DNA of 64,000 nucleotides from assembly GCA_022793795.1 (NCBI GenBank), contig JAAWDM010000032.1, forward strand, positions 62,001-126,000, in the 5' to 3' direction. Shown piece by piece: positions 1 to 64,000 of the stretch; the first letter of the stretch is position 1; the number at the start of each line of letters is the position of its first letter. The notes beneath the pieces were generated by a model. It ran no database searches, was not told the DNA's origin, and worked only from the letters and a program-made list of their open reading frames with translations. Both the position numbers and the translations under genes were made by a program. This DNA comes from Bacillota bacterium (GTDB taxonomy: Bacteria > Bacillota > Clostridia > Peptostreptococcales > Anaerovoracaceae).

Positions 1-322
1 CCACTGCATCCAGTTCTTTCACCGGTGTTTTGGTCTCTAAGGTAAACAGAGGCAAGCCTTCTTCACGCATTAGGTTTTCCATATCGGACGCTGGTGCAAA
101 CACCCGCTCACAATAGATGGAATGTCTGTCGTTAAGGGCTTTATACAGAATTTGCAGTCCTAAATAGGACATGCCGATCTCATAAACGTCGGGAAACGCA
201 AATGCAAACCTGCTCTGTACAGAATCTATATCCTTTTTTACCGAATGAATCTCGCCGCCAATATAGCGTCCCGGCTTTTCTACTCGTTTTAACAGTTGAT
301 TTAGCTTATCAATTTCTCTCAT
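1..322 (-). CDS. TIGR03960-type B12-binding radical SAM protein, N-terminal part (cut by the window edge)
   Basis: The first 107 codons of a gene that runs off the left edge. The start codon lies behind an AGGAG-type ribosome binding site inside the end of the preceding HD-domain gene, overlapping it by 14 bases, so the two are translationally linked. The visible protein begins MREIDKLNQLLKRVEKPGRY and continues with a stretch containing FPDVYEIGMSYLGLQIL, typical of the N-terminal B12-binding-like region of the TIGR03960 radical SAM family. The radical SAM cysteine motif would lie beyond the edge and cannot be checked. In many Clostridia this family sits close to rplU, rpmA and obgE, as here. 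The reaction of the family is not established; its neighbours suggest a link to RNA or ribosome biology, which is inference. Confidence 0.75.
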   Translation of the reverse strand, partial: MREIDKLNQLLKRVEKPGRYIGGEIHSVKKDIDSVQSRFAFAFPDVYEIGMSYLGLQILYKALNDRHSIYCERVFAPASDMENLMREEGLPLFTLETKTPVKELDAV

Positions 323-851
323 CCTTTTTTTCTCCTGTAACCAATTCATCGATGGATATGCCGATGATATCTTCTATTTGTGAAAGCAGATTTCTCATTT
401 TTTCTCGCTTCTCTATGAGTTTAGCCTGAATGTCAGGTCTATGAGGCGCTTTATTCATGATATATTGAAATCGTTCGTCTACGCCCACATAGCAGGCCTC
501 TTTTACCAATCTATCGCCAAGACACACCAAATCCGTCTCGTCCAGCTTGTCTACATCATCGAATTCATAAAACATATGATTCCTTATAATATTCGCTTCA
601 TCCGCATAGCCTAAGGATAAGAGGGCATCTGCACCCACATTCCAATGTTCCTCCTCCACCCTGGCCACATCATGAGCAAGTCCAGCGCCTTGAATTAAGG
701 TTGTATCCAGATGGTATCCATGGTCATTTAGGGCCTCTGCAATGAGAAGAGCCACTCTGGTCACCGCTCTGCAATGTCTGATTACATGAGGAGGCGTCTC
801 ATATTGTGTATATAATCTTTCTATTTCTTCCTCTGAAATTCGTCTCTTCAT
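309..851 (-). CDS. HD-domain phosphohydrolase family protein
   Basis: A 180-residue soluble protein with the HD metal-dependent phosphohydrolase signature: H26 in a VIRHCRAV segment, the H60-D61 doublet in GLAHDVARVE, H92, and D113 in CLGDRLV. These match the spacing of the metal-binding His, His-Asp and Asp residues of HD proteins. Members hydrolyse nucleotides, cyclic nucleotides or phosphate monoesters; the substrate here cannot be read from the sequence. The start has a GAGG site six bases upstream. The 3' end overlaps the start of the following radical SAM gene by 14 bases. A strong hairpin terminator separates it from the LytM-like gene upstream, so it may have its own promoter. Confidence 0.75.
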   Translation of the reverse strand: MKRRISEEEIERLYTQYETPPHVIRHCRAVTRVALLIAEALNDHGYHLDTTLIQGAGLAHDVARVEEEHWNVGADALLSLGYADEANIIRNHMFYEFDDVDKLDETDLVCLGDRLVKEACYVGVDERFQYIMNKAPHRPDIQAKLIEKREKMRNLLSQIEDIIGISIDELVTGEKKDERN

Positions 852-893
852 TTCTACCTCATTTTCATTTCACTACTGACCTATAAGACGCAT

Positions 894-925
894 AAAAACA
901 CCGGCTAGGTTATACCGGTGTTTTT
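894..925 (-). terminator. Rho-independent terminator after the LytM-like gene
   Basis: A perfect 11-bp stem (AAAAACACCGG pairing with CCGGTGTTTTT) around a 10-base loop lies 45 bases past the stop of the LytM-like gene. Read on the minus strand it ends in a T-run. The plus strand also ends in Ts, so it could work both ways. Confidence 0.8.
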
Positions 926-970
926 ATTTTATCATACTTTTAAGGAATTTTCTATGTTCTTATCCAAAAA

Positions 971-1480
971 TCAGGTTTTTTCTTCTAAGGTATAGTAAAA
1001 CTCTTCCCCGCCTTCTGTATCATAAGAACCGATGATATCCCCTTTTTTTACCCGTTCGCCTGAAACCATAGTCAGGTTACAGAGTTTGCCGTAAGTGGAG
1101 ATTTTGTCTGGATGTTCAATGGTCACATACATACCCAACTGCCTGCTAATGCCTGATTTTAATATCTTTCCTCCTGCCACAGCATGAACTGGCTTCACCC
1201 CTTCGCTGCTCTCTGCATCTAAAGGCTCTCCATACTGGCCCTTTTCATTGGCTTCAATGACCGCCTGACTTACCGATGCTGGTATGCTGACGATGGTTTC
1301 TGCCGCACCCTCGCTCATCTCTTTGATATCCTGCAAAGTATAATGTTTCTCCAGATTATGGTTTATGGTTTCTCGTATATTTTCCAATGTTTCTCCGCCT
1401 GGAAGGTTAGAACTACGCAGCAGTGCAAAGATTCCCAGGCAGATGATAACTTGTAATATCAGTTTTTCTTTTTTCATCAT
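971..1480 (-). CDS. membrane-anchored degenerate LytM/M23 protein, possibly SpoIVFA-like
   Basis: A 169-residue protein with one N-terminal membrane anchor (LILQVIICLGIFALL, about residues 7-21), a charged linker, and a C-terminal LytM fold (about residues 97-169) recognisable from VHAVAGGKILKSG, YVTIEHPD and VKKGDIIGSYDTEG. The zinc ligands of active M23 peptidases are missing: the terminal HxH strand reads YYTLEEKT, so it is probably not an enzyme. In Bacillus the SpoIVFA regulator of the sigma-K protease SpoIVFB combines a membrane anchor with a degenerate LytM domain, and spoIVFAB lies beside rplU-rpmA-obg. Domain make-up and location therefore suggest a SpoIVFA relative. No SpoIVFB gene follows in the window, and the protein is shorter than Bacillus SpoIVFA. 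It could instead be another structural LytM protein. Confidence 0.6.
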   Translation of the reverse strand: MMKKEKLILQVIICLGIFALLRSSNLPGGETLENIRETINHNLEKHYTLQDIKEMSEGAAETIVSIPASVSQAVIEANEKGQYGEPLDAESSEGVKPVHAVAGGKILKSGISRQLGMYVTIEHPDKISTYGKLCNLTMVSGERVKKGDIIGSYDTEGGEEFYYTLEEKT

Positions 1481-1541
1481 CTCATTTCCTCCCTGCTACA
1501 AATTTATGCAGCATTTCCTTGGAAATGACAATGTACTTCTA

Positions 1542-2843
1542 CTAAAACTCGTCCCAATATTCCATATCGTAATTTTTGATTCGAATAATATCCCCCTCAT
1601 CCAGACCCAGTTCCTTTAGTCTGTCGATGGCTCCATTCTTTTCGATATACTTATATAGATACCTGAGGGATCCCATATCATTGAAATTGGTGGAATTGAA
1701 TATTTTTTCCAGTTGTTTTCCTTCTAAGGTATAAACATCCTCTGCCTCATCATATCCCACATAAATTTCTCTATAGTCTGGGTCTATATCATCTCTTTCA
1801 AAATCAAAGTATTCTGGCGTTTCTTCATCCATCTGTGGATTCTGTTCCACTTCTCGCAGAGCTTTCAGGGCGGCAGTTAGAATCTCCTCTACCCCCATAT
1901 TCAGCGGAGCAGACATTGGAAATACTTGATAACCCTTGCTTTCTACATATTCTTTAAATTCCAGATAACCTGGGTCATCCTCATCGATCATGTCGATTTT
2001 ATTGGCAGCTACCAGCTGAGGCTTTTTTAAAATCCTCGGACTGTATGCTTCAAGTTCCCGATTGATTTTATCAAAATCTTCAATGGGATTTCTGCCTTCG
2101 CTTCCCGATACGTCTACCACATGGATGAGTACCTTGGTTCGCTCGATGTGTTTCAAAAACTGAAACCCCAATCCCAATCCCTGACTAGCTCCTTCAATAA
2201 TACCTGCAATATCCGCCATTACAAAACTGGTGTCATAAAGCTGTACAACTCCCAGATTAGGGTCTATGGTAGTAAAGTGATAGTTGGCAATCTTCGGCTG
2301 CGCGCTGGTTGCAGTAGATAAGAGGGAGGATTTTCCAACGTTAGGAAATCCTACTAGCCCTACGTCTGCAATCAGCTTCATCTCTAAAATGACGGTTCGT
2401 TCTTTGGCCGCGCCGCCAGCTTCTGCAAAATTAGGTGCTTGACGTACAGAGTTCTTGAAATTCACATTTCCTCTGCCGCCGCGTCCACCCTTGGCTGCAA
2501 CAAAGGACTCTCCGTCCTCTATCAAATCCTTCATCAGCAGTCCGGTTTCTTCATCGATGACCATGGTTCCCACGGGTACTTTAATAATTAAGTCTTCTCC
2601 CGCCTTGCCAAATCTCTTTTTCTTCATACCGTTTTGGCCGTTTTCGGCTTCATACTTTCTCTTGTATCGAAAATCCATCAGCGTTCTCAGATTTCTATCT
2701 GCCTGAAAGATTACATTGCCGCCGCGGCCGCCATCGCCGCCATCAGGTCCTCCCTCTGGAACGAAAGGTTCTCTTCGAAAAGTGACGGCGCCATCGCCGC
2801 CCTTTCCCGACCTGATAAAAATTTTGGCTCTATCTACAAACAT
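1542..2843 (-). CDS. obgE: Obg-family GTPase
   Basis: 433 residues. The glycine-rich Obg fold covers about residues 1-158 (for example GGDGGRGGNVIF). The GTPase domain follows with G1 GFPNVGKSS, G3 DIAGIIEG and G4 NKID. A C-terminal OCT domain (about residues 350-433) ends in DIIRIKNYDMEYWDEF. Obg proteins are essential GTPases that bind the 50S subunit during late assembly and, in spore formers, influence stress and sporulation signalling. It follows rpmA after a leaky-looking terminator and is part of the classical rplU-rpmA-obg cluster. The gene ends in TAG, which matters for the in-frame TAG seen in rpmA. Confidence 0.97.
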   Translation of the reverse strand: MFVDRAKIFIRSGKGGDGAVTFRREPFVPEGGPDGGDGGRGGNVIFQADRNLRTLMDFRYKRKYEAENGQNGMKKKRFGKAGEDLIIKVPVGTMVIDEETGLLMKDLIEDGESFVAAKGGRGGRGNVNFKNSVRQAPNFAEAGGAAKERTVILEMKLIADVGLVGFPNVGKSSLLSTATSAQPKIANYHFTTIDPNLGVVQLYDTSFVMADIAGIIEGASQGLGLGFQFLKHIERTKVLIHVVDVSGSEGRNPIEDFDKINRELEAYSPRILKKPQLVAANKIDMIDEDDPGYLEFKEYVESKGYQVFPMSAPLNMGVEEILTAALKALREVEQNPQMDEETPEYFDFERDDIDPDYREIYVGYDEAEDVYTLEGKQLEKIFNSTNFNDMGSLRYLYKYIEKNGAIDRLKELGLDEGDIIRIKNYDMEYWDEF

Positions 2844-2877
2844 TTAAAGAACCTCCTTATATATCCTCACTTGCAAA

Positions 2878-2911
2878 AAGACCCCGTAAACACTCACGTC
2901 TACAGGGTCTT
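2878..2911 (-). terminator. terminator between rpmA and obgE
   Basis: The hairpin arms AAGACCC and GGGTCTT, with a further GTA/TAC pair, are followed on the minus strand by TTTTT, 11 bases after the rpmA stop codon. It probably lowers obgE expression relative to the ribosomal proteins. Confidence 0.7.
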
Positions 2912-2921
2912 ACTACTCTAA

Positions 2922-3182
2922 CTAGGCTTCTTTTGGATAAACACTGACTTGTTTTCTCTTTTTATCTTTTCTTTCAAACTTTACTGCGCCATCAATCATA
3001 GCGAACAACGTATCATCTCCGCCGATGCCTACGTTATTACCAGGATGTAGCTTTGTTCCTCTCTGTCTAACCAAAATACTTCCTGCGGTAACGAACTGTC
3101 CGTCTCCAGCTTTTAGTCCCAGACGTTTGGACTCGGAATCACGACCGTTCTAATAGCTACCTACACCTTTTTTACTTGCCAT
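2922..3182 (-). pseudogene. rpmA: 50S ribosomal protein L27 gene with an in-frame TAG at codon 11
   Basis: The 87-codon reading frame from ATG 3182 to TAG 2922 gives a full L27: MASKKGVGSY, then TAG, then [20 protein letters not shown] and a normal C-terminus ending YPKEA. The frame is unbroken apart from TAG at 3150-3152, in a place where L27 normally has Lys or Arg (GSxK-NGRD or GSxR-NGRD). There is no frameshift and every other conserved stretch is intact. No in-frame ATG with a ribosome binding site follows the TAG, so restart would remove the N-terminal arm that reaches the peptidyl-transferase centre. The start lacks the cleavable N-terminal extension found in many Firmicutes, in keeping with the absence of a prp protease gene between rplU and rpmA. 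Sequencing error, real nonsense mutation and TAG readthrough all remain possible. Confidence 0.8.
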
Positions 3183-3213
3183 AGAGACACCTCCTATCTA
3201 TCGGTTAAATATA

Positions 3214-3729
3214 CTATAATGCTGCTTCGATTGCTTCGATAATGACTGCTTTAGTAGCTTTTTCATCGATAGCAATGTTGTTTTCTTTCGCAAAAGCGAT
3301 TAACTCGTCCTTCTTCATGGATGCGGATACTTTCTTAGCAGTCTTTTCTTCTGCTGTCTTCTTCACATCCTCTGCAACTGCTTCTGCAGCTTCAACCTTC
3401 GGCGCTACCTTTTTAGGCGCTTCGCCTGTTAAGGACTCGATCTTAACCATTGTATACGGCTGTCTGTGTCCCTGCTTCTTTCTGTAGTCTTTTTTAGCCT
3501 TATACTTGAAGATAATAACCTTCTGGCCTTTTCCATTCTCAACTACGGTGCCGGTTACAGCAGTACCTACATAAGGTGCTCCTACCTTCGTTTCCTTGTC
3601 GTCGTTTAAAACCAATACTTTGTCGAAGGTTACCACATCGCCGGCTTCCACCTTCAATTTTTCGATTGTGATGATATCGCCTTCTTGTACTCTGTACTGC
3701 TTACCACCAGTTTCAATTACTGCATACAT
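3214..3729 (-). CDS. rplU: 50S ribosomal protein L21 with a C-terminal SAP/HeH-like extension
   Basis: 171 residues; ordinary L21 is about 103. Residues 1-103 are canonical L21 ([18 protein letters not shown] at the start, [18 protein letters not shown] near the end of the domain). There follows an Ala/Lys/Glu-rich linker and a final helical module of about 35 residues, [20 protein letters not shown] followed by [13 protein letters not shown], that resembles SAP/HeH or Rho-N type nucleic-acid-binding helices. L21 binds 23S rRNA in the large subunit. The gene is first in its operon, behind a strong promoter and a leader of about 95 bases. No prp gene separates it from rpmA (31-base gap). Confidence 0.95.
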
Positions 3730-3824
3730 GTTTTATTATTCCTCCTCAATCCAGTCTCGCCATCCAAGGTGGTCATCCAAATAATAGATGACACTTCAAA
3801 AAAACCAATTCTGTGCGGCTCAAC
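3730..3824 (-). promoter_or_regulatory. candidate L21 leader (5' untranslated region of rplU)
   Basis: About 95 transcribed bases lie between the predicted start site and rplU. Firmicutes often carry an autoregulatory L21 leader RNA here. The segment holds complementary stretches (GTCATC and GATGAC, 3769-3793) and ends in an AGGAGG ribosome binding site. Assignment rests mainly on position and length. Confidence 0.4.
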
Positions 3825-3830
3825 TACTCA

Positions 3831-3859
3831 ATCATATCATCCACTGACGCAAATGTCAA
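3831..3859 (-). promoter_or_regulatory. sigma-A promoter of rplU
   Basis: TTGACA and TATGAT separated by 17 bases on the minus strand, upstream of the rplU leader. Confidence 0.85.
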
Positions 3860-3927
3860 GAAAAAGTAACAGGAAATCCTTGAAAATCCTTAAAATTCGC
3901 CAAAGTATTCGATATATTTCTATGGTT

Positions 3928-5076
3928 CTACTCCATAACTACACCATCGTCGTCTACCAGCATGTCCATGATCGCATCAATGTCCTCTTCTGCAACCAAT
4001 TCTGGCTCCTGATCTGCCTTCGACTCCTCTTCTTGCTCCTCATCCAGCTTTTCCATCAACAAATGTTCCACCCTCTCCATCACATCCTGATGTTCCTCCA
4101 GGTATACCTTCACATTTTCGCGTCCTTGACCAATCCGCTCTCCTTCAAAGCTATACCAGGAACCAGACTTGACAATAACCTTCTCATCCACTGCTGTATC
4201 CAGTACATCGCCGGTTCTGGAAATGCCTTGTCCATACATGATGTCAAATTCCACCTGTTTAAAAGGAGGCGCAACCTTATTCTTTACAATCTTAACTTTT
4301 GTTCTGTTTCCTACAATATTATCTCCAACCTTGATGCTCTCCACTCTTCTTACATCCATACGCATGGACGCATAGAATTTTAGTGCACGACCGCCTGTGG
4401 TAGTCTCTGGACTGCCAAACATGACGCCCACCTTTTCACGAAGCTGATTGATGAAGATAACACAAGTATTGGAACGATTCACGGTTCCTGTAATTTTACG
4501 CAGGGCTTGTGACATAAGTCTAGCCTGTAAACCCACATGGCTGTCACCCATCTCTCCCTGAATTTCAGCCTTTGGTACCAGTGCAGCAACTGAGTCGATA
4601 ACGATGATATCCAAGGCTCCGCTTCGTGCCAGCATATCGCAGATTTCCAAAGCTTGTTCTCCTGTATCTGGCTGAGATACTAGAAGTTCTCCCACATTAA
4701 CCCCCAGATTCTTGGCATAAACCGGATCAAGAGCATGCTCTGCATCGATAAATGCAGCTCTGCCGCCTGCTTTCTGTGCTTCTGCAATCACATGCAGGGT
4801 TAATGTAGTCTTACCAGAGGATTCTGGTCCGTATATTTCCACAACTCTGCCCTTTGGTACGCCGCCAATACCTGTGGCCATGTCCAAACTGATAGAACCA
4901 GTGGAGATGGCTTCTACATTCATACTCGCGCTGGCATCTCCCAATTTCATCACAGCTCCCTTGCCAAATTGCTTCTCAATCTGTGCAAGGGCAGCGTCTA
5001 GGGCCTTATCTCTTTCCTTATCATCGGTTATATTTGTTACATTTAATAATTTTGAATCCTTTTTACCTGAAGCCAT
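3928..5076 (-). CDS. recA: recombinase RecA
   Basis: 382 residues. The Walker A motif GPESSGKT is at residues 83-90, the MAW-type [14 protein letters not shown] segment carries the L1 region, and [12 protein letters not shown] follows L2. The N-terminus is somewhat longer than in E. coli RecA and the C-terminal tail is strongly acidic, as is usual. RecA forms filaments on single-stranded DNA, performs strand exchange and triggers LexA self-cleavage. The gene is monocistronic, with its own TTGACC/TATGAT promoter and a LexA-type operator just downstream of the -10. The start is fixed by GGAGG at a proper distance; an earlier overlapping ATG is out of frame. It ends in TAG. Confidence 0.98.
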
Positions 5077-5100
5077 ATCATATTATCCTCCCAAGAAGTA

Positions 5101-5112
5101 GAACGTTCGTTC
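5101..5112 (-). promoter_or_regulatory. LexA (SOS) operator of recA
   Basis: GAACGTTCGTTC fits the GAAC-N4-GTTC core of the Firmicutes LexA box. It lies at the expected transcription start, 8 bases downstream of the -10, where LexA would block initiation. Confidence 0.8.
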
Positions 5113-5120
5113 TTTTTTAT

Positions 5121-5149
5121 ATCATACCTTATTTTTTATAAACGGTCAA
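5121..5149 (-). promoter_or_regulatory. recA promoter
   Basis: TTGACC and TATGAT with a 17-base spacer on the minus strand, immediately upstream of the LexA box. Confidence 0.8.
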
Positions 5150-5203
5150 GGGATATTTTTCAAATTTGCCGACGAAATCGAAAAATACTTCAGCTCATAT
5201 ATC

Positions 5204-5230
5204 ATGTAATTATTTTACAGTAAATTACAT
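5204..5230. repeat. AT-rich inverted repeat between recA and the radical SAM gene
   Basis: Perfect 8-bp arms ATGTAATT and AATTACAT flank an 11-base centre. It has too little GC for a strong terminator; it might be an operator or a weak transcription stop. Function unknown. Confidence 0.4.
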
Positions 5231-5249
5231 AATATGTCAACCTGTTTTA

Positions 5250-6278
5250 CTATAAAAACCGTAACTGTTCATTCTTTTCTTCCGTAGATGCGGCTTGCTT
5301 TTTCTGTTGTTCCCTTCCGTGGACATCTCCACATGGCTTCCCCCTCTCACTGAGTTTCTTTGCAGCCGGCGCCATGTAATCCGAAGGCATATGATATTTT
5401 CTTCGAAGCCTGCTGATTTGTTCATAGACTTTACTGCGGTAAGCCTGCTTCGCGGCTTTATCCTGATACAATACATTTAATGGCGCTAAAAGATTCGGAT
5501 ATTCCTTCCATATAAAATCAAAAAACACTTCTCTCGTTCTTCCCCGAAGATTGAGAAAAGCTGTAAGCATATATTTTGCACCGCAGTCCTTTGCGCCTTG
5601 AAACAGCCCTTCCAAATTCTCTGGATTATCTGTCAGATAGGGAATGATGGGCATATCGTGAATACCGACCACCGCATTGGTATTACCGAAGGTTTTCAAC
5701 ATGGCAAATCGCCTGGTCGGTGACACTGCGCCAGGTTCTATCTTGGCCGCCAGATTCTCATCCATACAGGTTATGGTAGAAGCAATATTCACATAGGTCA
5801 GATGGGAAAGCTGGTCTATCAGGTCGTAATCCCGCAAAATCAAGTCGGATTTCGTAGAGATGATGCAAGGGTTTTTATATTTAATTAGAATTCGCCACAC
5901 CTCTGGCATTACCGACTCTTCCTGTTCCCATGGCTGATAATTATCGGTGATGCCGCCTAAATTGATAACTTCTCCTTGCCATTTTGGAGAGGAAAGTTGT
6001 CGTTCCAGCATCTCTGGCAAATTTCTTTTTACATATACCGCATGGAAAAACCGACTGGAGCCGGCAAACTGCTGCTGAACCTGGTCTGCTCCCGTTCCTA
6101 CCATATAATCATGGGAGTATAGAGCAAAGCAATACTTACATCCATGGCCGCAGCCTCTATAAACGTTTAAATCCCAAGTATAAGGAAAACGGCCTTTCAC
6201 ACGATTGGCCGCTGATTTGCAGTGAATGACGAAACGCTGCTGATTCTCATGGTTCAGTTTCTGGGTTTCAGTCATCAT
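5250..6278 (-). CDS. SplB-like radical SAM protein (COG1533, Rv2578c/PA0069 type)
   Basis: 342 residues. The radical SAM cluster motif is C43-x3-C47-x2-C50 in GCGHGCKYCF. The following segments LGGITDNYQPWE, TKSDLILRDYDLI and GIHDMPIIPYLTDN are characteristic of the COG1533 family related to spore photoproduct lyase. The Lys/Gln-rich C-terminal tail is low in complexity. The family uses S-adenosylmethionine and a [4Fe-4S] cluster; its physiological substrate is not known to me, and the protein lacks clear features that would make it spore photoproduct lyase itself. It lies between cinA and recA. Two adjacent ATG codons follow an AAGGAG site; either could start translation. Confidence 0.85.
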   Translation of the reverse strand: MMTETQKLNHENQQRFVIHCKSAANRVKGRFPYTWDLNVYRGCGHGCKYCFALYSHDYMVGTGADQVQQQFAGSSRFFHAVYVKRNLPEMLERQLSSPKWQGEVINLGGITDNYQPWEQEESVMPEVWRILIKYKNPCIISTKSDLILRDYDLIDQLSHLTYVNIASTITCMDENLAAKIEPGAVSPTRRFAMLKTFGNTNAVVGIHDMPIIPYLTDNPENLEGLFQGAKDCGAKYMLTAFLNLRGRTREVFFDFIWKEYPNLLAPLNVLYQDKAAKQAYRSKVYEQISRLRRKYHMPSDYMAPAAKKLSERGKPCGDVHGREQQKKQAASTEEKNEQLRFL

Positions 6279-6296
6279 ATATCTCCTTTTTAATAT

Positions 6297-7529
6297 TTAC
6301 ATAATAATTCTTCGGTAAACTTCATGTAGCATGGAAAGTACCGCATAATGACGATTCCATTCTCTGTTCACATTACGCATTTGCACCTTTTGCACTGTCG
6401 TAGCGCCCTGCCAGGTCATCCCAATATACACAAGGCCTACCGGTTTCCCTTCCGACGGCTCCGGCCCAGCAACTCCTGTAATGGAAATACAGATATCTGA
6501 ACCTGTAATGCGATAAAGTCCTGACGCCATCTCTGCTGCTGTTTCCTGGCTTACTGCTCCATAGTTCTCGATGGTATCTGCAGAAACTCCCAGTTCGTCA
6601 ACCTTTGCCTGATTGGTATAGGTGACAATACCTCGATTGAACACATCTGAAATTCCTGGAACTTGGGTGAGAGCCCCTGCAAATAGACCTCCGGTACAGG
6701 ATTCACAACAGGAGATGGTAATGTTCTTTTCTAAAAGCAGCCTTCCTACCACCTGAACCAATTCCTCATTATCGTGACTATAGATATAATCACCGATGAG
6801 GGCATCCACCTTTTCTATCATGTCATCAACCGCTGCTTCAGCTTCCTGCTGGGTAGCTCTCTTGGAAGCGATGCGAAGACTGCACTCTCCCTCCTTGGCA
6901 TAGGTGGCGATGGTAGGATCGGTCTGTACATTGATAAGGGGCAGAAGCTCCGTTTCCATTCTGGACTCACCTAAACCGAAAGCTCTTAAAATCCGATAGG
7001 AAATCACACTATCCTGATGGGCCGCTAAAATAGGTTTTACCTGTTTTTCAAACATGCGAGTCATCTCTCTAGGAGGCCCTGGCATGGCGATAATCCGCTT
7101 TCCGTCCTTTTCCAAAAGAAAACCTGGAGCGGTTCCTGCATCGTTGGGAAGAACTACGGCTCTGGACGGCATATTGGCCTGCTTATAATTGTTTTCTGTA
7201 ATGGTTCGATTCATCTTCATCATGTAGGCTTTCAAGTCTGCCAGACATGTTTCGTTTACCACCAGGTAGTCGTCCATAGCCTGACAGATGACCTCCTTGG
7301 TCAAATCGTCCTGTGTGGGCCCCAGACCGCCAGTGGTAAGAATCAAATCGCAATCACGAAAGGCTAACTCAATGGTCTCCAAAAGCCGCTCTGGATTGTC
7401 TCCTACTGTATAGTGATACATCACATCGTAACCCATATGATTCAGTTCCTGTGACAGATAGGCCGCATTGGTATTGACCACCTGCCCAAAAAGGATTTCT
7501 GTTCCCACTGTTAAAATCGCTGTACGCAT
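6297..7529 (-). CDS. cinA: CinA family protein with C-terminal nicotinamide-nucleotide amidase domain
   Basis: 410 residues. The N-terminal MoCF-like CinA domain has TVGTEILFGQVVNTNAAYLS and TTGGLGPTQDDLTKE (about residues 6-80). The C-terminal PncC amidase domain (about 250-410) has the serine motif ESCTGGLFAG and TGVAGPEPSEGKPVGLVYIG. The protein recycles NAD breakdown products: the N-terminal domain is related to ADP-ribose pyrophosphatases and the C-terminal domain deamidates NMN. cinA near recA is the classical arrangement in Firmicutes. It ends 18 bases before the radical SAM gene and probably shares its transcript. Confidence 0.95.
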   Translation of the reverse strand: MRTAILTVGTEILFGQVVNTNAAYLSQELNHMGYDVMYHYTVGDNPERLLETIELAFRDCDLILTTGGLGPTQDDLTKEVICQAMDDYLVVNETCLADLKAYMMKMNRTITENNYKQANMPSRAVVLPNDAGTAPGFLLEKDGKRIIAMPGPPREMTRMFEKQVKPILAAHQDSVISYRILRAFGLGESRMETELLPLINVQTDPTIATYAKEGECSLRIASKRATQQEAEAAVDDMIEKVDALIGDYIYSHDNEELVQVVGRLLLEKNITISCCESCTGGLFAGALTQVPGISDVFNRGIVTYTNQAKVDELGVSADTIENYGAVSQETAAEMASGLYRITGSDICISITGVAGPEPSEGKPVGLVYIGMTWQGATTVQKVQMRNVNREWNRHYAVLSMLHEVYRRIIM

Positions 7530-7578
7530 GGATTTTTCCTCCTGTTATCTTTTCTATATCCTCCATTGGCAAAACATT

Positions 7579-8109
7579 TTATTTCATAGAAAAGACCTCT
7601 TTATTTTTCCAGACATACTCTACGCCGGAATATACTGTCATGACTAAGGAGGCCCATAGAAATGCCTGTGCAGCCAGATACAGCGGTTCAAAGTCTGGAA
7701 AAGCCGGTACCAAAAGGAGGAGCGGTACCGCAATCATCTGCAGTACAGTTTTAATCTTGCCGCTCATTCCCGCTGCAATGACAATGCCTTCAGAAGCCGC
7801 CACCGTTCTCATACCTGCCACCGTAAACTCCCTTGCTAGAATGATAATAAACATCCATCCTGGAACTGGTTCGGGAATCATCAGACAAAAAGCCGAATAG
7901 ACCAGGATTTTATCTGCCAGTGGATCCATAATCTTGCCGAAATTGGTGACCAAATTATATTTTCTTGCAATTTTTCCATCCAGCATATCGGTAAGAGACG
8001 CTGCAGTAAACAGAATAAACGCTGCAATAAAATATCCACGCATATAAAATATGATAAAAAATGGCACTGCGATGACTCTCGCAATGGTCAATTTATTTGG
8101 TAGATTCAT
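7579..8109 (-). CDS. pgsA: CDP-diacylglycerol-glycerol-3-phosphate 3-phosphatidyltransferase
   Basis: 176 residues from the start chosen here, MNLPNKLTIARV, which has a GAGG site at good spacing; a longer frame upstream would run into rimO. The CDP-alcohol phosphotransferase signature is complete: D-G-x2-A-R and G-x3-D-x3-D in DMLDGKIARKYN and GKIMDPLADK. Several hydrophobic segments make it an integral membrane enzyme. It makes phosphatidylglycerophosphate, the precursor of phosphatidylglycerol and cardiolipin. It follows rimO with a 4-base gap; ftsK-rimO-pgsA-cinA-recA is a familiar Firmicutes order. Confidence 0.93.
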   Translation of the reverse strand: MNLPNKLTIARVIAVPFFIIFYMRGYFIAAFILFTAASLTDMLDGKIARKYNLVTNFGKIMDPLADKILVYSAFCLMIPEPVPGWMFIIILAREFTVAGMRTVAASEGIVIAAGMSGKIKTVLQMIAVPLLLLVPAFPDFEPLYLAAQAFLWASLVMTVYSGVEYVWKNKEVFSMK

Positions 8110-8113
8110 CTCT

Positions 8114-9430
8114 CTATACCTCCACTCCAACCAGGTCATAATCAAAGGCATCTTCAATTCGAACTCTGACAAAATCACCTATGGAAAGTTCTCGTTCCGA
8201 TGTAAATAATACGGCGTTGTCGATTTCTGGCGCATCATATTCGGTTCTTCCAATATAGGTTCCATCTGGGTCCTGTTCTTCCACAAGAACTTCCAGCACC
8301 TGTCCCATTAGTTTTTGATTTCCATGTAGAGAAATTTCAATCTGTCTACTCATGATTCCATCCAGTCTAGCCCTCTTTTCCTCTTCTGGAATCTGGTCTT
8401 CCATTTCTCCTGCAGGCGTATTCTCCTCCTGAGAATACGCAAATACACCTAATCTATCAAAGGCCATATCCTCCACAAAATCGCAGAGCTTTTCATAATC
8501 TGCTTCCGTTTCTCCTGGAAATCCCACAATCAATGTGGTCCTGATATGAATATCAGGAATCGCTTCCCGCAGCCTTTCTATAGTTGACGTAATACTATTT
8601 TCGGTAGACCTGCGTCTCATGGAAGAAAGTACCCTGTCACTGCTGTGCTGGATGGGAATATCAATGTAATGGCAAACTTTAGCTTCCCTGGCCATGACGG
8701 AAATCAACTCATCAGTAATCCGATCCTCATAGCAGTACATGAGCCTGATCCAATGAATCCCATCGATTTTGCACAGTTGGGTCACCAGTTGGTCTAAACA
8801 AGGCTTCCCATAGATATCTGCTCCATAATTGGTCACATCCTGGGCGATCAAAATCAGTTCCTTGCAGCCCGCCTCTGCCAACTCCATAGCCTCTGCCAGT
8901 ACATCCTCTCGCCGTTTGCTTCTGAATCCGCCTCTGATGGAGGGAATGACGCAATAAGCGCAGCGATTATCGCAGCCTTCTGCAATCTTTAAGGTTGCGG
9001 TATATGGATTTTGGTTCAGCTTTCTTTTCAGTTTTGGCAGTTGCTTTGGAAAACATCCGCTTACTGCAGTCTTTCGCTGAGCAGAGTGTTTCAATTCCTT
9101 CAGAAGCTGTGGTAGTCTCTCGTACTCGTTGACACCGATGAAAAGGTCTACTTCTGGCATTTCCTCATATAAGTCTTGTGCATAACGCTCCGACAGACAG
9201 CCGGAAACCACCAGTTTTTTCCCTTCTTCTTTATACACCGCCATTTCAAAAATTCGCTCAATGGATTCCCGTTTGGCATCATTGATAAAGCCACAGGTAT
9301 TTACAATGATTACATCTGCATCTTCCGGATTTTTTACAATACGGTACCCTGCTTCTTCCACAATACCTTCTGCAACCTGTGTATCATTGAAGTTTTTCGG
9401 ACAGCCCAGGGTTTCAAAATACAAGGTCAT
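8114..9430 (-). CDS. rimO: ribosomal protein S12 methylthiotransferase RimO
   Basis: 438 residues with the three-domain methylthiotransferase layout: N-terminal UPF0004 domain ([33 protein letters not shown], giving the three cysteines of the auxiliary cluster), radical SAM domain with [11 protein letters not shown], and C-terminal TRAM domain. The substrate class is indicated by the RimO-like LGCPKN opening and overall length. RimO adds a methylthio group to a conserved aspartate of ribosomal protein S12. The start overlaps the ftsK stop by 4 bases (ATGA type), showing translational coupling. Confidence 0.95.
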
Positions 9431-12351
9431 AAAGTCTCTTCTCCTTCTTTCAGCTCATTCAGTTCAGCTTCTGTTAGTAAAACCTGCCTTGGGCGACTGC
9501 CGTCCTGGGGCCCTACGATACCCCTGGCTTCCATCATGTCTACGATACGAGCCGCCCGGTTATAACCGATTCTAAACCGTCTTTGGAGCATGGAGACAGA
9601 AGCCTGACCGCTGTGAACCACCAGCTCGATGGCCTCTGGTAAAAGATCATCAGCTTCCTCTGCTTGCTCGGAGGACCCGGTTCTTTCGATTCTCGTAAGG
9701 ATATCCTCGTTATATGCAGCAGCGCCCCCTTCCACCTGACTTTTTACGTATTGAATCACATTGTGTACTTCACCGTCAGATACAAAGGTTCCCTGTACAC
9801 GAATGGGTTTTCCCATTCCCATAGGGTTAAAGAGCATATCGCCCTTTCCCACCAGTTTTTCTGCACCTTGCATATCTAAGATAGTTCTGGAATCCACCTG
9901 TGAGGACACTGCAAAAGCGATTCTGGAAGGAATATTGGCTTTGATAACGCCGGTGATGACATCCACCGACGGTCTCTGGGTAGCAACGATCAGATGCATA
10001 CCAGCAGCTCTGGCCATCTGGGCCAGACGGCAAATAGATTCTTCTATCTGGGAAGGCGCTGCCATCATCAAGTCGGCAAGTTCGTCTATGATGATAACCA
10101 CCTGGGGCATCACCTTGGATTCGTCTCCGTCGGCTCTGGCAGCTTCATTATAGGATTCCAAATCTCTTACGCCTGTCTCTGCAAATTTTTTATATCTATC
10201 GGTCATCTCTGCTACAGCCCAGTTCAACGCTGCCGCCGCTTTCGACGGGTCGGTAACCACCGGAATGAGCAAATGAGGTATTCCATTATAATTTCCCAGT
10301 TCCACCACCTTCGGGTCTACCAAAATCAACTTCACCTCATCAGGGGTAGCTTTGTAAAGCAGACTGAGGATGATACTGTTGATGCAGACCGACTTACCGG
10401 AACCAGTGGAACCTGCAATCAGTAGATGAGGCATGGATTTTAAATCGGCCACAATGGCATTACCGCTGATGTCTTTCCCCACTGCAAAGGTGATCCTAGA
10501 CTTGGCATCATGAAAAGGTTTGGAATCAATGATGTCCCGAAGTTTTACCATGGTCACCGCATCGTTTTCCACCTCAATACCCACAGCGGCTTTTCCGGGA
10601 ATCGGCGCTTCAATACGAATACTCTTAGCTTCCAGATTCAGTGCAATATCGTCGGAAAGTCGGACAATGCTGCTAACCTTTACCCCTACCGCTGGCTGAA
10701 TCTCATAACGGGTTACCGTTGGCCCTTGGGTCACTTGCACCACTTTTGCATCCACATGGAAATTTTTTAGCGTCTCTTCCAGTTTCATAGCCTTAGTTTG
10801 CAGTAGTCTATTATTGGTTTTTGCCTCACCTGTGGACTTGGTAAGCAAGTCGATTGGCGGCTTATGATAAATTCGCACTGGTTTTGGAGCCTGTTCCAGT
10901 TCCTCTTTTGTTAGCATAGCTTCTCGAGCTTCCTTATTGGAAATCTTCTGCTGTACTTCTGCAGCCGCTGTGCCGGTGGCTCCTTCTGCAGTAACAGCGG
11001 CCGCCGGTTTGGCTTTCACAAAGGAGTCGGATGGTAACGGCGGATTTTCACTCCTGCCATGGCCTGCCGACACAGAGCCTGACTCATAACCATAAGCAGA
11101 ACACTCTCCTGTTTTTGACGCTGTTCTGATAGGCTCTTCCATCATTACTTCTGTTTCATAGCTAGTATTACTGTCAGAAACTACATGGGTCAAAGCCCCT
11201 TCCAGTCCATATCCCTGACCATAATCAGTTCGATCCTCTAAACCCATAGAATCCTTAGGCTTTTCTCCAAAGAGACTGTCGTCTTGCATATATTTGAGAA
11301 TACTATTTTGCTTTTCAGTGATAACATCGCCGCCGTCAACAGCAGTCAATCTGCTAGGCGGAATGTATTCTCTCTGTTCTTCTTTATCAGTTTTATCCGA
11401 CATGGTAATCACAGGAATCTCTGATACATGTACAGTTTCCTCTGGCTCTGCAGACGATTCTAAAACTTCTGGTTCCTCATCCTGTTCCTCTAGTACGCTG
11501 CTGTTGAGGACCTTTACTTCTTTTTTTCGTAGAACGCTCCTCCGTGAAATATTTTGTCTATCTTCTGCCACTTCGCCTATATGCGTAGAAACTGGCTCCT
11601 CTATTTCCTCCAAAGTATCTAAATGGGCATGTTCCTTTATCAGTCTTCTCTCCTCCATCTTATCGCTAATCTGCGCGACGAACCTGGAAACCGGCGTATT
11701 GATGAGAAGGAGCAGCATAATGATAGTCACCACAATGGCAAATATCCAGCAGCCTGCCGTACCTAACCATTTCACCAGTATAGAGCCTGTTACCATACCG
11801 ATAAATCCTCCGCTTTTCAGCGCTACACCATCAGTATAGAATTGTTTCATGGCGCTCCAGCCTAGAGAAATATTCTCTCCGTCTATAAAATGAATGGAAT
11901 TCATAACGGTCATCATGAGCAACAGTAAAAAGATGAAAAGTCCCGATTTTAATGAGATATGCACCGCCTTTTTTGCAAACAGCAATATACCATAGACGAT
12001 CATATAGAACGGAAAAATATAGGCAACCCAGCCTAAAATTCCTTTTAATCCATTGCCTAGAATCTTTCCAAATTCTCCAGCCCCATTGGTAAAGGTCGCT
12101 ACCAGCAGGAAAATCCCCACAGCAATAGAGATGATGGCCCAAATTTCGTCCATCACCCTACGGTCTGCTTTTCTCTCTGCTTGAATCTCCTTGGCCCGTT
12201 CTCTGGCTTTCGATTCCTTGGCGCCGCTGGCTCTTTTGTTGCCGGAGCCGTTTTTATTGTTCTGATTGCTGCGGGAGCTTGCCCCAGCATCGGTTGTCTT
12301 TTTGTTTTTCGATCCAGGCGGTCTGCCTGGCTTTCTCTTGGCGTCAGCCAT
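9427..12351 (-). CDS. ftsK: FtsK/SpoIIIE DNA translocase
   Basis: 974 residues. A basic N-terminal cytoplasmic tail contains an AT-hook-like [12 protein letters not shown]. Several transmembrane helices follow (about residues 70-230), then a long Glu/Ser-rich linker. The motor carries Walker A GSTGSGKS at about residue 645, [12 protein letters not shown] as Walker B and [13 protein letters not shown]. The C-terminal winged-helix gamma domain ([21 protein letters not shown]) recognises oriented chromosomal sequences. These proteins pump DNA through the division septum; in spore formers the SpoIIIE type moves the chromosome into the forespore. Which role dominates cannot be read from sequence. 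The gene follows uppP after a 26-base gap. Confidence 0.95.
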
Positions 12352-12377
12352 GTGCCTTCCCCCATCTTAAATATTTT

Positions 12378-13235
12378 TTATGCTGGATTAGAGCCTGATA
12401 TCATGGTAAAAATACCGTAAATCACCACAATCGCGCCCAATGCCCAAACATAATAGGAAAAATAGGACAGTTTCTTGTCTGAAACTACTTTTATCATGGT
12501 CTTAATGGCGATAAGACCGCTGACTGCAGCCACAACCATTCCAACCAGCACAGGCCCTAGCTGGGCCATATCGAAACCGTTTTCTAAAGCTGCTGGAACC
12601 TCTAAGACTGCCGAGCCTAGAATGGACGGTATCGAAATTAAAAATACAAATTTTACTGCGAACTTTCTGTCCAGATTGCAAATCAAACTGCCGAACAGGG
12701 TGGAACCTGACCGAGAAATACCAGGACAGATGGCCACACCCTGTACCAATCCGATAAAAAATGCATTGCGGAAATTCATCTGCTCCAGTCCCCTTCTGGA
12801 GTCACCAAACCGCTCTGCAAGAAACAGCAAAAAACCTGTGATAATCAGCCCGATACCGATAGGCATCACCGAGGTATACAGAGAATCGAAAAAGTCGCCT
12901 CCAATAATACCGATTAACCCGGTTGGAATGGTGGCAATGATAATCAGTACCCCTAACTTTCTTACCGGTCGTTCTTTTAGTCTGAGTCCTTTTCCCGTAC
13001 ACAGGTCTTTGATGGTCAAAAAAAGTTCCAAGATCAGTTCCCAGATGTCTTTCCAGTAAACGATAAATACGGAAACCAACGTCCCCACATGGAGCAGTAC
13101 CGCAAAGAGCAGCACCTGGTCCTCCTTAATCCCAAAGACCTGCTCAAGGAGAGCCAGATGTCCGGAACTGCTGATGGGTAAAAATTCCGCCAGCCCCTGC
13201 ACCAGCCCTAAAATGGCAGCTTCAAAGTATGTCAT
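12378..13235 (-). CDS. uppP: undecaprenyl-diphosphatase UppP (BacA family)
   Basis: 285 residues, highly hydrophobic, with the two BacA signatures: LGLVQGLAEFLPISSSGHL near the N-terminus and GLVQGVAICPGISRSGSTL in the second half. The enzyme removes phosphate from undecaprenyl diphosphate at the membrane so the lipid carrier can be reused for peptidoglycan and other envelope polymers. Overproduction of the family causes bacitracin resistance. The gene lies between asd and ftsK on the same strand. Confidence 0.96.
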   Translation of the reverse strand: MTYFEAAILGLVQGLAEFLPISSSGHLALLEQVFGIKEDQVLLFAVLLHVGTLVSVFIVYWKDIWELILELFLTIKDLCTGKGLRLKERPVRKLGVLIIIATIPTGLIGIIGGDFFDSLYTSVMPIGIGLIITGFLLFLAERFGDSRRGLEQMNFRNAFFIGLVQGVAICPGISRSGSTLFGSLICNLDRKFAVKFVFLISIPSILGSAVLEVPAALENGFDMAQLGPVLVGMVVAAVSGLIAIKTMIKVVSDKKLSYFSYYVWALGAIVVIYGIFTMISGSNPA

Positions 13236-13284
13236 AATCCCTGTCCCCTTTCTTCTCTTCCGCTATTTTTCAGTATTTACCTTA

Positions 13285-14370
13285 TTACTTTTTTGTAATA
13301 TATCCCTTGGCTTTCAGAGTCTCGGCACAAAGCACAGCCCCGCCTGCAGCGCCTCTGATGGTATTATGAGAAAGACCTATAAACTTGTAATCATAGACCG
13401 TATCTTCGCGAAGTCTGCCGATGGAAATACCCATTCCTTTATCTCGCTCCACGTCAGCCTTTACTTGAGGTCTGTCATCCTCCTCAAAGTATTTGATAAA
13501 CTGATCTGGCGCCATTGGCAATTTTTCTTCCTGAGGAAATCCTGCATAGCTTTCCAGTTTTTCGATGAGTTGTTCCTTGGTCGGCTTCTTTCTAAATTTG
13601 ACGAATACAGCCGCGGTGTGACCGTTGAGAACTGGTACACGGATACACTGGCAGGTAATCTTCGGTGCCTCAGCTTTGACCACCTCTCCGTTTTCCACGT
13701 GTCCCCAAACTCTAAGAGGCTCCTGCTCGCTTTTTTCTTCCTCACCGCCAATATATGGAATGATGTTTTCCACCATTTCCGGCCATGCCCTAAAATCCTT
13801 CCCTGCACCTGAAATGGCCTGATATGTGGTAACCACACATTCGTAAGGTTCAAACTCTTTCCACGCAGTCAGCGCCGGAACATAGCTTTGAATGGAGCAG
13901 TTTGGCTTGACAGCGATAAACCCTCTGGTTGTACCCAATCTTTTTTTCTGTGAGGCAATCACCTCAAAATGCTGGGGATTGATTTCCGGAATCACCATTG
14001 GTACGTCCGGTGTCCAGCGATGGGCGCTGTTATTGGAAACCACCGGTGTCTCTGTTCTGGCATATGCTTCTTCAATGGCTTTAATTTCATCTTTGGACAT
14101 ATCCACAGCGCTGAACACAAAATCTACCGTATCCGCAACCTTCTCCACATCGTTTACGTTCATAACTTTTATCTTTTTCACAGCCTCAGGAATGGGGGTA
14201 TCCATCTTCCATCTGCCCTCTACTGCTTCTTCATATGTCAATCCTTCGCTCCTAGGACTTGCTGCAATGGTTACAACCTGAAACCAAGGGTGATTCTCAA
14301 GTAATGAAATAAATCTTTGGCCTACCATACCGGTTCCGCCTAAAATTCCCACTTTCAATTTTTCTGACAT
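13285..14370 (-). CDS. asd: aspartate-semialdehyde dehydrogenase
   Basis: 361 residues from the ATG at 14370, which has AAGGAG eight bases upstream; a TTG two codons earlier is too close to that site. The NADP-binding GGTGMVGQ is near the N-terminus and the catalytic cysteine is C158 in KPNCSIQ. Together with SNNSAHRW and VPMVIPEINP, this places it in the archaeal/fungal-type branch rather than the typical proteobacterial Asd. It reduces aspartyl phosphate to aspartate semialdehyde for lysine, diaminopimelate, threonine and methionine synthesis. dapA, the next enzyme toward lysine, is transcribed divergently from an overlapping promoter region. Confidence 0.95.
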   Translation of the reverse strand: MSEKLKVGILGGTGMVGQRFISLLENHPWFQVVTIAASPRSEGLTYEEAVEGRWKMDTPIPEAVKKIKVMNVNDVEKVADTVDFVFSAVDMSKDEIKAIEEAYARTETPVVSNNSAHRWTPDVPMVIPEINPQHFEVIASQKKRLGTTRGFIAVKPNCSIQSYVPALTAWKEFEPYECVVTTYQAISGAGKDFRAWPEMVENIIPYIGGEEEKSEQEPLRVWGHVENGEVVKAEAPKITCQCIRVPVLNGHTAAVFVKFRKKPTKEQLIEKLESYAGFPQEEKLPMAPDQFIKYFEEDDRPQVKADVERDKGMGISIGRLREDTVYDYKFIGLSHNTIRGAAGGAVLCAETLKAKGYITKK

Positions 14371-14421
14371 TTTCAAATCTCCTTTCTAACATAGTATCAT
14401 TCTATTCGCCTATAACAATTT

Positions 14422-14450
14422 ATTTTATCACTTTTTCAAGGGTTTTTCAA
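14422..14450 (-). promoter_or_regulatory. asd promoter
   Basis: TTGAAA and TAAAAT with a 17-base spacer on the minus strand. The -35 shares bases with the dapA -35 on the other strand. Confidence 0.65.
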
Positions 14451-14475
14451 CAAAATCCATTCTGCTGAATATAAT
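14447..14475 (+). promoter_or_regulatory. dapA promoter
   Basis: TATAAT preceded by a weak TCAACA -35 at 17 bases, on the plus strand, 37 bases upstream of the dapA start. Confidence 0.6.
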
Positions 14476-14511
14476 AATTTGTAAACTATTTTGAAAGGTG
14501 GTGAAATAGAT

Positions 14512-15390
14512 ATGGCTCTGTTTACAGGAACAGCCACCGCGCTGATTACCCCGTTTAAAAACGGTAAAATCGATTATGTGGCCATGGGAAAACTGGTAGA
14601 ATGGCAGTTAAAAAATGGCGTCGATGGTTTGGTTGTCTGCGGTACTACTGGTGAAGCATCTACGCTTTCAGGAAAAGAGCGAGTGCAACTCACTCGTTTT
14701 GTGGTAGATTTAGTGGATGGGCGGGTTCCAGTCATCGCTGGTACCGGCAGTAACAATACCCAGTTTACCATAGAATTGTCCAAGGATATAGAGGCTAATG
14801 GCGCCAATGGCATTTTAGTAGTTACACCTTACTACAATAAATGTACAGAAAGCGGCATGATTGCTCACTATGAAAAAATTGCCGACCAGGTAAACTTACC
14901 TCTAATCATCTACTCCGTACAGGGAAGAACTGGCGTCAACGTTTCTCCTAAAGTAGTGGGAATCCTCAAGGAGCATCCCAATATCATAGGAATCAAAGAA
15001 GCCAGCGGAGATATGGGCCAGGTCTGCGCCATGGCTCGGTATATCGACGATAATTTTAGCATTTATTCCGGAAACGACGATATGTCTATTCCTATCATGT
15101 CCTTGGGAGGTCTAGGCTGTATTTCAACGGTTTCTAACATTATCCCTGCCCGTTTCTCAAAGATGCTTCACGATTATCTGGCTGGCGATACTGCCGCTGC
15201 TGGAAAAGAACAAGTTGCCATTAAGCCTCTCATCGATACAATCTTTGCTGAAGTCAACCCAATTCCTTTAAAATCAGCTCTCAACATGATGGGAATGTGC
15301 GATTTGGAATATAGACTTCCTTTATGTCCTCCAACCAACAAAACTCAATATCTGCTTTATGATACATTAAAAGAATTCGGATTGGTATAA
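14512..15390 (+). CDS. dapA: 4-hydroxy-tetrahydrodipicolinate synthase
   Basis: 292 residues from MALFTGTATALITPF, the start with GGTGG at correct spacing. The TIM-barrel family motifs are present: VVCGTTGEASTL, TPYYNKCT with the catalytic tyrosine, and GIKEASGD with the Schiff-base lysine. The enzyme condenses pyruvate with aspartate semialdehyde, the first committed step to diaminopimelate and lysine, and in spore formers also to dipicolinate. Divergent from asd, which supplies its substrate. A strong bidirectional terminator follows. Confidence 0.97.
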   Translation: MALFTGTATALITPFKNGKIDYVAMGKLVEWQLKNGVDGLVVCGTTGEASTLSGKERVQLTRFVVDLVDGRVPVIAGTGSNNTQFTIELSKDIEANGANGILVVTPYYNKCTESGMIAHYEKIADQVNLPLIIYSVQGRTGVNVSPKVVGILKEHPNIIGIKEASGDMGQVCAMARYIDDNFSIYSGNDDMSIPIMSLGGLGCISTVSNIIPARFSKMLHDYLAGDTAAAGKEQVAIKPLIDTIFAEVNPIPLKSALNMMGMCDLEYRLPLCPPTNKTQYLLYDTLKEFGLV

Positions 15391-15410
15391 ATCCCTTTCG
15401 GTACGAAAAA

Positions 15411-15446
15411 AAGACGAGCGAGAAACCTAAGTTTCTTTCTCGTCTT
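15411..15446. terminator. bidirectional terminator between dapA and rpmF
   Basis: Arms AAGACGAG and CTCGTCTT with inner GAAAC/GTTTC pairs around CTAA. A run of seven A bases precedes it, giving a U-tract for rpmF on the minus strand; Ts follow on the plus strand for dapA. Confidence 0.85.
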
Positions 15447-15475
15447 TCTTCATCTCGATCAATATGTTGCCTTGA

Positions 15476-15655
15476 TTAAGCTTCGGCTACGACTTCCTTA
15501 CCATCATAGTAGTTGCAGTTCGGGCAAACTCTATGCGGAAGTTTCGGTTCATGACACTGCGGACAAATGGAAAGTCCTGGCGCTGTCATCTTCATGTTCT
15601 GAGATCTTCTCTTATCTCTTCTTGCCTTAGAAGTTTTACGTTTAGGTACTGCCAT
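15476..15655 (-). CDS. rpmF: 50S ribosomal protein L32
   Basis: 59 residues beginning [18 protein letters not shown], with two CxxC pairs (CPQC and CPNC) that form the zinc site of the zinc-binding L32 type. The gene sits behind AGGAGG and its own TTGACA/TATACT promoter. In many Firmicutes a DUF177 (YceD) gene precedes rpmF; here there is only the acetate kinase gene upstream. Confidence 0.97.
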
Positions 15656-15727
15656 ATCTTAACACCTCCTTGTGTGATCTTCTTTATGTAAATTTCATAA
15701 TGTCGTACTAAAACCGTCAACTATTAG

Positions 15728-15757
15728 AGTATATACTGAAATAGCACGATTTGTCAA
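15728..15757 (-). promoter_or_regulatory. rpmF promoter
   Basis: TTGACA and TATACT separated by 18 bases on the minus strand, in the gap between ackA and rpmF. Confidence 0.75.
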
Positions 15758-15779
15758 CAATTATTTTACTGATTGCTGC

Positions 15780-16982
15780 TTATTTCAGCCTGCTGGCGAT
15801 GCTATAAGCGTCTCTTGCAATCATCAATTCTTCGTTGGTCGGAATCAGCAGAAGTTTCACCTTTGCATCTTCCATGGAGATGATGGTTTCCTTACCTCTT
15901 ACCTTGTTCTTAATCGGGTCTAACTTGATACCCAGATTACCCAGGTTATTGCAGATCAGTTCTCTCATCATTACGTCGTTCTCACCTACGCCTGCAGTAA
16001 ATACGATGGCATCGCAGCCGTTCATTTCAGCGATATACGCGCCGATATAGAAGCGAACCTTGTGAGCGAATACCTGTAATGCCAGCATAGCTCTTTCGTT
16101 TCCGTCCTCTACAGCAGCCTCTAAGTCTCTGAAATCGCTGGAAACGCCGGAGATACCCAATACGCCGGATTTCTTGTTAAGAATTTCATTAGCAACGCCC
16201 TGAGGCAGATTTTCCTTTTCTCTGATGTAAGTTACAATAGCTGGGTCAATATCGCCGGAACGAGTTCCCATTACCAGACCTTCCAGCGGTGTGAAGCCCA
16301 TGGAAGTATCGATACACTTACCTCTCTTGATAGCGGAAACAGAAGCGCCGTTACCCAGATGACAAGTAATCAGCTTCAGCTCGTCCAGATTGATGTTCAG
16401 CATAGCAGAAGCTCTCTGAGCTACATACTTATGGCTGGTACCGTGGAAACCGTATCTTCTGATACCATGCTTTGTATAATATTCATAAGGAATTGCATAA
16501 ATATAGGATTCAGGCGGCATGGTCTGATGGAAAGCCGTATCGAATACCGCGATCATCGGAGTGTTTGGCATTAACTGTCTGCATGCAGCGATACCAAGTA
16601 GATTTGGCGGATTGTGAAGCGGCGCCAACTCGATACATTCCTCCAGCGCCTTGATAACTTCTTCAGTAATCAGCACGGATTCTGCATACTTTTCACCAGC
16701 ATGTACCACTCTGTGGCCCACTGCACCGATTTCATTCATCGAAGCGACTACGCCGTGATTCTTGTCCTGCACAGCCATCAAAACCTGTTCGATAGCATCC
16801 TTGTGGTCTTCCATCGGCGTTACCAGCTTAAATTTATCCATTCCGATCTTTTCATGAGTGATAACAGATCCTTCCATTCCGATTCTTTCGACCAGACCCT
16901 TTGCCAAAAGCATTTCATTGGTCATGTCCAGTACCTGATACTTTAAGGAAGAGCTTCCGCAGTTGATTACTAAAACTTTCAT
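15780..16982 (-). CDS. ackA: acetate kinase
   Basis: 400 residues from [16 protein letters not shown], which has GGAGG nine bases upstream; an earlier in-frame ATG overlaps that site. Family motifs include [17 protein letters not shown] and TCHLGNGAS. The enzyme interconverts acetyl phosphate and acetate with ATP synthesis, the energy-conserving last step of acetate-forming fermentation. No phosphotransacetylase gene is adjacent. A possible promoter lies in the 86-base gap upstream. Confidence 0.98.
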
Positions 16983-17012
16983 GTATTTGATTTCCTCCAT
17001 AAAAAATTATTT

Positions 17013-17041
17013 AACATATTAAAACCAGCAGAAAGCGACAA
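17013..17041 (-). promoter_or_regulatory. possible ackA promoter
   Basis: TTGTCG and TATGTT with a 17-base spacer on the minus strand, between tmcAL and ackA. Moderate match. Confidence 0.4.
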
Positions 17042-17068
17042 GAACAAGGTTGCTCTCGCCGTATCCTG

Positions 17069-18331
17069 TTATCCATTATATACACAAATATGGGAATTTT
17101 CAAGCCCTTTGAGAAAATTTATCGGCGCTCTCACCAAATCACAATTCTCGTATAGATTCTGATTTCCTGCCAGATTGAAAAGGTCTGCCGCTAGTATATC
17201 CTTTTCCAAGGTCTTTTTGATATCAGGATAAAGTGCCGTTTCCTTGTTTATATTGGTGATGATGGGAATTTTACAGCAGCCTGACTTTTTCACCTGTTTT
17301 AAATATCGGCTCCCCGTCTCATTAAAGGCCAGTACCCGCGCATAAAGGACCGCCTCTTCCACAGTTTCCTTTGTAATACCCAGCAAAATATGTGCTAAAA
17401 ATCTTTGGATTCTGGTCTGGGTGTATCTCTTAGATTTCAGCGCGTCAATCAGCTCTTCTAAATTACTGCACCTGCGAATTTCCCTCTTAATCTTATTTCC
17501 AAGGCCCTCTCCACCAGCAGCCATTCGGTCTAAATCCTCTCCAGACATGATGAAAGCCTGTTGGGCTACCATATGGAAAAAACGTTCCTTCATCTTTTCT
17601 AAATTCCAACAGTCCCTTTGCTTGTCCAACAGATGAGTTTTCAAAAGTTTTCCAGTCTCATCAGGTAGCCACTGGCTGATATCCTGTCCTAAGGCTATCT
17701 GATCGCGCAGCCAACTGGCTGACGCAAACTCTTGCTCATATCCGGCCTCATAGTATCCTGGACCTCTTCGAGGAATCATAAGGGGTTTGGAAGATTTTAT
17801 ATGTTTTAGATACTCTAAAGCCAAAATAGAATTGGGCGAGTGCAGCAGAGCAAGCTCCTCTTCTGTAACATGGGTGAGAGCCGTTAATGCCTCTTGTCTG
17901 GCTCTAGGATAGGAGATTCCCTCTTTGGTGAGACGGCGAATTTCCTTCTCAATTTCCCTATGTCTTTCCGACAGCTTGTCCCCTAGAACCTTTAGGGCTG
18001 TCATATCCTCGCCTTCACAGCCAAAAGAAATCCAATCCACGCCCAAATTTTCCAAAACCTCAACTCCAGCACTAGCAAAATACCCAGCGCTGTTGCATCC
18101 AAAAATTACCGGAAGTTCCACCACCAAATCCATGCCGTTTTCCACCGCCATCTTGGCTCTAAGCCATTTGTCTGCCATGGCAAACTCACCTCTCTGAGTG
18201 AAACTTCCGCTCATAACCGCCACGCTGACCTGGGCCCCTGTCATGGCCTGGGATTGATGCAAATGCCATTTATGGCCATTGTGAAACGGATTATATTCTG
18301 CAATGATTCCGACTGCTTTACAGGATTCCAT
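17069..18331 (-). CDS. tmcAL: tRNA(Met) cytidine acetate ligase (YlbM family)
   Basis: 420 residues from the second in-frame ATG, MESCKAVGIIAEYNPFHNGH, which has AGGAG nine bases upstream; the first ATG touches the site. The nucleotidyltransferase-like HxGH motif is HNGH in AEYNPFHNGHKWH, and VAVMSGSFTQRGEFA and ELPVIFGCNSAGYFA are typical of the family. TmcAL acetylates the wobble cytidine of elongator tRNA(Met) using acetate and ATP. It lies directly upstream of ackA, so it sits beside an acetate-metabolising gene, though the order ylbJ-tmcAL is conserved anyway. Confidence 0.92.
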   Translation of the reverse strand: MESCKAVGIIAEYNPFHNGHKWHLHQSQAMTGAQVSVAVMSGSFTQRGEFAMADKWLRAKMAVENGMDLVVELPVIFGCNSAGYFASAGVEVLENLGVDWISFGCEGEDMTALKVLGDKLSERHREIEKEIRRLTKEGISYPRARQEALTALTHVTEEELALLHSPNSILALEYLKHIKSSKPLMIPRRGPGYYEAGYEQEFASASWLRDQIALGQDISQWLPDETGKLLKTHLLDKQRDCWNLEKMKERFFHMVAQQAFIMSGEDLDRMAAGGEGLGNKIKREIRRCSNLEELIDALKSKRYTQTRIQRFLAHILLGITKETVEEAVLYARVLAFNETGSRYLKQVKKSGCCKIPIITNINKETALYPDIKKTLEKDILAADLFNLAGNQNLYENCDLVRAPINFLKGLENSHICVYNG

Positions 18332-18414
18332 GATGCCCATCTCCTCATACCTTTTAAGGATATTCTACCATGCCGCCTCAAACCTTTCAAGGTCATGATT
18401 CACTGAACCATTCC

Positions 18415-19350
18415 TCATAGCATAACCTGCACCAATAGACCAGCCAAAATTCCAGCTATCAGCCCATGGGTGCCCTTGATTTTTACCAACTCTGGTAAAC
18501 GGATTCCGAGGCTTTGGGCCATGGACATGGATTGACCGATGACAGAAAAACCTCCAAAGGATACTAAGAAGGAAATCAGTACCGTTTTTAACGGAAGAGA
18601 AATATTGCATAGCCCTACCATATTTGCGCCAGCGGTCATTTCCAGCAATCCTTTGATGAGTGAACTGATTGTCTCATTTCCAATGAGACGAAAGACACCG
18701 GCGGTCTCAAGCAAATCGATTCCAATCATAAAGACAATCAGATACGCCAGAATCAGGGCCATGGCCTTAAACCCGCCTATGATAGCCTCAGTAAAATGTT
18801 CCAGGTAGCCGCCTTCACCCCCGTTCTTTCTTCCATTAGCTTGACAATCCTTGTGGCTTTGAATGAAGTCCCTCCTTTCTCCCATACTGCTGCTCCATAG
18901 CCATCCGTTCATCATAGCCCCTACATAATGGGATATTACAACAATCACAGCGCCCTTACTGCTGCCAAGAAAAGAGCCGATGGTTCCCATGAGAAAAGCA
19001 GGCCCTGTGACCAGCGAATAGCTTAATACCCATTTCCCTGCGGATTTGGAAAAAGAGCCTTGTTCCACCAGATCTGATACCACTTTGGCGCCCATAGGAT
19101 AGCCTGACAGAACTGCTACTACAAAAGGATAAATACGAATAGGCAGTCGCGACAAATCCATCGTCCGTTTTATAAAATCGGAAAAGATGAAGAATGGTAG
19201 CAATACTGGTACAATGGAATTGGCCCATATGATAATGGCAGTTTTAGAACCAGCCTCTGTAATTTTTGGAAAAAGTACCATTAGTAAGGTAAATAGCGCT
19301 ACAAAAATCAGAACCAATCGATTCCAGTTATGTAAGCCGCTCCCGCTCAT
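18415..19350 (-). CDS. ylbJ: sporulation integral membrane protein YlbJ
   Basis: 311 residues from MSGSGLHNWNRL. A longer frame starts at 19407, but that ATG lies inside the terminator hairpin of the preceding gene and has no ribosome binding site. The protein is a multi-spanning nucleoside-recognition (Gate) domain membrane protein with VVAVLSGYPMGAKVVSDLVE and LVTGPAFLMGTIGSFLG. In B. subtilis YlbJ is made under sigma-E control and is needed for spore cortex formation. The chromosomal order with tmcAL, coaD and rsmD matches that of Bacillus. Confidence 0.88.
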   Translation of the reverse strand: MSGSGLHNWNRLVLIFVALFTLLMVLFPKITEAGSKTAIIIWANSIVPVLLPFFIFSDFIKRTMDLSRLPIRIYPFVVAVLSGYPMGAKVVSDLVEQGSFSKSAGKWVLSYSLVTGPAFLMGTIGSFLGSSKGAVIVVISHYVGAMMNGWLWSSSMGERRDFIQSHKDCQANGRKNGGEGGYLEHFTEAIIGGFKAMALILAYLIVFMIGIDLLETAGVFRLIGNETISSLIKGLLEMTAGANMVGLCNISLPLKTVLISFLVSFGGFSVIGQSMSMAQSLGIRLPELVKIKGTHGLIAGILAGLLVQVML

Positions 19351-19399
19351 TCTTTCTGCTTCATATTTTTTTGTTTTCTGTTCTTTTGATAAATGATAA

Positions 19400-19436
19400 A
19401 AACCCATGGTACAGTCTATTCTGTGTCCATGGGTTT
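19400..19436 (-). terminator. terminator before ylbJ
   Basis: Arms AAACCCATGG and CCATGGGTTT, extended inside by ACAG/CTGT, with TTTTT on the minus strand. It ends transcription of the coaD group. Confidence 0.75.
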
Positions 19437-19464
19437 ATGCACCTTTTTTATTCTATCTTACCTA

Positions 19465-20028
19465 TCATAATTCTTCAGAACCTGTCACTTCCGGCCCTTC
19501 GTTTTGGGTTCGGTAAGCCAGAATCTTCATTTCATCTCGATTACTTGCCAAAATCTCGTTAATCTCATCAAAGGACTTTTCTAAATTGGCGTACATCTCG
19601 CCAAAATACTTCATATTCAACTCGTCCATCTTGCCCTGCATATCGAAAAGCATCTTATCCACATAATCATAAGTTCTCATCTTCAATACCTTTGCATGGG
19701 TTTCTGCATCCTGACGAATCTGTTCCGCCAGTTTGGTTGCCCGCAAAGTGATGTCATCGGTTTCTACCAGATAGTCGGCCTGTTTCTTTGCCTCTTTGAT
19801 AATTCGTTCATATTCCGTTTTGGCGTCAGCTAAAATCCGATCTCTCTCATCACGAATCCACTTGGCCTGCTGTACATCGTCTGGAAGGGCCAATCTGATT
19901 TCACGCACGATTTGAAAGATTTCTTCTGCATCTACCATAATTTTTCCGGTCAGAGGCAGCCCTGGGGCCTCGTCCACAACATCCTCGATTTCTTCCAGCA
20001 GCTCTAACACCTTCATAGTATCTTCCAT
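19465..20028 (-). CDS. coiled-coil protein resembling ATP synthase F0 subunit B
   Basis: 187 residues, almost entirely charged helix: KWIRDERDRILADAKTEYER and IIKEAKKQADYLVE form a heptad-rich stretch like the stalk of F0 subunit b, but there is no membrane anchor. Similar proteins are often annotated as ATPase in Clostridia and sit between coaD and ylbJ, as here. The function is unknown; a scaffold or division-related coiled coil is a guess. It starts 2 bases from the coaD stop and so is co-translated. A second ATG four codons downstream is an alternative start. Confidence 0.7.
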   Translation of the reverse strand: MEDTMKVLELLEEIEDVVDEAPGLPLTGKIMVDAEEIFQIVREIRLALPDDVQQAKWIRDERDRILADAKTEYERIIKEAKKQADYLVETDDITLRATKLAEQIRQDAETHAKVLKMRTYDYVDKMLFDMQGKMDELNMKYFGEMYANLEKSFDEINEILASNRDEMKILAYRTQNEGPEVTGSEEL

Positions 20029-20029
20029 A

Positions 20030-20512
20030 TCAATACGCTCTCCCTCTCATCTTTTTTAGTACATTGGCAGGAACCAGCTTTTCTCCATCTCCACCCAGTG
20101 AAATGACTTGTTTTGCCATGGTAGAACTGATAAAACTATGCTGGGCGTCTGCCATCAAAAATACTGTTTCCGTCTTATCTCGATATAAATGTTTATGAAG
20201 TTGGGCCATGGACTGTTCACTGTCAAAATCACTGACACAGCGGAGTCCTCGAACCACCACATTAAAACCATTCTCATTGACAAAATCCGCCAAAAGTCCG
20301 TCGCACATCATCACCTTTACATTGGGAAGATGAACTGTAGCCTCCTGAATCATCTCCATCCGTTCCTCAAAGGAAAACATGGTGTGCTTTTCCAGATTGA
20401 CCACTACACCGACTACCACTTCATCAAATATATTGGCCGCTCTTTCGATAATATCCAAATGTCCAAGGGTCATCGGATCAAAAGAACCTGCATACAAGGC
20501 CTTTGTAACCAT
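20030..20512 (-). CDS. coaD: phosphopantetheine adenylyltransferase
   Basis: 160 residues with the nucleotidyltransferase HxGH-type motif TLGH in GSFDPMTLGHLDIIERA and the C-terminal ISSTMAKQVISLGGD. The enzyme transfers AMP from ATP to 4'-phosphopantetheine, the penultimate step of coenzyme A synthesis. It lies after rsmD, the usual rsmD-coaD order. Confidence 0.97.
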   Translation of the reverse strand: MVTKALYAGSFDPMTLGHLDIIERAANIFDEVVVGVVVNLEKHTMFSFEERMEMIQEATVHLPNVKVMMCDGLLADFVNENGFNVVVRGLRCVSDFDSEQSMAQLHKHLYRDKTETVFLMADAQHSFISSTMAKQVISLGGDGEKLVPANVLKKMRGRAY

Positions 20513-20585
20513 TACTTCTTATTCTCCTGTATTTCCTCGCAAAAAATATTCAGTCACCACATTTTATCATATTTCCCACTGGGAA

Positions 20586-21122
20586 TCAACCATATATCGT
20601 AATGGTCATAGAGCCGTACTTTCTGTCTTTGATTTTCTGAAAGCCAGAAAGCTCTTCTGGAAATAAATCCGTTGACGCATGTTCCGCCACAATGATGCCG
20701 TCCTCCGCCAAAAGATCCATCTCTCTGATTTTGGCAAAACAATCTTCATAGAGTCCCTTCTTATATGGTGGGTCTAGGAAAAAAATATCAACCGGCTCAT
20801 AAATTTTGCTCAGCACCTTTTCATAGTCGCCGAAACAAACCACGCTCCACTCCTCTGCTTTGCAATGAGCCACATTTCTTCTCACCAGTTCGATACTTGT
20901 CCGAGAGTTATCGCCAAAATAACATTTGGATGCGCCTCTTGACAGAGCTTCCAAACCAAGATTCCCAGTGCCTGCGAATAAATCGACGCAGACCGCATCA
21001 TATATATGAGGCGAAATGATGCTAAATAAGGCTTCCTTTACTTTCTCTGATGTGGGTCTTATATCGTTACCGATGGGCGTTTCCAATTTTCTGCCTTTAA
21101 AATCGCCTGCAACAATTCTCAT
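20586..21122 (-). CDS. rsmD: 16S rRNA (guanine(966)-N(2))-methyltransferase
   Basis: 178 residues. It opens MRIVAGDFKGRKLETP and contains RPTSEKVKEALFSII, the SAM-binding DLFAGTGNLGLEALSRGA and the catalytic DPPYKKG. RsmD methylates G966 of 16S rRNA late in 30S assembly. It is followed by coaD after a 73-base gap. Between rsmD and the divergent SASP gene lies a 187-base region with a small inverted repeat (GTATC and GATAC, 21146-21169) near its start. Confidence 0.96.
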   Translation of the reverse strand: MRIVAGDFKGRKLETPIGNDIRPTSEKVKEALFSIISPHIYDAVCVDLFAGTGNLGLEALSRGASKCYFGDNSRTSIELVRRNVAHCKAEEWSVVCFGDYEKVLSKIYEPVDIFFLDPPYKKGLYEDCFAKIREMDLLAEDGIIVAEHASTDLFPEELSGFQKIKDRKYGSMTITIYG

Positions 21123-21309
21123 ATTGTTTCTCCTTTAAACTTATCGTATCTGTTTCGTAAAAACGATACATTCTATATATTAACCGAAATTTTTCAGAAA
21201 AGCAAACGATTCTCTTCGCAAAATAATCGCTTCCAAATTCTCCATTTTTTTCAAGTTATAAAAAATCTCCTCCGTGTAAAACTATGTGTGTAATAGGAGG
21301 TGAACAAAC

Positions 21310-21510
21310 ATGTCATTACAAGATAAGATGAATGTTAATGCAAAACCTGCATTAAACAGTCTGAAGACTGAGGTTGCCAATGAACTTGGCCTGTCCAACT
21401 ATGAACAGCAGGACAAGGGTAACTTAACTGCTAGACAGAATGGTTACGTTGGCGGCTATATGACCAAGAGACTGGTCGAAATGGCTGAAAGACAGTTAGC
21501 TGGAAAGTAA
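21310..21510 (+). CDS. alpha/beta-type small acid-soluble spore protein
   Basis: 66 residues, with the two SASP signatures: LKTEVANELGL, holding the GPR protease cleavage site region, and GNLTARQNGYVGGYMTKRLVE. These proteins coat and protect spore DNA and are degraded at germination. AGGAGGTG precedes the ATG. Expression would be expected from sigma-G in the forespore; I could not pick a convincing sigma-G promoter by eye. Single gene with its own terminator; direct evidence that this organism makes endospores. Confidence 0.96.
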   Translation: MSLQDKMNVNAKPALNSLKTEVANELGLSNYEQQDKGNLTARQNGYVGGYMTKRLVEMAERQLAGK

Positions 21511-21539
21511 GCAAACCCTTAACAGAAAACAAAAAAGTC

Positions 21540-21572
21540 AAAAAGGACGGCACTCATGAAGCTGTCCTTTTT
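21540..21572. terminator. bidirectional terminator between the SASP gene and recG
   Basis: AAAAAGGAC and GTCCTTTTT arms with GC pairs inside. T-runs on both strands serve the convergent SASP and recG genes. Confidence 0.85.
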
Positions 21573-21585
21573 GCTATGATTGCAA

Positions 21586-23634
21586 TCATAATTTAAGCTG
21601 TATATTTTCTCCAAACATCTTTTTTACCTTTTCTCTCAGATGACGATTTTCTTCTGCCTGCAAATAAGGGTCAGCCTCCAGAATTTCCTTCGCCACCACC
21701 TTCACTTGGTCCAATACGTCCACATGTTTGACCAAATCGCTGACGTGAAGTTCCGGAATACCGTGCTGACGAGTGCCGAAGATCTCTCCTGGTCCTCGCA
21801 ATTTTAAATCCTCTTCTGCAATGGTAAATCCATCGCTGCTATTGACCATAATTTCGTTTCTCTTAGCAGCCACTTCCGTTTCTTTACCACAGATTAGAAT
21901 ACAATAGGACTGATGACCGCTTCTTCCTACCCGCCCTCTAAGCTGATGGAGCTGGGCCAGCCCGAATCTTTCACAGTTTTCAATGACCATGACTGTGGCG
22001 TTTGCCACATCGATTCCCACTTCTATGACCACGGTGGAAACCAGAATGTCCACCTGACCTGCTGCGAAGGCCTCCATGATACTGTCCTTTTCCTCTTGTT
22101 TCATGCCTCCATGAACTAGCCCCACTCGTAAATTTCTGTATTTTTGAGAAATCTCCTGATAAAGTTCTTCTGCAGAACGACATTCCAATTTTTCTGACTC
22201 TTCGATCAGCGGCGCTACCACATAACACTGACGCCCCTCCTGTACTTGAGTTGCCAAAAAGTCATAAACCTTATTCCTGCCATTATCATATCGCAGGAAT
22301 GTACGAATCTGTTTCCTGCCGGTAGGCATGGTATCTATGATAGAAATATCCAAATCGCCGAAAAGAATCACCGCAAGGGTTCTAGGAATCGGTGTAGCTG
22401 TCATAACTAAAACGTTTGGATTTTGGCCCTTTTCGGTCAGCAAGGCACGCTGGTTGACGCCAAATCTATGCTGTTCATCGGTAACGACTAGGCCCAAACG
22501 ATGAAATCTCACATCAGGCTGAATGACCGCATGGGTGCCTACCAGTACATGGATATATCCTCGTTCCAGTTTATCTAAAATTTCTGTTCGTTCTTTAGCT
22601 TTGGTACTGCTGCAAAGAAGTTCCACGGTAAGTCCCAGCGGCTCTAAATCCCGCTTAAGCGATGCAAAATGCTGTTTAGCTAAAAGTTCGGTAGGCGCCA
22701 TCATAACCGCCTGATATCCGCCTTTTACCACCTTATACATGGCCAGTTCCGCCACCGCTGTTTTACCAGAACCCACATCTCCTTGGACCAGCCGATTCAT
22801 GGGCTTTGAGGCCGCCAAATCAGATTCAATTTCTTTCCAAACTTTTTCTTGTCCTTTGGTCAGCTGAAAGGGCAGCCGGTCTAAAAAGGCCTTGATGGAA
22901 ATACTTTTGGGAATTGCAATGCCTTTCCCATCAGAAACTCTGCCTCGTTTGATATAAAAAAGTCCTGTTTGCAATACTAAAAGTTCCTCAAATACCATCC
23001 GGTATCTGCTTTCCAGCACTCGCCGCTGTTCTTTGGGAAAATGTATATTCTGAATTGCATAAGCAGGGCTGCATAGATGATTCTTTTCTACCACATGGCT
23101 TGGCAACCATTCTTCCATCTCCTCTACAGCATCAGCTGCCGCCAGCTGCCAACTTCTCATCTGGGCTTGGGAAATCCCCTCGGTCAGTGGATAAACTGGC
23201 AAGATACCTCTCATATCATCCTTGTCGCCTTTTTTATGAAATTCGGGATGAGCCATCTGTCTTTTTCCGTTTTTCAGCGTAATCTTACCAAACAATGTGT
23301 ATTCCTGTCCTACCAGAAAATAGTTGGTCAGATAGCGAGCATTGAAAAAAATCAGTTCCACGCTGCCTGTATTGTCCTCTATGGTCACCCGCATAGGCAC
23401 TTTTTTATAATAGCCGCTGCTTGCACCTTTCTTTCCCGTTACCCTGCCGCTAATCAGCACGTCCCGATCAAAAGGCGCTTCCATGATGGAATAAAGGCGC
23501 TGCCTGTCCTCATACTTTCTTGGAAAAAAACAAAGGAGATCGTCTACGGTTTCAATATGAAGTTTTCCTAATATTTCGGCCTTTTTGTCGCCGATTCCCT
23601 TTAATTTGGAAATCGAATCCTTTAACCTTATCAT
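21586..23634 (-). CDS. recG: ATP-dependent DNA helicase RecG
   Basis: 682 residues. The N-terminal wedge/OB domain includes LFFFPRKYEDR-like CFFPRKYEDR and GYYKKVPMRVTIED. The SF2 helicase core has QGDVGSGKT (Walker A), DEQHRFGV (DExH box) and TATPIPRTLA. The C-terminal part has LHQLRGRVGRSG and GPGEIFGTRQHGIPEL. RecG remodels stalled replication forks and branched recombination intermediates. It overlaps the Asp23 gene upstream by 4 bases. Confidence 0.97.
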   Translation of the reverse strand: MIRLKDSISKLKGIGDKKAEILGKLHIETVDDLLCFFPRKYEDRQRLYSIMEAPFDRDVLISGRVTGKKGASSGYYKKVPMRVTIEDNTGSVELIFFNARYLTNYFLVGQEYTLFGKITLKNGKRQMAHPEFHKKGDKDDMRGILPVYPLTEGISQAQMRSWQLAAADAVEEMEEWLPSHVVEKNHLCSPAYAIQNIHFPKEQRRVLESRYRMVFEELLVLQTGLFYIKRGRVSDGKGIAIPKSISIKAFLDRLPFQLTKGQEKVWKEIESDLAASKPMNRLVQGDVGSGKTAVAELAMYKVVKGGYQAVMMAPTELLAKQHFASLKRDLEPLGLTVELLCSSTKAKERTEILDKLERGYIHVLVGTHAVIQPDVRFHRLGLVVTDEQHRFGVNQRALLTEKGQNPNVLVMTATPIPRTLAVILFGDLDISIIDTMPTGRKQIRTFLRYDNGRNKVYDFLATQVQEGRQCYVVAPLIEESEKLECRSAEELYQEISQKYRNLRVGLVHGGMKQEEKDSIMEAFAAGQVDILVSTVVIEVGIDVANATVMVIENCERFGLAQLHQLRGRVGRSGHQSYCILICGKETEVAAKRNEIMVNSSDGFTIAEEDLKLRGPGEIFGTRQHGIPELHVSDLVKHVDVLDQVKVVAKEILEADPYLQAEENRHLREKVKKMFGENIQLKL

Positions 23635-24035
23635 GCCTTATTCCATTGCCTCTCTACCTCAATATTCCGTTCTGCGATGAGCCGCGATTTTACCCCTACA
23701 ATTCTGATTCGCACACAGCCTCCCATATGGGGAAACATCTGCCTCAATTCCTGCTCTGCATAATCCAACATGACCTTTGTTGTTTGTTTAATGCTGGCTC
23801 CAAAACTCATAATAATGTACCATTCCAAATAAAGAACTCCATCTGCCTCTGTGACAAACAGATGATCGCTGATTTCCCCTGCTGCAGGAGTTCCACCGCC
23901 AATAGAGGAAAGCAGTTTTCCTTTTTCTGAAGCTGCAAACGCCTTACCTTCTGCAGCCTGTAACGTTTCTTCTACTAAAGCCGCAAACACATGGCGATTT
24001 ATTTTCATGATTCCCTTTTCACTTACTCGCTTCAT
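23631..24035 (-). CDS. Asp23/Gls24 family protein (YloU-like)
   Basis: 134 residues. The C-terminal half matches the Asp23 pattern: a short beta strand (YLEWYIIMSFGASIKQTT), a helix (VMLDYAEQELRQMFPHMGG) and the closing strand CVRIRIVGVKS. The N-terminal half diverges from typical members. Asp23 proteins are envelope-stress or membrane-associated structural proteins; the exact role of YloU is not settled. In many Firmicutes the order is rpmB, yloU, fakA (yloV), recG; here fakA is absent and this gene runs directly into recG. An alternative start is the ATG nine codons downstream. Confidence 0.65.
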   Translation of the reverse strand: MKRVSEKGIMKINRHVFAALVEETLQAAEGKAFAASEKGKLLSSIGGGTPAAGEISDHLFVTEADGVLYLEWYIIMSFGASIKQTTKVMLDYAEQELRQMFPHMGGCVRIRIVGVKSRLIAERNIEVERQWNKA

Positions 24036-24149
24036 AGCTATTCCTCCTCTAATTTTAAAAATATTTTAACATATTTTAGCACACTTTAGAATCTTTTTTC
24101 ATAGAATATATTAGCCTTACTTGACAAGTCGGGCCAAGGGGTGTAAAGA

Positions 24150-24335
24150 ATGAAAAATAACTGTCGTAAAAAGCGATGCTTTGAGATGAATAAGGAAACG
24201 AAAGATATTGGATTCGTGCTGCTGGTTTTTGGCGTTGTTACCGTATGTGCCTTTTTCCTCCCTCCTAAAGCTTGGATCGTTCTTCTCGGTGTCCTTTTAA
24301 TCATCTGTGGATTCACCCTAATGAAAAAGCCGTAG
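24150..24335 (+). CDS. small two-helix membrane protein, unknown function
   Basis: 61 residues. A basic, Cys-containing start (MKNNCRKKRCFEMNKETKD) is followed by two hydrophobic stretches, GFVLLVFGVVTVCAFFL and AWIVLLGVLLIICGFTL, and a MKKP end, so it is predicted to be a membrane hairpin. AAGGGG precedes the ATG at a good distance. An internal ATG at codon 13 would give a 49-residue form. It is the only plus-strand gene between the SASP gene and the PepD-like gene, divergent from the Asp23 gene. I recognise no family. Confidence 0.6.
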   Translation: MKNNCRKKRCFEMNKETKDIGFVLLVFGVVTVCAFFLPPKAWIVLLGVLLIICGFTLMKKP

Positions 24336-24378
24336 TAGATACATAAAGCTGCGGCTTCTTCTTTTTTGCATTGAAAAA

Positions 24379-24405
24379 ACCCCGTTCGTCTGAAACGGAC
24401 GGGGT
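24379..24405. terminator. terminator after rpmB
   Basis: Arms ACCCCGTTCGT and ACGGACGGGGT, with one wobble pair, followed by TTTTTT on the minus strand. It may also stop the convergent small membrane protein gene. Confidence 0.85.
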
Positions 24406-24421
24406 CTTAATCTTTCATTCA

Positions 24422-24616
24422 TTAGATGGCACGGTTTACTTTATTTGAGCGAATGCATCTTGTACATACGTTAGCTCTTCTAACGGTTCCGTTTTCCTCT
24501 GCAACTCTTACAGTCTGAATGTTTGCATTCCATTTTCTTCTGGTATGTCTGTTAGAGTGAGAAACACTGTTTCCGGATACCTGTCCCTTACCACAAATTT
24601 CACATTTTCTTGACAT
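24422..24616 (-). CDS. rpmB: 50S ribosomal protein L28
   Basis: 64 residues opening [20 protein letters not shown], with a second cysteine pair in [11 protein letters not shown]. The four cysteines make it the zinc-binding form of L28. It is monocistronic, with AGGTGCGGTAG-type ribosome binding sequence, a TTGAAA/TATAAT promoter and a terminator. Confidence 0.97.
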
Positions 24617-24669
24617 CTACCGCACCTCCTTTGATATGTTTAAAGCGTATAGCATTTTTTCAAAACCAT

Positions 24670-24687
24670 TTGTTCACACTCGAACAA
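24670..24687 (-). repeat. palindrome at the rpmB transcription start
   Basis: TTGTTC and GAACAA arms around six bases lie just downstream of the rpmB -10. The position suits an operator or a hairpin at the 5' end of the mRNA. The half-sites face the opposite way to a LexA box. Confidence 0.45.
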
Positions 24688-24692
24688 TCGAT

Positions 24693-24722
24693 ATTATATC
24701 ACGAGTATACCAGTAATTTCAA
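24693..24722 (-). promoter_or_regulatory. rpmB promoter
   Basis: TTGAAA and TATAAT with an 18-base spacer on the minus strand, directly after the nrdG stop codon. Confidence 0.75.
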
Positions 24723-24737
24723 GCACTTTTTTTGAAA

Positions 24738-25286
24738 TTACATATATTTTTCCGCCAGAATCACCTTCCCCTGTTCTATGGTTTTTTTCATATCGATGAT
24801 TCTCTGGTTTTTGCTGCCTCGAAACTGGAGGGTTAAATCCCGCTGGGACTTTATAAACCTGCCGTCGATGAGAAAGTCTATGGTTTCAAAAAGTTCTTTG
24901 ATGGCTGGTTGCATCTCTGCCATATCCACAAGTTCCTCATAGGTATATCCAGTGTAAACCACCATATTTAAGGTTGGATTGGCTTCTTTTAATTTATGGG
25001 CCAATATGGTGAAAGCCTCTGGCTGGCACATGGGCTCCCCTCCGCTGAAGGTTACGCCATCTAAAAGAGGATTGGCTTCTACTGCCGAAATAATTTTTTC
25101 TATATCGCAGTCATAACCACCCTTAAAATCATGGGTCTTGGGATTGTGACACTCTAGGCAGTTATGAGGACACCCCTGACAGAACACCACAAACCGAAGT
25201 CCTGGACCATCTACAATGGACTCTCTCACAACACCGGCAATTCGGATGGTATCCTGTCCTTCAGATTCTATTGGTGTACCTTCCAT
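24738..25286 (-). CDS. nrdG: anaerobic ribonucleoside-triphosphate reductase activating protein
   Basis: 182 residues. The radical SAM motif is C39-x3-C43-x2-C46 in GCPHNCLECHNPKTHDF, followed by VTFSGGEPMCQPEAF. NrdG uses S-adenosylmethionine to put a glycyl radical on NrdD. Its start overlaps the nrdD stop by one base (TAATG). Confidence 0.97.
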   Translation of the reverse strand: MEGTPIESEGQDTIRIAGVVRESIVDGPGLRFVVFCQGCPHNCLECHNPKTHDFKGGYDCDIEKIISAVEANPLLDGVTFSGGEPMCQPEAFTILAHKLKEANPTLNMVVYTGYTYEELVDMAEMQPAIKELFETIDFLIDGRFIKSQRDLTLQFRGSKNQRIIDMKKTIEQGKVILAEKYM

Positions 25287-27631
25287 TACAGCTGCTCCAA
25301 TCCAGAGGAAACATCGTGTTTCACTCTGTCCCCTTCTTCAGCTGTCTTGGCCGTATTCCAGTGATCCATGGTGCCTACCAGATAGCCGGTGATTCTTCTG
25401 ATTCTCTCAAATCCCACGTCGCCTTCCCCTTCTTTTCTATGACAGAGAGGACATTCGTTATCAATGATGCCAGTATAACCGCAGCAAGGGTCTCTGTCTA
25501 CAGGGTGATTGATGGAACCATATCCGATTCCCTGTTCCTTCATGAATCTTACCACCTTCTCAAAGGCTTCCAGATTTTTCAGTGGATCTCCATCAAGTTC
25601 GATATAGGAGATGTGTCCGCCATTGGTCAACTGATGGTACGGCGCTTCCAGACGAATCTTATCGAAAGCGTTGATGTCATAATAAACAGGTACATGGAAG
25701 CTGTTGGTATAATAATCTCTATCCGTTACCCCTGGTATAATGCCATATTTCTTCTGGTCGATGCGGACAAAACGGCCGGATAATCCTTCTGCCGGCGTGG
25801 CAATCAGGGAATAGTTTAATCCCGTCTTTCTGGATTCCTCATCCATCCGTTTACGCATATAACCGACGATTTCCAGTCCCAACGCCTGGGATTCCTTACA
25901 TTCTCCGTGGTGTTTTCCCGTCAGCGCCTTTAAACATTCCGCCAGACCGATAAAGCCCACTGTCATGGTTCCATGTTTGATGACCTCTTCGATGGTATCT
26001 TCCGGGCCCAGTTTATCGGAGTCTATCCAAATCCCCTGTCCCATGAGGAACGGGAAGTTCTTTACTTTTTTCTGGGATTGAATCTTAAATCTATCGTTAA
26101 GCTGGTCAATACAAATGTCAATCATCCTATCCAACCCTTCGAAAAACATATCGATATCGCCCTTAGCTTTGATCGCAAGTCTCGGCAGGTTAATGGAGGT
26201 GAAGGACAGATTTCCTCTTCCTGTGACGATTTCTCTGGTTGGATCATAGGTATTGCCAATAACACGGGTTCTGCATCCCATGTAAGCACATTCGGTATTT
26301 GGGTCTCCTTCAATGAGATACTGCTTGTTAAACGGCGCATCCAGGAAGGAAAAGTTAGGGAACAGTCTCTTGGCAGAAACCTTACATGCCAGCTTGAATA
26401 GATCATAGTTTGGATCTTCCGGATTATAGCTGACACCTTCTTTTACCTTAAATATCTGGATTGGAAAAATCGGCGTCTCACCGTTTCCAAGGCCTGCTTC
26501 TGTGGCCAGCATAACGCTTTCCATGACCAATCGTCCCTCTGGCGAAGTATCGGTACCATAGTTGATGGAACTGAACGGTACCTGGGCGCCTGCTCTGGAA
26601 TGCATGGTGTTTAAGTTATGGATAAAGGCTTCCATAGCTTGATAAGTCTTTCTTCTGATTTCCTTATCGGCAAACTTAGTAGCCCTATCCTGCATTCTAA
26701 TGGCTTCTTCTTCACTGACAATCTTCTTCAATTCAGTTAGTTCCAACTCTTTATAATTGTTGTTCCAAGCCATGCAAGGCTCCACCTGATGGGCCTCATA
26801 GATGGCCTTTCCCAAGTCCTTCATTTTCTCTTCGCCATCGTTTACATCGTGAAGGAAATCCAGCATCTTTCCCAAATTGCTCCAATACAGCTTGCGATAG
26901 GTCTTACGAACGCCTGGCGCCATACCATAATCAAAATTTGGCACAGACTGACCCCCATGTTGATCGTTTTGATCCGACTGAATGGCGATACAAGCCAGGG
27001 CTGCATAACTTTCAATGTCATTGGGTTCTCTCAAATGGCCGTGTCCTGTAGAAAATCCACCTTTTAGGAGTTTCACCAGGTCGATTTGACAGCAGGTCAT
27101 AGTCAGGGTATAGAAATCCATGTCGTGGATGTGAATGTCTCCCTCATCATGGGCCTTGGTATGTTTTGGATCGATGACATACATCTTATAAAACTCTTTG
27201 GCGCCTTCAGAACCATATTTCAGCATGGTACCCATGGCCGTATTGCCGTCGATATTGGCGTTTTCCCGCTTAATCTCGTTTTCCTTGGCCTCTTTAAATG
27301 TGAGATCTTCATAGATTCGCATCAGCTTTGTGTTCATATCCCTTACCCGCGTTCTCTCCGCACGATACAGGATAAATTCTTTGGCTGTTCTTGCATGACC
27401 GTTTTCAATCAATATTTTCTCTACAGCGTCCTGAATCTGCTCTACAGTCGGAATGGAATTGTGACATACCTCCAAGAGATAAAGTTCCACCTGCTTCGCC
27501 AAATAAATGGACATTTCCTTATTCTGACCGCCAAGAACCTGAGCTGCCTTAAAAATTGCGTCTGCAATCTTATCTACATGAAACGGCACGGTTCTGCCGT
27601 CTCTTTTCACAATTTGTCTGATGCTTTCCAT
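25286..27631 (-). CDS. nrdD: anaerobic ribonucleoside-triphosphate reductase
   Basis: 781 residues. An N-terminal ATP-cone (VKRDGRTVPFHVDKIADAIF, about residues 8-95) gives allosteric control by ATP/dATP. The catalytic barrel includes GGQSVPNFDYGMAPG. Near the C-terminus a zinc site uses CCGYTGIIDNECPLCHR, and the radical glycine is G749 in ITGYLVG. The enzyme makes deoxynucleotides in the absence of oxygen. AAGGGAG precedes the ATG. The promoter, with NrdR-type sites, lies about 330 bases upstream, because a 278-bp palindromic element sits in the leader. Confidence 0.97.
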   Translation of the reverse strand: MESIRQIVKRDGRTVPFHVDKIADAIFKAAQVLGGQNKEMSIYLAKQVELYLLEVCHNSIPTVEQIQDAVEKILIENGHARTAKEFILYRAERTRVRDMNTKLMRIYEDLTFKEAKENEIKRENANIDGNTAMGTMLKYGSEGAKEFYKMYVIDPKHTKAHDEGDIHIHDMDFYTLTMTCCQIDLVKLLKGGFSTGHGHLREPNDIESYAALACIAIQSDQNDQHGGQSVPNFDYGMAPGVRKTYRKLYWSNLGKMLDFLHDVNDGEEKMKDLGKAIYEAHQVEPCMAWNNNYKELELTELKKIVSEEEAIRMQDRATKFADKEIRRKTYQAMEAFIHNLNTMHSRAGAQVPFSSINYGTDTSPEGRLVMESVMLATEAGLGNGETPIFPIQIFKVKEGVSYNPEDPNYDLFKLACKVSAKRLFPNFSFLDAPFNKQYLIEGDPNTECAYMGCRTRVIGNTYDPTREIVTGRGNLSFTSINLPRLAIKAKGDIDMFFEGLDRMIDICIDQLNDRFKIQSQKKVKNFPFLMGQGIWIDSDKLGPEDTIEEVIKHGTMTVGFIGLAECLKALTGKHHGECKESQALGLEIVGYMRKRMDEESRKTGLNYSLIATPAEGLSGRFVRIDQKKYGIIPGVTDRDYYTNSFHVPVYYDINAFDKIRLEAPYHQLTNGGHISYIELDGDPLKNLEAFEKVVRFMKEQGIGYGSINHPVDRDPCCGYTGIIDNECPLCHRKEGEGDVGFERIRRITGYLVGTMDHWNTAKTAEEGDRVKHDVSSGLEQL

Positions 27632-27665
27632 GTAAGTACTCCCTTTTTCCTCTTTTTCATTTCTT

Positions 27666-27943
27666 TACCCTCGGTTGACAAAAGCACACACGCCTTGAGG
27701 CGTCTATTTGCAGCACTTTCATCGTTATCTTCACCTTGCATACGCCCAGTATGCGCGGTTCATCTGCCTCGAAATTTCCGCAAATATCACGCCGAAAGGT
27801 CAAAGAGTTTTGACCGGCACATTCGTGATGGGGCAAGGCGCAAACAGGCTGGCGTACTGGATGTACGGTAGTTTGTTTGTAACGCAGCAGCCAGTGCGAA
27901 TGTGCCGGAACAAAACCGTGTGTGTCTTTGCCAACCGAGGGTA
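27666..27943. mobile_element. 278-bp palindromic MITE-like element in the nrdD leader
   Basis: The ends are 27-base inverted repeats, 24 of 27 identical, beginning TACCCTCGGTTG on both strands and reaching ACACACG. The outermost TA on each side could be a target duplication. The centre (27798-27815) is a hairpin, GGTCAAA and TTTTGACC, lying at the exact midpoint. Further hairpins fill both halves: ACGCCT/AGGCGT at 27690-27703, TATTTGC/GCAAATA at 27705-27786 enclosing GCATAC/GTATGC, and GGCACATTCG/CGAATGTGCC at 27816-27906 enclosing CGTAC/GTACG. No reading frame with a plausible start fills it. It looks like a non-autonomous transposon or a folded repeat. Confidence 0.75.
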
Positions 27944-27956
27944 CTATATGTTGTAT
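27941..27956 (-). promoter_or_regulatory. candidate NrdR box 1 (start-site side)
   Basis: The 16 bases match 12 positions of the NrdR consensus acaCwAtATaTwGtgt as I know it. The box lies just downstream of the nrdD transcription start and overlaps the last three bases of the palindromic element. Confidence 0.5.
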
Positions 27957-27967
27957 GAGCATTTAAA

Positions 27968-27995
27968 ATTATATACCATATGCACAAAATGTCAA
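27968..27995 (-). promoter_or_regulatory. nrdDG promoter
   Basis: TTGACA and TATAAT separated by 16 bases on the minus strand, about 337 bases upstream of the nrdD start codon. Confidence 0.8.
27973..27988 (-). promoter_or_regulatory. candidate NrdR box 2 (in the promoter spacer)
   Basis: A weaker copy of the same motif (shared TACyATATG core), 32 bases from the first box. Tandem NrdR boxes are typically about 31-32 bases apart on the same face of the helix. Confidence 0.4.
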
Positions 27996-28024
27996 TAGTA
28001 AAAAAGGAGATATTTTATCGTTAT

Positions 28025-28582
28025 TTACTGCTGTCTATTCTCCGCAAAATATTCTTCCCGCAGGATAGACATAAGATGTAAATCAGCATATATTCCGTTT
28101 TTCTTGGTAGCATGGCGCATCACGCCTTCATCCATAAATCCTGTCTTTCGGTAGAGAGATGCTGCCAGTTCATTACCGGTAAAATAATCCAGCGTCATCC
28201 GCTCTGCATGAAGCGTTCCAAATCCATAGGCCAATGCCAATTCCAGAGCCTCTCTTCCATAACCCTTCCCCTTCTCTGTCTGATCCCCGATATAGATTCG
28301 AGTTAAATCCAAAGAGTCGCAATGGCTATCAATACGGCTAATATGAATCCGCCCAATCGGTCTCTTTTCACCATTGAGGCAAATGGTAAACTGGGCCTGA
28401 GTATGGTCCCCCAGTCTATCCTCATATTCCTTTACAATCTCCTCATAACTCCGATCGTCACTGATAGACAAAAACCTGGTGACCGCTGGATCTTTTTCCC
28501 ACTCTATGAAGAAACTACAGTCTTCTAATGTAGAGGGACGAAGATGAATATTTTTTGAAAACAATCCTTCTCTTTCTATCAT
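28025..28582 (-). CDS. GNAT family N-acetyltransferase (RimJ/RimL-like)
   Basis: 185 residues from MIEREGLFSKNIHLRP, the start with GAAAGGATC upstream; a longer frame from 28654 would begin upstream of the promoter's -10 and lacks a site. The acetyl-CoA loop resembles the family's R/Q-x-x-G-x-G/A: EKGKGYGREALELAL. The last part, AASLYRKTGFMDEG, is the usual second signature. The opening HLRPSTLEDCSFFIEWEKDP is RimJ/RimL-like. The substrate is not predictable. It is monocistronic. Confidence 0.85.
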   Translation of the reverse strand: MIEREGLFSKNIHLRPSTLEDCSFFIEWEKDPAVTRFLSISDDRSYEEIVKEYEDRLGDHTQAQFTICLNGEKRPIGRIHISRIDSHCDSLDLTRIYIGDQTEKGKGYGREALELALAYGFGTLHAERMTLDYFTGNELAASLYRKTGFMDEGVMRHATKKNGIYADLHLMSILREEYFAENRQQ

Positions 28583-28618
28583 GATCCTTTCTTTCCTTTC
28601 TAAAAATAATCTTACGAT

Positions 28619-28647
28619 ATTATGATTTTTTCGTAAATATCTGTCAT
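28619..28647 (-). promoter_or_regulatory. promoter of the GNAT gene with overlapping palindrome
   Basis: ATGACA and CATAAT with a 17-base spacer on the minus strand. An inverted repeat TTACGA (28612-28617) and TCGTAA (28631-28636) straddles the -10 and could be an operator. Confidence 0.5.
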
Positions 28648-28719
28648 TTTTCATAATAGTATGGTATCATATCTTCGTCATTTTTTAAAGAAAAGAAGAT
28701 AAAAAGGTGGTATAAAAAC

Positions 28720-30177
28720 ATGATAAAGGGGCTTATAAAAAACAAAACTTTCGTGGTTATTTTCATCCTATTAGCAGCCCTTCTCCTAATTGGAGGCGGC
28801 TATGCAATCAGCAAATTTCTAGTTCCTATAGAGGAAGAACCTCCTTTGGAAGAAGTTTTAAAGGATAAACTGGCTGCCTATGAAACGGACATCATCGACT
28901 CCTTAGTATCTTTAGATACCAATCAAAATATAGCTAAATATCTGATAGGCTGGGCCGCCAATAAAGAAATCCCTGCTAAAGTGGATGAGACTGGAAACGT
29001 CATATTCTCTTTAAAGGCGTCTGAAGGACAAGAACATACCCCGCCAACCACCATCGTAGCTGGTTTTAACGCAGAACACATGGAAATCTGTGCAAAAGAA
29101 TTGGCCGTCGCTATGTGTGTTGCAAAAAATGCAAAAAATCATGGTCCTCTTAAGGTGTTATTCCTTGTAGAAGATCATGGCATTTATACAGGCGCTCTCA
29201 ATTTGAGTGCAGATACCATACCAGAAGGAGGCTTTATATTTTGTCTGGGAGATTCCATAAAAGAAAAAGTATCTACCATTACTGGCGGCTATGGCCATTT
29301 TACCATCTCACATAAATTAAAATATGAAAAACCTTCCTATGATAAGGCTTATAAAATTTCTCTTTCGGTAGGTGTTTCCCAGCCAGTAAATGATCGCATA
29401 GACGAAGTTCTCAACCCAATTAAAACCCTCGGGAATCTATTGGCCAATTTTAAATCTACCTCCCTCTTTTTTGAATTGGCCTCTTTCTATGGAGGCGACA
29501 GTGAAAAAGTCACTCCTTCTAAGGCTTCTATGACTGTCGTTATCAATGAAAGCGATGTAGAAAAGTTTTTACAAAAGATGGAAGAAGATATGGAAGAAAT
29601 TCAAGATACCTATTTAGACGACTATCCGGAACTGTCCTATACTTATGAAGAGGTAGAACTCCCTTCTACTGTGATTCGTCAAACGGATACGGATAACTTA
29701 ATCAGCTTGATGTACACTTCTCTGGATGGGGTTTATACCCGTAATCAAGATGGTAATATCGTTGCATTGACCAATATGGGAAAAATCTCTACCAAAGATC
29801 GTCATCTAACCATTGAGGTATCTGCTATGAGTTGTGATGAAACCATCATGAAGGAAATCACTGAAACTTATGAAACCATCTGCGGATTGTGTGATGTAAC
29901 TTATCGCTGTACAGAGAGTTATCCCCTCTTTGATGGAACGCTGAATCCAAATACAAAAACCTTCTTTGATGGATTTAAGGATGCTTATTTGGATTATACC
30001 GGAGACCTTTCCATGAGCAGCGGCGACAATGTTTCCTTTACCAGCTGCTCCATATTGCAAGAAAAAGCTACAAATGCACCAATCCTCTATTGTGGAATCA
30101 GCGCTGATACCAAATACGGATTTGCCGGCGCTATCATTACCTATATGGAACAACAATGCGTGAAGCCAGAAGAATAA
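28720..30177 (+). CDS. membrane-anchored PepD-like (M20 family) protein lacking metal ligands
   Basis: 485 residues. An N-terminal membrane anchor (about 10-32) precedes a domain that follows aminoacyl-histidine dipeptidase PepD from end to end: IAKYLIGWAANKE resembles PepD's IVGWAKEKG, and HGPLKVLFLVEDHGIYTGAL resembles HGPLEVLLTMTEEAGMDGA. The metal-binding positions of PepD are not kept: the QAHLDMV strand reads VAGFNAEHM, the TEEAG strand reads VEDHG, and NTDSEE reads CLGDSI. I infer an extracytoplasmic, non-catalytic relative, perhaps a binding or structural protein. AAGGTGG precedes the ATG. It is single, with its own terminator. The family assignment rests on motif comparison from memory. 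Confidence 0.6.
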   Translation: MIKGLIKNKTFVVIFILLAALLLIGGGYAISKFLVPIEEEPPLEEVLKDKLAAYETDIIDSLVSLDTNQNIAKYLIGWAANKEIPAKVDETGNVIFSLKASEGQEHTPPTTIVAGFNAEHMEICAKELAVAMCVAKNAKNHGPLKVLFLVEDHGIYTGALNLSADTIPEGGFIFCLGDSIKEKVSTITGGYGHFTISHKLKYEKPSYDKAYKISLSVGVSQPVNDRIDEVLNPIKTLGNLLANFKSTSLFFELASFYGGDSEKVTPSKASMTVVINESDVEKFLQKMEEDMEEIQDTYLDDYPELSYTYEEVELPSTVIRQTDTDNLISLMYTSLDGVYTRNQDGNIVALTNMGKISTKDRHLTIEVSAMSCDETIMKEITETYETICGLCDVTYRCTESYPLFDGTLNPNTKTFFDGFKDAYLDYTGDLSMSSGDNVSFTSCSILQEKATNAPILYCGISADTKYGFAGAIITYMEQQCVKPEE

Positions 30178-30199
30178 GGATGCCCCTTGGGCATCCTTT
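30178..30199. terminator. terminator between the PepD-like gene and rubrerythrin
   Basis: GGATGCCC and GGGCATCC arms with a 3-base loop, then TTTCGTTTC on the plus strand. It starts one base after the stop codon region of the PepD-like gene. Confidence 0.75.
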
Positions 30200-30205
30200 C
30201 GTTTC

Positions 30206-30805
30206 TTAACAGCAAGTATATGGCGCCAATTCCAAACGGATAAAGTAACCTTGATCGTGCTGACACACCGGACAAACCTGTGGCGCTTCTGTTCCCTCAT
30301 GAATATGTCCACAGTTGAGACACATCCATTTGCAGGAAACGTCGGAAACGAAGAGTTTTCCCTGTTCCAGCAGATCTGCCAGCTGGCCAAAACGATCTCC
30401 GTGAGATTTTTCAATCTCTGCAATCTTATAAAAGGACTGGGCGATTGGGATAAATCCTTCTTTTGACGCAGTATCTCCAAAGGCCTGATACGCATCTTCC
30501 CACTCTTCATATTCGTTATGTTGTGCATATCGAAGGAGCTGCACAACCGAATCTGTAATATCCACTGGATAACCGCCGTCTACACGAACGGTCTCTCCCC
30601 CAAGCTCCTTCAAATGGTTATAAAATATCTCTCCATGTTCCTTTTCCTGCCCTGCAGTAAAGGTAAATACAGCTTCAATCATCTGCAGCTTCTGCTCCTT
30701 GGCTTGTGCCGCCGCAAAAGTATAACGGTTTCTAGCCTGGCTTTCTCCTGCAAAGGCTCTCATCAGGTTTTCTTTTGTCTGACTGGTCTTAAAATCAACC
30801 GGCAT
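30206..30805 (-). CDS. rbr: rubrerythrin
   Basis: 199 residues from MPVDFKTSQTKENLMRAF, which has GGAGG seven bases upstream; an ATG two codons earlier touches the site. The ferritin-like diiron domain has GESQARNRYT, GQEKEHGEIFYNHL and IAEIEKSHGDRF. The C-terminal rubredoxin domain has CLNCGHIHEG and CPVCQHDQGYF (two CxxC pairs). Rubrerythrin reduces hydrogen peroxide in anaerobes. The gene is monocistronic and diverges from the rib operon. No obvious PerR box was seen. Confidence 0.96.
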   Translation of the reverse strand: MPVDFKTSQTKENLMRAFAGESQARNRYTFAAAQAKEQKLQMIEAVFTFTAGQEKEHGEIFYNHLKELGGETVRVDGGYPVDITDSVVQLLRYAQHNEYEEWEDAYQAFGDTASKEGFIPIAQSFYKIAEIEKSHGDRFGQLADLLEQGKLFVSDVSCKWMCLNCGHIHEGTEAPQVCPVCQHDQGYFIRLELAPYTCC

Positions 30806-30824
30806 AATCATTCCTCCTCATCAT

Positions 30825-30872
30825 TCACAAAATATTTTTTATCTTATTCTCTATAGTTTTCTGCATTTTCAT
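30825..30872 (-). CDS. possible 15-codon leader ORF upstream of rubrerythrin
   Basis: MKMQKTIENKIKNIL, with GGAGG ten bases before its ATG, ends 19 bases before the rubrerythrin start. It may be a translated leader or chance. No homologue known to me. Confidence 0.2.
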   Translation of the reverse strand: MKMQKTIENKIKNIL

Positions 30873-30928
30873 CTTTTCTATTCCTCCACTATCTCTATTT
30901 CCATCTTTTGAAAAATCATGAAAATCTA

Positions 30929-30957
30929 TTGACAAGCGCGATGACTGGTGCTACCAT
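30929..30957 (+). promoter_or_regulatory. rib operon promoter
   Basis: TTGACA and TACCAT with a 17-base spacer, 15 bases upstream of the FMN riboswitch. Confidence 0.7.
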
Positions 30958-30971
30958 AATGAAAAAATAAA

Positions 30972-31094
30972 TATATGTCTTCAGGGCAGGGTGAAATTCC
31001 CGATCGGCGGTAAAGTCCGCGAGCGTTTTTGGCGCAGGAGTAGGTGAAATTCCTAAACCGACAGTATAGTCTGGATGGAAGAAGATAACATATA
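30972..31094 (+). promoter_or_regulatory. FMN riboswitch (RFN element)
   Basis: Conserved RFN blocks are present in order: AGGGTGAAATTCCCGATCGG, CGGTAAAGTCCGCGAGC, a variable hairpin, GGTGAAATTCCTAAACCGAC, and AGTCTGGATGGAAGAAGA. The closing stem pairs TATATGT with ACATATA. FMN binding favours the terminator at 31131-31164, lowering riboflavin synthesis. Confidence 0.97.
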
Positions 31095-31130
31095 TGCATG
31101 TAATTGTGTTAATTTTTTGCATTTTCTTTT

Positions 31131-31164
31131 AAAGCCCTGAATCATTGATTCAGGGCTTTGTTTT
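31131..31164 (+). terminator. expression-platform terminator of the FMN riboswitch
   Basis: A near-perfect palindrome, AAAGCCCTGAATCA and TGATTCAGGGCTTT, followed by GTTTT. Its left arm (GCCCTGAA) is also complementary to TTCAGGGC at 30980-30987 in the riboswitch, a possible antiterminator pairing. Confidence 0.88.
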
Positions 31165-31196
31165 ATGATTATACAAAAATATGGAGGTATCAACCC

Positions 31197-32306
31197 ATGA
31201 ATATAACCGACCAATCCTATATGCAGGCTGCCATTGATCTGGCTCAAAACGGAATGGGCCAAGTGAATCCCAATCCCCTGGTGGGCGCTGTTATCGTAAA
31301 AAACGGTAATATCATTGGCAAAGGCTGGCATCAGGCATACGGCGGCCTACATGCGGAACGCAATGCGCTGGCCGCTTGTACAGAAAACCCTGCCGGCTCC
31401 ACCATTTATGTCACCTTGGAGCCATGCTGTCATTGGGGAAAAACGCCTCCCTGTACCGATGCAATCATCGAAAGCGGTATCACCCGGGTGGTAGTGGGTT
31501 CAGACGATCCTAATCCCCTTGTGGCAGGAAAAGGCTTTCAAATTCTTCGCGAACACGGAATTGAAGTCATTCCTCATGTATTAAAAAAACAGTGCGACGA
31601 CCTAAATGCAGTATTCTTTCACTATATCAGAACCAAAACCCCTTATGTTGTTATGAAATATGCCATGACCATGGACGGAAAAATTGCTGCATATACCGGT
31701 CAGTCCCAATGGATTACAGGCGAGATTGCCAGAGAAAAGGTTCATAAGGACAGGAATCGGTACAGCGCCATCATGGTAGGTATCGGTACAGTCCTAAAGG
31801 ACGACCCTCTTCTCACCTGCCGAATTCCCGGTGGACGCAATCCGGTTCGCATTATCTGCGACTCACATTTAAGAACGCCCATGACTGCCAAGATCGTCTC
31901 CACAGCAAAGGACGTAAAGACCATTTTGGCAACATGTGTACAGGAGACCGTCCTTCACAGGCCTTATGAGGAAGCAGGTTGCCAGGTATGGACTCTTCCA
32001 GGTAGGAGCGGTCATGTAGATTTAAAAATGTTGATGGAAAAACTGGGCCATGAAGGAATTGACAGCATACTTCTGGAAGGCGGCGGTAATCTGAACTGGT
32101 CTGCACTCCAATGCGGCATTGTTCAAAAGGTACAAGCATATATCGCGCCCAAACTGCTGGGCGGTGAAACCGCCAAGTCACCCATCGGCGGCATAGGCGC
32201 TGCCTGTCCAGACTTGGGGATTCATCTATCTACCCCTAAAGTCCAACTGTTAGGCGAAGATATTTTACTGGAAAGCGAGGTGTTATCATGTTTACAGGAA
32301 TCATAG
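31197..32306 (+). CDS. ribD: bifunctional pyrimidine deaminase/reductase RibD
   Basis: 369 residues from MNITDQSYMQAAIDLA, with GGAGG nine bases upstream. The N-terminal deaminase has HAERNAL and EPCCHWGKTPPC (zinc ligands). The C-terminal NADPH-dependent reductase has KYAMTMDGKIAAYTGQSQWI and SILLEGGGNLNWSAL. The enzyme carries out the second and third steps of riboflavin synthesis. It is first in the FMN-riboswitch operon and overlaps ribE by 19 bases. Confidence 0.97.
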   Translation: MNITDQSYMQAAIDLAQNGMGQVNPNPLVGAVIVKNGNIIGKGWHQAYGGLHAERNALAACTENPAGSTIYVTLEPCCHWGKTPPCTDAIIESGITRVVVGSDDPNPLVAGKGFQILREHGIEVIPHVLKKQCDDLNAVFFHYIRTKTPYVVMKYAMTMDGKIAAYTGQSQWITGEIAREKVHKDRNRYSAIMVGIGTVLKDDPLLTCRIPGGRNPVRIICDSHLRTPMTAKIVSTAKDVKTILATCVQETVLHRPYEEAGCQVWTLPGRSGHVDLKMLMEKLGHEGIDSILLEGGGNLNWSALQCGIVQKVQAYIAPKLLGGETAKSPIGGIGAACPDLGIHLSTPKVQLLGEDILLESEVLSCLQES

Positions 32307-32977
32307 AAGAAATCGGCGCCATACAGAATATCCGCCGAGGTACAGCCTCTTCTCTCTTAACCATCAGCGGTCAAACTGTGCTGAAAGATGTAAAAGATGG
32401 AGACAGTATTGCTGTCAATGGCGTTTGCTTAACCGTAACATCACATATGTCGACCAACTTTACTGCCGACGTCATGCATGAAACATTAAATCGTTCGTCA
32501 CTGGGAAATCTCCGCATCGGCAGCAAGGTCAATCTGGAGCGAGCTATGGCTGCAAACGGCAGATTTGGCGGTCACATCGTCTCCGGCCACATCGATGGCT
32601 TAGGCACCATTGTGGATAAGCGGCAAGATGATATCGCCGTCTGGTATCAAATTGAAACCTCCCCTTCGATTCTGCGATATATTATCGAAAAAGGCTCCAT
32701 CGCCATTGATGGTATCAGCCTGACAGTGGCAAGGGTATCCCACGATTCCTTTCAGGTTTCCATTATCCCCCACACTGCAGCTCAAACGACCCTTTCGTTT
32801 CGCAAAATCGGCGATAGAGTCAATTTAGAAAACGATTTAATCGGAAAATATGTGGAAAAACTTATAACAGGCTGCCCTGCCCCATCCATTCCAAATGATA
32901 CAATCGGTTCTGGGAACAAGGAAACTCCTAATGAATCCACTATTACCAAAGATTTTATATTAAAATACGATTTTTAA
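32288..32977 (+). CDS. ribE: riboflavin synthase, alpha subunit
   Basis: 229 residues with two lumazine-binding repeats: the first opens MFTGIIEEIGAIQ and has VNGVCLTV; the second has GGHIVSGHIDG and IDGISLTVA. The enzyme dismutates two 6,7-dimethyl-8-ribityllumazine molecules into riboflavin. The C-terminus carries a tail about 20 residues longer than usual with no evident motif. It overlaps ribD and is followed by ribBA with an AGGAAGG site. Confidence 0.96.
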   Translation: MFTGIIEEIGAIQNIRRGTASSLLTISGQTVLKDVKDGDSIAVNGVCLTVTSHMSTNFTADVMHETLNRSSLGNLRIGSKVNLERAMAANGRFGGHIVSGHIDGLGTIVDKRQDDIAVWYQIETSPSILRYIIEKGSIAIDGISLTVARVSHDSFQVSIIPHTAAQTTLSFRKIGDRVNLENDLIGKYVEKLITGCPAPSIPNDTIGSGNKETPNESTITKDFILKYDF

Positions 32978-33006
32978 ACATCCACTAGAAAGGAAGGAAA
33001 TATAAA

Positions 33007-34212
33007 ATGGACGACTTTAAATTCAATACCATTGAAGAAGCCTTACAGGACCTGCGAGATGGCAAACTGATTCTCTGTACCGACGATCCGGACAGAGAAA
33101 ATGAGGGCGATTTTATCTGTGCTGCGGAATTTGCTACCACAGAAAATGTAAACTTTATGGCGGTTCATGGAAAAGGATTAATCTGTATGCCCATGAGCAG
33201 TCAGTTCTGTCAGAAATTGCAGTTACCCCAAATGGTTGATGATAATACAGATAATCATGCTACTGCATTCACTGTATCTATCGATCATGTTGATACCACT
33301 ACAGGAATTTCAGCAGAGGAACGAGGCTACACTGCCAGAAAATGTGTAGAAGACGATGTAAAACCAGAAGATTTTCGTCGTCCAGGTCACATGTTCCCTC
33401 TTCTGGCCAAGAAAAACGGCGTTTTAGAAAGAAACGGCCATACCGAAGCCACTGTGGATTTAATGCGCTTGGCCGGCTTAAAGGAATGTGGTCTATGTTG
33501 TGAAATTATGCGAGAAGACGGTACCATGATGCGAACACCAGAACTGAAAGAGTTGGCAGCAAAATATCAAATCAAATTTATTTCCATCAAAGCATTACAA
33601 GAATACCGAAAAAAACATGAAAAGTTGGTGGAACGTGTCACTGTTACCAAAATGCCTACAAAATATGGCGACTTTATGGCTTACGGCTATGTGAACAAAT
33701 TGAACGGAGAGCATCATGTCGCTTTAGTAAAAGGCGACATTGGAGATGGAGAGGACATCCTCTGCCGTGTTCATTCTGAATGTCTCACCGGTGATGCTTT
33801 CGGCTCCCAACGTTGTGACTGTGGACAACAATTCGCTGCAGCTATGGGTCAAATCAACGCAGAAGGCCGCGGTATCATGCTCTACATGCGTCAAGAAGGT
33901 CGCGGCATCGGTCTAATCAATAAACTCCGTGCCTATGAACTGCAAGATCAGGGCATGGATACTTTAGAAGCCAATCTTGCCTTAGGCTTTGAAGGCGATA
34001 TGCGAGAATATTTTATTGGCGCACAGATATTAAGAGACCTGGGTGCAAAGACCCTTCGCCTGCTGACAAATAATCCTGATAAGATCTATCAGCTAGAAGA
34101 CTTCGGCATGAAGATCGTCAAGCGAATTCCAATACAAATTGCAGCCACAACCCATGACCTATTTTATCTTAAGACAAAACAGGAAAAAATGGGCCATATC
34201 CTCAACTATTAG
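33007..34212 (+). CDS. ribBA: bifunctional 3,4-dihydroxy-2-butanone-4-phosphate synthase/GTP cyclohydrolase II
   Basis: 401 residues. The N-terminal DHBP synthase has [11 protein letters not shown] and RPGHMFPL (about residues 1-205). The C-terminal GTP cyclohydrolase II has [19 protein letters not shown] with the zinc cysteines and [10 protein letters not shown]. It supplies both precursors of lumazine. It ends in TAG, confirming that TAG is a normal stop codon in this genome. Confidence 0.98.
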
Positions 34213-34238
34213 TTTTTAAACAGAAAGGAATACAAATT

Positions 34239-34706
34239 ATGAAAATTTACGAAGGAAATTTAGTCTCCAAAGGAGCAAAAATCGGTATTGTTGCCGCCCG
34301 TTTCAACGAATTCATCACTGCTAAGCTGTTATCTGGCACCATCGATACATTAAAACGCCATGAAGTCGCAGAAGAAAACATTGAAATCGCATGGGTTCCC
34401 GGCGCCTTTGAAATTCCTCTAATTGCTTCCAAAATGGCATCCTGCGGCAAATATGACGCTATTATCTGCTTAGGCGCTGTCATTCGTGGCAACACATCCC
34501 ATTACGATTACGTATGCAGTGAAGTTTCCAAGGGAATTGCCCATGTTTCTCTGTCCAGTCAGATTCCGGTTATGTTCGGTGTACTGACTACCGAAAACAT
34601 TGAACAAGCCATTGAACGTGCAGGCACGAAAGCTGGAAATAAGGGCAGTGAATGTGCGGAAAGCGCCATTGAAATGGTCAACCTGATTCGTGAAATTGAG
34701 GCATAA
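34239..34706 (+). CDS. ribH: 6,7-dimethyl-8-ribityllumazine synthase
   Basis: 155 residues with [23 protein letters not shown] and [14 protein letters not shown], holding the catalytic histidine. RibH condenses the products of RibBA and RibD and assembles as a multimeric shell in the family. It is last in the operon, with AGAAAGG upstream and a terminator downstream. Confidence 0.97.
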
Positions 34707-34740
34707 TCAGACTAGCTATCAAACTTTAACATCCGATTTC

Positions 34741-34777
34741 AATGGATGGGCTGCATTTACCTTACAGCCCATCCATT
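34741..34777 (+). terminator. rib operon terminator
   Basis: Perfect 13-bp arms AATGGATGGGCTG and CAGCCCATCCATT, then TGTCTTTCTT. The same hairpin could serve the converging DUF5688 gene. Confidence 0.85.
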
Positions 34778-34803
34778 TGTCTTTCTTAATTAAAACAAAA
34801 ACT

Positions 34804-35745
34804 TCATATAACGCATAGCTTCTTTGAATCCCTCTTATAGAGATAGATATTATCTGATAACCATGTTTTTTCCTCTTCCCTATCTGCAAATTCCTGATTG
34901 ACCTCTTTTACCATGGCCCGAAATGCATCTGGACTTCCATATTGGGTAGATATGAGTAATAACTCATGGATGGAAGACGGTAAAACATAAAAATCCCCTT
35001 TCAACTGTTCAGCTGCCAGTTCCAACGGGTCTGCATATAGCATGACTGTCGCACCAAACCGTTTTATTCTGTTGGTTAATATATAAAAAGGTGATTCCAT
35101 CTGTTTATCTTCTGTTTTCCAAAGTTTCAGTTCCTCTTCGGTAAATTTGCTATCGGCTTCACTGATAATGTGGGCCATATTGGTCAATGTAAAGGATAAG
35201 GTCTGCTTCGTATATTCCTTGGCCTGTTCATACAACTCCCCTTCCTCCATTCTCCAGCCCTTCATCACCTCATTGGTCACTATGGCTCCTGCAATCTGTC
35301 CCTTTGGAGAAACTATTAAAATCCGATAAATAATAGCCAAATCCAAGAAATCTCGATGAGGAACATTCTTTAAAAGTTCCTGATTTTTCTCTTTATTGAT
35401 TAACATACATATCACATTTTCTTTCAGAGTCTCCATCGGAACTGCTGAGCGGAAGAGCATCTCTTGGGATGGACAGCTGGTTACCACATCCGCCATCAAT
35501 TTAACCGCTTTTTCTGCTGTATATCCTGCTTCGATATAATCATAGAAATCTCGTAAATATAGATTGGGAATCGCCATGACTTCACTTCCCCTTGGCGGCA
35601 TCAAATGCAATGCATCCAGCTTTTCGTTTACTTTATATGTGGTTGTCAGCTTGATCTGCCAGTTCATATATGCTTGCGGTAGATGTTTTTTTAATTCTTC
35701 CGCTGCAAAAATTTTAAAGGCATCGTAATCCATTGTCTTTCTCAT
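34804..35745 (-). CDS. DUF5688 family protein
   Basis: 313 residues from MRKTMDYDAFKIFAAEEL, the start with AGGGG upstream; longer frames lack a site. The pattern MPPRGSEVMAIPNLYLRDFY, then FVLPSSIHELLLIS-like FYVLPSSIHELLLIS and a short C-terminal NIYLYKRDSKKL are those of DUF5688, a soluble family common in gut Clostridia and often present in several copies. The function is unknown. No signal peptide or membrane segment is visible. It is separated from the antiporter gene by 115 bases and may be transcribed on its own. Confidence 0.75.
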   Translation of the reverse strand: MRKTMDYDAFKIFAAEELKKHLPQAYMNWQIKLTTTYKVNEKLDALHLMPPRGSEVMAIPNLYLRDFYDYIEAGYTAEKAVKLMADVVTSCPSQEMLFRSAVPMETLKENVICMLINKEKNQELLKNVPHRDFLDLAIIYRILIVSPKGQIAGAIVTNEVMKGWRMEEGELYEQAKEYTKQTLSFTLTNMAHIISEADSKFTEEELKLWKTEDKQMESPFYILTNRIKRFGATVMLYADPLELAAEQLKGDFYVLPSSIHELLLISTQYGSPDAFRAMVKEVNQEFADREEEKTWLSDNIYLYKRDSKKLCVI

Positions 35746-35860
35746 CTTTTCCCCTCCCCTTACCCATCTGCGGGTTTGTATCTCTACTATACGAGATGAA
35801 AGGTGGAAAAGCAAAAACTTTCCTTAAAAATGTCGGATTTCAGTATTTTAATGACGGATT

Positions 35861-37186
35861 TTAGTATTTAATTGTAACCGTGCTTCTCAAATGTCTTTTG
35901 CCTCGCAAGCAGTTTATCATTGGCGCCAAATAAATGAAAAAGGCAAAGGGTAATGCGCTAATATCAGCTCCCATAAATGCCAACGGTACAGAACAACACA
36001 GGTTCCAAGGAATCATGGCAGCTAATACATTGGAATCCGATAGATCGATGACCATAGACCTTTTCTCTGGATAAAATTCGTTCAGACAGGTATCTGCTAA
36101 ATATAAAGAAGCCGATTGATTACAGAATATTCCGTTCATGAGAAGAATCCCAATGGTGGTAACTGCAGAAATGCCGATCCATTCCACTGCAGTCTCTAAA
36201 AAAGGTCTTACCAGCTTTTCAATTCCACCGGCTCGTATAACGGTGGTCAACATGGTAGAGACGGCAACAATAAAACATATTTCTACCATACTAATCATAC
36301 CGCCGCCATTGAACATTTTCCCAATTTCAAAACTTGGACATTCATAGCCCCATATACAAGTCCGTATAAAGGTACTGAGTGTCATTCCTTGTACGCCCAT
36401 GGCCAGTATGCTGGAGATTCCCATCGATAACAAAAGCAGAATCCAAGTCTTTACAGACAAAACAGGAAACAGTAAAACAATGATGGCTGGAAGCAGACAC
36501 CATGGACTCAGAGAGAATAAACCGCTAAGGCCTGAAATCACAGAATCATCAATATTTTGCAAAGGATTGAGGAAGGACAGTCCTCCATACAGTCCGATAC
36601 AAACCATCAATGGCGGCAGTCCATCCCTCAATAATTCCTTTAACATAGAATTCTCCCCAAAATGGGTGATAGATTGTATTGTCAGAAATGAAGAGGACAT
36701 GGGCGAAGTTCGGTCTCCAAAGTAGATGCCAGAAAGAATTGCACCAGCCGTCAAAGCTGGATTCACATTTCCAGAAGCGCCAATGGTCATGAACACAGCT
36801 CCCATAATCCCTGCCACACCAAAAGAGGTTCCAATGATATAGCCAGTAGCAGCGCTGGCAAGAAATGCAATGAGAACAAATAGATGGGGCGATAATAGTT
36901 TTACGCCGTAAACCACAAATAAGGAGAGAGTTCCGCTGGCACGCCAGGAGGCTGTCATCCCTCCTAATAACAGGAGTAATACCAGAAGCCCCCTCACTTC
37001 TCCGATCTGTTTGATGCTGTTGATCAACAAGGATTTCCAAGGGCTTCCCTGTTTTACCGCCAATAGAAAAAAGCATAGAAATCCCACCAATAAAGAAAAC
37101 ACTACCGACCAGCCCATGAAGAGGCATAAAACAAGGGAAATCAAAAATATACCGATACTAATAAAAAAACAATACAATGGAGCCAA
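35861..37186 (-). CDS. NhaC-type Na+/H+ antiporter family protein
   Basis: 441 residues, about 11-12 membrane segments. NhaC-family signatures include TGYIIGTSFGVAGIMGAVFM and ILSGIYFGDRTSPMSSSFL. AAGGAGG is nine bases upstream of a TTG at 37186, chosen as start; a GTG three codons earlier abuts the site and is less likely. The family exchanges sodium or organic anions for protons. Its neighbours are a LysR regulator and L-serine dehydratase, so an amino- or organic-acid role is possible but is inference. A weak terminator separates it from lysR. Confidence 0.85.
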   Translation of the reverse strand: MAPLYCFFISIGIFLISLVLCLFMGWSVVFSLLVGFLCFFLLAVKQGSPWKSLLINSIKQIGEVRGLLVLLLLLGGMTASWRASGTLSLFVVYGVKLLSPHLFVLIAFLASAATGYIIGTSFGVAGIMGAVFMTIGASGNVNPALTAGAILSGIYFGDRTSPMSSSFLTIQSITHFGENSMLKELLRDGLPPLMVCIGLYGGLSFLNPLQNIDDSVISGLSGLFSLSPWCLLPAIIVLLFPVLSVKTWILLLLSMGISSILAMGVQGMTLSTFIRTCIWGYECPSFEIGKMFNGGGMISMVEICFIVAVSTMLTTVIRAGGIEKLVRPFLETAVEWIGISAVTTIGILLMNGIFCNQSASLYLADTCLNEFYPEKRSMVIDLSDSNVLAAMIPWNLCCSVPLAFMGADISALPFAFFIYLAPMINCLRGKRHLRSTVTIKY

Positions 37187-37262
37187 CGGAGCCACCCTCC
37201 TTGATTATCAACTTATATTTTCTATTAGTATCCTATGGCTTTTTCCTTTCTTTGTAAAACGA

Positions 37263-37290
37263 AAAAAAATGCTTTTTTAAGCACTTTTTT
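37263..37290 (-). terminator. weak terminator between the LysR gene and the antiporter gene
   Basis: AAAAAGTGCTT and AAGCATTTTT arms, AT-rich, followed by a T-run on the minus strand. Confidence 0.45.
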
Positions 37291-37296
37291 TCATGG

Positions 37297-38157
37297 TTAC
37301 TGGGCTGCTATATATGCAATCAATCTGTGAAGCATCTGGTTCTTTGACTGCTTGTGATACACAATTTGAGTCATTTCGTTGAATTCATCTGGCAGCAACA
37401 AACTTTCCAATAACCTGTTATCATAATAGGTATGCTCTGGTACGATGGCAAATCCCTTAGACATGTTGACCATCAATATCTGTTGATGATATTCCTTTAC
37501 TACCTCAACCTGGTCAAAAGTGGCTTCAAAATAGGTCTGCAACCTTTCCCTGCAGGCCTGTATATAGGTCGCATCCTCTGTTTTTGTTACCAGCGGAAGA
37601 TTACATAATATATTTTCCAGTGAATCATATTGTTCCACCAACTCTTTGGAATAGATTAAAACTTCTCTTGATATGGATAGATTCTCTCGCACTACTTCTT
37701 CCCCATTTGAGACTACAACCGGCATAAAGTCAGGACAGATCAACCCATCCAGCCGTCCCCTGCTGAAATCATCCATTACTTTTTCCTCTTCTCCATAGGA
37801 AAAATATAAGCTGGATTGACGCTCCTGTTTTTCAAACTGGCTGAGTATAGGAAATTCGGCATAATCTCTGGTAATCATGCCGATCCGCACCTCTTTTCTT
37901 CCTGCCATCTGCAGGTTCTCACATAACTGGGTATATTGATCGTTTATCTTTTTCATCCCTTCATAATAGATGCGGCCTTCATCGGTTAAAGTGACATTTT
38001 TAACGCCGCGATGAAACAGATGAACCCCAAGCTCTGTCTCGAGTTCCCCAATATATTTGCTCATGGTAGTCTGAGCAATATGACAAGCCTGAGCAGCCCT
38101 GGTGAAATTCTCCAATTCTACCGCTTTAAAAAAATACTGAATTTTCGATAAGTTCAA
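37297..38157 (-). CDS. LysR family transcriptional regulator
   Basis: 286 residues. The N-terminal winged helix-turn-helix has the standard LysR pattern: FFKAVELENFTRAAQACHIA then TTMSKYIGELETELGVHLFHR. The effector domain (about 90-286) begins KEVRIGMITRDYAEF. It lies between sdaA and the NhaC-type antiporter gene on the same strand with a 16-base gap from sdaA, so it likely regulates one or both, with serine or a related metabolite as possible effector. That is inference from position. Confidence 0.92.
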   Translation of the reverse strand: MNLSKIQYFFKAVELENFTRAAQACHIAQTTMSKYIGELETELGVHLFHRGVKNVTLTDEGRIYYEGMKKINDQYTQLCENLQMAGRKEVRIGMITRDYAEFPILSQFEKQERQSSLYFSYGEEEKVMDDFSRGRLDGLICPDFMPVVVSNGEEVVRENLSISREVLIYSKELVEQYDSLENILCNLPLVTKTEDATYIQACRERLQTYFEATFDQVEVVKEYHQQILMVNMSKGFAIVPEHTYYDNRLLESLLLPDEFNEMTQIVYHKQSKNQMLHRLIAYIAAQ

Positions 38158-38173
38158 TGTCTACCTCCGCCTT

Positions 38174-39379
38174 TTATTCGAAATAGTTTTTCGCAAGACC
38201 ACCTTCGCTGGTCTCTCTATACTTACTGAACAAATCGCGGCCTGTCTCGTACATGGTCTTGATTACCATATCAAAGGAAATTTTTCTAGTATGGGTCAGG
38301 AAATTGGCAAGACTCAGTGCATTGATAGCACGCATCGCCGCAACGGCGTTTCGTTCAATGCATGGAATCTGCACCAGCCCACAGATTGGATCGCAGGTCA
38401 GTCCCAGATGATGCTCCATGGCAACCTCCGCGGCATACTCAATCTGATTGATTTCCATGCCGAAAAGTTCTGCAAGACCAGCAGCCGCCATAGAGCATGC
38501 GCTGCCCACCTCTGCCTGACAACCACATTCCGCCCCACTAATCGAAGCATTAGTTTTTATCAGATTTCCCACAATACCCGCTGTTGCCAGCGCATCGATA
38601 ATCTGCTCGTCGGAAAAATGACGGTTCTTCTGCATGTAGTAAAGGGTGGCAGGCACAACGCCGCTGGCGCCGCAGGTCGGTGCAGTGACAATGATACCGC
38701 CGTCGGCATTTTCTTCGCTGACAGCATAGGCAAAAGCGCAGACTAGCCGGTTTTCCCGTGTCTGAGGCGTTTCATCGATATGATTCTGCCGGTAGAGATA
38801 ACGTGCTTTCCGCTCTATATCAAGGCCTCCCTGCAGCAGACCTTCCTTTGCAAGTCCCCGCTCCACAGTCGCTTTCATCTGATTCCAAATTTGCGCCAGA
38901 TAGTCTCTTATGCCATCGCCCTCCGTTTCATAAACGTATTCACACAGCCGCAGATCTTTTTCTCCACAGTAATCGCGAATCGCCGAAAAAGAGGACAACG
39001 TGTAAATATCCTGCGCTTCCTCCGCCGGACGTCCTTTGATGGCAATTCTGCCGCCGCCTACACTATAGACTTCCATGGAAGCGGTGCACGCGCCGGAAAC
39101 ATCGAAAGCCTCAAAGAACATGGTATTGGGATGAGGTAATTCCGTATCGGGTCTATCGCTGAAAACAATGTGGCAGCGATTCGCTCCCAGCACCTCCACA
39201 ATCGCCGTATCGGTCATATGTCCCTTGCCGGTCTTGGACAGCGAGCCGTAGAGGGTCACTATGAACCGGTCAGCATCAGGGTTTTCTTCCAGAAAAATCC
39301 TGGCAGCCCTGTCAGGCGCGATGGTATGTGAACTGGACGGTCCCCTGCCAATTCTGTATAATTCAGTGAGTGATTCCAT
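38174..39379 (-). CDS. sdaA: L-serine ammonia-lyase, iron-sulfur type, single chain
   Basis: 401 residues from MESLTELYRIGRGPSSSHTI; an ATG six codons earlier has no site. The beta-like N-terminal domain and alpha-like C-terminal domain are fused, as in E. coli SdaA. Cluster cysteines lie in TAPTCGASGVVP, GSACSMAAAG and CDPICGLVQIPC. The enzyme deaminates L-serine to pyruvate and ammonia with an oxygen-sensitive [4Fe-4S] cluster. A serine-rich 14-codon ORF with a strong ribosome binding site lies 27 bases upstream and may be a leader peptide. Confidence 0.95.
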   Translation of the reverse strand: MESLTELYRIGRGPSSSHTIAPDRAARIFLEENPDADRFIVTLYGSLSKTGKGHMTDTAIVEVLGANRCHIVFSDRPDTELPHPNTMFFEAFDVSGACTASMEVYSVGGGRIAIKGRPAEEAQDIYTLSSFSAIRDYCGEKDLRLCEYVYETEGDGIRDYLAQIWNQMKATVERGLAKEGLLQGGLDIERKARYLYRQNHIDETPQTRENRLVCAFAYAVSEENADGGIIVTAPTCGASGVVPATLYYMQKNRHFSDEQIIDALATAGIVGNLIKTNASISGAECGCQAEVGSACSMAAAGLAELFGMEINQIEYAAEVAMEHHLGLTCDPICGLVQIPCIERNAVAAMRAINALSLANFLTHTRKISFDMVIKTMYETGRDLFSKYRETSEGGLAKNYFE

Positions 39380-39406
39380 ATGATAAAGCCCTTTCATTTT
39401 CTAATT

Positions 39407-39451
39407 TTAGTAACTGTATGACCATGAACTGCTATTTTTTTTCTTTTTCAA
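39407..39451 (-). CDS. candidate serine-rich leader peptide for sdaA
   Basis: A TTG-initiated 14-codon ORF, MKKKKNSSSWSYSY, eight bases after AGGAGG. Five of 14 residues are serine, directly upstream of the serine-degrading enzyme. It begins 20 bases after the rlmD stop. Ribosome pausing at the serine codons could sense serine supply. No attenuator hairpin is obvious, so this is speculative. Confidence 0.35.
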   Translation of the reverse strand: MKKKKNSSSWSYSY

Positions 39452-39471
39452 GTTGATTGCCTCCTCACCAT

Positions 39472-41794
<2,323 letters not shown>

Positions 41795-41834
41795 CTACGA
41801 CGCCCTCCTTTATATTTCATTTTGACCCATGGGA

Positions 41835-44800
41835 TCATAACATCTCAAACAAATTCATTTGTCTGCCGTATTCCCCACTCCTGCTCATATGGAGTTTCTC
41901 TCGTTCTATAAGTTCTGAAGAAATCTCTTCCACCAATGGAGACGGCGCCTTGGAGGATGTAAGGATGAGTCTTTCCTTAGCTCTGGTCAGCCCTACATAA
42001 AATAGTCGCCGCTCCTCTTCTTGATCTGCAGGAGTTTTCCCACCTGCAAAGGGAATTTGCCCCTTTCTTGTGCCATAGATCATCACCACTGGAAATTCCA
42101 GCCCTTTTGCGCCGTGAAGGGTCATCAAGGTAACCGCGCCTGCCTTATATTGCTTGCCGCAGCAGCGTTTCAATTCCCCTTCTGTATCCGTCTCCAGGGC
42201 TTCCAGAAATTCCTCCATCTTCTGATAAAACATGGAGGTCTGATAAAGCAGCTGCATTTCCTCTTTCTGCTCCAGATTTAGTTCCTTAATCCATTCCTCC
42301 AAAATTTTTTGTGGCTTTTTCCGTTTTATCTGTGACGCATACTTTTCTGCCATGGCCGTATAACTATCAGCTGCCAAACTTCCTTGCTCCACATTCCATA
42401 ATCGTGTCATGGCAGTCTTGAGGGCTAACTTGTCCTCTGGCTGCAGCAAAGCCTTGAAAAAGCAAATCGTCCCTCGCACAATCTCATCGTGAAGAAAGGA
42501 CTCTCTCCCTGCCACCACATAAGGGATGCCTTCCCTTTTTAGACATTCTTCCAAAAGCGCAGCCTGTCTATGGGTTCGATAAAGGACCGCAATGTCCTCG
42601 AAGCTCCAGGCATTTTCTTCTCTCTCAGAAAAGACTTCCTGGGCTTCCAACATACCGATTCCGCCAGCCAAGCGGTTAATCTCCTTTGCTATGAAAATTG
42701 CCTCTGCCTTTTCACTGTCTGCCTCTATCATCCTAACCAAAGAACCATCGGGCTTATTGGGATGTAACATTCTTTTTCCGCCCGGATTATGGGAAATGAC
42801 TTGGCAGGCTGCTGCCAATATCTGCGGCGTGGAACGATAATTTTCCTCCAAAGTAATCTGACATGCGTTGGGGAAATCTTCTGCAAGTCTCTGGAAGCAT
42901 CCGGCATCAGCCCCTCGAAATCCATAGATGGCCTGGTCCTGATCTCCGATGACAAATAACTCTCGTCCCCCTCTATTCCATTCCTGAATCAGTTGGTATT
43001 GCAAAGGATTAATGTCCTGGAACTCGTCCACTAAAAGGTAGGAAAACGGACCTCCAGCGGTCTCCTTTCCCCTTTCAGCGTTCTCTTCCCTGGCGATTCG
43101 CAGTGCCTCAAGCAAAACGTCGTCAAAATCCAGGGCTTCCCATTCTCGCAGGCTATTCTGGTATGCATCCAATACCTGCTTTTCCAAACAGGAATCCGCC
43201 TCATCCATTCCTGTTTTAGAATTAGATAGCTCCATGAGAAGTTGGGAGACAGACTGTTTCAATCCAAAATCCTTTCGGATTGCAGAAACCAAATCTCTCG
43301 TCTCCATTTCTCCTGCAATGGTGAGTTCTATCCCTCGGTCTTTGAGAAGTTTCCATGCAATCCCATGAAAACTTCCGATGTGGAGTTTTTGAGCCGGTCC
43401 CTTTCCCATCTGCTTCTGAATTCGCTCCCGCAGCTCTTTGGCAGCCTGGTTGGTAAACGTCACTGCTGTTATGGAAGATGGTTTTACTCGTCTTGTCTCA
43501 ATTAAGTACATAATATGAGCTGCCAGCGTTGCCGTTTTTCCAGTTCCAGGACCAGCCTTGACCATGGTTACACGGTCAACGGACGCAATCGCTTGTCGTT
43601 GCTTTTCATTCCAGACAGGTTCCTTTCCCTGGTCTTTTGCCAGGCTCTCTGCTGAAGAATCTAAGACTTTCCCCCTGCTTTTCATATTCGATGTTAACGG
43701 TACGGAAATATCACTGTTTTGGCCCCCAATCCTTTCCCGTATATCCGCCAGCTGTTCCAAAAAACTCATCTGTCCGTCCAATCCCTGAATCTCGCTGAGA
43801 GTAAACAGGCGCAGACTGCCGTATTCCCCATCAAAACCCGGCCGCCATGTCACCTCGCCTCTTCTCAAGCGTCTGATGCCCTCTGCAATCAGACGTCCCG
43901 ATATGCTGCCTATGTCTTCTACCGGTATCTCTCGCAGAATGGAAAACTCCGGCCCTAGATTTTGGATCATGGTGTGATACATGTTGTCAACCTTGGCGCT
44001 GGCTGATGAAAATCCCAAAGAGGCGCCGATCAATTCCGGTAATGGAACAAGGCTTTCAAATTCCGCTGCCTGTGGTTTTCGATACCCTTCCGGCCTATCG
44101 GAAAGCTGCTCAATACGATGAGATACTCCAATAGTCAATTTCCGTCCGCAGACCGGACAGATTCCTCCATATTTTTCTGTCTCCCTAGGCGCTAGACAGA
44201 GACCGCATTTCCGATGTCCGTCATAGTGATATTTTCCCTCTTCTGGGAAAAACTCAATGGTTCCTGTCAATCCTTCCCCAGTCTGAATGGCTTTCCTCAA
44301 TTCTTCATAAGACAGTTCAATGTCCAGAAGATTGGCTTCCCGTCCCAGTTTTGCCGGCGAATGGGCGTCGGAGTTGGAAATCAGCTGGTAACGGTCAAGG
44401 GCAGAGACTCTCCAGTTCATGGATGGGTCAGAAGAAAGTCCCGTTTCCATGGCGCAGATATAGGACGACAAATCTCCAAAACATTCTTCCACAGTATCAA
44501 AGCCCGAAAAAGCCCCAAACAGAGAAAAGTGTGGCGTCCAAATATGAGCCGGAACATAGACCGCCTTTGGACATAATTCCAGCAGTATCTCCAGCAGATC
44601 ATGGCAGTCCAGTCCCAATATGGGCCTACCGTCAGAATGGATATTCCCGATAGTCTCCAATTTATGGGAAACGAGTTCCGCTTCCTCTAGCCCGGGCAGC
44701 AAGATGAGACTGTGTACCTTTCTAACCCGACCATTTTTCTTATAAATGGAACTGATTTCTCCAGTAACGACAAAATGAGGCTGCATACAATCTGTTGCCC

Positions 44801-45023
44801 CATCATCCTTGATTCGATATTCCTTTTTCAGTACATAAAATCCATTCCCAGCTGGCTCCAACTTTTCCGCAAGTTCTTGCCGCCATGCAGGATGGGTAAA
44901 ATCTCCGGTTCCAACGATATGGATTCCCTTACGTCGCGCCCATAAATCCAGATACTCCGGTATGCAGTCTTTGCTGGTGGCCCTAGAATAATGAGAATGA
45001 ATGTGTAAATCTGCAATATACAT
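41835..45023 (-). CDS. EndoQ-like PHP endonuclease fused to a UvrD/PcrA-type helicase
   Basis: 1062 residues. Residues 1 to about 420 resemble endonuclease Q (TIGR00375): PHP motifs DLHIHSHYSRA and GTGDFTHP, SNSDAHSP, and a zinc finger of two CxxC pairs, CGLC and CPVC, at about 270-290. From about 470 on it is a superfamily 1A helicase: AGPGTGKT (Walker A, about 488-495), TFTNQAAKELRERI, LLVDEFQDINPLQ, GDQDQAIYGFRGA, TLMTLHGAKGLEFP and YVGLTRAKERL. EndoQ nicks DNA 5' of deaminated bases such as uracil and hypoxanthine; the helicase could unwind from the nick. The coupling is inferred. It sits between DUF3788/queA and tgt. Confidence 0.85.
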   Translation of the reverse strand: MYIADLHIHSHYSRATSKDCIPEYLDLWARRKGIHIVGTGDFTHPAWRQELAEKLEPAGNGFYVLKKEYRIKDDGATDCMQPHFVVTGEISSIYKKNGRVRKVHSLILLPGLEEAELVSHKLETIGNIHSDGRPILGLDCHDLLEILLELCPKAVYVPAHIWTPHFSLFGAFSGFDTVEECFGDLSSYICAMETGLSSDPSMNWRVSALDRYQLISNSDAHSPAKLGREANLLDIELSYEELRKAIQTGEGLTGTIEFFPEEGKYHYDGHRKCGLCLAPRETEKYGGICPVCGRKLTIGVSHRIEQLSDRPEGYRKPQAAEFESLVPLPELIGASLGFSSASAKVDNMYHTMIQNLGPEFSILREIPVEDIGSISGRLIAEGIRRLRRGEVTWRPGFDGEYGSLRLFTLSEIQGLDGQMSFLEQLADIRERIGGQNSDISVPLTSNMKSRGKVLDSSAESLAKDQGKEPVWNEKQRQAIASVDRVTMVKAGPGTGKTATLAAHIMYLIETRRVKPSSITAVTFTNQAAKELRERIQKQMGKGPAQKLHIGSFHGIAWKLLKDRGIELTIAGEMETRDLVSAIRKDFGLKQSVSQLLMELSNSKTGMDEADSCLEKQVLDAYQNSLREWEALDFDDVLLEALRIAREENAERGKETAGGPFSYLLVDEFQDINPLQYQLIQEWNRGGRELFVIGDQDQAIYGFRGADAGCFQRLAEDFPNACQITLEENYRSTPQILAAACQVISHNPGGKRMLHPNKPDGSLVRMIEADSEKAEAIFIAKEINRLAGGIGMLEAQEVFSEREENAWSFEDIAVLYRTHRQAALLEECLKREGIPYVVAGRESFLHDEIVRGTICFFKALLQPEDKLALKTAMTRLWNVEQGSLAADSYTAMAEKYASQIKRKKPQKILEEWIKELNLEQKEEMQLLYQTSMFYQKMEEFLEALETDTEGELKRCCGKQYKAGAVTLMTLHGAKGLEFPVVMIYGTRKGQIPFAGGKTPADQEEERRLFYVGLTRAKERLILTSSKAPSPLVEEISSELIEREKLHMSRSGEYGRQMNLFEML

Positions 45024-45080
45024 AAAAGCCTCTTTTCTTTCTATAAATCTATATATTGGTACTTCACTTCGGGCAAAAAT

Positions 45081-45147
45081 CCAACATTGACCTCAAAATC
45101 ACCTCAGGAAAACTGATTTTGCAAAGGGAGTCTCATCAAAATGTTGG
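45081..45147. repeat. 67-bp nested palindrome upstream of the EndoQ-UvrD gene
   Basis: Outer arms CCAACATT and AATGTTGG enclose inner arms CAAAATCA and TGATTTTG. In the 326-base gap between the EndoQ-UvrD and DUF3788 genes. It could be a short insertion or a folded leader RNA. Confidence 0.45.
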
Positions 45148-45178
45148 CTATTTCTGTCTAAACATAAGAAATGTACAA

Positions 45179-45251
45179 CCGCTTCCTTTCGGCAACGCCG
45201 GCGCACGCATCCGCCATACATCACAGTGCGCATCACTATGCGTTCATAATA
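45179..45251 (-). repeat. shared structured element, copy A (leader of the EndoQ-UvrD gene)
   Basis: On the minus strand this reads from a TATTAT -10-like box through GAACGC, a CGCAT-agtg-ATGCG hairpin (45229-45242), a 24-base insertion relative to copy B, and a CGGC-gtt-GCCG hairpin (45190-45200), then AAGGAAGCG. It shares these blocks in the same order and orientation with copy B upstream of ruvC. Confidence 0.6.
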
Positions 45252-45349
45252 CCACAAAACATACAGGAATTGTGAACTGATGGAAAGGCTTTTAAAATAA
45301 GAAAACAGAAGAATTGATGTCTGAACCTTTTACAGCCGTAGATAATTCC

Positions 45350-45766
45350 TCACATTTTCCGATTCGGTTTTCTTTTAATAGCTAGCAATTTCATATAGTC
45401 ATCAAATTCAGCCGTATTGGTCGGTTCAAACATTACCCATTTCCCATCATAATAAGTTTTAGCTTCATCATATTGCTTGCAAACAGCACTAGAAAACGAA
45501 TCCCTTATAGCTTCAAATTTTGCTCTTTCATCTTTCCCAAAAATAATCATGAAACCAATGCAGCCACTTTTGGCGTATAGGCTGCAAAGGGTTTTTCCGC
45601 CTCTGCGATACTTATACTCATAAGTCCAATTCTTACCGCCAGTATTCCATAACCGTTCCATATCATATTTTTCATCAATAGCCGAACATAGCGCTTGCCA
45701 GACTTCATACAAGGATTTTCCCAGCAATTCAATCATAGTTGATTGCGATGGTATGTTTTCAAGCAT
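45350..45766 (-). CDS. DUF3788 family protein
   Basis: 138 residues from MLENIPSQSTMIELLG, with GGAGG seven bases upstream; a longer frame to 45811 lacks a site and would start five bases from queA. The sequence LYEVWQALCSAIDEKYDMER, KSGCIGFMIIFGKDERAKFE and KWVMFEPTNTAEFDDYMKLL fits DUF3788, a small soluble family of unknown function. It follows queA by 50 bases. It is unrelated by content to its neighbours, so it was probably inserted into the queA-tgt region. Confidence 0.8.
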   Translation of the reverse strand: MLENIPSQSTMIELLGKSLYEVWQALCSAIDEKYDMERLWNTGGKNWTYEYKYRRGGKTLCSLYAKSGCIGFMIIFGKDERAKFEAIRDSFSSAVCKQYDEAKTYYDGKWVMFEPTNTAEFDDYMKLLAIKRKPNRKM

Positions 45767-45816
45767 AATATTTCCTCCATAATGCGCTCTTTCTGGTTTT
45801 CCACCGTCCAAAATTT

Positions 45817-46866
45817 TTACTCAATATACATTGCATCCCCATAGGAAAAGAACCGATACTTTTCATCTACAGCGATCTTGTAAACCCTTAAAATATCCTC
45901 TCGGTTGTATAAAGCCGAAATCAGCATGAGCAAGGTAGATTTTGGCAGATGGAAGTTGGTAATCAAGGCTTTGATAATTTTAAATTCATATCCCGGATAG
46001 ATAAAGATGCCTGTAGAACCATGCCCTGGCGCCACCAGCCACCTTCCGCTTTCCTCATCCCATGCAGCAGCGCTTTCCAAAGTTCTGGTAGAAGTGGTTC
46101 CTACCGAAACGATGCGTCCGCCGGCTTTAATGGTCTGGTTGATGCTATCAGCAGCCTCTTTGGAAATCTCATATTCCTCAAAATGCATATGATGTTCTTC
46201 AATGTTCTCCACCTTTACCGGACGAAATGTTCCGATTCCCACATGAAGGGTTACATAAACCACCTTTATACCCCTTCTGACCGCTTCCTCCAATAGCTCC
46301 TTGGTAAAGTGAAGTCCTGCCGTTGGCGCTGCCACCGACCCCTCTTCTTTGCAATAGACGGTCTGATACCGCTCCTTATCCTGGTTATTATTTCCCCTTT
46401 CAATATATGGAGGCAACGGCATCTGTCCCAACTCCTCAAGCCGTTCCATGAAGATGCCCTCATATTCAAACTCTACAATACGAGTTCCATCCTCACCGTA
46501 ATCCTTTAAATGGGCGCGAAACAACTTTTCATCAGAAAAGCTGACCACATCGCCTATTTTCATCCGCTTTCCCGGCTTTACCATGGTCTCCCAAAGATCC
46601 CCTTCTATCCGCTTAATCAACAAAAACTCCACCTTGGCGCCAGTTCCTTCTTTCACGCCAAAAAGTCTGGCGGGCAAAACTTTGGAATTGTTTAGCACCA
46701 GACAATCAGTAGGTTTTAAATAGTCTAAAATATCGTAAAAATGTTTGTGTTCTATGGCGCCATCCTGGCGATGGACCACCATAAGCCGAGATTTATCCCG
46801 CTCCTTTGCTGGGGTCTGGGCGATTAACTCTTTGGGAAGTTCATAATCGAAATCGTTAATATGCAT
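45817..46866 (-). CDS. queA: S-adenosylmethionine:tRNA ribosyltransferase-isomerase
   Basis: 349 residues with [28 protein letters not shown] and [11 protein letters not shown], typical of QueA. It transfers the ribosyl part of S-adenosylmethionine to preQ1-34 of tRNA to form epoxyqueuosine. It follows ruvB with a 14-base gap, giving the common ruvA-ruvB-queA order. Confidence 0.97.
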
Positions 46867-46880
46867 AAAAAGTTTTCTCC

Positions 46881-47900
46881 TTACTCCTTATCCTCCTGGC
46901 TATCAGGTATCGGCAGACCTAGGTGCTGATATCCTAGCGGCGCTACCATTCGACCTTTTTGTGTTCTGTAAAGCAGGCCTGCCTGCAGCAAATAAGGCTC
47001 GTAAGCATCCTCAATGGTTACTCGTTCCTCTCCCACAGATGCCGCAATGGTGTCGATACCCACAGGTCCTCCATGAAATCGCTCTATGATGGCTTTAATA
47101 ATCTCCCTGTCAATCCGTTCCAGTCCCAGATCGTCAATCCCCAAAGCCTCTAATCCCTCTCTAGTAATCTGAATATCGATAATACCGTTTCCTCGCACTT
47201 GAGAAAAATCCCTGATTCGTTTTAGAAGTCGGTTGGCAACCCGCGGTGTTCCTCGAGAACGACGGGCCATCTCTGTCAAGGATTCCTCATCAATCTCTAC
47301 GTTCATAATCTTGGCTGAACGGGCAAGGATTTCCTTTAATTCCTCCAGCGTATACATTTCAAACTTGCTGATGACACCAAATCGATCGCGCAAAGGCGCC
47401 GACAGGCTTCCCGCTCTGGTTGTCGCCCCTACCAGGGTGAATTTCGACAAATCCAGGCGGATGGAGCGAGCCGAAGGTCCTTTACCGATGACAATATCCA
47501 GCGCATAATCTTCCATGGCAGAATAAAGCACTTCCTCCACAGAGCGATTAAGACGATGAATCTCATCAATGAATAAAACATCGTTATCGTTCAAGTTGGT
47601 CAAAATTGCCGCCAAATCACCTGCCCGTGCGATGGCTGGTCCAGACGTAATCTTAATATCTACCCCAAGTTCATTGGCGACGATTCCGGCTAAGGTAGTC
47701 TTTCCTAAACCTGGAGGGCCGTAAAACAACACATGGTCTAAAGGTTCGCCGCGCAACTTAGCCGCCTCAATAAATATTTTTAAGTTTTCTTTTGCATTCT
47801 GCTGGCCGATGTATTCATCCAACCGCTGGGGCCGAAGGGTAACTTCCTGACGCAGTTCTCCCACGTTGATATCAGCAGAAGTAATTCTTTCATTCTCCAT
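46881..47900 (-). CDS. ruvB: Holliday junction branch migration helicase RuvB
   Basis: 339 residues with [11 protein letters not shown], Walker [21 protein letters not shown] and the C-terminal winged helix ([18 protein letters not shown]). Hexameric motor that drives branch migration with RuvA. It follows ruvA by 24 bases. Confidence 0.98.
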
Positions 47901-47924
47901 TTATCTCTCCTCGCAGCTGTTCTG

Positions 47925-48539
47925 TTAAAACAGATGCCGCAATGCTTTTTTAATATATGCTTCACAGGATAGGCCTTCATCCGTCACCTTGGAAACCGCA
48001 TCGATGGACTCTCCCTTAGAATATCCCAGTGCAATCAACGCATTAACCGCCTCCGCTCTTTCATCTGCAGCAGGTAGTATGTCTCCTACCATACCGCTTA
48101 TCGTAAAGTCATTATCATTCAAGACTCCATCCAACTTGCCGATCTTATCCTTTAATTCTAAAATCACTCGCTCGGCAGTTTTCTTTCCGATTCCATTGGC
48201 CTTGCTAATCTCCTTTACATCCTCAAAGACGATAGCCCGTCTTAAATCTGCCGGCGGGAGGGCGCTTAAAAGGGCCATTCCTGCCTTAGCGCCTATACCG
48301 CTAACGGTGGTGAGGAGTTCAAACAACTCTAAACTCTCTTTATCAGGAAATCCGTAAAGACTGATATCATCCTCTTTTACAGACATGGAAGTGAAGACTT
48401 TGATTTCCTCCCCCAGTCCATATCCATAGAGGGGTGAACCTACAGGCAAAAAAATCTGAAACCCTATGCCTGACGATGACTCCACAATAATACCCTGCCC
48501 GAAGGTCATGGCTAAATATCCTTTAATATATCTAATCAC
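47925..48539 (-). CDS. ruvA: Holliday junction DNA helicase subunit RuvA
   Basis: 204 residues. The OB-fold N-terminus opens MIRYIKGYLAM; helix-hairpin-helix motifs are VSGIGAKAGMALLSAL and ANGIGKKTAERVILELKDK; domain III is at the C-terminus (NALIALGYSKGES). It binds four-way junctions and loads RuvB. 34 bases after ruvC. Confidence 0.97.
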   Translation of the reverse strand: MIRYIKGYLAMTFGQGIIVESSSGIGFQIFLPVGSPLYGYGLGEEIKVFTSMSVKEDDISLYGFPDKESLELFELLTTVSGIGAKAGMALLSALPPADLRRAIVFEDVKEISKANGIGKKTAERVILELKDKIGKLDGVLNDNDFTISGMVGDILPAADERAEAVNALIALGYSKGESIDAVSKVTDEGLSCEAYIKKALRHLF

Positions 48540-48573
48540 AATATGTAAACTCCTTTGTGCTCTCTGTTACTTG

Positions 48574-49089
48574 TTACATCTTGAAATTTAAACTGGCTAA
48601 TTGTTTCGCAATGCGATCGTGGCCTGCTGAATGACCGTGGCAGATAGCCGCAGCCAAAGCATCGGCTGTATCATCCGGTTTCGGCACCTTCTCCAAATTT
48701 AAAATGGCCTTTACCATAGCCTGTACCTGTTTCTTATCTGCTCGTCCGTATCCCACAAGAGCCTGTTTGATCTGTAATGGCGTATATTCGCTGATTCGAA
48801 GCTGTCCATGAGCGCAAGCCAGCACTGCAACCCCTCTAGCCTCACCTACCATGATAGCAGTCTTTGCATTATTATTGAAAAATAATTCTTCTATGGCCGC
48901 TTCCTCAGGATGATAGGTGTCGATAATCTGTTTCAGTTCATCATATAACACTCGCAGTCTGCTGGGCATGTCCATCTTGGCATCCGTCAAAATAGAACCG
49001 TATGTCACCACCTGAAATCGATTTCCCACTTTATCTAAAACACCATACCCTAGAATCGCATAGCCTGGGTCAATGCCTAAAATCCGCAT
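48574..49089 (-). CDS. ruvC: crossover junction endodeoxyribonuclease RuvC
   Basis: 171 residues opening [19 protein letters not shown] (first catalytic aspartate), then [22 protein letters not shown] and a C-terminal [13 protein letters not shown]. It resolves Holliday junctions. It is first gene of a ruvC-ruvA-ruvB-queA operon whose promoter carries a LexA-like site, and whose leader contains the structured element shared with the EndoQ-UvrD gene. Confidence 0.97.
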
Positions 49090-49159
49090 CTTTCACCTCA
49101 AAAAACAAATTTTACATTTATTTGTGCCATAACACCTCGAGCCCTTCTGGCCATGATTC

Positions 49160-49209
49160 AATGAACGCTCCCTTGCGGCAACGCCGGCACGCATTACCAT
49201 GCGTTCATT
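49160..49209 (-). repeat. shared structured element, copy B (leader of ruvC)
   Basis: On the minus strand: AATGAACGC, a CGCAT-ggta-ATGCG hairpin (49190-49203), a CGGC-gtt-GCCG hairpin (49176-49186), then AAGGGAGCGTTCATT, whose end pairs with the start. It can fold as a closed outer stem with two hairpins. Its first bases overlap the ruvC -10 box, as copy A overlaps a -10-like box. Confidence 0.65.
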
Positions 49210-49235
49210 ATACCATCCGAACGCTTGTTTGTCTA
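49207..49235 (-). promoter_or_regulatory. ruvC operon promoter
   Basis: TAGACA and TATAAT with a 17-base spacer on the minus strand. Confidence 0.7.
49218..49231 (-). promoter_or_regulatory. LexA-like operator in the ruvC promoter
   Basis: On the plus strand CGAACGCTTGTTTG agrees with 12 of 14 positions of the Firmicutes LexA consensus CGAACRNRYGTTYC. It lies between the -35 and -10 boxes. Weaker than the recA site. Confidence 0.5.
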
Positions 49236-49258
49236 CATGGAATTTTTTTATCATCTAC

Positions 49259-49287
49259 TTGAAAAAATTATATCGTCATGGTAGAAT
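49259..49287 (+). promoter_or_regulatory. argR-recN promoter
   Basis: TTGAAA and TAGAAT with a 17-base spacer on the plus strand, 40 bases upstream of argR. Confidence 0.65.
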
Positions 49288-49327
49288 ATCCTTGGATAAT
49301 ACTGTTTTGAACGGAGGAGAATTGGCT

Positions 49328-49792
49328 ATGCGTTATTCTAGACAAAATAAGATCATAGAACTGATCAATACATACGACGTCGATACCCAGGAAAAGCTCG
49401 CGGCACTTTTACGAGAAAATGGTTATGAAGTGACGCAGGCTACAATTTCCCGAGATATTAAAGATTTGCAGTTAGTAAAAACTCTCACCGGAAGCGGGAA
49501 ATATAAATACGCCCTTAACACGTCTAAAGATATGCCCGTCTCCGAACGTTTCATTAAGATTTTTCGAGAAACAATTACCTCTTTTACTGCTGCTGGTAAT
49601 TTAATCGTAGTAAAGACCCTTTCCGGTTGTGCTGGCGCTGCTGGCGAAGCCATCGATAACAGCGGTCTACCCCATATTGTCGGTTCCATCGCAGGAGATA
49701 ACACCCTGATGTTGGTAGCTGATTCAGAAAGATCTATTCCCGAAATACTTCAGGAGTTTCAGAATATGCTCAATTTGAGAGGAAGAGAATGA
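49328..49792 (+). CDS. argR: arginine repressor ArgR
   Basis: 154 residues from MRYSRQNKIIELINTYDV, with GGAGG ten bases upstream; a longer frame has no site. The N-terminal winged helix includes VTQATISRDIKDLQLVKT; the C-terminal hexamerisation and arginine-binding domain has GCAGAAGEAIDN and IAGDNTLML. It controls arginine metabolism genes. argR upstream of recN is a conserved Firmicutes arrangement; the stop and start codons overlap by four bases. Confidence 0.97.
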   Translation: MRYSRQNKIIELINTYDVDTQEKLAALLRENGYEVTQATISRDIKDLQLVKTLTGSGKYKYALNTSKDMPVSERFIKIFRETITSFTAAGNLIVVKTLSGCAGAAGEAIDNSGLPHIVGSIAGDNTLMLVADSERSIPEILQEFQNMLNLRGRE

Positions 49793-51411
49793 TACATCAT
49801 ATCAGTGTAAAGAATTTCGCGATTATCAAAAATGCGGAGGTGGATTTCGAAGAGGGACTCAATATCGTCACTGGCGAAACGGGCTCCGGTAAATCTATCG
49901 TTATTGAAGCAATCAGCCTTGCCCTTGGAAGCAGGGCTGATTCTTCTTACGTTAGAACTGGTACAGAAAAGGCTGTTATTCAGCTTGCTGGGGAGTTGGA
50001 CGGCGAGGAAATTATTCTGACCCGTGAGATTTCTGCTTCCGGCAAAAATCTTTGTCGTCATAATGGTCAAATCGTCACTTTAACCCAGCTGAATCAGGTT
50101 GCCTCTCGTCTTGCGGATATTCATGGACAATATGACAATCAGTCTCTATTGGATCCTACCTCCCACATTTTGTTGGTAGATGCTTATCGTCATCAGGAAA
50201 TCCAGCCTTTAAAAGAAACGGTAAAGGCTGCCTATGACCATTATATGAAGATTCGCACAGAATTGGGTAGGCTTCTTTCTACAGAGAAAGAGCAACGTAG
50301 ACAGATGGATTTTCATCGGTATGAGGCTGCTGAAATCAAAAAAGCAGCGCTGATCCCTGGTGAGGACCAGGAACTCCATGAAAGAATATCTGTTTTGCAG
50401 AATAGCGAAAAGATTTTTGAAAATTTAGAAAAAACCTATGCAATTCTATATGGCGAGTCTCCTTCTGTTATGGAAGGACTTCATACTGGCCTTCGCGCAG
50501 TGGAAGAAATCGCCTCTTTTTCTAATGAAATCAACGATTTAAGTCAGGATTTCAGTGACCTGTACTATCGACTAGAAGATCTCAGTCATAATGTAAGAGC
50601 CATTAAAGATAATCTTGTCTTTGATCCATCGGAGCTGGACGAGGCTATCAGCAGGTTAAATTTGATTGATGATTTAAAGAAAAAATATGGTGATACCATT
50701 GAAGAGATTTTAGAATATTATAACAAAATCTCCTCTTCCCTGTCTGTGATGGAAAATTTCGATGAACATAAACAGACTTTAGAAAAGGAACTAAAGGAAA
50801 GCGCTGTAGCTTTAAAAGCCGCCTGTGCAGATTTGACAAAGGTAAGGAAGTCATCTGCCTTCCATCTGGCTGAAAGCATACAATCTGAACTAATCGACTT
50901 GAATTTTTCCGACGCTAAGCTGGAAATTCAGATTCTTCCTCTGGACAAACCTACTGAAAACGGAATGGACCAGGTAGAGATTCTGATTACCACCAACAAG
51001 GGCGAGCCTCTAAAACCTTTGGTTCGTGTAGCCTCTGGCGGTGAAATGTCCAGAATCATGCTGGCTTTTAAGAATATTATCAGTTCCTATGACCAGATTC
51101 CTACTCTGATCTTTGATGAAATCGATACGGGAATCAGCGGTTTTACTGCCAGCATAGTAGGTAAAAAGCTAAAAGACATTTCCAAATCTCATCAGATCAT
51201 CTGTATCACCCATCTACCGCAGATTGCAGCTTGCGGAGACTATCACTACCGCATCTATAAGGAATCTGACGCGACCAGCACTTATACCAATGTGCAGCCT
51301 CTCCGCCATGAAGAACAGGTTCGAGAGATTGCCAGACTTTTGGGCGGCGCTACCATTACAGAAACCACTTTGAAAAGCGCAAAGGAACTGATCGAAAGCA
51401 GCAGACAGTGA
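49789..51411 (+). CDS. recN: DNA repair protein RecN
   Basis: 540 residues with the SMC-like layout: Walker A GETGSGKSIV near the N-terminus, long coiled-coil middle, then LVRVASGGEMSRIMLAFK (signature) and LIFDEIDTGISGFTA (Walker B). RecN acts early in double-strand break repair, tethering DNA ends. It is translationally coupled to argR. Confidence 0.97.
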   Translation: MIHHISVKNFAIIKNAEVDFEEGLNIVTGETGSGKSIVIEAISLALGSRADSSYVRTGTEKAVIQLAGELDGEEIILTREISASGKNLCRHNGQIVTLTQLNQVASRLADIHGQYDNQSLLDPTSHILLVDAYRHQEIQPLKETVKAAYDHYMKIRTELGRLLSTEKEQRRQMDFHRYEAAEIKKAALIPGEDQELHERISVLQNSEKIFENLEKTYAILYGESPSVMEGLHTGLRAVEEIASFSNEINDLSQDFSDLYYRLEDLSHNVRAIKDNLVFDPSELDEAISRLNLIDDLKKKYGDTIEEILEYYNKISSSLSVMENFDEHKQTLEKELKESAVALKAACADLTKVRKSSAFHLAESIQSELIDLNFSDAKLEIQILPLDKPTENGMDQVEILITTNKGEPLKPLVRVASGGEMSRIMLAFKNIISSYDQIPTLIFDEIDTGISGFTASIVGKKLKDISKSHQIICITHLPQIAACGDYHYRIYKESDATSTYTNVQPLRHEEQVREIARLLGGATITETTLKSAKELIESSRQ

Positions 51412-51428
51412 GGCAACATCGGTAGAGA

Positions 51429-51594
51429 TTCTCACATATTGGGTTCTTTATTGCAGAAAATATCGAACAGGGGGCAAAGAATTCTCAAATATCATGGAAA
51501 ATTTACTGCAATATGTCGAACATGTAAGAAAGTAATATGGGCCACAGAGAGTAAAATCCATATAACGGGCATTTATAAATTAAATATGTGAGAA
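51429..51594. repeat. degenerate repeated motifs between recN and the hydrogenase gene
   Basis: A perfect 12-bp inverted repeat, TTCTCACATATT (51429-51440) and AATATGTGAGAA (51583-51594), plus a near-copy TTCTCAAATATC at 51482-51493. The direct copies are each followed about 30 bases on by ATnTCGAACA; the second contains TGTCGAA, the core of a Spo0A box. The 274-base gap holds no gene. Confidence 0.4.
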
Positions 51595-51633
51595 ATTCGA
51601 TGTTTGCTTTATGACCATCTACAATATATAAAA

Positions 51634-51676
51634 AAGGGCTGTTCATTAACAGTTATTTTATGTTAATGAGCAGCCC
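51634..51676. terminator. bidirectional terminator between recN and hydA
   Basis: A long stem from GGGCTG and CAGCCC, continued by TCATTAACA and TGTTAATGA. On the minus strand it is followed by TTTTTT, so it mainly serves the hydrogenase operon. Confidence 0.85.
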
Positions 51677-51685
51677 TCCTTTTAT

Positions 51686-53446
51686 TTACTTCTTATCCAT
51701 GTCTGTCATTTTCAGTTCCCAACTTGCTAAATCCGTATGGAGCAATTCATGGGCCCTATGGGAAAGCGGATGTCCCAGGTACTCCTGATAGGTCCTCTGC
51801 ACCGCAGAATTTTCGTGGGAAAATCGAATCTGGCTAATCTCATCCAACCCATACAGCTTCTTTCCCCGCTTTTCTGCCTGTTCCATACCATCGGTAAAAG
51901 GTTGACCGCCGCCGCCTACGCAGCCGCCTGGACAGGCCATGACTTCCACGAAGTCGTATTCTACCTCTCCCCTTTTCACAGCTTCTATCAGCTTACGAGT
52001 ATTCCCCAGACCGTTGACTACCGCTACTCGCAGTATGTTTCCTGCCAAATCAAATTGTGCCTCTCTCCAATTTTCCTCATTCCCTATCTGCACGCCTCGT
52101 ACTTCTTGAAATGCATTGACTGGTGGGTTTTCACCAGTTACCAGGAAATATGCGCTGCGAAGAGCCGCTTCCATAACGCCGCCGGTGGTTCCAAATATGA
52201 CTGCAGCGCCTGAACCCTCTCCAAAGATGCCGTCATAATCCATTTCCTCCAGGTTGTGAGGTAAAATCGCGTCGGCTTTGATAAATCTATCCAATTCTCT
52301 GGTGGTAAGTACCAGATCCACATCGCTGCCATGTCCTGCGTCATTGACCGCCGCCACGCTGCGCTCATACTTCTTGCTAACGCATGGCATGATGGAGATA
52401 GAAAATACTTTCTCCGGATCAATCCCCAGGTTTTGAGGAATATAAGTTTTAGCCATGGCGCCAAACATCTGCTGTGGTGATTTGGCTGTAGACAGGTTTG
52501 GAATCAATTCTGGATACTGGGTCTTAACAAACCTAAGCCATCCTGGACAACAGGAGGTAAACATAGGCCACTGGTAATCTTCCCGATGAGAAAGCCGTTC
52601 CAAAAATTCACTGCCCTCCTCCATGATGGTCAAATCAGCGCTGTAGTTGGTATCAAACACATAGTCCACACCGATTTTTTTCAAGGCGCAAACCAGTTTT
52701 CCCATAGTAGCCTGCCCATTCTCTAAACCGATTCCTTCACCCCATGCGGTTCTCACCGCAGGCGCCACCTGAGCCACAGTGATTTTGTCTGGATTCTCCA
52801 ATGCATCGTTAAGGATTCCCCGATCATCTCTAGCTGTCAGAGCGCCTACCGGACAATGGGTAATGCACTGTCCGCAAAGAGAACAATCTGCTTCAGTAAA
52901 CTTCCGATTGTTATGGATGCCGATGACAGTACGGAATCCGGAGCCCGTCAAATCCCAGACATTTAAATTCTGAATTTTATCGCATACCTGAATACAGCGC
53001 ATACATTTCACGCATTTGGTAGCATCCTTAATCAACGGCAGGCTTCTGTCCCAGCGAAAGACCTCCGCAATATTTTTATATTCTCTGCTGAAAATCCCTA
53101 AGTCGTTGGCAATAGACTGTAAGGTACAGTTTCCGCTTCGGATACAGCTGGTGCAGTTGGAATTGTGGTCGGACAGAATCAGTTCCACGTTAATCTTCCG
53201 ATTTCTCCTCACCTTAGGACTGTTTGTCAAAATATCCATGCCCTCCTGACAAACCGTGTTGCAGGCGGTTACCATCTTTTCCTGTCCTTTTAATTCTACC
53301 ACACAGATGCGGCAGGCGCCGATTTCATTAATTTCTTTTAGATAACACAGATGTGGAATCTCCACGCCTACCTTTTGGGCAGCCTCCATAATCGTAGTAC
53401 CCTCCGGCACGCAAAGGGACTGATTGTTGATTTTCAAATTTACCAT
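51686..53446 (-). CDS. hydA: [FeFe] hydrogenase, group A, multi-cluster type
   Basis: 586 residues. The N-terminal 2Fe-2S domain includes CYLKEINEIGACRICVVE. A His-ligated cluster follows in DHNSNCTSCIRSGNC, then two 4Fe-4S clusters in CVKCMRCIQVC and CSLCGQCITHCPVG. The H-cluster motifs are complete: TSCCPGW (L1), MPCVSKKYE (L2) and ACPGGCVGGGGQP (L3). The small C-terminal domain ends YLGHPLSHRAHELLHTDL. It reduces protons or oxidises H2 in the cytoplasm. The start overlaps the stop of the NuoF/GltD-like flavoprotein gene by 7 bases, so the two very probably form a complex. No maturation genes are in the window. Confidence 0.96.
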   Translation of the reverse strand: MVNLKINNQSLCVPEGTTIMEAAQKVGVEIPHLCYLKEINEIGACRICVVELKGQEKMVTACNTVCQEGMDILTNSPKVRRNRKINVELILSDHNSNCTSCIRSGNCTLQSIANDLGIFSREYKNIAEVFRWDRSLPLIKDATKCVKCMRCIQVCDKIQNLNVWDLTGSGFRTVIGIHNNRKFTEADCSLCGQCITHCPVGALTARDDRGILNDALENPDKITVAQVAPAVRTAWGEGIGLENGQATMGKLVCALKKIGVDYVFDTNYSADLTIMEEGSEFLERLSHREDYQWPMFTSCCPGWLRFVKTQYPELIPNLSTAKSPQQMFGAMAKTYIPQNLGIDPEKVFSISIMPCVSKKYERSVAAVNDAGHGSDVDLVLTTRELDRFIKADAILPHNLEEMDYDGIFGEGSGAAVIFGTTGGVMEAALRSAYFLVTGENPPVNAFQEVRGVQIGNEENWREAQFDLAGNILRVAVVNGLGNTRKLIEAVKRGEVEYDFVEVMACPGGCVGGGGQPFTDGMEQAEKRGKKLYGLDEISQIRFSHENSAVQRTYQEYLGHPLSHRAHELLHTDLASWELKMTDMDKK

Positions 53447-55290
53447 TTTGTGTCCCTCCCTCCTCTAAAAGAACCAAATCCGTGGTAATCGCAACGCAAA
53501 CATCTGGAAGCCTCCTGTAAGGCCTCTTCCAGTGTCATGCCCTGTTCTACTTCATCAAAATCGTTTCCTCTATGTTTTGCATATCTTTCTTTCAATTCCG
53601 CTCTGCCGCATGGCAGGTTATCTGTAGGTTCTGGAAGCGGAATCTCTACATCCACCTGAATTTCATGATGAAACCCTAGGAATTCGTCGATATTGGCAGC
53701 CGCTACCTTTCCTGCGCCGATGGCATTGATGACAGTGGAAGGGCCTGTTACGCAATCTCCACCTGCATAAGTACCCATTACATTATCGATGACGCTGCTC
53801 TTTTCTGCCTGAATATTTCCGCGGAATACAGGAATTCCATACTCCTCAAAAAACCTGATATCGGTAGCCTGACCGATGGCAGAGATAATGATGTCACAAC
53901 GAAGTTTCTGCTCCTCTGTGGTCGAATCCACCGGCTTCGGTCTACCGGAACGGTCAGCTTGACCTGCAATCTGCGGTTTTACCCACAAGGCCTTCACCTC
54001 GCCCTTCTTATTGGTTTCAATCCAAGACGGCGCCATCAACTGAACCAGATTACAGCCCTCTGCTACGGCTCCCTCAATTTCATCAGGCAGCGCTGTCATA
54101 TCCATCCTTCTCCTTCTATAGACAATGCTCACATCGCTGGCTCCAAGCCGCTTGGCAGTTCTAGCTACATCCATAGCCACATTTCCGCCGCCGATGACAA
54201 CTACTGCTTTCCCATTAAAATCAGGCATTGCATCATCGCCGATACCACGCAGCATTTCCACAGCAGGAATCACGCCTTTGGCATATTCTCCTGGAATACC
54301 AATATCCTTCGCATTATGAGAACCGATAGAAATATATGTAGCATCATAATCATCTCTGATTTCCGCCATGGCCTCCGGAGTAGATACATCGCATCCAAGG
54401 CGAACCGTAACGCCAGTAGATAAAATAGCATCGATATCCCACTGAAGTCGCTCTCTTGGCAGACGATAGTTGGGAATTCCATAACGAAGCATACCGCCTA
54501 GCTGGGCTCTTTTTTCAAACACAGTCACCTCATGTCCCATGATAGACAAAAAATAGGCAGCTGAAAGTCCACTTGGTCCACCGCCAATAATGGCCACCTT
54601 TTTACCGGTTTTATCCATTTTCTTCGGCACTGGTACATCTCCGCAGTGATCTACTGCAAAACGTTTCAGTCCTCGAATATTGACAGGGGCATCGATGAGC
54701 GTTCTCCTACACCGCAATTCACACGGATGCTCGCATATCAATGCACAGACCGTTGGGAACGGATTATCCTTTCGAATCAGTTTTACAGCATCTCCATAAC
54801 GCTGTTCCTTTACTAAAGCCAAATAACCCGGTACATCCACGCCTGCAGGACACATGGCTACACACGGTACTGGCTGTGACCGGTCGTTAAGTCTATCTGT
54901 GCAGGTATGATTTTTGATATGAGATTCAAAATCCTCTTTATATCCTCTAATCGCTCGAACTACCATTTTAGCCGCTTCTGAACCAATAGCGCAGTCTGCG
55001 GTCACACTGATGGCCTCCGCTGTTTTTTCCAAAAGATATAACTCCTCCATAGACGACTCAGAGTCGATATTGAGAATCTCATCAATCATAATTTGCAGTT
55101 GACCAAGCCCCACACGGCATGGCGCGCACTTACCACAACTCTGAGAATGACATAATCGCAAAAAAGAAGCTGTCAAATCCACTGGGCACTGGCCTGGCGG
55201 ACTGGCTATGATGCGACGTTTTAAATCCTGATTCAAATTTTCAACCGTTTTTTGAATCGTATCCTGTGATTTTACTAAAAGTCTGTTCAC
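53440..55290 (-). CDS. NuoF-type iron-sulfur domain fused to a GltD-like FAD/NAD(P) oxidoreductase
   Basis: 616 residues, GTG start after AAGGAG. The N-terminal 120 residues carry only the C-terminal 4Fe-4S part of NuoF (SCGKCAPCRVGLGQL and TADCAIGSEA), without its FMN/NADH domain. Next comes a GltD-type dicluster region (CVAMCPAGVDVPGYL and ICEHPCELRCRR), then FAD and NAD(P) sites VAIIGGGPSGLSAAYF and VVVIGGGNVAMDVARTA, and a final CLRCDYHGF. It probably passes electrons between NAD(P)H and the adjoining hydrogenase. This pairing resembles the glutamate-synthase-linked group A2 hydrogenases, whose role is unsettled. Bifurcation cannot be inferred from sequence. Confidence 0.88.
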   Translation of the reverse strand: MNRLLVKSQDTIQKTVENLNQDLKRRIIASPPGQCPVDLTASFLRLCHSQSCGKCAPCRVGLGQLQIMIDEILNIDSESSMEELYLLEKTAEAISVTADCAIGSEAAKMVVRAIRGYKEDFESHIKNHTCTDRLNDRSQPVPCVAMCPAGVDVPGYLALVKEQRYGDAVKLIRKDNPFPTVCALICEHPCELRCRRTLIDAPVNIRGLKRFAVDHCGDVPVPKKMDKTGKKVAIIGGGPSGLSAAYFLSIMGHEVTVFEKRAQLGGMLRYGIPNYRLPRERLQWDIDAILSTGVTVRLGCDVSTPEAMAEIRDDYDATYISIGSHNAKDIGIPGEYAKGVIPAVEMLRGIGDDAMPDFNGKAVVVIGGGNVAMDVARTAKRLGASDVSIVYRRRRMDMTALPDEIEGAVAEGCNLVQLMAPSWIETNKKGEVKALWVKPQIAGQADRSGRPKPVDSTTEEQKLRCDIIISAIGQATDIRFFEEYGIPVFRGNIQAEKSSVIDNVMGTYAGGDCVTGPSTVINAIGAGKVAAANIDEFLGFHHEIQVDVEIPLPEPTDNLPCGRAELKERYAKHRGNDFDEVEQGMTLEEALQEASRCLRCDYHGFGSFRGGRDTKW

Positions 55291-55326
55291 ACTCTTTCTC
55301 CTTTCCAGAATTTATCGCCCTATCTA

Positions 55327-56232
55327 TTACAACTTTTCATTCTTTTCTTTTTTTCTGAAGGAAGAAAAGTCGATTTCCATAATAAGAATACTGGCTATCA
55401 TCAATACAGCTCCCAAATAAGATTTGGCGCTGAGGACCTCGCCCGCAAACAGGAATGCTACCACGCCTGCAAAAACCGGTTCCAGAGTGAAGATAATACC
55501 TACATGAGAGGCGCTGGTATACTGCTGGGCGATGGGCTGTACCACAAAAGCTACTCCAGTACAGAATACCGAAAGGAATATGACCGCACCCCAGATCTGG
55601 CCGCTCTGCGGTAAATGAGGGGTTTCGGTAAGACAGGCCATCATCAAATTCAGCGCTCCTGTAACGCCCAGCTGAAATACCCCCAGCTGATAAGCATCCA
55701 CCTCTTTATGGCTGACTGCCTTTTCCGTCAGCAGCAAATCCACTGCATAGGCCACTGCACACATGGTACAGAGCAAGTCGCCTTTCAGATTTCCCATATT
55801 GATGGAAAAATTGTCCTTTAATGTTAAAAGAGCAATACCAGCAAAGGACAAAATTACGGTCAGACACATTTTACGACTTAAACGTTGTCTCAAAAATATC
55901 CATCCCAGAAGGGGCGTAAACACACCCGTCAAAGCACAAAGAAAACCTGAATTGGACAGGGTGGTATATTTTACGCCGAAGGTTGCGCCGATATAGACAA
56001 ACACCAGGGCAAACCCTACCAAAAGACTATACCGCAACGTCGTCCTATTGACCGTTTTCACCTTTTTAAAGGACAATAAGCATGCAATCAAAAATGCCCC
56101 TAAAAACCGATAGGCATTTAAAGTGAAAGGATCTAAATCCGCTAAACTCAAATCCATCAAAAAATAAGAAATTCCCCAGCATAGGGTGACCAGAAGCAGC
56201 ATCATGTCTGCTTTGATCTGTTGATTCATCAT
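55327..56232 (-). CDS. EamA/DMT family transporter
   Basis: 301 residues forming ten predicted membrane helices in two EamA repeats: LLVTLCWGISYFLMDLSL near the start of the first and DLLCTMCAVAYAVDLLLTEK near the start of the second, with HVGIIFTLEPVFAGVVAFLF at the end. Family members export amino acids or metabolites; the substrate is unknown. It begins directly after the holA stop (adjacent bases) and precedes the hydrogenase genes by 37 bases, so it may bridge two functional groups in one transcript. Confidence 0.9.
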   Translation of the reverse strand: MMNQQIKADMMLLLVTLCWGISYFLMDLSLADLDPFTLNAYRFLGAFLIACLLSFKKVKTVNRTTLRYSLLVGFALVFVYIGATFGVKYTTLSNSGFLCALTGVFTPLLGWIFLRQRLSRKMCLTVILSFAGIALLTLKDNFSINMGNLKGDLLCTMCAVAYAVDLLLTEKAVSHKEVDAYQLGVFQLGVTGALNLMMACLTETPHLPQSGQIWGAVIFLSVFCTGVAFVVQPIAQQYTSASHVGIIFTLEPVFAGVVAFLFAGEVLSAKSYLGAVLMIASILIMEIDFSSFRKKEKNEKL

Positions 56233-57282
56233 TCATATCCTCCCAATCAGCATTTCCAATGCCAGATTTTGATCTAAAAGCCCAGTCTTTATATTTCTAT
56301 CCACTTCATAAAGCTGTGTCAACACGTTTTTTAGCTTTTCTACTGTAAATTTTTCTGTAAAGGCCATGGCCTTTTTAATTCTAAATTCACTGCTTTGGAG
56401 CATGGCGGTAATCTGGCTCAAATTCATTCCCTCTTTTTTCAACTCCGCCACCTCAAGGAGCAGTTCAAACTGATTGATAAGCATGGCCACAATGCCGTAC
56501 ACATCCCGTCCTGATTGGAGAATATGATAAAGCATGGTAAAGGCCTTCTCCTTCTGATGATCGCTGACTGCATCCAGCAAATTAAAAATAAAGGTATCCA
56601 TATCGCCGTTTAACACTTGAGATACGGCGTCCACAGTAATCTGTTCGCCCTGGCAATAAGCTATGATCTTTTCAATATCGGTTACCAGATGAAAAATCCG
56701 ATATCCAGTCTCCTTGTTAAAATAGCCAGACTGGTCGATGATGGTATGAATCACATCCTTTGAAGGGACGACACCTGCGACAGTAAATCGTTTATTGATG
56801 AATCCGCTCAAGGCGCTTCTGTCCAGCTGAGTAAAGTGATAGCACTTTGCCTTTTTTTTCAGCAGTTTGGTCAGTTCACTTTTTGCTTCTGGCTCTTCAC
56901 AGCTTAAAACGAATATGGTTCCATCGTTAGGTCCCAGTAAGTAGTCCTCTAACCGGTTCAGACTCTCCTTGGTAAACCCTTTGGCATTGGCTGATTTCAA
57001 CGGCATAAAATCCTCTGCCCATACCACTCTGCGCTCCGACATCATGGAAAAGGTATCACATGCTGTAAGTACGCCATCCGTATCCTCTCCCTCGCCTCTA
57101 AAATGGACGTAATCCAGCGCAGCCAGCGCGGGATTTACATATCGGCGGACTAAGGTTTCCACTGCCCACCGAATTAAGTAGCCTTCTTCTCCATAAAGAA
57201 ATAATACGGCCGGTATCTTATCTTCTTTTATATCCTTACTAAACGCCTGAAAGGCATGTTCTTTTCTTTCTTTTTTATACAT
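56233..57282 (-). CDS. holA: DNA polymerase III subunit delta
   Basis: 349 residues with VLFLYGEEGYLIRWAVETLV at the N-terminus (the degenerate AAA+ P-loop region of HolA), KGFTKESLNRLEDYLL and VNGDMDTFIFNLLDAVSD-like LNGDMDTFIFNLLDAVSD. It opens the sliding clamp in the clamp loader. comEC-holA is a conserved pair; rpsT, which often follows holA in Firmicutes, is absent here and an exporter gene takes its place. Confidence 0.94.
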   Translation of the reverse strand: MYKKERKEHAFQAFSKDIKEDKIPAVLFLYGEEGYLIRWAVETLVRRYVNPALAALDYVHFRGEGEDTDGVLTACDTFSMMSERRVVWAEDFMPLKSANAKGFTKESLNRLEDYLLGPNDGTIFVLSCEEPEAKSELTKLLKKKAKCYHFTQLDRSALSGFINKRFTVAGVVPSKDVIHTIIDQSGYFNKETGYRIFHLVTDIEKIIAYCQGEQITVDAVSQVLNGDMDTFIFNLLDAVSDHQKEKAFTMLYHILQSGRDVYGIVAMLINQFELLLEVAELKKEGMNLSQITAMLQSSEFRIKKAMAFTEKFTVEKLKNVLTQLYEVDRNIKTGLLDQNLALEMLIGRI

Positions 57283-57297
57283 TATATTGTAGTTCCC

Positions 57298-59433
57298 TCA
57301 TTGAGATTCCAGTACCGTATCCATCTTCCAGGCCCTTCCTCTCGTTGTAAATTTAAGGCCTATGGCCCCATTTTTATCATTCCTTTTTACTATTATACCT
57401 CTTTTCTGACACTTTTCAATGGTTTTCCCGTGAGGATGGCCATATATATTGTATACACCCACTTGAATCACCGCCAGCTCTGGTTTTACAACTTCCAAAA
57501 ATTCCTGGCAGGTGCTGGTCTTGCTGCCATGATGCCCTACTTTTAATACATTTGCTTTTAGTCTCTCTATCTGCCCTCTTTCCCTGTAAAACGCCATCAT
57601 CTCCCTTTCCCCCTTCTCGTCCAAATCTCCGGTCATCAGAACCTTCCATCCGTAATAGTGAATCATAAATACGGAACACAGATCATTTCCATCTTGAGTT
57701 ACTCCATCATCAAGGTTTATGGGCCACAGAGTCTCAATCCACACCTCATTAGAAACTTTCACCTCATCTCCATAGACCATGCCAGTTCCTATGGTATGGA
57801 TGGGATAAATCTCATCCAGTTCCTTGATTCCCTGATAGTGATCCATGTGAAGATGAGTCGCTATGGCTAAATCCACATGTCCCACCCCATTCTTCAAAAG
57901 ATAGGGCTTTAGGGTCTGTTTTCCCACATTATAATTGGCGCTGCCGCCACCATCGATTAAGATATTCCGATTCCCCTCTCGGATATGGACGCAATCTCCC
58001 TGTCCCACATCCACGAACACAATCTGCCCATCGGCTACTGGACAGTAAAACTGAACGTTGACCACGATACAGACCAGCACCCCTGCCAAACAGCATCCCC
58101 ACAGCCGCTTTTCCTGTTTTCGAAGCCTCATAATCAAACTGGATTCTGACGCCAAAAAGAACATGAGAAAATATACTGTCGTCACAAGCCAAGGCGGCGG
58201 ACTGACCACATCCATACTGCCATATCCGTCCAGGGTAGCAATCCGATTGCACTGTACCATTAAAAAACTCAAGCTATCCATGAAAATTCCCAGACCGCCT
58301 AGACTGCCTGCAATCCCAAAGAATAAAAAACTAATCAGTCCTACCGGCAAACAGATACCAGCTAAATACACCATGGGAATGTTGGCAATAATGGAGACAA
58401 AGGAGATATAATTGAATTGATAGACCTGGTAGAGCATCAGCCCTATATTGACCGCCAACGCTGCAGATAAACCTTCCGGAATCTTCTGGGGCATGAGAGG
58501 TCGAAAAAACAAAATAGAGCCTATGGCCAAAAAAGACATTTGAAATCCGCTGCTAAAAATGATATACGGATTCCAACCAATCAATATCAGGGCCGTGCCG
58601 CTCAGGGCTGTCAATCCATCGTAACGCAAATCAAAGACTTGTCCAGCTGTTCGAAATAAAATCATAATGACTGCCCTGGATACGGAAGAACTCCATAGTG
58701 AAAGGGTTCCATAGAAAAAAAGCAGTATGCAAAGAAATGTGACGGACCAGAGGCTCCGTCGTTTTCCCACGATTTTCTCATATATACCATAAAGGAGGCC
58801 GATATGCAGGCCGCTGACCGCCAATATATGGGCCGTACCATTACTGCGGAATTCCTCATAAACATCCTCTTCCAATAGGTGGGTATCTCCAAACAAAATC
58901 CCTGTCATAAGCCCCTTTGACGTCTGGCTTAACTGCTCCTCAAATTGATATCGCTTCATCATGAGAAAACGTATCATCCGCTCTATCAAGTTCAAGGAGC
59001 ACGGCTCCCATTTCAGATTTTGGGTGGATAAGGTGTAAAATATGCCCTTTCCCTTTAAATATAATTGGTAATCAAAACACCCTGGATTCCTTCTAGGCTG
59101 GGGTAATCTGATCTTTCCAGCAAAATATACCTTTTCATAAAGCAGATGCCATGGCTTTTCCAGCTCCTCTCTGACTGTCACCAGTATTTTTTCTCTGCTT
59201 TCTATCTTTACTTGGTCTATGGTTTCCACCCTGACTGTAAGTTGATAACTGCCATCTTTTCGTGGTTCCATACGTACCACCTGCCCCGATAGATGCTGCA
59301 CCGTATCCTCTTTGATTGACTTTTGCGGCAGATTAGACTGTTTTAACGGTATCCCAAAACCATGGAGTATTACAAGGAGCAAAATCACGCCTACCGTTAT
59401 ATTCACAAGTTTTCGTCTCATCATTTTGTCCAC
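57298..59433 (-). CDS. comEC: ComEC/Rec2 family DNA uptake protein
   Basis: 711 residues. An N-terminal membrane helix and OB-like segment (about 10-150) precede the multi-spanning competence domain (TGILFGDTHLLEEDVYEEFR, GTAHILAVSGLHIGLLYG, SRAVIMILFRTAGQ). The C-terminal metallo-beta-lactamase domain has GQGDCVHIREGNRNILIDGG, ATHLHMDHYQG and LKVGHHGSKTSTC. ComEC forms the inner-membrane channel for single-stranded DNA in transformation. No comEA is visible upstream; the upstream neighbour is the divergent penicillin-binding protein gene. Its presence is compatible with competence but does not prove it. Confidence 0.95.
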   Translation of the reverse strand: MDKMMRRKLVNITVGVILLLVILHGFGIPLKQSNLPQKSIKEDTVQHLSGQVVRMEPRKDGSYQLTVRVETIDQVKIESREKILVTVREELEKPWHLLYEKVYFAGKIRLPQPRRNPGCFDYQLYLKGKGIFYTLSTQNLKWEPCSLNLIERMIRFLMMKRYQFEEQLSQTSKGLMTGILFGDTHLLEEDVYEEFRSNGTAHILAVSGLHIGLLYGIYEKIVGKRRSLWSVTFLCILLFFYGTLSLWSSSVSRAVIMILFRTAGQVFDLRYDGLTALSGTALILIGWNPYIIFSSGFQMSFLAIGSILFFRPLMPQKIPEGLSAALAVNIGLMLYQVYQFNYISFVSIIANIPMVYLAGICLPVGLISFLFFGIAGSLGGLGIFMDSLSFLMVQCNRIATLDGYGSMDVVSPPPWLVTTVYFLMFFLASESSLIMRLRKQEKRLWGCCLAGVLVCIVVNVQFYCPVADGQIVFVDVGQGDCVHIREGNRNILIDGGGSANYNVGKQTLKPYLLKNGVGHVDLAIATHLHMDHYQGIKELDEIYPIHTIGTGMVYGDEVKVSNEVWIETLWPINLDDGVTQDGNDLCSVFMIHYYGWKVLMTGDLDEKGEREMMAFYRERGQIERLKANVLKVGHHGSKTSTCQEFLEVVKPELAVIQVGVYNIYGHPHGKTIEKCQKRGIIVKRNDKNGAIGLKFTTRGRAWKMDTVLESQ

Positions 59434-59549
59434 TGCCGAGAAAGCGCCCCTCTATATTTCCATTTTATTACATTTTTCAGCAAATTTCAAATATTATTTT
59501 TAAATCAGGGAAAAATAAGGAAAATTTAAGAAGTTCGTGAATATATTTC

Positions 59550-59578
59550 TTAACTTTAAAGTGGAAATATGGTATACT
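59550..59578 (+). promoter_or_regulatory. promoter of the class A PBP gene
   Basis: TTAACT and TATACT with a 17-base spacer. It puts the transcription start near 59585, which excludes the two earliest in-frame ATG codons as starts. Confidence 0.65.
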
Positions 59579-59612
59579 GATGATAGCTATGACAGAAAGC
59601 GGGGTGATGATT

Positions 59613-62600
59613 TTGAGTCATTATGAAGATAAAGAACATATCAATCAGCAGTCAGGGGAAGAGACTGTTCAACATTCCAGACGTAGAAAAAAAGAAGCTG
59701 AGCAGCGCAATAAACATGAAAAGCATGATAAGAAAAAGCGCAGCCAGCGGAGCGCAGAAGCCAGTGAAACTTCTCAGACAGCTGATGGTACACACAAAAA
59801 ACAAAAAAAGAAAAAGAAATATCGGATGAATTGGAAACGTTTTATTCTGGTGGTATTCTGCTTATGCTTACTGGTAGGCGTTGCTGGCGTTGGCTATGTA
59901 GCTTCTATCATATCAAAAGCGCCTGATATCGATACCAGCAATATCTATTCCATGCTGTCTCAAAGCTCTGTACTTTATGATGCAAACGGTGAAGTCATGG
60001 ATAGCGTGGTAGGCGCCGATGGTCAAAATCGGACGATTGTAGAAATCAATCAAATTCCAAAAAATCTCCAAAATGCATTTATCGCTTTGGAGGACAAGAC
60101 CTTCCGAACCCATCACGGGTTTAATATCGTCCGTATTTTCGGTGCAATCAAGGAAGCGGTCTTTACCGGTAGTAAAGTCGGCGGTACCAGTACCATTACC
60201 CAACAGCTGGCTAGAAACATCTATCTGCAGGAAGACATGTTTACCCGCAGTATGACCCGAAAGATTACGGAGGCTTACTATGCCATTATTTTGGAAGACC
60301 GCCTTAGCAAAGATCAGATATTAGAAACCTATCTGAATACGGTTAACTTCGGCGATTCCCTCTATGGTGTACAGGCAGCGGCTCAGGCTTATTTCAGCAA
60401 AGACGTCAGCGAACTGACACTAGCGGAATGTGCAATTTTAGCTGCAATTCCTCAATCGCCTAATTATTATAAGCCAGTTATGCAGGTTTCTGCCAATGAC
60501 ATCAATGATGAAACGGAAAATCTGATTCTTAAGGATGGTGATGTGGCCTATACTTGGAACGATACTGCTGCAGGAAGAGTAAAAATCTGTCTGGATTTGA
60601 TGTTAGAGCAGGAGTTGATTTCTCAGAAGCAGCATGACAAAGCTGTTAAAAAGGAAATCAAGGATATTGTTAATCCGAATACAGAGGCCCTAAGTCAAGA
60701 GACCAACTATTTTGCCGACTATGTCATCAATGAAGTCGTAAAGGATTTACAGGAAGAAATGGGCTATGATTACGAAAAAGCCCACAATATGGTCTACAGC
60801 GGCGGTTTAAAGATTCATACCACCCTGGATCCAGATGTACAGAAAGTCATTGAAAAGGAATTTAAAAACGATGCTAACTTCCCTACCCTTATCACCAACA
60901 AGCGAGATGGTCAGGGAAACATTGTGGACGATTTCGGCAAAGTCCTGTTATATAAATATGGAAATTACATTACCAATAAGGGATATTTCCGTCTGAAACC
61001 AAACGAATACGAATGGAACAGCGACGGTTCTCTAAAAGTCTATGCAGGCAAGCGGCTCAATTTCTACGATACCACCGTTCAGGGACAGGCCGATGTCAGC
61101 GTAGAATTTAAGAATATGTATGTGATAGATAACAATACCTTCTATACCATAGCAGGCGGTTACATCAATATACCACAGGGCTATAAAACTAAGGATAAAG
61201 ACGGCAATTTGATTGTGGATGCCAAGTTCTTCGAAGACTATCCAGACGTTATCAAGCAAAGCGGCGAACGGGTTGTGACGAAAAACTTTACCTTGCAACA
61301 ACGTGTTATTCAACCACAGGCAGCTATGACGATCATTGACAACGAAACCGGTCATGTAAAAGCTATGGTAGGTGGCCGCAAGGTTTCTGGTAGAATGATC
61401 TTAAACCGGGCTGTAGCTACTAGACAGTCTGGTTCCTCCATCAAGCCATTATCGGTCTATGCTGCTGCGATTCAGCGTAGCTTCGAACTACAGGCTGCTG
61501 GAGAAACCTTCCCTCTTACCGATTCCAAATTCGGTTTCCAGGGAGACAATCTGTGGGGTAATTATCTGACTGCAGGCTCTATCATTGACGATGAGCCGAC
61601 TACAGTAAACGGCAAACGTTGGCCAGTCAACTCCCCTCCGGGATTTAACGGACTATTAACCATGCGGGTAGCCCTACAAAAATCTCTCAATATCTGTGCC
61701 GTGAAAATCATGCAACAGGTGGGCACTGACTACTGTTTCGATCTGGTAGAAAAATTCGGCATCTCCACCCTAGTTCGAGAAGGCGATGTCAATGATAATA
61801 ATCTGGCGGCTTTGGCTTTAGGAGGACAGTCGGATGGCGTTACCACTTTAGAAATGGCCAGCGCTTACACCACCTTTGTCAACGGCGGCGTTCACAAAGA
61901 AGCCAACGTCTATACCAAGGTAACTACTAGAAACGACGATATTCTTCTGGAATCCACCACCAAGGAAGACAAGGTTCTGGATCCTGGCGTAGCCTGGATT
62001 ATGCGCGACATGCTCCAATCTGTTGTTACCAACGGACTGGGCGGCCCTGCTGCTGTATCTGGCGCCAGCGCTGGAGGAAAGACTGGTACGACCTCAGATC
62101 AGTTCGATATCTGGTTTGATGGCTTTACTGCTAAATACTCGGCTGCTCTGTGGATTGGCAGCGATATCAATATTAAGCTATCCAGCATGTCTGGTACTGC
62201 TGCTGCCCTTTGGGGTAAGATTATGAATCAAGTTCCGGGAGTTGCCTCTGGCACCTACTCGGCCAAACCTTCCAATGTGGTTTCGGTTTCCATCGATACG
62301 AAGAGCGGAATGCTTGCAACAGAAGCCAGCGGCAGCGATACTAGGACAGAATACTTTACCTCTGGTACTCAGCCTACAGAACCTGATACGGTCCACCAGG
62401 TTGTAGAAGTCTGTGACGATACTGGTTACCTGGCTACCCCTTCCTGTCCGCATGTATCTACCAAGACAGGAATCCAGCGTCCATATACTCCAAATAAACA
62501 AGTGGCCGATATCAAGCGGGAATTGCCCCACTATTATTGTAACGAACACAATCCAGATCCAAAGGAATATCCGGTTAAGAAAGGTTTGGATGTGACCATT

Positions 62601-62807
62601 GTTGAGCCAGGTGAGTTGGATGATGATCCAAATGAAAATGATGATCCATGGGTATATGATCCAAATGAACCGATCTTCCCACCGGATGATCCAAATGACG
62701 ATCCAGACGATCCAAATCATCCGGACGACCCGGATGATCCGAGCAATCAGAATCCTCCTGTTGATCCTGGCGATGTAACCATACCGCCAAAGGAAGAGGA
62801 AGTATAA
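59613..62807 (+). CDS. class A penicillin-binding protein (transglycosylase/transpeptidase)
   Basis: 1064 residues if started at TTG 59613, which lies five bases after GGGGTGAT; ATG 59607 overlaps that site. A basic cytoplasmic tail (RRRKKEAEQRNKHEKHDKKK) leads to one membrane helix (FILVVFCLCLLVGVAGVGYV). The glycosyltransferase has ALEDKTFRTHHG (catalytic Glu), GGTSTITQQLARN and RKITEAYYAIILE. The transpeptidase has SSIK in RQSGSSIKPLS, KSLN and GKTGTTSDQFD. The last 80 residues are a low-complexity Asp/Pro/Asn tail built on DDPN-like units. The protein polymerises and cross-links peptidoglycan outside the membrane. Single gene with its own terminator. Confidence 0.95.
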   Translation: MSHYEDKEHINQQSGEETVQHSRRRKKEAEQRNKHEKHDKKKRSQRSAEASETSQTADGTHKKQKKKKKYRMNWKRFILVVFCLCLLVGVAGVGYVASIISKAPDIDTSNIYSMLSQSSVLYDANGEVMDSVVGADGQNRTIVEINQIPKNLQNAFIALEDKTFRTHHGFNIVRIFGAIKEAVFTGSKVGGTSTITQQLARNIYLQEDMFTRSMTRKITEAYYAIILEDRLSKDQILETYLNTVNFGDSLYGVQAAAQAYFSKDVSELTLAECAILAAIPQSPNYYKPVMQVSANDINDETENLILKDGDVAYTWNDTAAGRVKICLDLMLEQELISQKQHDKAVKKEIKDIVNPNTEALSQETNYFADYVINEVVKDLQEEMGYDYEKAHNMVYSGGLKIHTTLDPDVQKVIEKEFKNDANFPTLITNKRDGQGNIVDDFGKVLLYKYGNYITNKGYFRLKPNEYEWNSDGSLKVYAGKRLNFYDTTVQGQADVSVEFKNMYVIDNNTFYTIAGGYINIPQGYKTKDKDGNLIVDAKFFEDYPDVIKQSGERVVTKNFTLQQRVIQPQAAMTIIDNETGHVKAMVGGRKVSGRMILNRAVATRQSGSSIKPLSVYAAAIQRSFELQAAGETFPLTDSKFGFQGDNLWGNYLTAGSIIDDEPTTVNGKRWPVNSPPGFNGLLTMRVALQKSLNICAVKIMQQVGTDYCFDLVEKFGISTLVREGDVNDNNLAALALGGQSDGVTTLEMASAYTTFVNGGVHKEANVYTKVTTRNDDILLESTTKEDKVLDPGVAWIMRDMLQSVVTNGLGGPAAVSGASAGGKTGTTSDQFDIWFDGFTAKYSAALWIGSDINIKLSSMSGTAAALWGKIMNQVPGVASGTYSAKPSNVVSVSIDTKSGMLATEASGSDTRTEYFTSGTQPTEPDTVHQVVEVCDDTGYLATPSCPHVSTKTGIQRPYTPNKQVADIKRELPHYYCNEHNPDPKEYPVKKGLDVTIVEPGELDDDPNENDDPWVYDPNEPIFPPDDPNDDPDDPNHPDDPDDPSNQNPPVDPGDVTIPPKEEEV

Positions 62808-62814
62808 AACATCA

Positions 62815-62863
62815 AAGGGGCTGTCACGCTAACGGTCATTTTCTGTTAACGTGACAGCCCCTT
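62815..62863. terminator. terminator between the PBP gene and rpe
   Basis: Perfect 14-bp arms AAGGGGCTGTCACG and CGTGACAGCCCCTT, with further pairing of TAAC and GTTA. T-rich on both sides. Confidence 0.88.
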
Positions 62864-62883
62864 CTTATCTAGTTATAAAAATC

Positions 62884-63531
62884 CTATATCCTTTTAAATG
62901 CCTTGACTCGCTCTATGACGTCTGGGGCGCCGAAAACAGCAGAACCTGCCACAGCAATGTCTACACCGGCTTCCATGACCACTTTAGCATTATCCAGCGT
63001 CACACCGCCATCAATTTCAATGAGGAAATCCAGGTTTCTCTCCTGCCGAAGCGCCGCAAGCTGTCTCACCTTATCCAAAGCGCCAGGAATAAATTTCTGT
63101 CCGCCAAATCCCGGATTGACAGACATGATTAAAACCATATCCACATCTCCGAGAATACAGGAAAGGACTTCTACCGGCGTGGCAGGATTGATGGAAACCC
63201 CTGCTCCTATATCTCTTCCCTTAATATTCTGTATGGTTCGATGAAGATGTCTGCAAGCCTCCTGATGTACCGTAATAAAAGCGGTCTGCTGGGTGACAAA
63301 ATCTCCTATATACTGATCGGGATTTTCAATCATCAAATGCACGTCATATGGCAGCATGGTCTTGCCATTGAGGCTTTTCATCACCGCCGCTCCGAAGCTG
63401 ATATTGGGTACGAAATGGCCATCCATAACATCCACATGAATATAATCTGCACCGCCTGTTTCTATCTTTTTCACATCTTCTGCCAAGGCTGAAAAATCAG
63501 CTGACAAAATAGATGGAGCCAGTTTTAACAT
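62884..63531 (-). CDS. rpe: ribulose-phosphate 3-epimerase
   Basis: 215 residues with LAPSILSADFSALAEDVK, HVDVMDGHFVPNISFG (metal ligands), VNPGFGGQKFIP and EIDGGVTLDNA. It interconverts ribulose and xylulose 5-phosphate in the pentose phosphate pathway. It follows rsgA by 57 bases, the conserved rsgA-rpe order of Firmicutes. Confidence 0.97.
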   Translation of the reverse strand: MLKLAPSILSADFSALAEDVKKIETGGADYIHVDVMDGHFVPNISFGAAVMKSLNGKTMLPYDVHLMIENPDQYIGDFVTQQTAFITVHQEACRHLHRTIQNIKGRDIGAGVSINPATPVEVLSCILGDVDMVLIMSVNPGFGGQKFIPGALDKVRQLAALRQERNLDFLIEIDGGVTLDNAKVVMEAGVDIAVAGSAVFGAPDVIERVKAFKRI

Positions 63532-63588
63532 GATATTCTCCTCCGTTACCCGCCGCCGTTTTTTTACGACTTGGGGTCTTTATGCGTT

Positions 63589-64000
63589 CTAATACTTTCT
63601 TCGATTCTGAATTTCCTCCAGATTAGCCAGATAAGATCGGTATCGAAGCGGATGAATCCTCCCTGTTTCTGCAGCTTCCCTTACCGCACAATCCGGTTCT
63701 GCCTTATGTCTGCAATCGTCATAGCGGCACTGGCCTCTAAGGGCCTCCATTTCTGGATAAAAACTGGTCAGGTTGTCCTCCTCCGCTTCTAAAATCTCAA
63801 AGGAAGTAAATCCTGGCGTATCGAAAATCATACCGCCTCCCTCTACCTGGAAAATTTCCACATGGCGAGTCGTATGTTTTCCTCTTCGTGTTTTTTCACT
63901 GATGGCGCCAGTCTCCATATTCGCTGTAGGATGGAGTTGATTGAGGAGAGTGGATTTTCCCACACCGGAAGGTCCTGCCAGGGCCGCCCTCTTTCCCCGA
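63589..64000 (-). CDS. rsgA: small ribosomal subunit biogenesis GTPase RsgA, C-terminal part (cut by the window edge)
   Basis: The last 137 codons are visible. They include the Walker A GPSGVGKS just inside the edge, the G2-region RRGKHTTRHVE, the G3 DTPGFTSF, and the zinc site C-x4-C-x-H-x5-C in CRYDDCRHKAEPDC. This is a circularly permuted GTPase, so its OB-fold and G4/G5 motifs lie beyond the edge. RsgA checks maturation of the 30S decoding centre. Confidence 0.96.
   Translation of the reverse strand, partial: RGKRAALAGPSGVGKSTLLNQLHPTANMETGAISEKTRRGKHTTRHVEIFQVEGGGMIFDTPGFTSFEILEAEEDNLTSFYPEMEALRGQCRYDDCRHKAEPDCAVREAAETGRIHPLRYRSYLANLEEIQNRRKY

Follow-up and report, generated by a model that had tools for sequence, protein, structure and literature searches.

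A clamp-motif-bearing fusion of endonuclease Q and an SF1A helicase in Bacillota, with a predicted role in the repair of deaminated DNA

Introduction

When endonuclease Q (EndoQ) nicks DNA, the lesion stays on a 5' end in need of removal, and the aftermath of this nicking has been an open question. A gene in the window (the whole 64,000-nucleotide stretch of a Bacillota genome analysed here) places that question within one polypeptide: the likely next enzyme after EndoQ, a helicase, is fused to EndoQ itself, in a family that is stable, widespread and equipped with sliding-clamp-type motifs. Do the two halves serve one repair event, the first nicking and the second unwinding, as a preliminary description of this DNA proposed, or do they only share a chain? 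We found no description of a fusion of EndoQ with a helicase in the open-access papers searched, and one may exist elsewhere; the proteins themselves are surely present in sequence databases under generic names.

Results

One uninterrupted frame joins EndoQ to a helicase

The gene and its neighbours are as follows.

41835..45023, minus strand: EndoQ–SF1A helicase fusion gene, 1062 aa, ATG start
40649..41770, minus strand: tgt, downstream neighbour (TIGR00430), which also adjoins the fusion in the related locus L001
45817..46866, minus strand: queA, upstream neighbour (TIGR00113)
46881..47900, minus strand: ruvB, further upstream (TIGR00635)

The frame runs through all 1062 codons with zero internal stops. 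The same fused architecture recurs across dozens of independent genomes, which rules out chance, misassembly or joining by a frameshift as its origin. At the level of sequence, the window protein is confirmed as an endonuclease Q joined to a UvrD/PcrA-type SF1A helicase. A structure prediction from three sequences (the window, L001 and L002) reached a mean pLDDT of only 37.6, and the model was set aside.

Immediately upstream of the fusion and before queA lies a 153-aa ORF (45350-45811) with zero NCBIfam matches. The 5' region of the gene also holds an interspersed repeat (45066-45264, core 45179-45256), for which the genome's other contigs hold about two dozen short matches at roughly 72-88% identity; none of the matches listed falls in a genus-mate, and the repeat has no Rfam match. 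At a lax threshold, Rfam returned two sub-threshold matches, one of them within the helicase coding region to a family from C. difficile described as an 'sRNA in a helicase gene'; this was read as coding similarity or chance.

The N-terminal half retains the residues that define EndoQ

43806..45014, minus strand: endonuclease Q module, residues 4-406, comprising PHP catalytic domain, zinc ribbon and C-terminal domain (by PfuEndoQ and TIGR00375)
44355..45011, minus strand: PHP metal/catalytic and base-pocket residues H7, H9, D41, E89, H104, H160, G195, S197, D219 and H221 (by alignment with Pfu)
44148..44207, minus strand: four-cysteine zinc ribbon, C273-x2-C276 ... C289-x2-C292 (by PfuEndoQ alignment)

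The closest solved structures of residues 4-406 are those of PfuEndoQ (5zb8 and 7k30-7k33, E~1e-46), aligned over Pfu residues 5-382. The ten PHP and pocket residues listed above align, in order, with Pfu H8, H10, D, E76, H84, H139, G169, S171, D193 and H195, and are identical in all 64 members of the clade of fusion-type EndoQ described below, where the column is present; the equivalents of Pfu E76, H84, H139, G169, S171 and D193 are also invariant in 21 ordinary Bacillota EndoQ. According to a review (PMC8307549), E76, H84 and H139 of PfuEndoQ are essential zinc ligands, H139, G169 and S171 line the base pocket, where T and A are kept out by G169 and S171, and D193 is catalytic; its equivalent is the residue changed in the D192A mutant of PMC6202378. 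About half of the fusion-type clade has another residue at the aligned position of the second zinc-ribbon cysteine (C276); the window protein has all four.

The preliminary description had assigned this half to EndoQ and named, as the outcome that would count against it, a match to generic PHP phosphoesterases only, with EndoQ-specific residues lacking. What we found is a full-length match that includes the C-terminal domain and keeps the catalytic, pocket and zinc residues; the metal ligands it had proposed to check (E89, H104 and H160, with catalytic D219) are present and invariant in 64/64. Its suggested TIGR00375 search gave a divided result, covering the whole length of the model (positions 2-373/374) at 168.6 bits, below the curated cut-off of 326.6. 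That cut-off is passed in just 2 of the 398 genomes of our phylum sample, and most ordinary Bacillota EndoQ fall below it too, so it marks a narrower subfamily. The score thus lowers a reading of the protein as the TIGR00375 equivalog, which is itself a hypothetical equivalog, and leaves its identity as EndoQ unaffected. TIGR00375 matches occur in 207/398 genomes, about 202 of them real EndoQ, and the claim that EndoQ is rare in bacteria does not hold for this phylum. From its family, the fusion would be expected to nick 5' of uracil, hypoxanthine, xanthine and AP sites.

Three further positions (window 44427-44912) are invariant in the fusion-type clade, namely H44 (63/63), T194 and S198 (64/64 each), and differ in most or all ordinary EndoQ, which carry S, L and A. 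Because T194 and S198 flank base-pocket residues, a shift in specificity is possible.

The C-terminal half is an additional SF1A helicase

41946..43613, minus strand: UvrD/PcrA-type SF1A helicase, residues 471-1026, motifs Q to VI (PF00580, PF13361; PcrA/UvrD/Rep structures)
42129..42509, minus strand: shortened 2B insert of about 127 aa, where the PcrA of this genome has 178 aa; no GIG-type motif

The best structure matches of this half are PcrA, UvrD and Rep, and 13 SF1A motif or catalytic residues are identical in 47/47 relatives; the PcrA of this genome shares them. Earlier called a complete SF1A helicase, it does have every motor motif tested, but its 2B insert is some 50 aa short. Against the curated PcrA profile it scores 344 bits, below the cut-off of 911. 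On these features it is an SF1A member that lacks the marks of a PcrA/UvrD orthologue (GIG-type 2B, Tudor tail and curated score). PcrA and AddA are encoded at other loci of the same genome, so the fusion carries an extra helicase, whose polarity would be 3'-to-5' as in its family.

Clamp-type motifs follow each half

43758..43772, minus strand: predicted beta-clamp motif 1, QMSFL, residues 418-422 (QxxhF/L conserved after the EndoQ domain)
43614..43757, minus strand: variable linker between EndoQ and helicase, residues 423-470 (by alignment of relatives)
41847..41861, minus strand: predicted beta-clamp motif 2, QMNLF, residues 1055-1059, at the C-terminus (QxxhF/L conserved at the protein end)

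A QxxhF/L motif lies within 26 aa past the EndoQ domain in 44/49 relatives (shuffled sequences: mean 1.67, maximum 7), and a Q-x-x-hydrophobic-F/L/Y/W motif lies in the last 12 residues of 46/48 complete fused proteins (1.07 expected by chance; at most 5/48 among 500 shuffles), both counts being taken over related sequences and hence not independent. The two C-terminal exceptions have QLALQF and EEEPTLF as their endings. Both motifs are conspicuous within linkers and tails that otherwise diverge freely, the distance from motif 1 to Walker A ranging from 53 to 136 aa across the fusion family.

The bacterial clamp consensus is QL[S/D]LF, or more generally QxxLF (PMC12309361), a strict form from which the window's motif 1 departs. 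The position of motif 1 is analogous to that of the PIP box of archaeal EndoQ, which lies at the C-terminus and is required for PCNA binding and stimulation; clamp motifs have been mentioned for some bacterial EndoQ as well (PMC4858679). The ordinary Bacillota EndoQ that we sampled end at the domain and carry no clamp-type motif. At locus L062, where the two halves are split genes, each half has a motif of its own, QAKLF in EndoQ and QASLF at the helicase end. Conserved QxxLF-type motifs in an otherwise variable linker and tail fit a beta-clamp client protein, which would bind DnaN.

The fused state looks ancestral

Fusion-type EndoQ occurs in 59/398 genomes from many families, mostly at about 50-68% identity to the window protein, and about 45 of these 59 genomes have a long fused frame. 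In a tree of 86 EndoQ domains (from a quick search, with long branches among ordinary EndoQ that limit detail there), one clade with support 100 unites all 50 fused proteins with 14 stand-alone ones of the fusion type, apart from 21 ordinary EndoQ; this supplies the survey of fused and stand-alone forms that had been called for. The fused/stand-alone label changes 8 times on the tree, at least 7 of them forced, and the simplest reading of the phylogeny is a single early fusion followed by at least 7 losses of the helicase, such that the fused state looks ancestral. Traces of separation are visible at L069, where a decayed helicase remnant lies behind EndoQ, and at L062, where the helicase is a separate gene right after that for EndoQ. 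A search for the lost helicase elsewhere in genomes with EndoQ alone found only ordinary PcrA-sized proteins, except for the split pair of genome G336. Among fused proteins, identities of the EndoQ half track those of the helicase half (Mantel r 0.91; 0/1000 permutations as high).

Four genomes (G297, G597, G619 and G574; L132, L133, L129/L021 and L130/L067) hold fused and stand-alone copies of the fusion-type clade together, and these stand-alone copies form their own group in the tree.

Loss of the helicase in several descendants means that this EndoQ can work without it, and the halves might then act on separate occasions: EndoQ as a back-up nuclease for AP sites and uracil, the helicase as an accessory, PcrA-like motor bound to the clamp, for fork or recombination clearance, the two joined for nothing beyond co-expression and co-location at the clamp. 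A clamp-type motif for each half, kept even in the split pair of L062, a long and variable linker, and retention of EndoQ through all of the losses are what such an arrangement would leave behind, and Srs2 is a known clamp-tethered SF1 helicase with a separate task. However, the strong co-inheritance of the halves, the very wide retention of the fusion and its place among uvr genes in one genus (below) speak for joint action, and we judge separate action unlikely while still giving it some weight.

Within the window's own family the fusion is found in 5/248 genomes, and it is missing from the four other genomes of the same genus, where it is therefore dispensable. The fusion is thus old in the phylum and patchy in this family.

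The queA-tgt site is variable within the genus (window 41770-45817 compared with L042, L043 and L044). In G748 the two genes lie about 415 bp apart with a nearly empty site between them; in G777 one M20-peptidase-like gene is found there, and in G278 two such genes together with a 319-aa coiled-coil-like ORF.

Gene context in one genus points to excision repair, and UDG absence goes with the fusion-type clade

Genus g161 has the fusion placed between uvrB and uvrA in all 8 genomes sampled, uvrC coming after uvrA wherever the sequence stretch extends that far, and some genomes have extra DNA between fusion and uvrA. We found no shared neighbours of the fusion in the other lineages examined. The uvrB-fusion-uvrA-uvrC cluster, from one genus only, points to DNA excision repair. 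Taken literally, it could mean that the fusion is an accessory to, or replacement for, UvrC or UvrD in nucleotide excision repair (NER), handling bulky lesions with UvrA and UvrB and not deaminated bases. This we consider very improbable, given that uvrC is still present, that the pocket residues excluding T and A are invariant, and that the cluster does not recur in the other lineages examined.

Uracil-DNA glycosylase (UDG, PF03167) is absent from 16/45 genomes with an intact fusion and from 18/59 (31%) with any member of the fusion-type clade, compared with 16/143 (11%) with ordinary EndoQ only and 7/196 (4%) without EndoQ (fusion-type clade versus no EndoQ, Fisher p 5e-8, a value that ignores shared ancestry and includes a few incomplete genomes). 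The 18 UDG-lacking genomes belong to 13 families. Two UDG-family matches occur in the genome from which the window comes, so the fusion is not the only uracil route there, and a simple replacement of UDG by EndoQ is ruled out for this genome. EndoV occurs in 7/398 genomes, and EndoQ is lacking from all seven (p 0.007, ancestry ignored); we looked for it in the window's genome and found none.

A role against phages, in which the fusion would nick and unwind uracil-containing or base-modified phage DNA, deserves consideration here because presence is patchy in the window's family and PADLOC profiles for GajB match the helicase half. GajB of the Gabija system is a UvrD-like helicase in anti-phage defence. 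An antiviral role has also been proposed for Bacillus EndoQ (PMC8307549). Yet the GajB matches cover the generic UvrD motor only, fusion-type EndoQ had no match in the phage and plasmid collections searched, and the family is an old single clade with invariant catalytic residues, next to housekeeping genes that include tgt, uvrBAC and folD; we therefore think a defence role very unlikely.

Discussion

Returning to joint action on one lesion, we think it fairly probable that the fusion nicks and unwinds deaminated DNA while docked on the clamp. The beta sliding clamp would first hold it on DNA through one or both QxxLF-like motifs. The EndoQ half would then flip out a uracil, hypoxanthine or AP site and cut directly on its 5' side, which would leave a 3'-OH. 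A cut 5' of the lesion keeps the lesion on the 5' end, and a 3'-to-5' SF1A motor that loads onto the undamaged strand where the nick lies would peel that end off; the geometry fits, as a motor of this polarity on the strand opposite the nick would remove exactly the lesion-bearing end. Finally, a DNA polymerase would receive the 3'-OH from the clamp, a 5' nuclease would trim the flap and ligase would seal. The substrates, the site of the cut, the polarity of the helicase, its docking on the clamp and the sequential use of the two activities are all projected here from the respective protein families.

The one-chain route of nicking followed by unwinding that was proposed at the outset is still the best reading of the protein's anatomy, and co-inheritance of the halves, the uvr cluster and the association with UDG absence help it. 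The two clamp-type motifs, the g161 cluster and the UDG association are new beyond the preliminary description. A larger claim, which we put forward tentatively and regard as doubtful, is that the fusion adds to BER and NER a third bacterial route of excision, in which one clamp-guided protein finds, nicks and strips deaminated nucleotides and can stand in for UDG across dozens of families of one phylum. Many gut bacteria may own a previously undescribed one-protein repair tool, a possible answer to how those lacking UDG handle uracil.

Comparison with known systems places the fusion as a bacterial parallel to the archaeal link between EndoQ and PCNA. It resembles archaeal EndoQ (P. furiosus, T. 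kodakarensis) in its whole EndoQ sequence, metal ligands, pocket residues and zinc ribbon, and in having a clamp-type motif directly after the domain, at the place of the PIP box of Pfu and Tko; the archaeal form has no helicase, whereas the fusion is about 600 aa longer, with a second, C-terminal clamp-type motif and a target that would be DnaN and not PCNA. Stand-alone bacterial EndoQ (Bacillus, TIGR00375), whose B. pumilus member is an active nuclease according to a citation in PMC6202378, has the same catalytic residues but belongs to a separate clade at about 26-34% identity where compared, and those sampled stop at the EndoQ domain, with neither helicase nor clamp motif. With PcrA, UvrD and Rep the fusion helicase shares all motor motifs, but it is only about 32% identical to the genome's own PcrA, its 2B is shortened and without the GIG-type motif, and a clamp-type motif in a short C-terminus stands in place of the Tudor-like tail. 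Like GajB, it is a UvrD-like motor paired with a nuclease; unlike the Gabija arrangement of a separate GajB beside GajA, its nuclease is an EndoQ in the same chain, and its surroundings in the window are tgt and queA/ruvB rather than a defence context.
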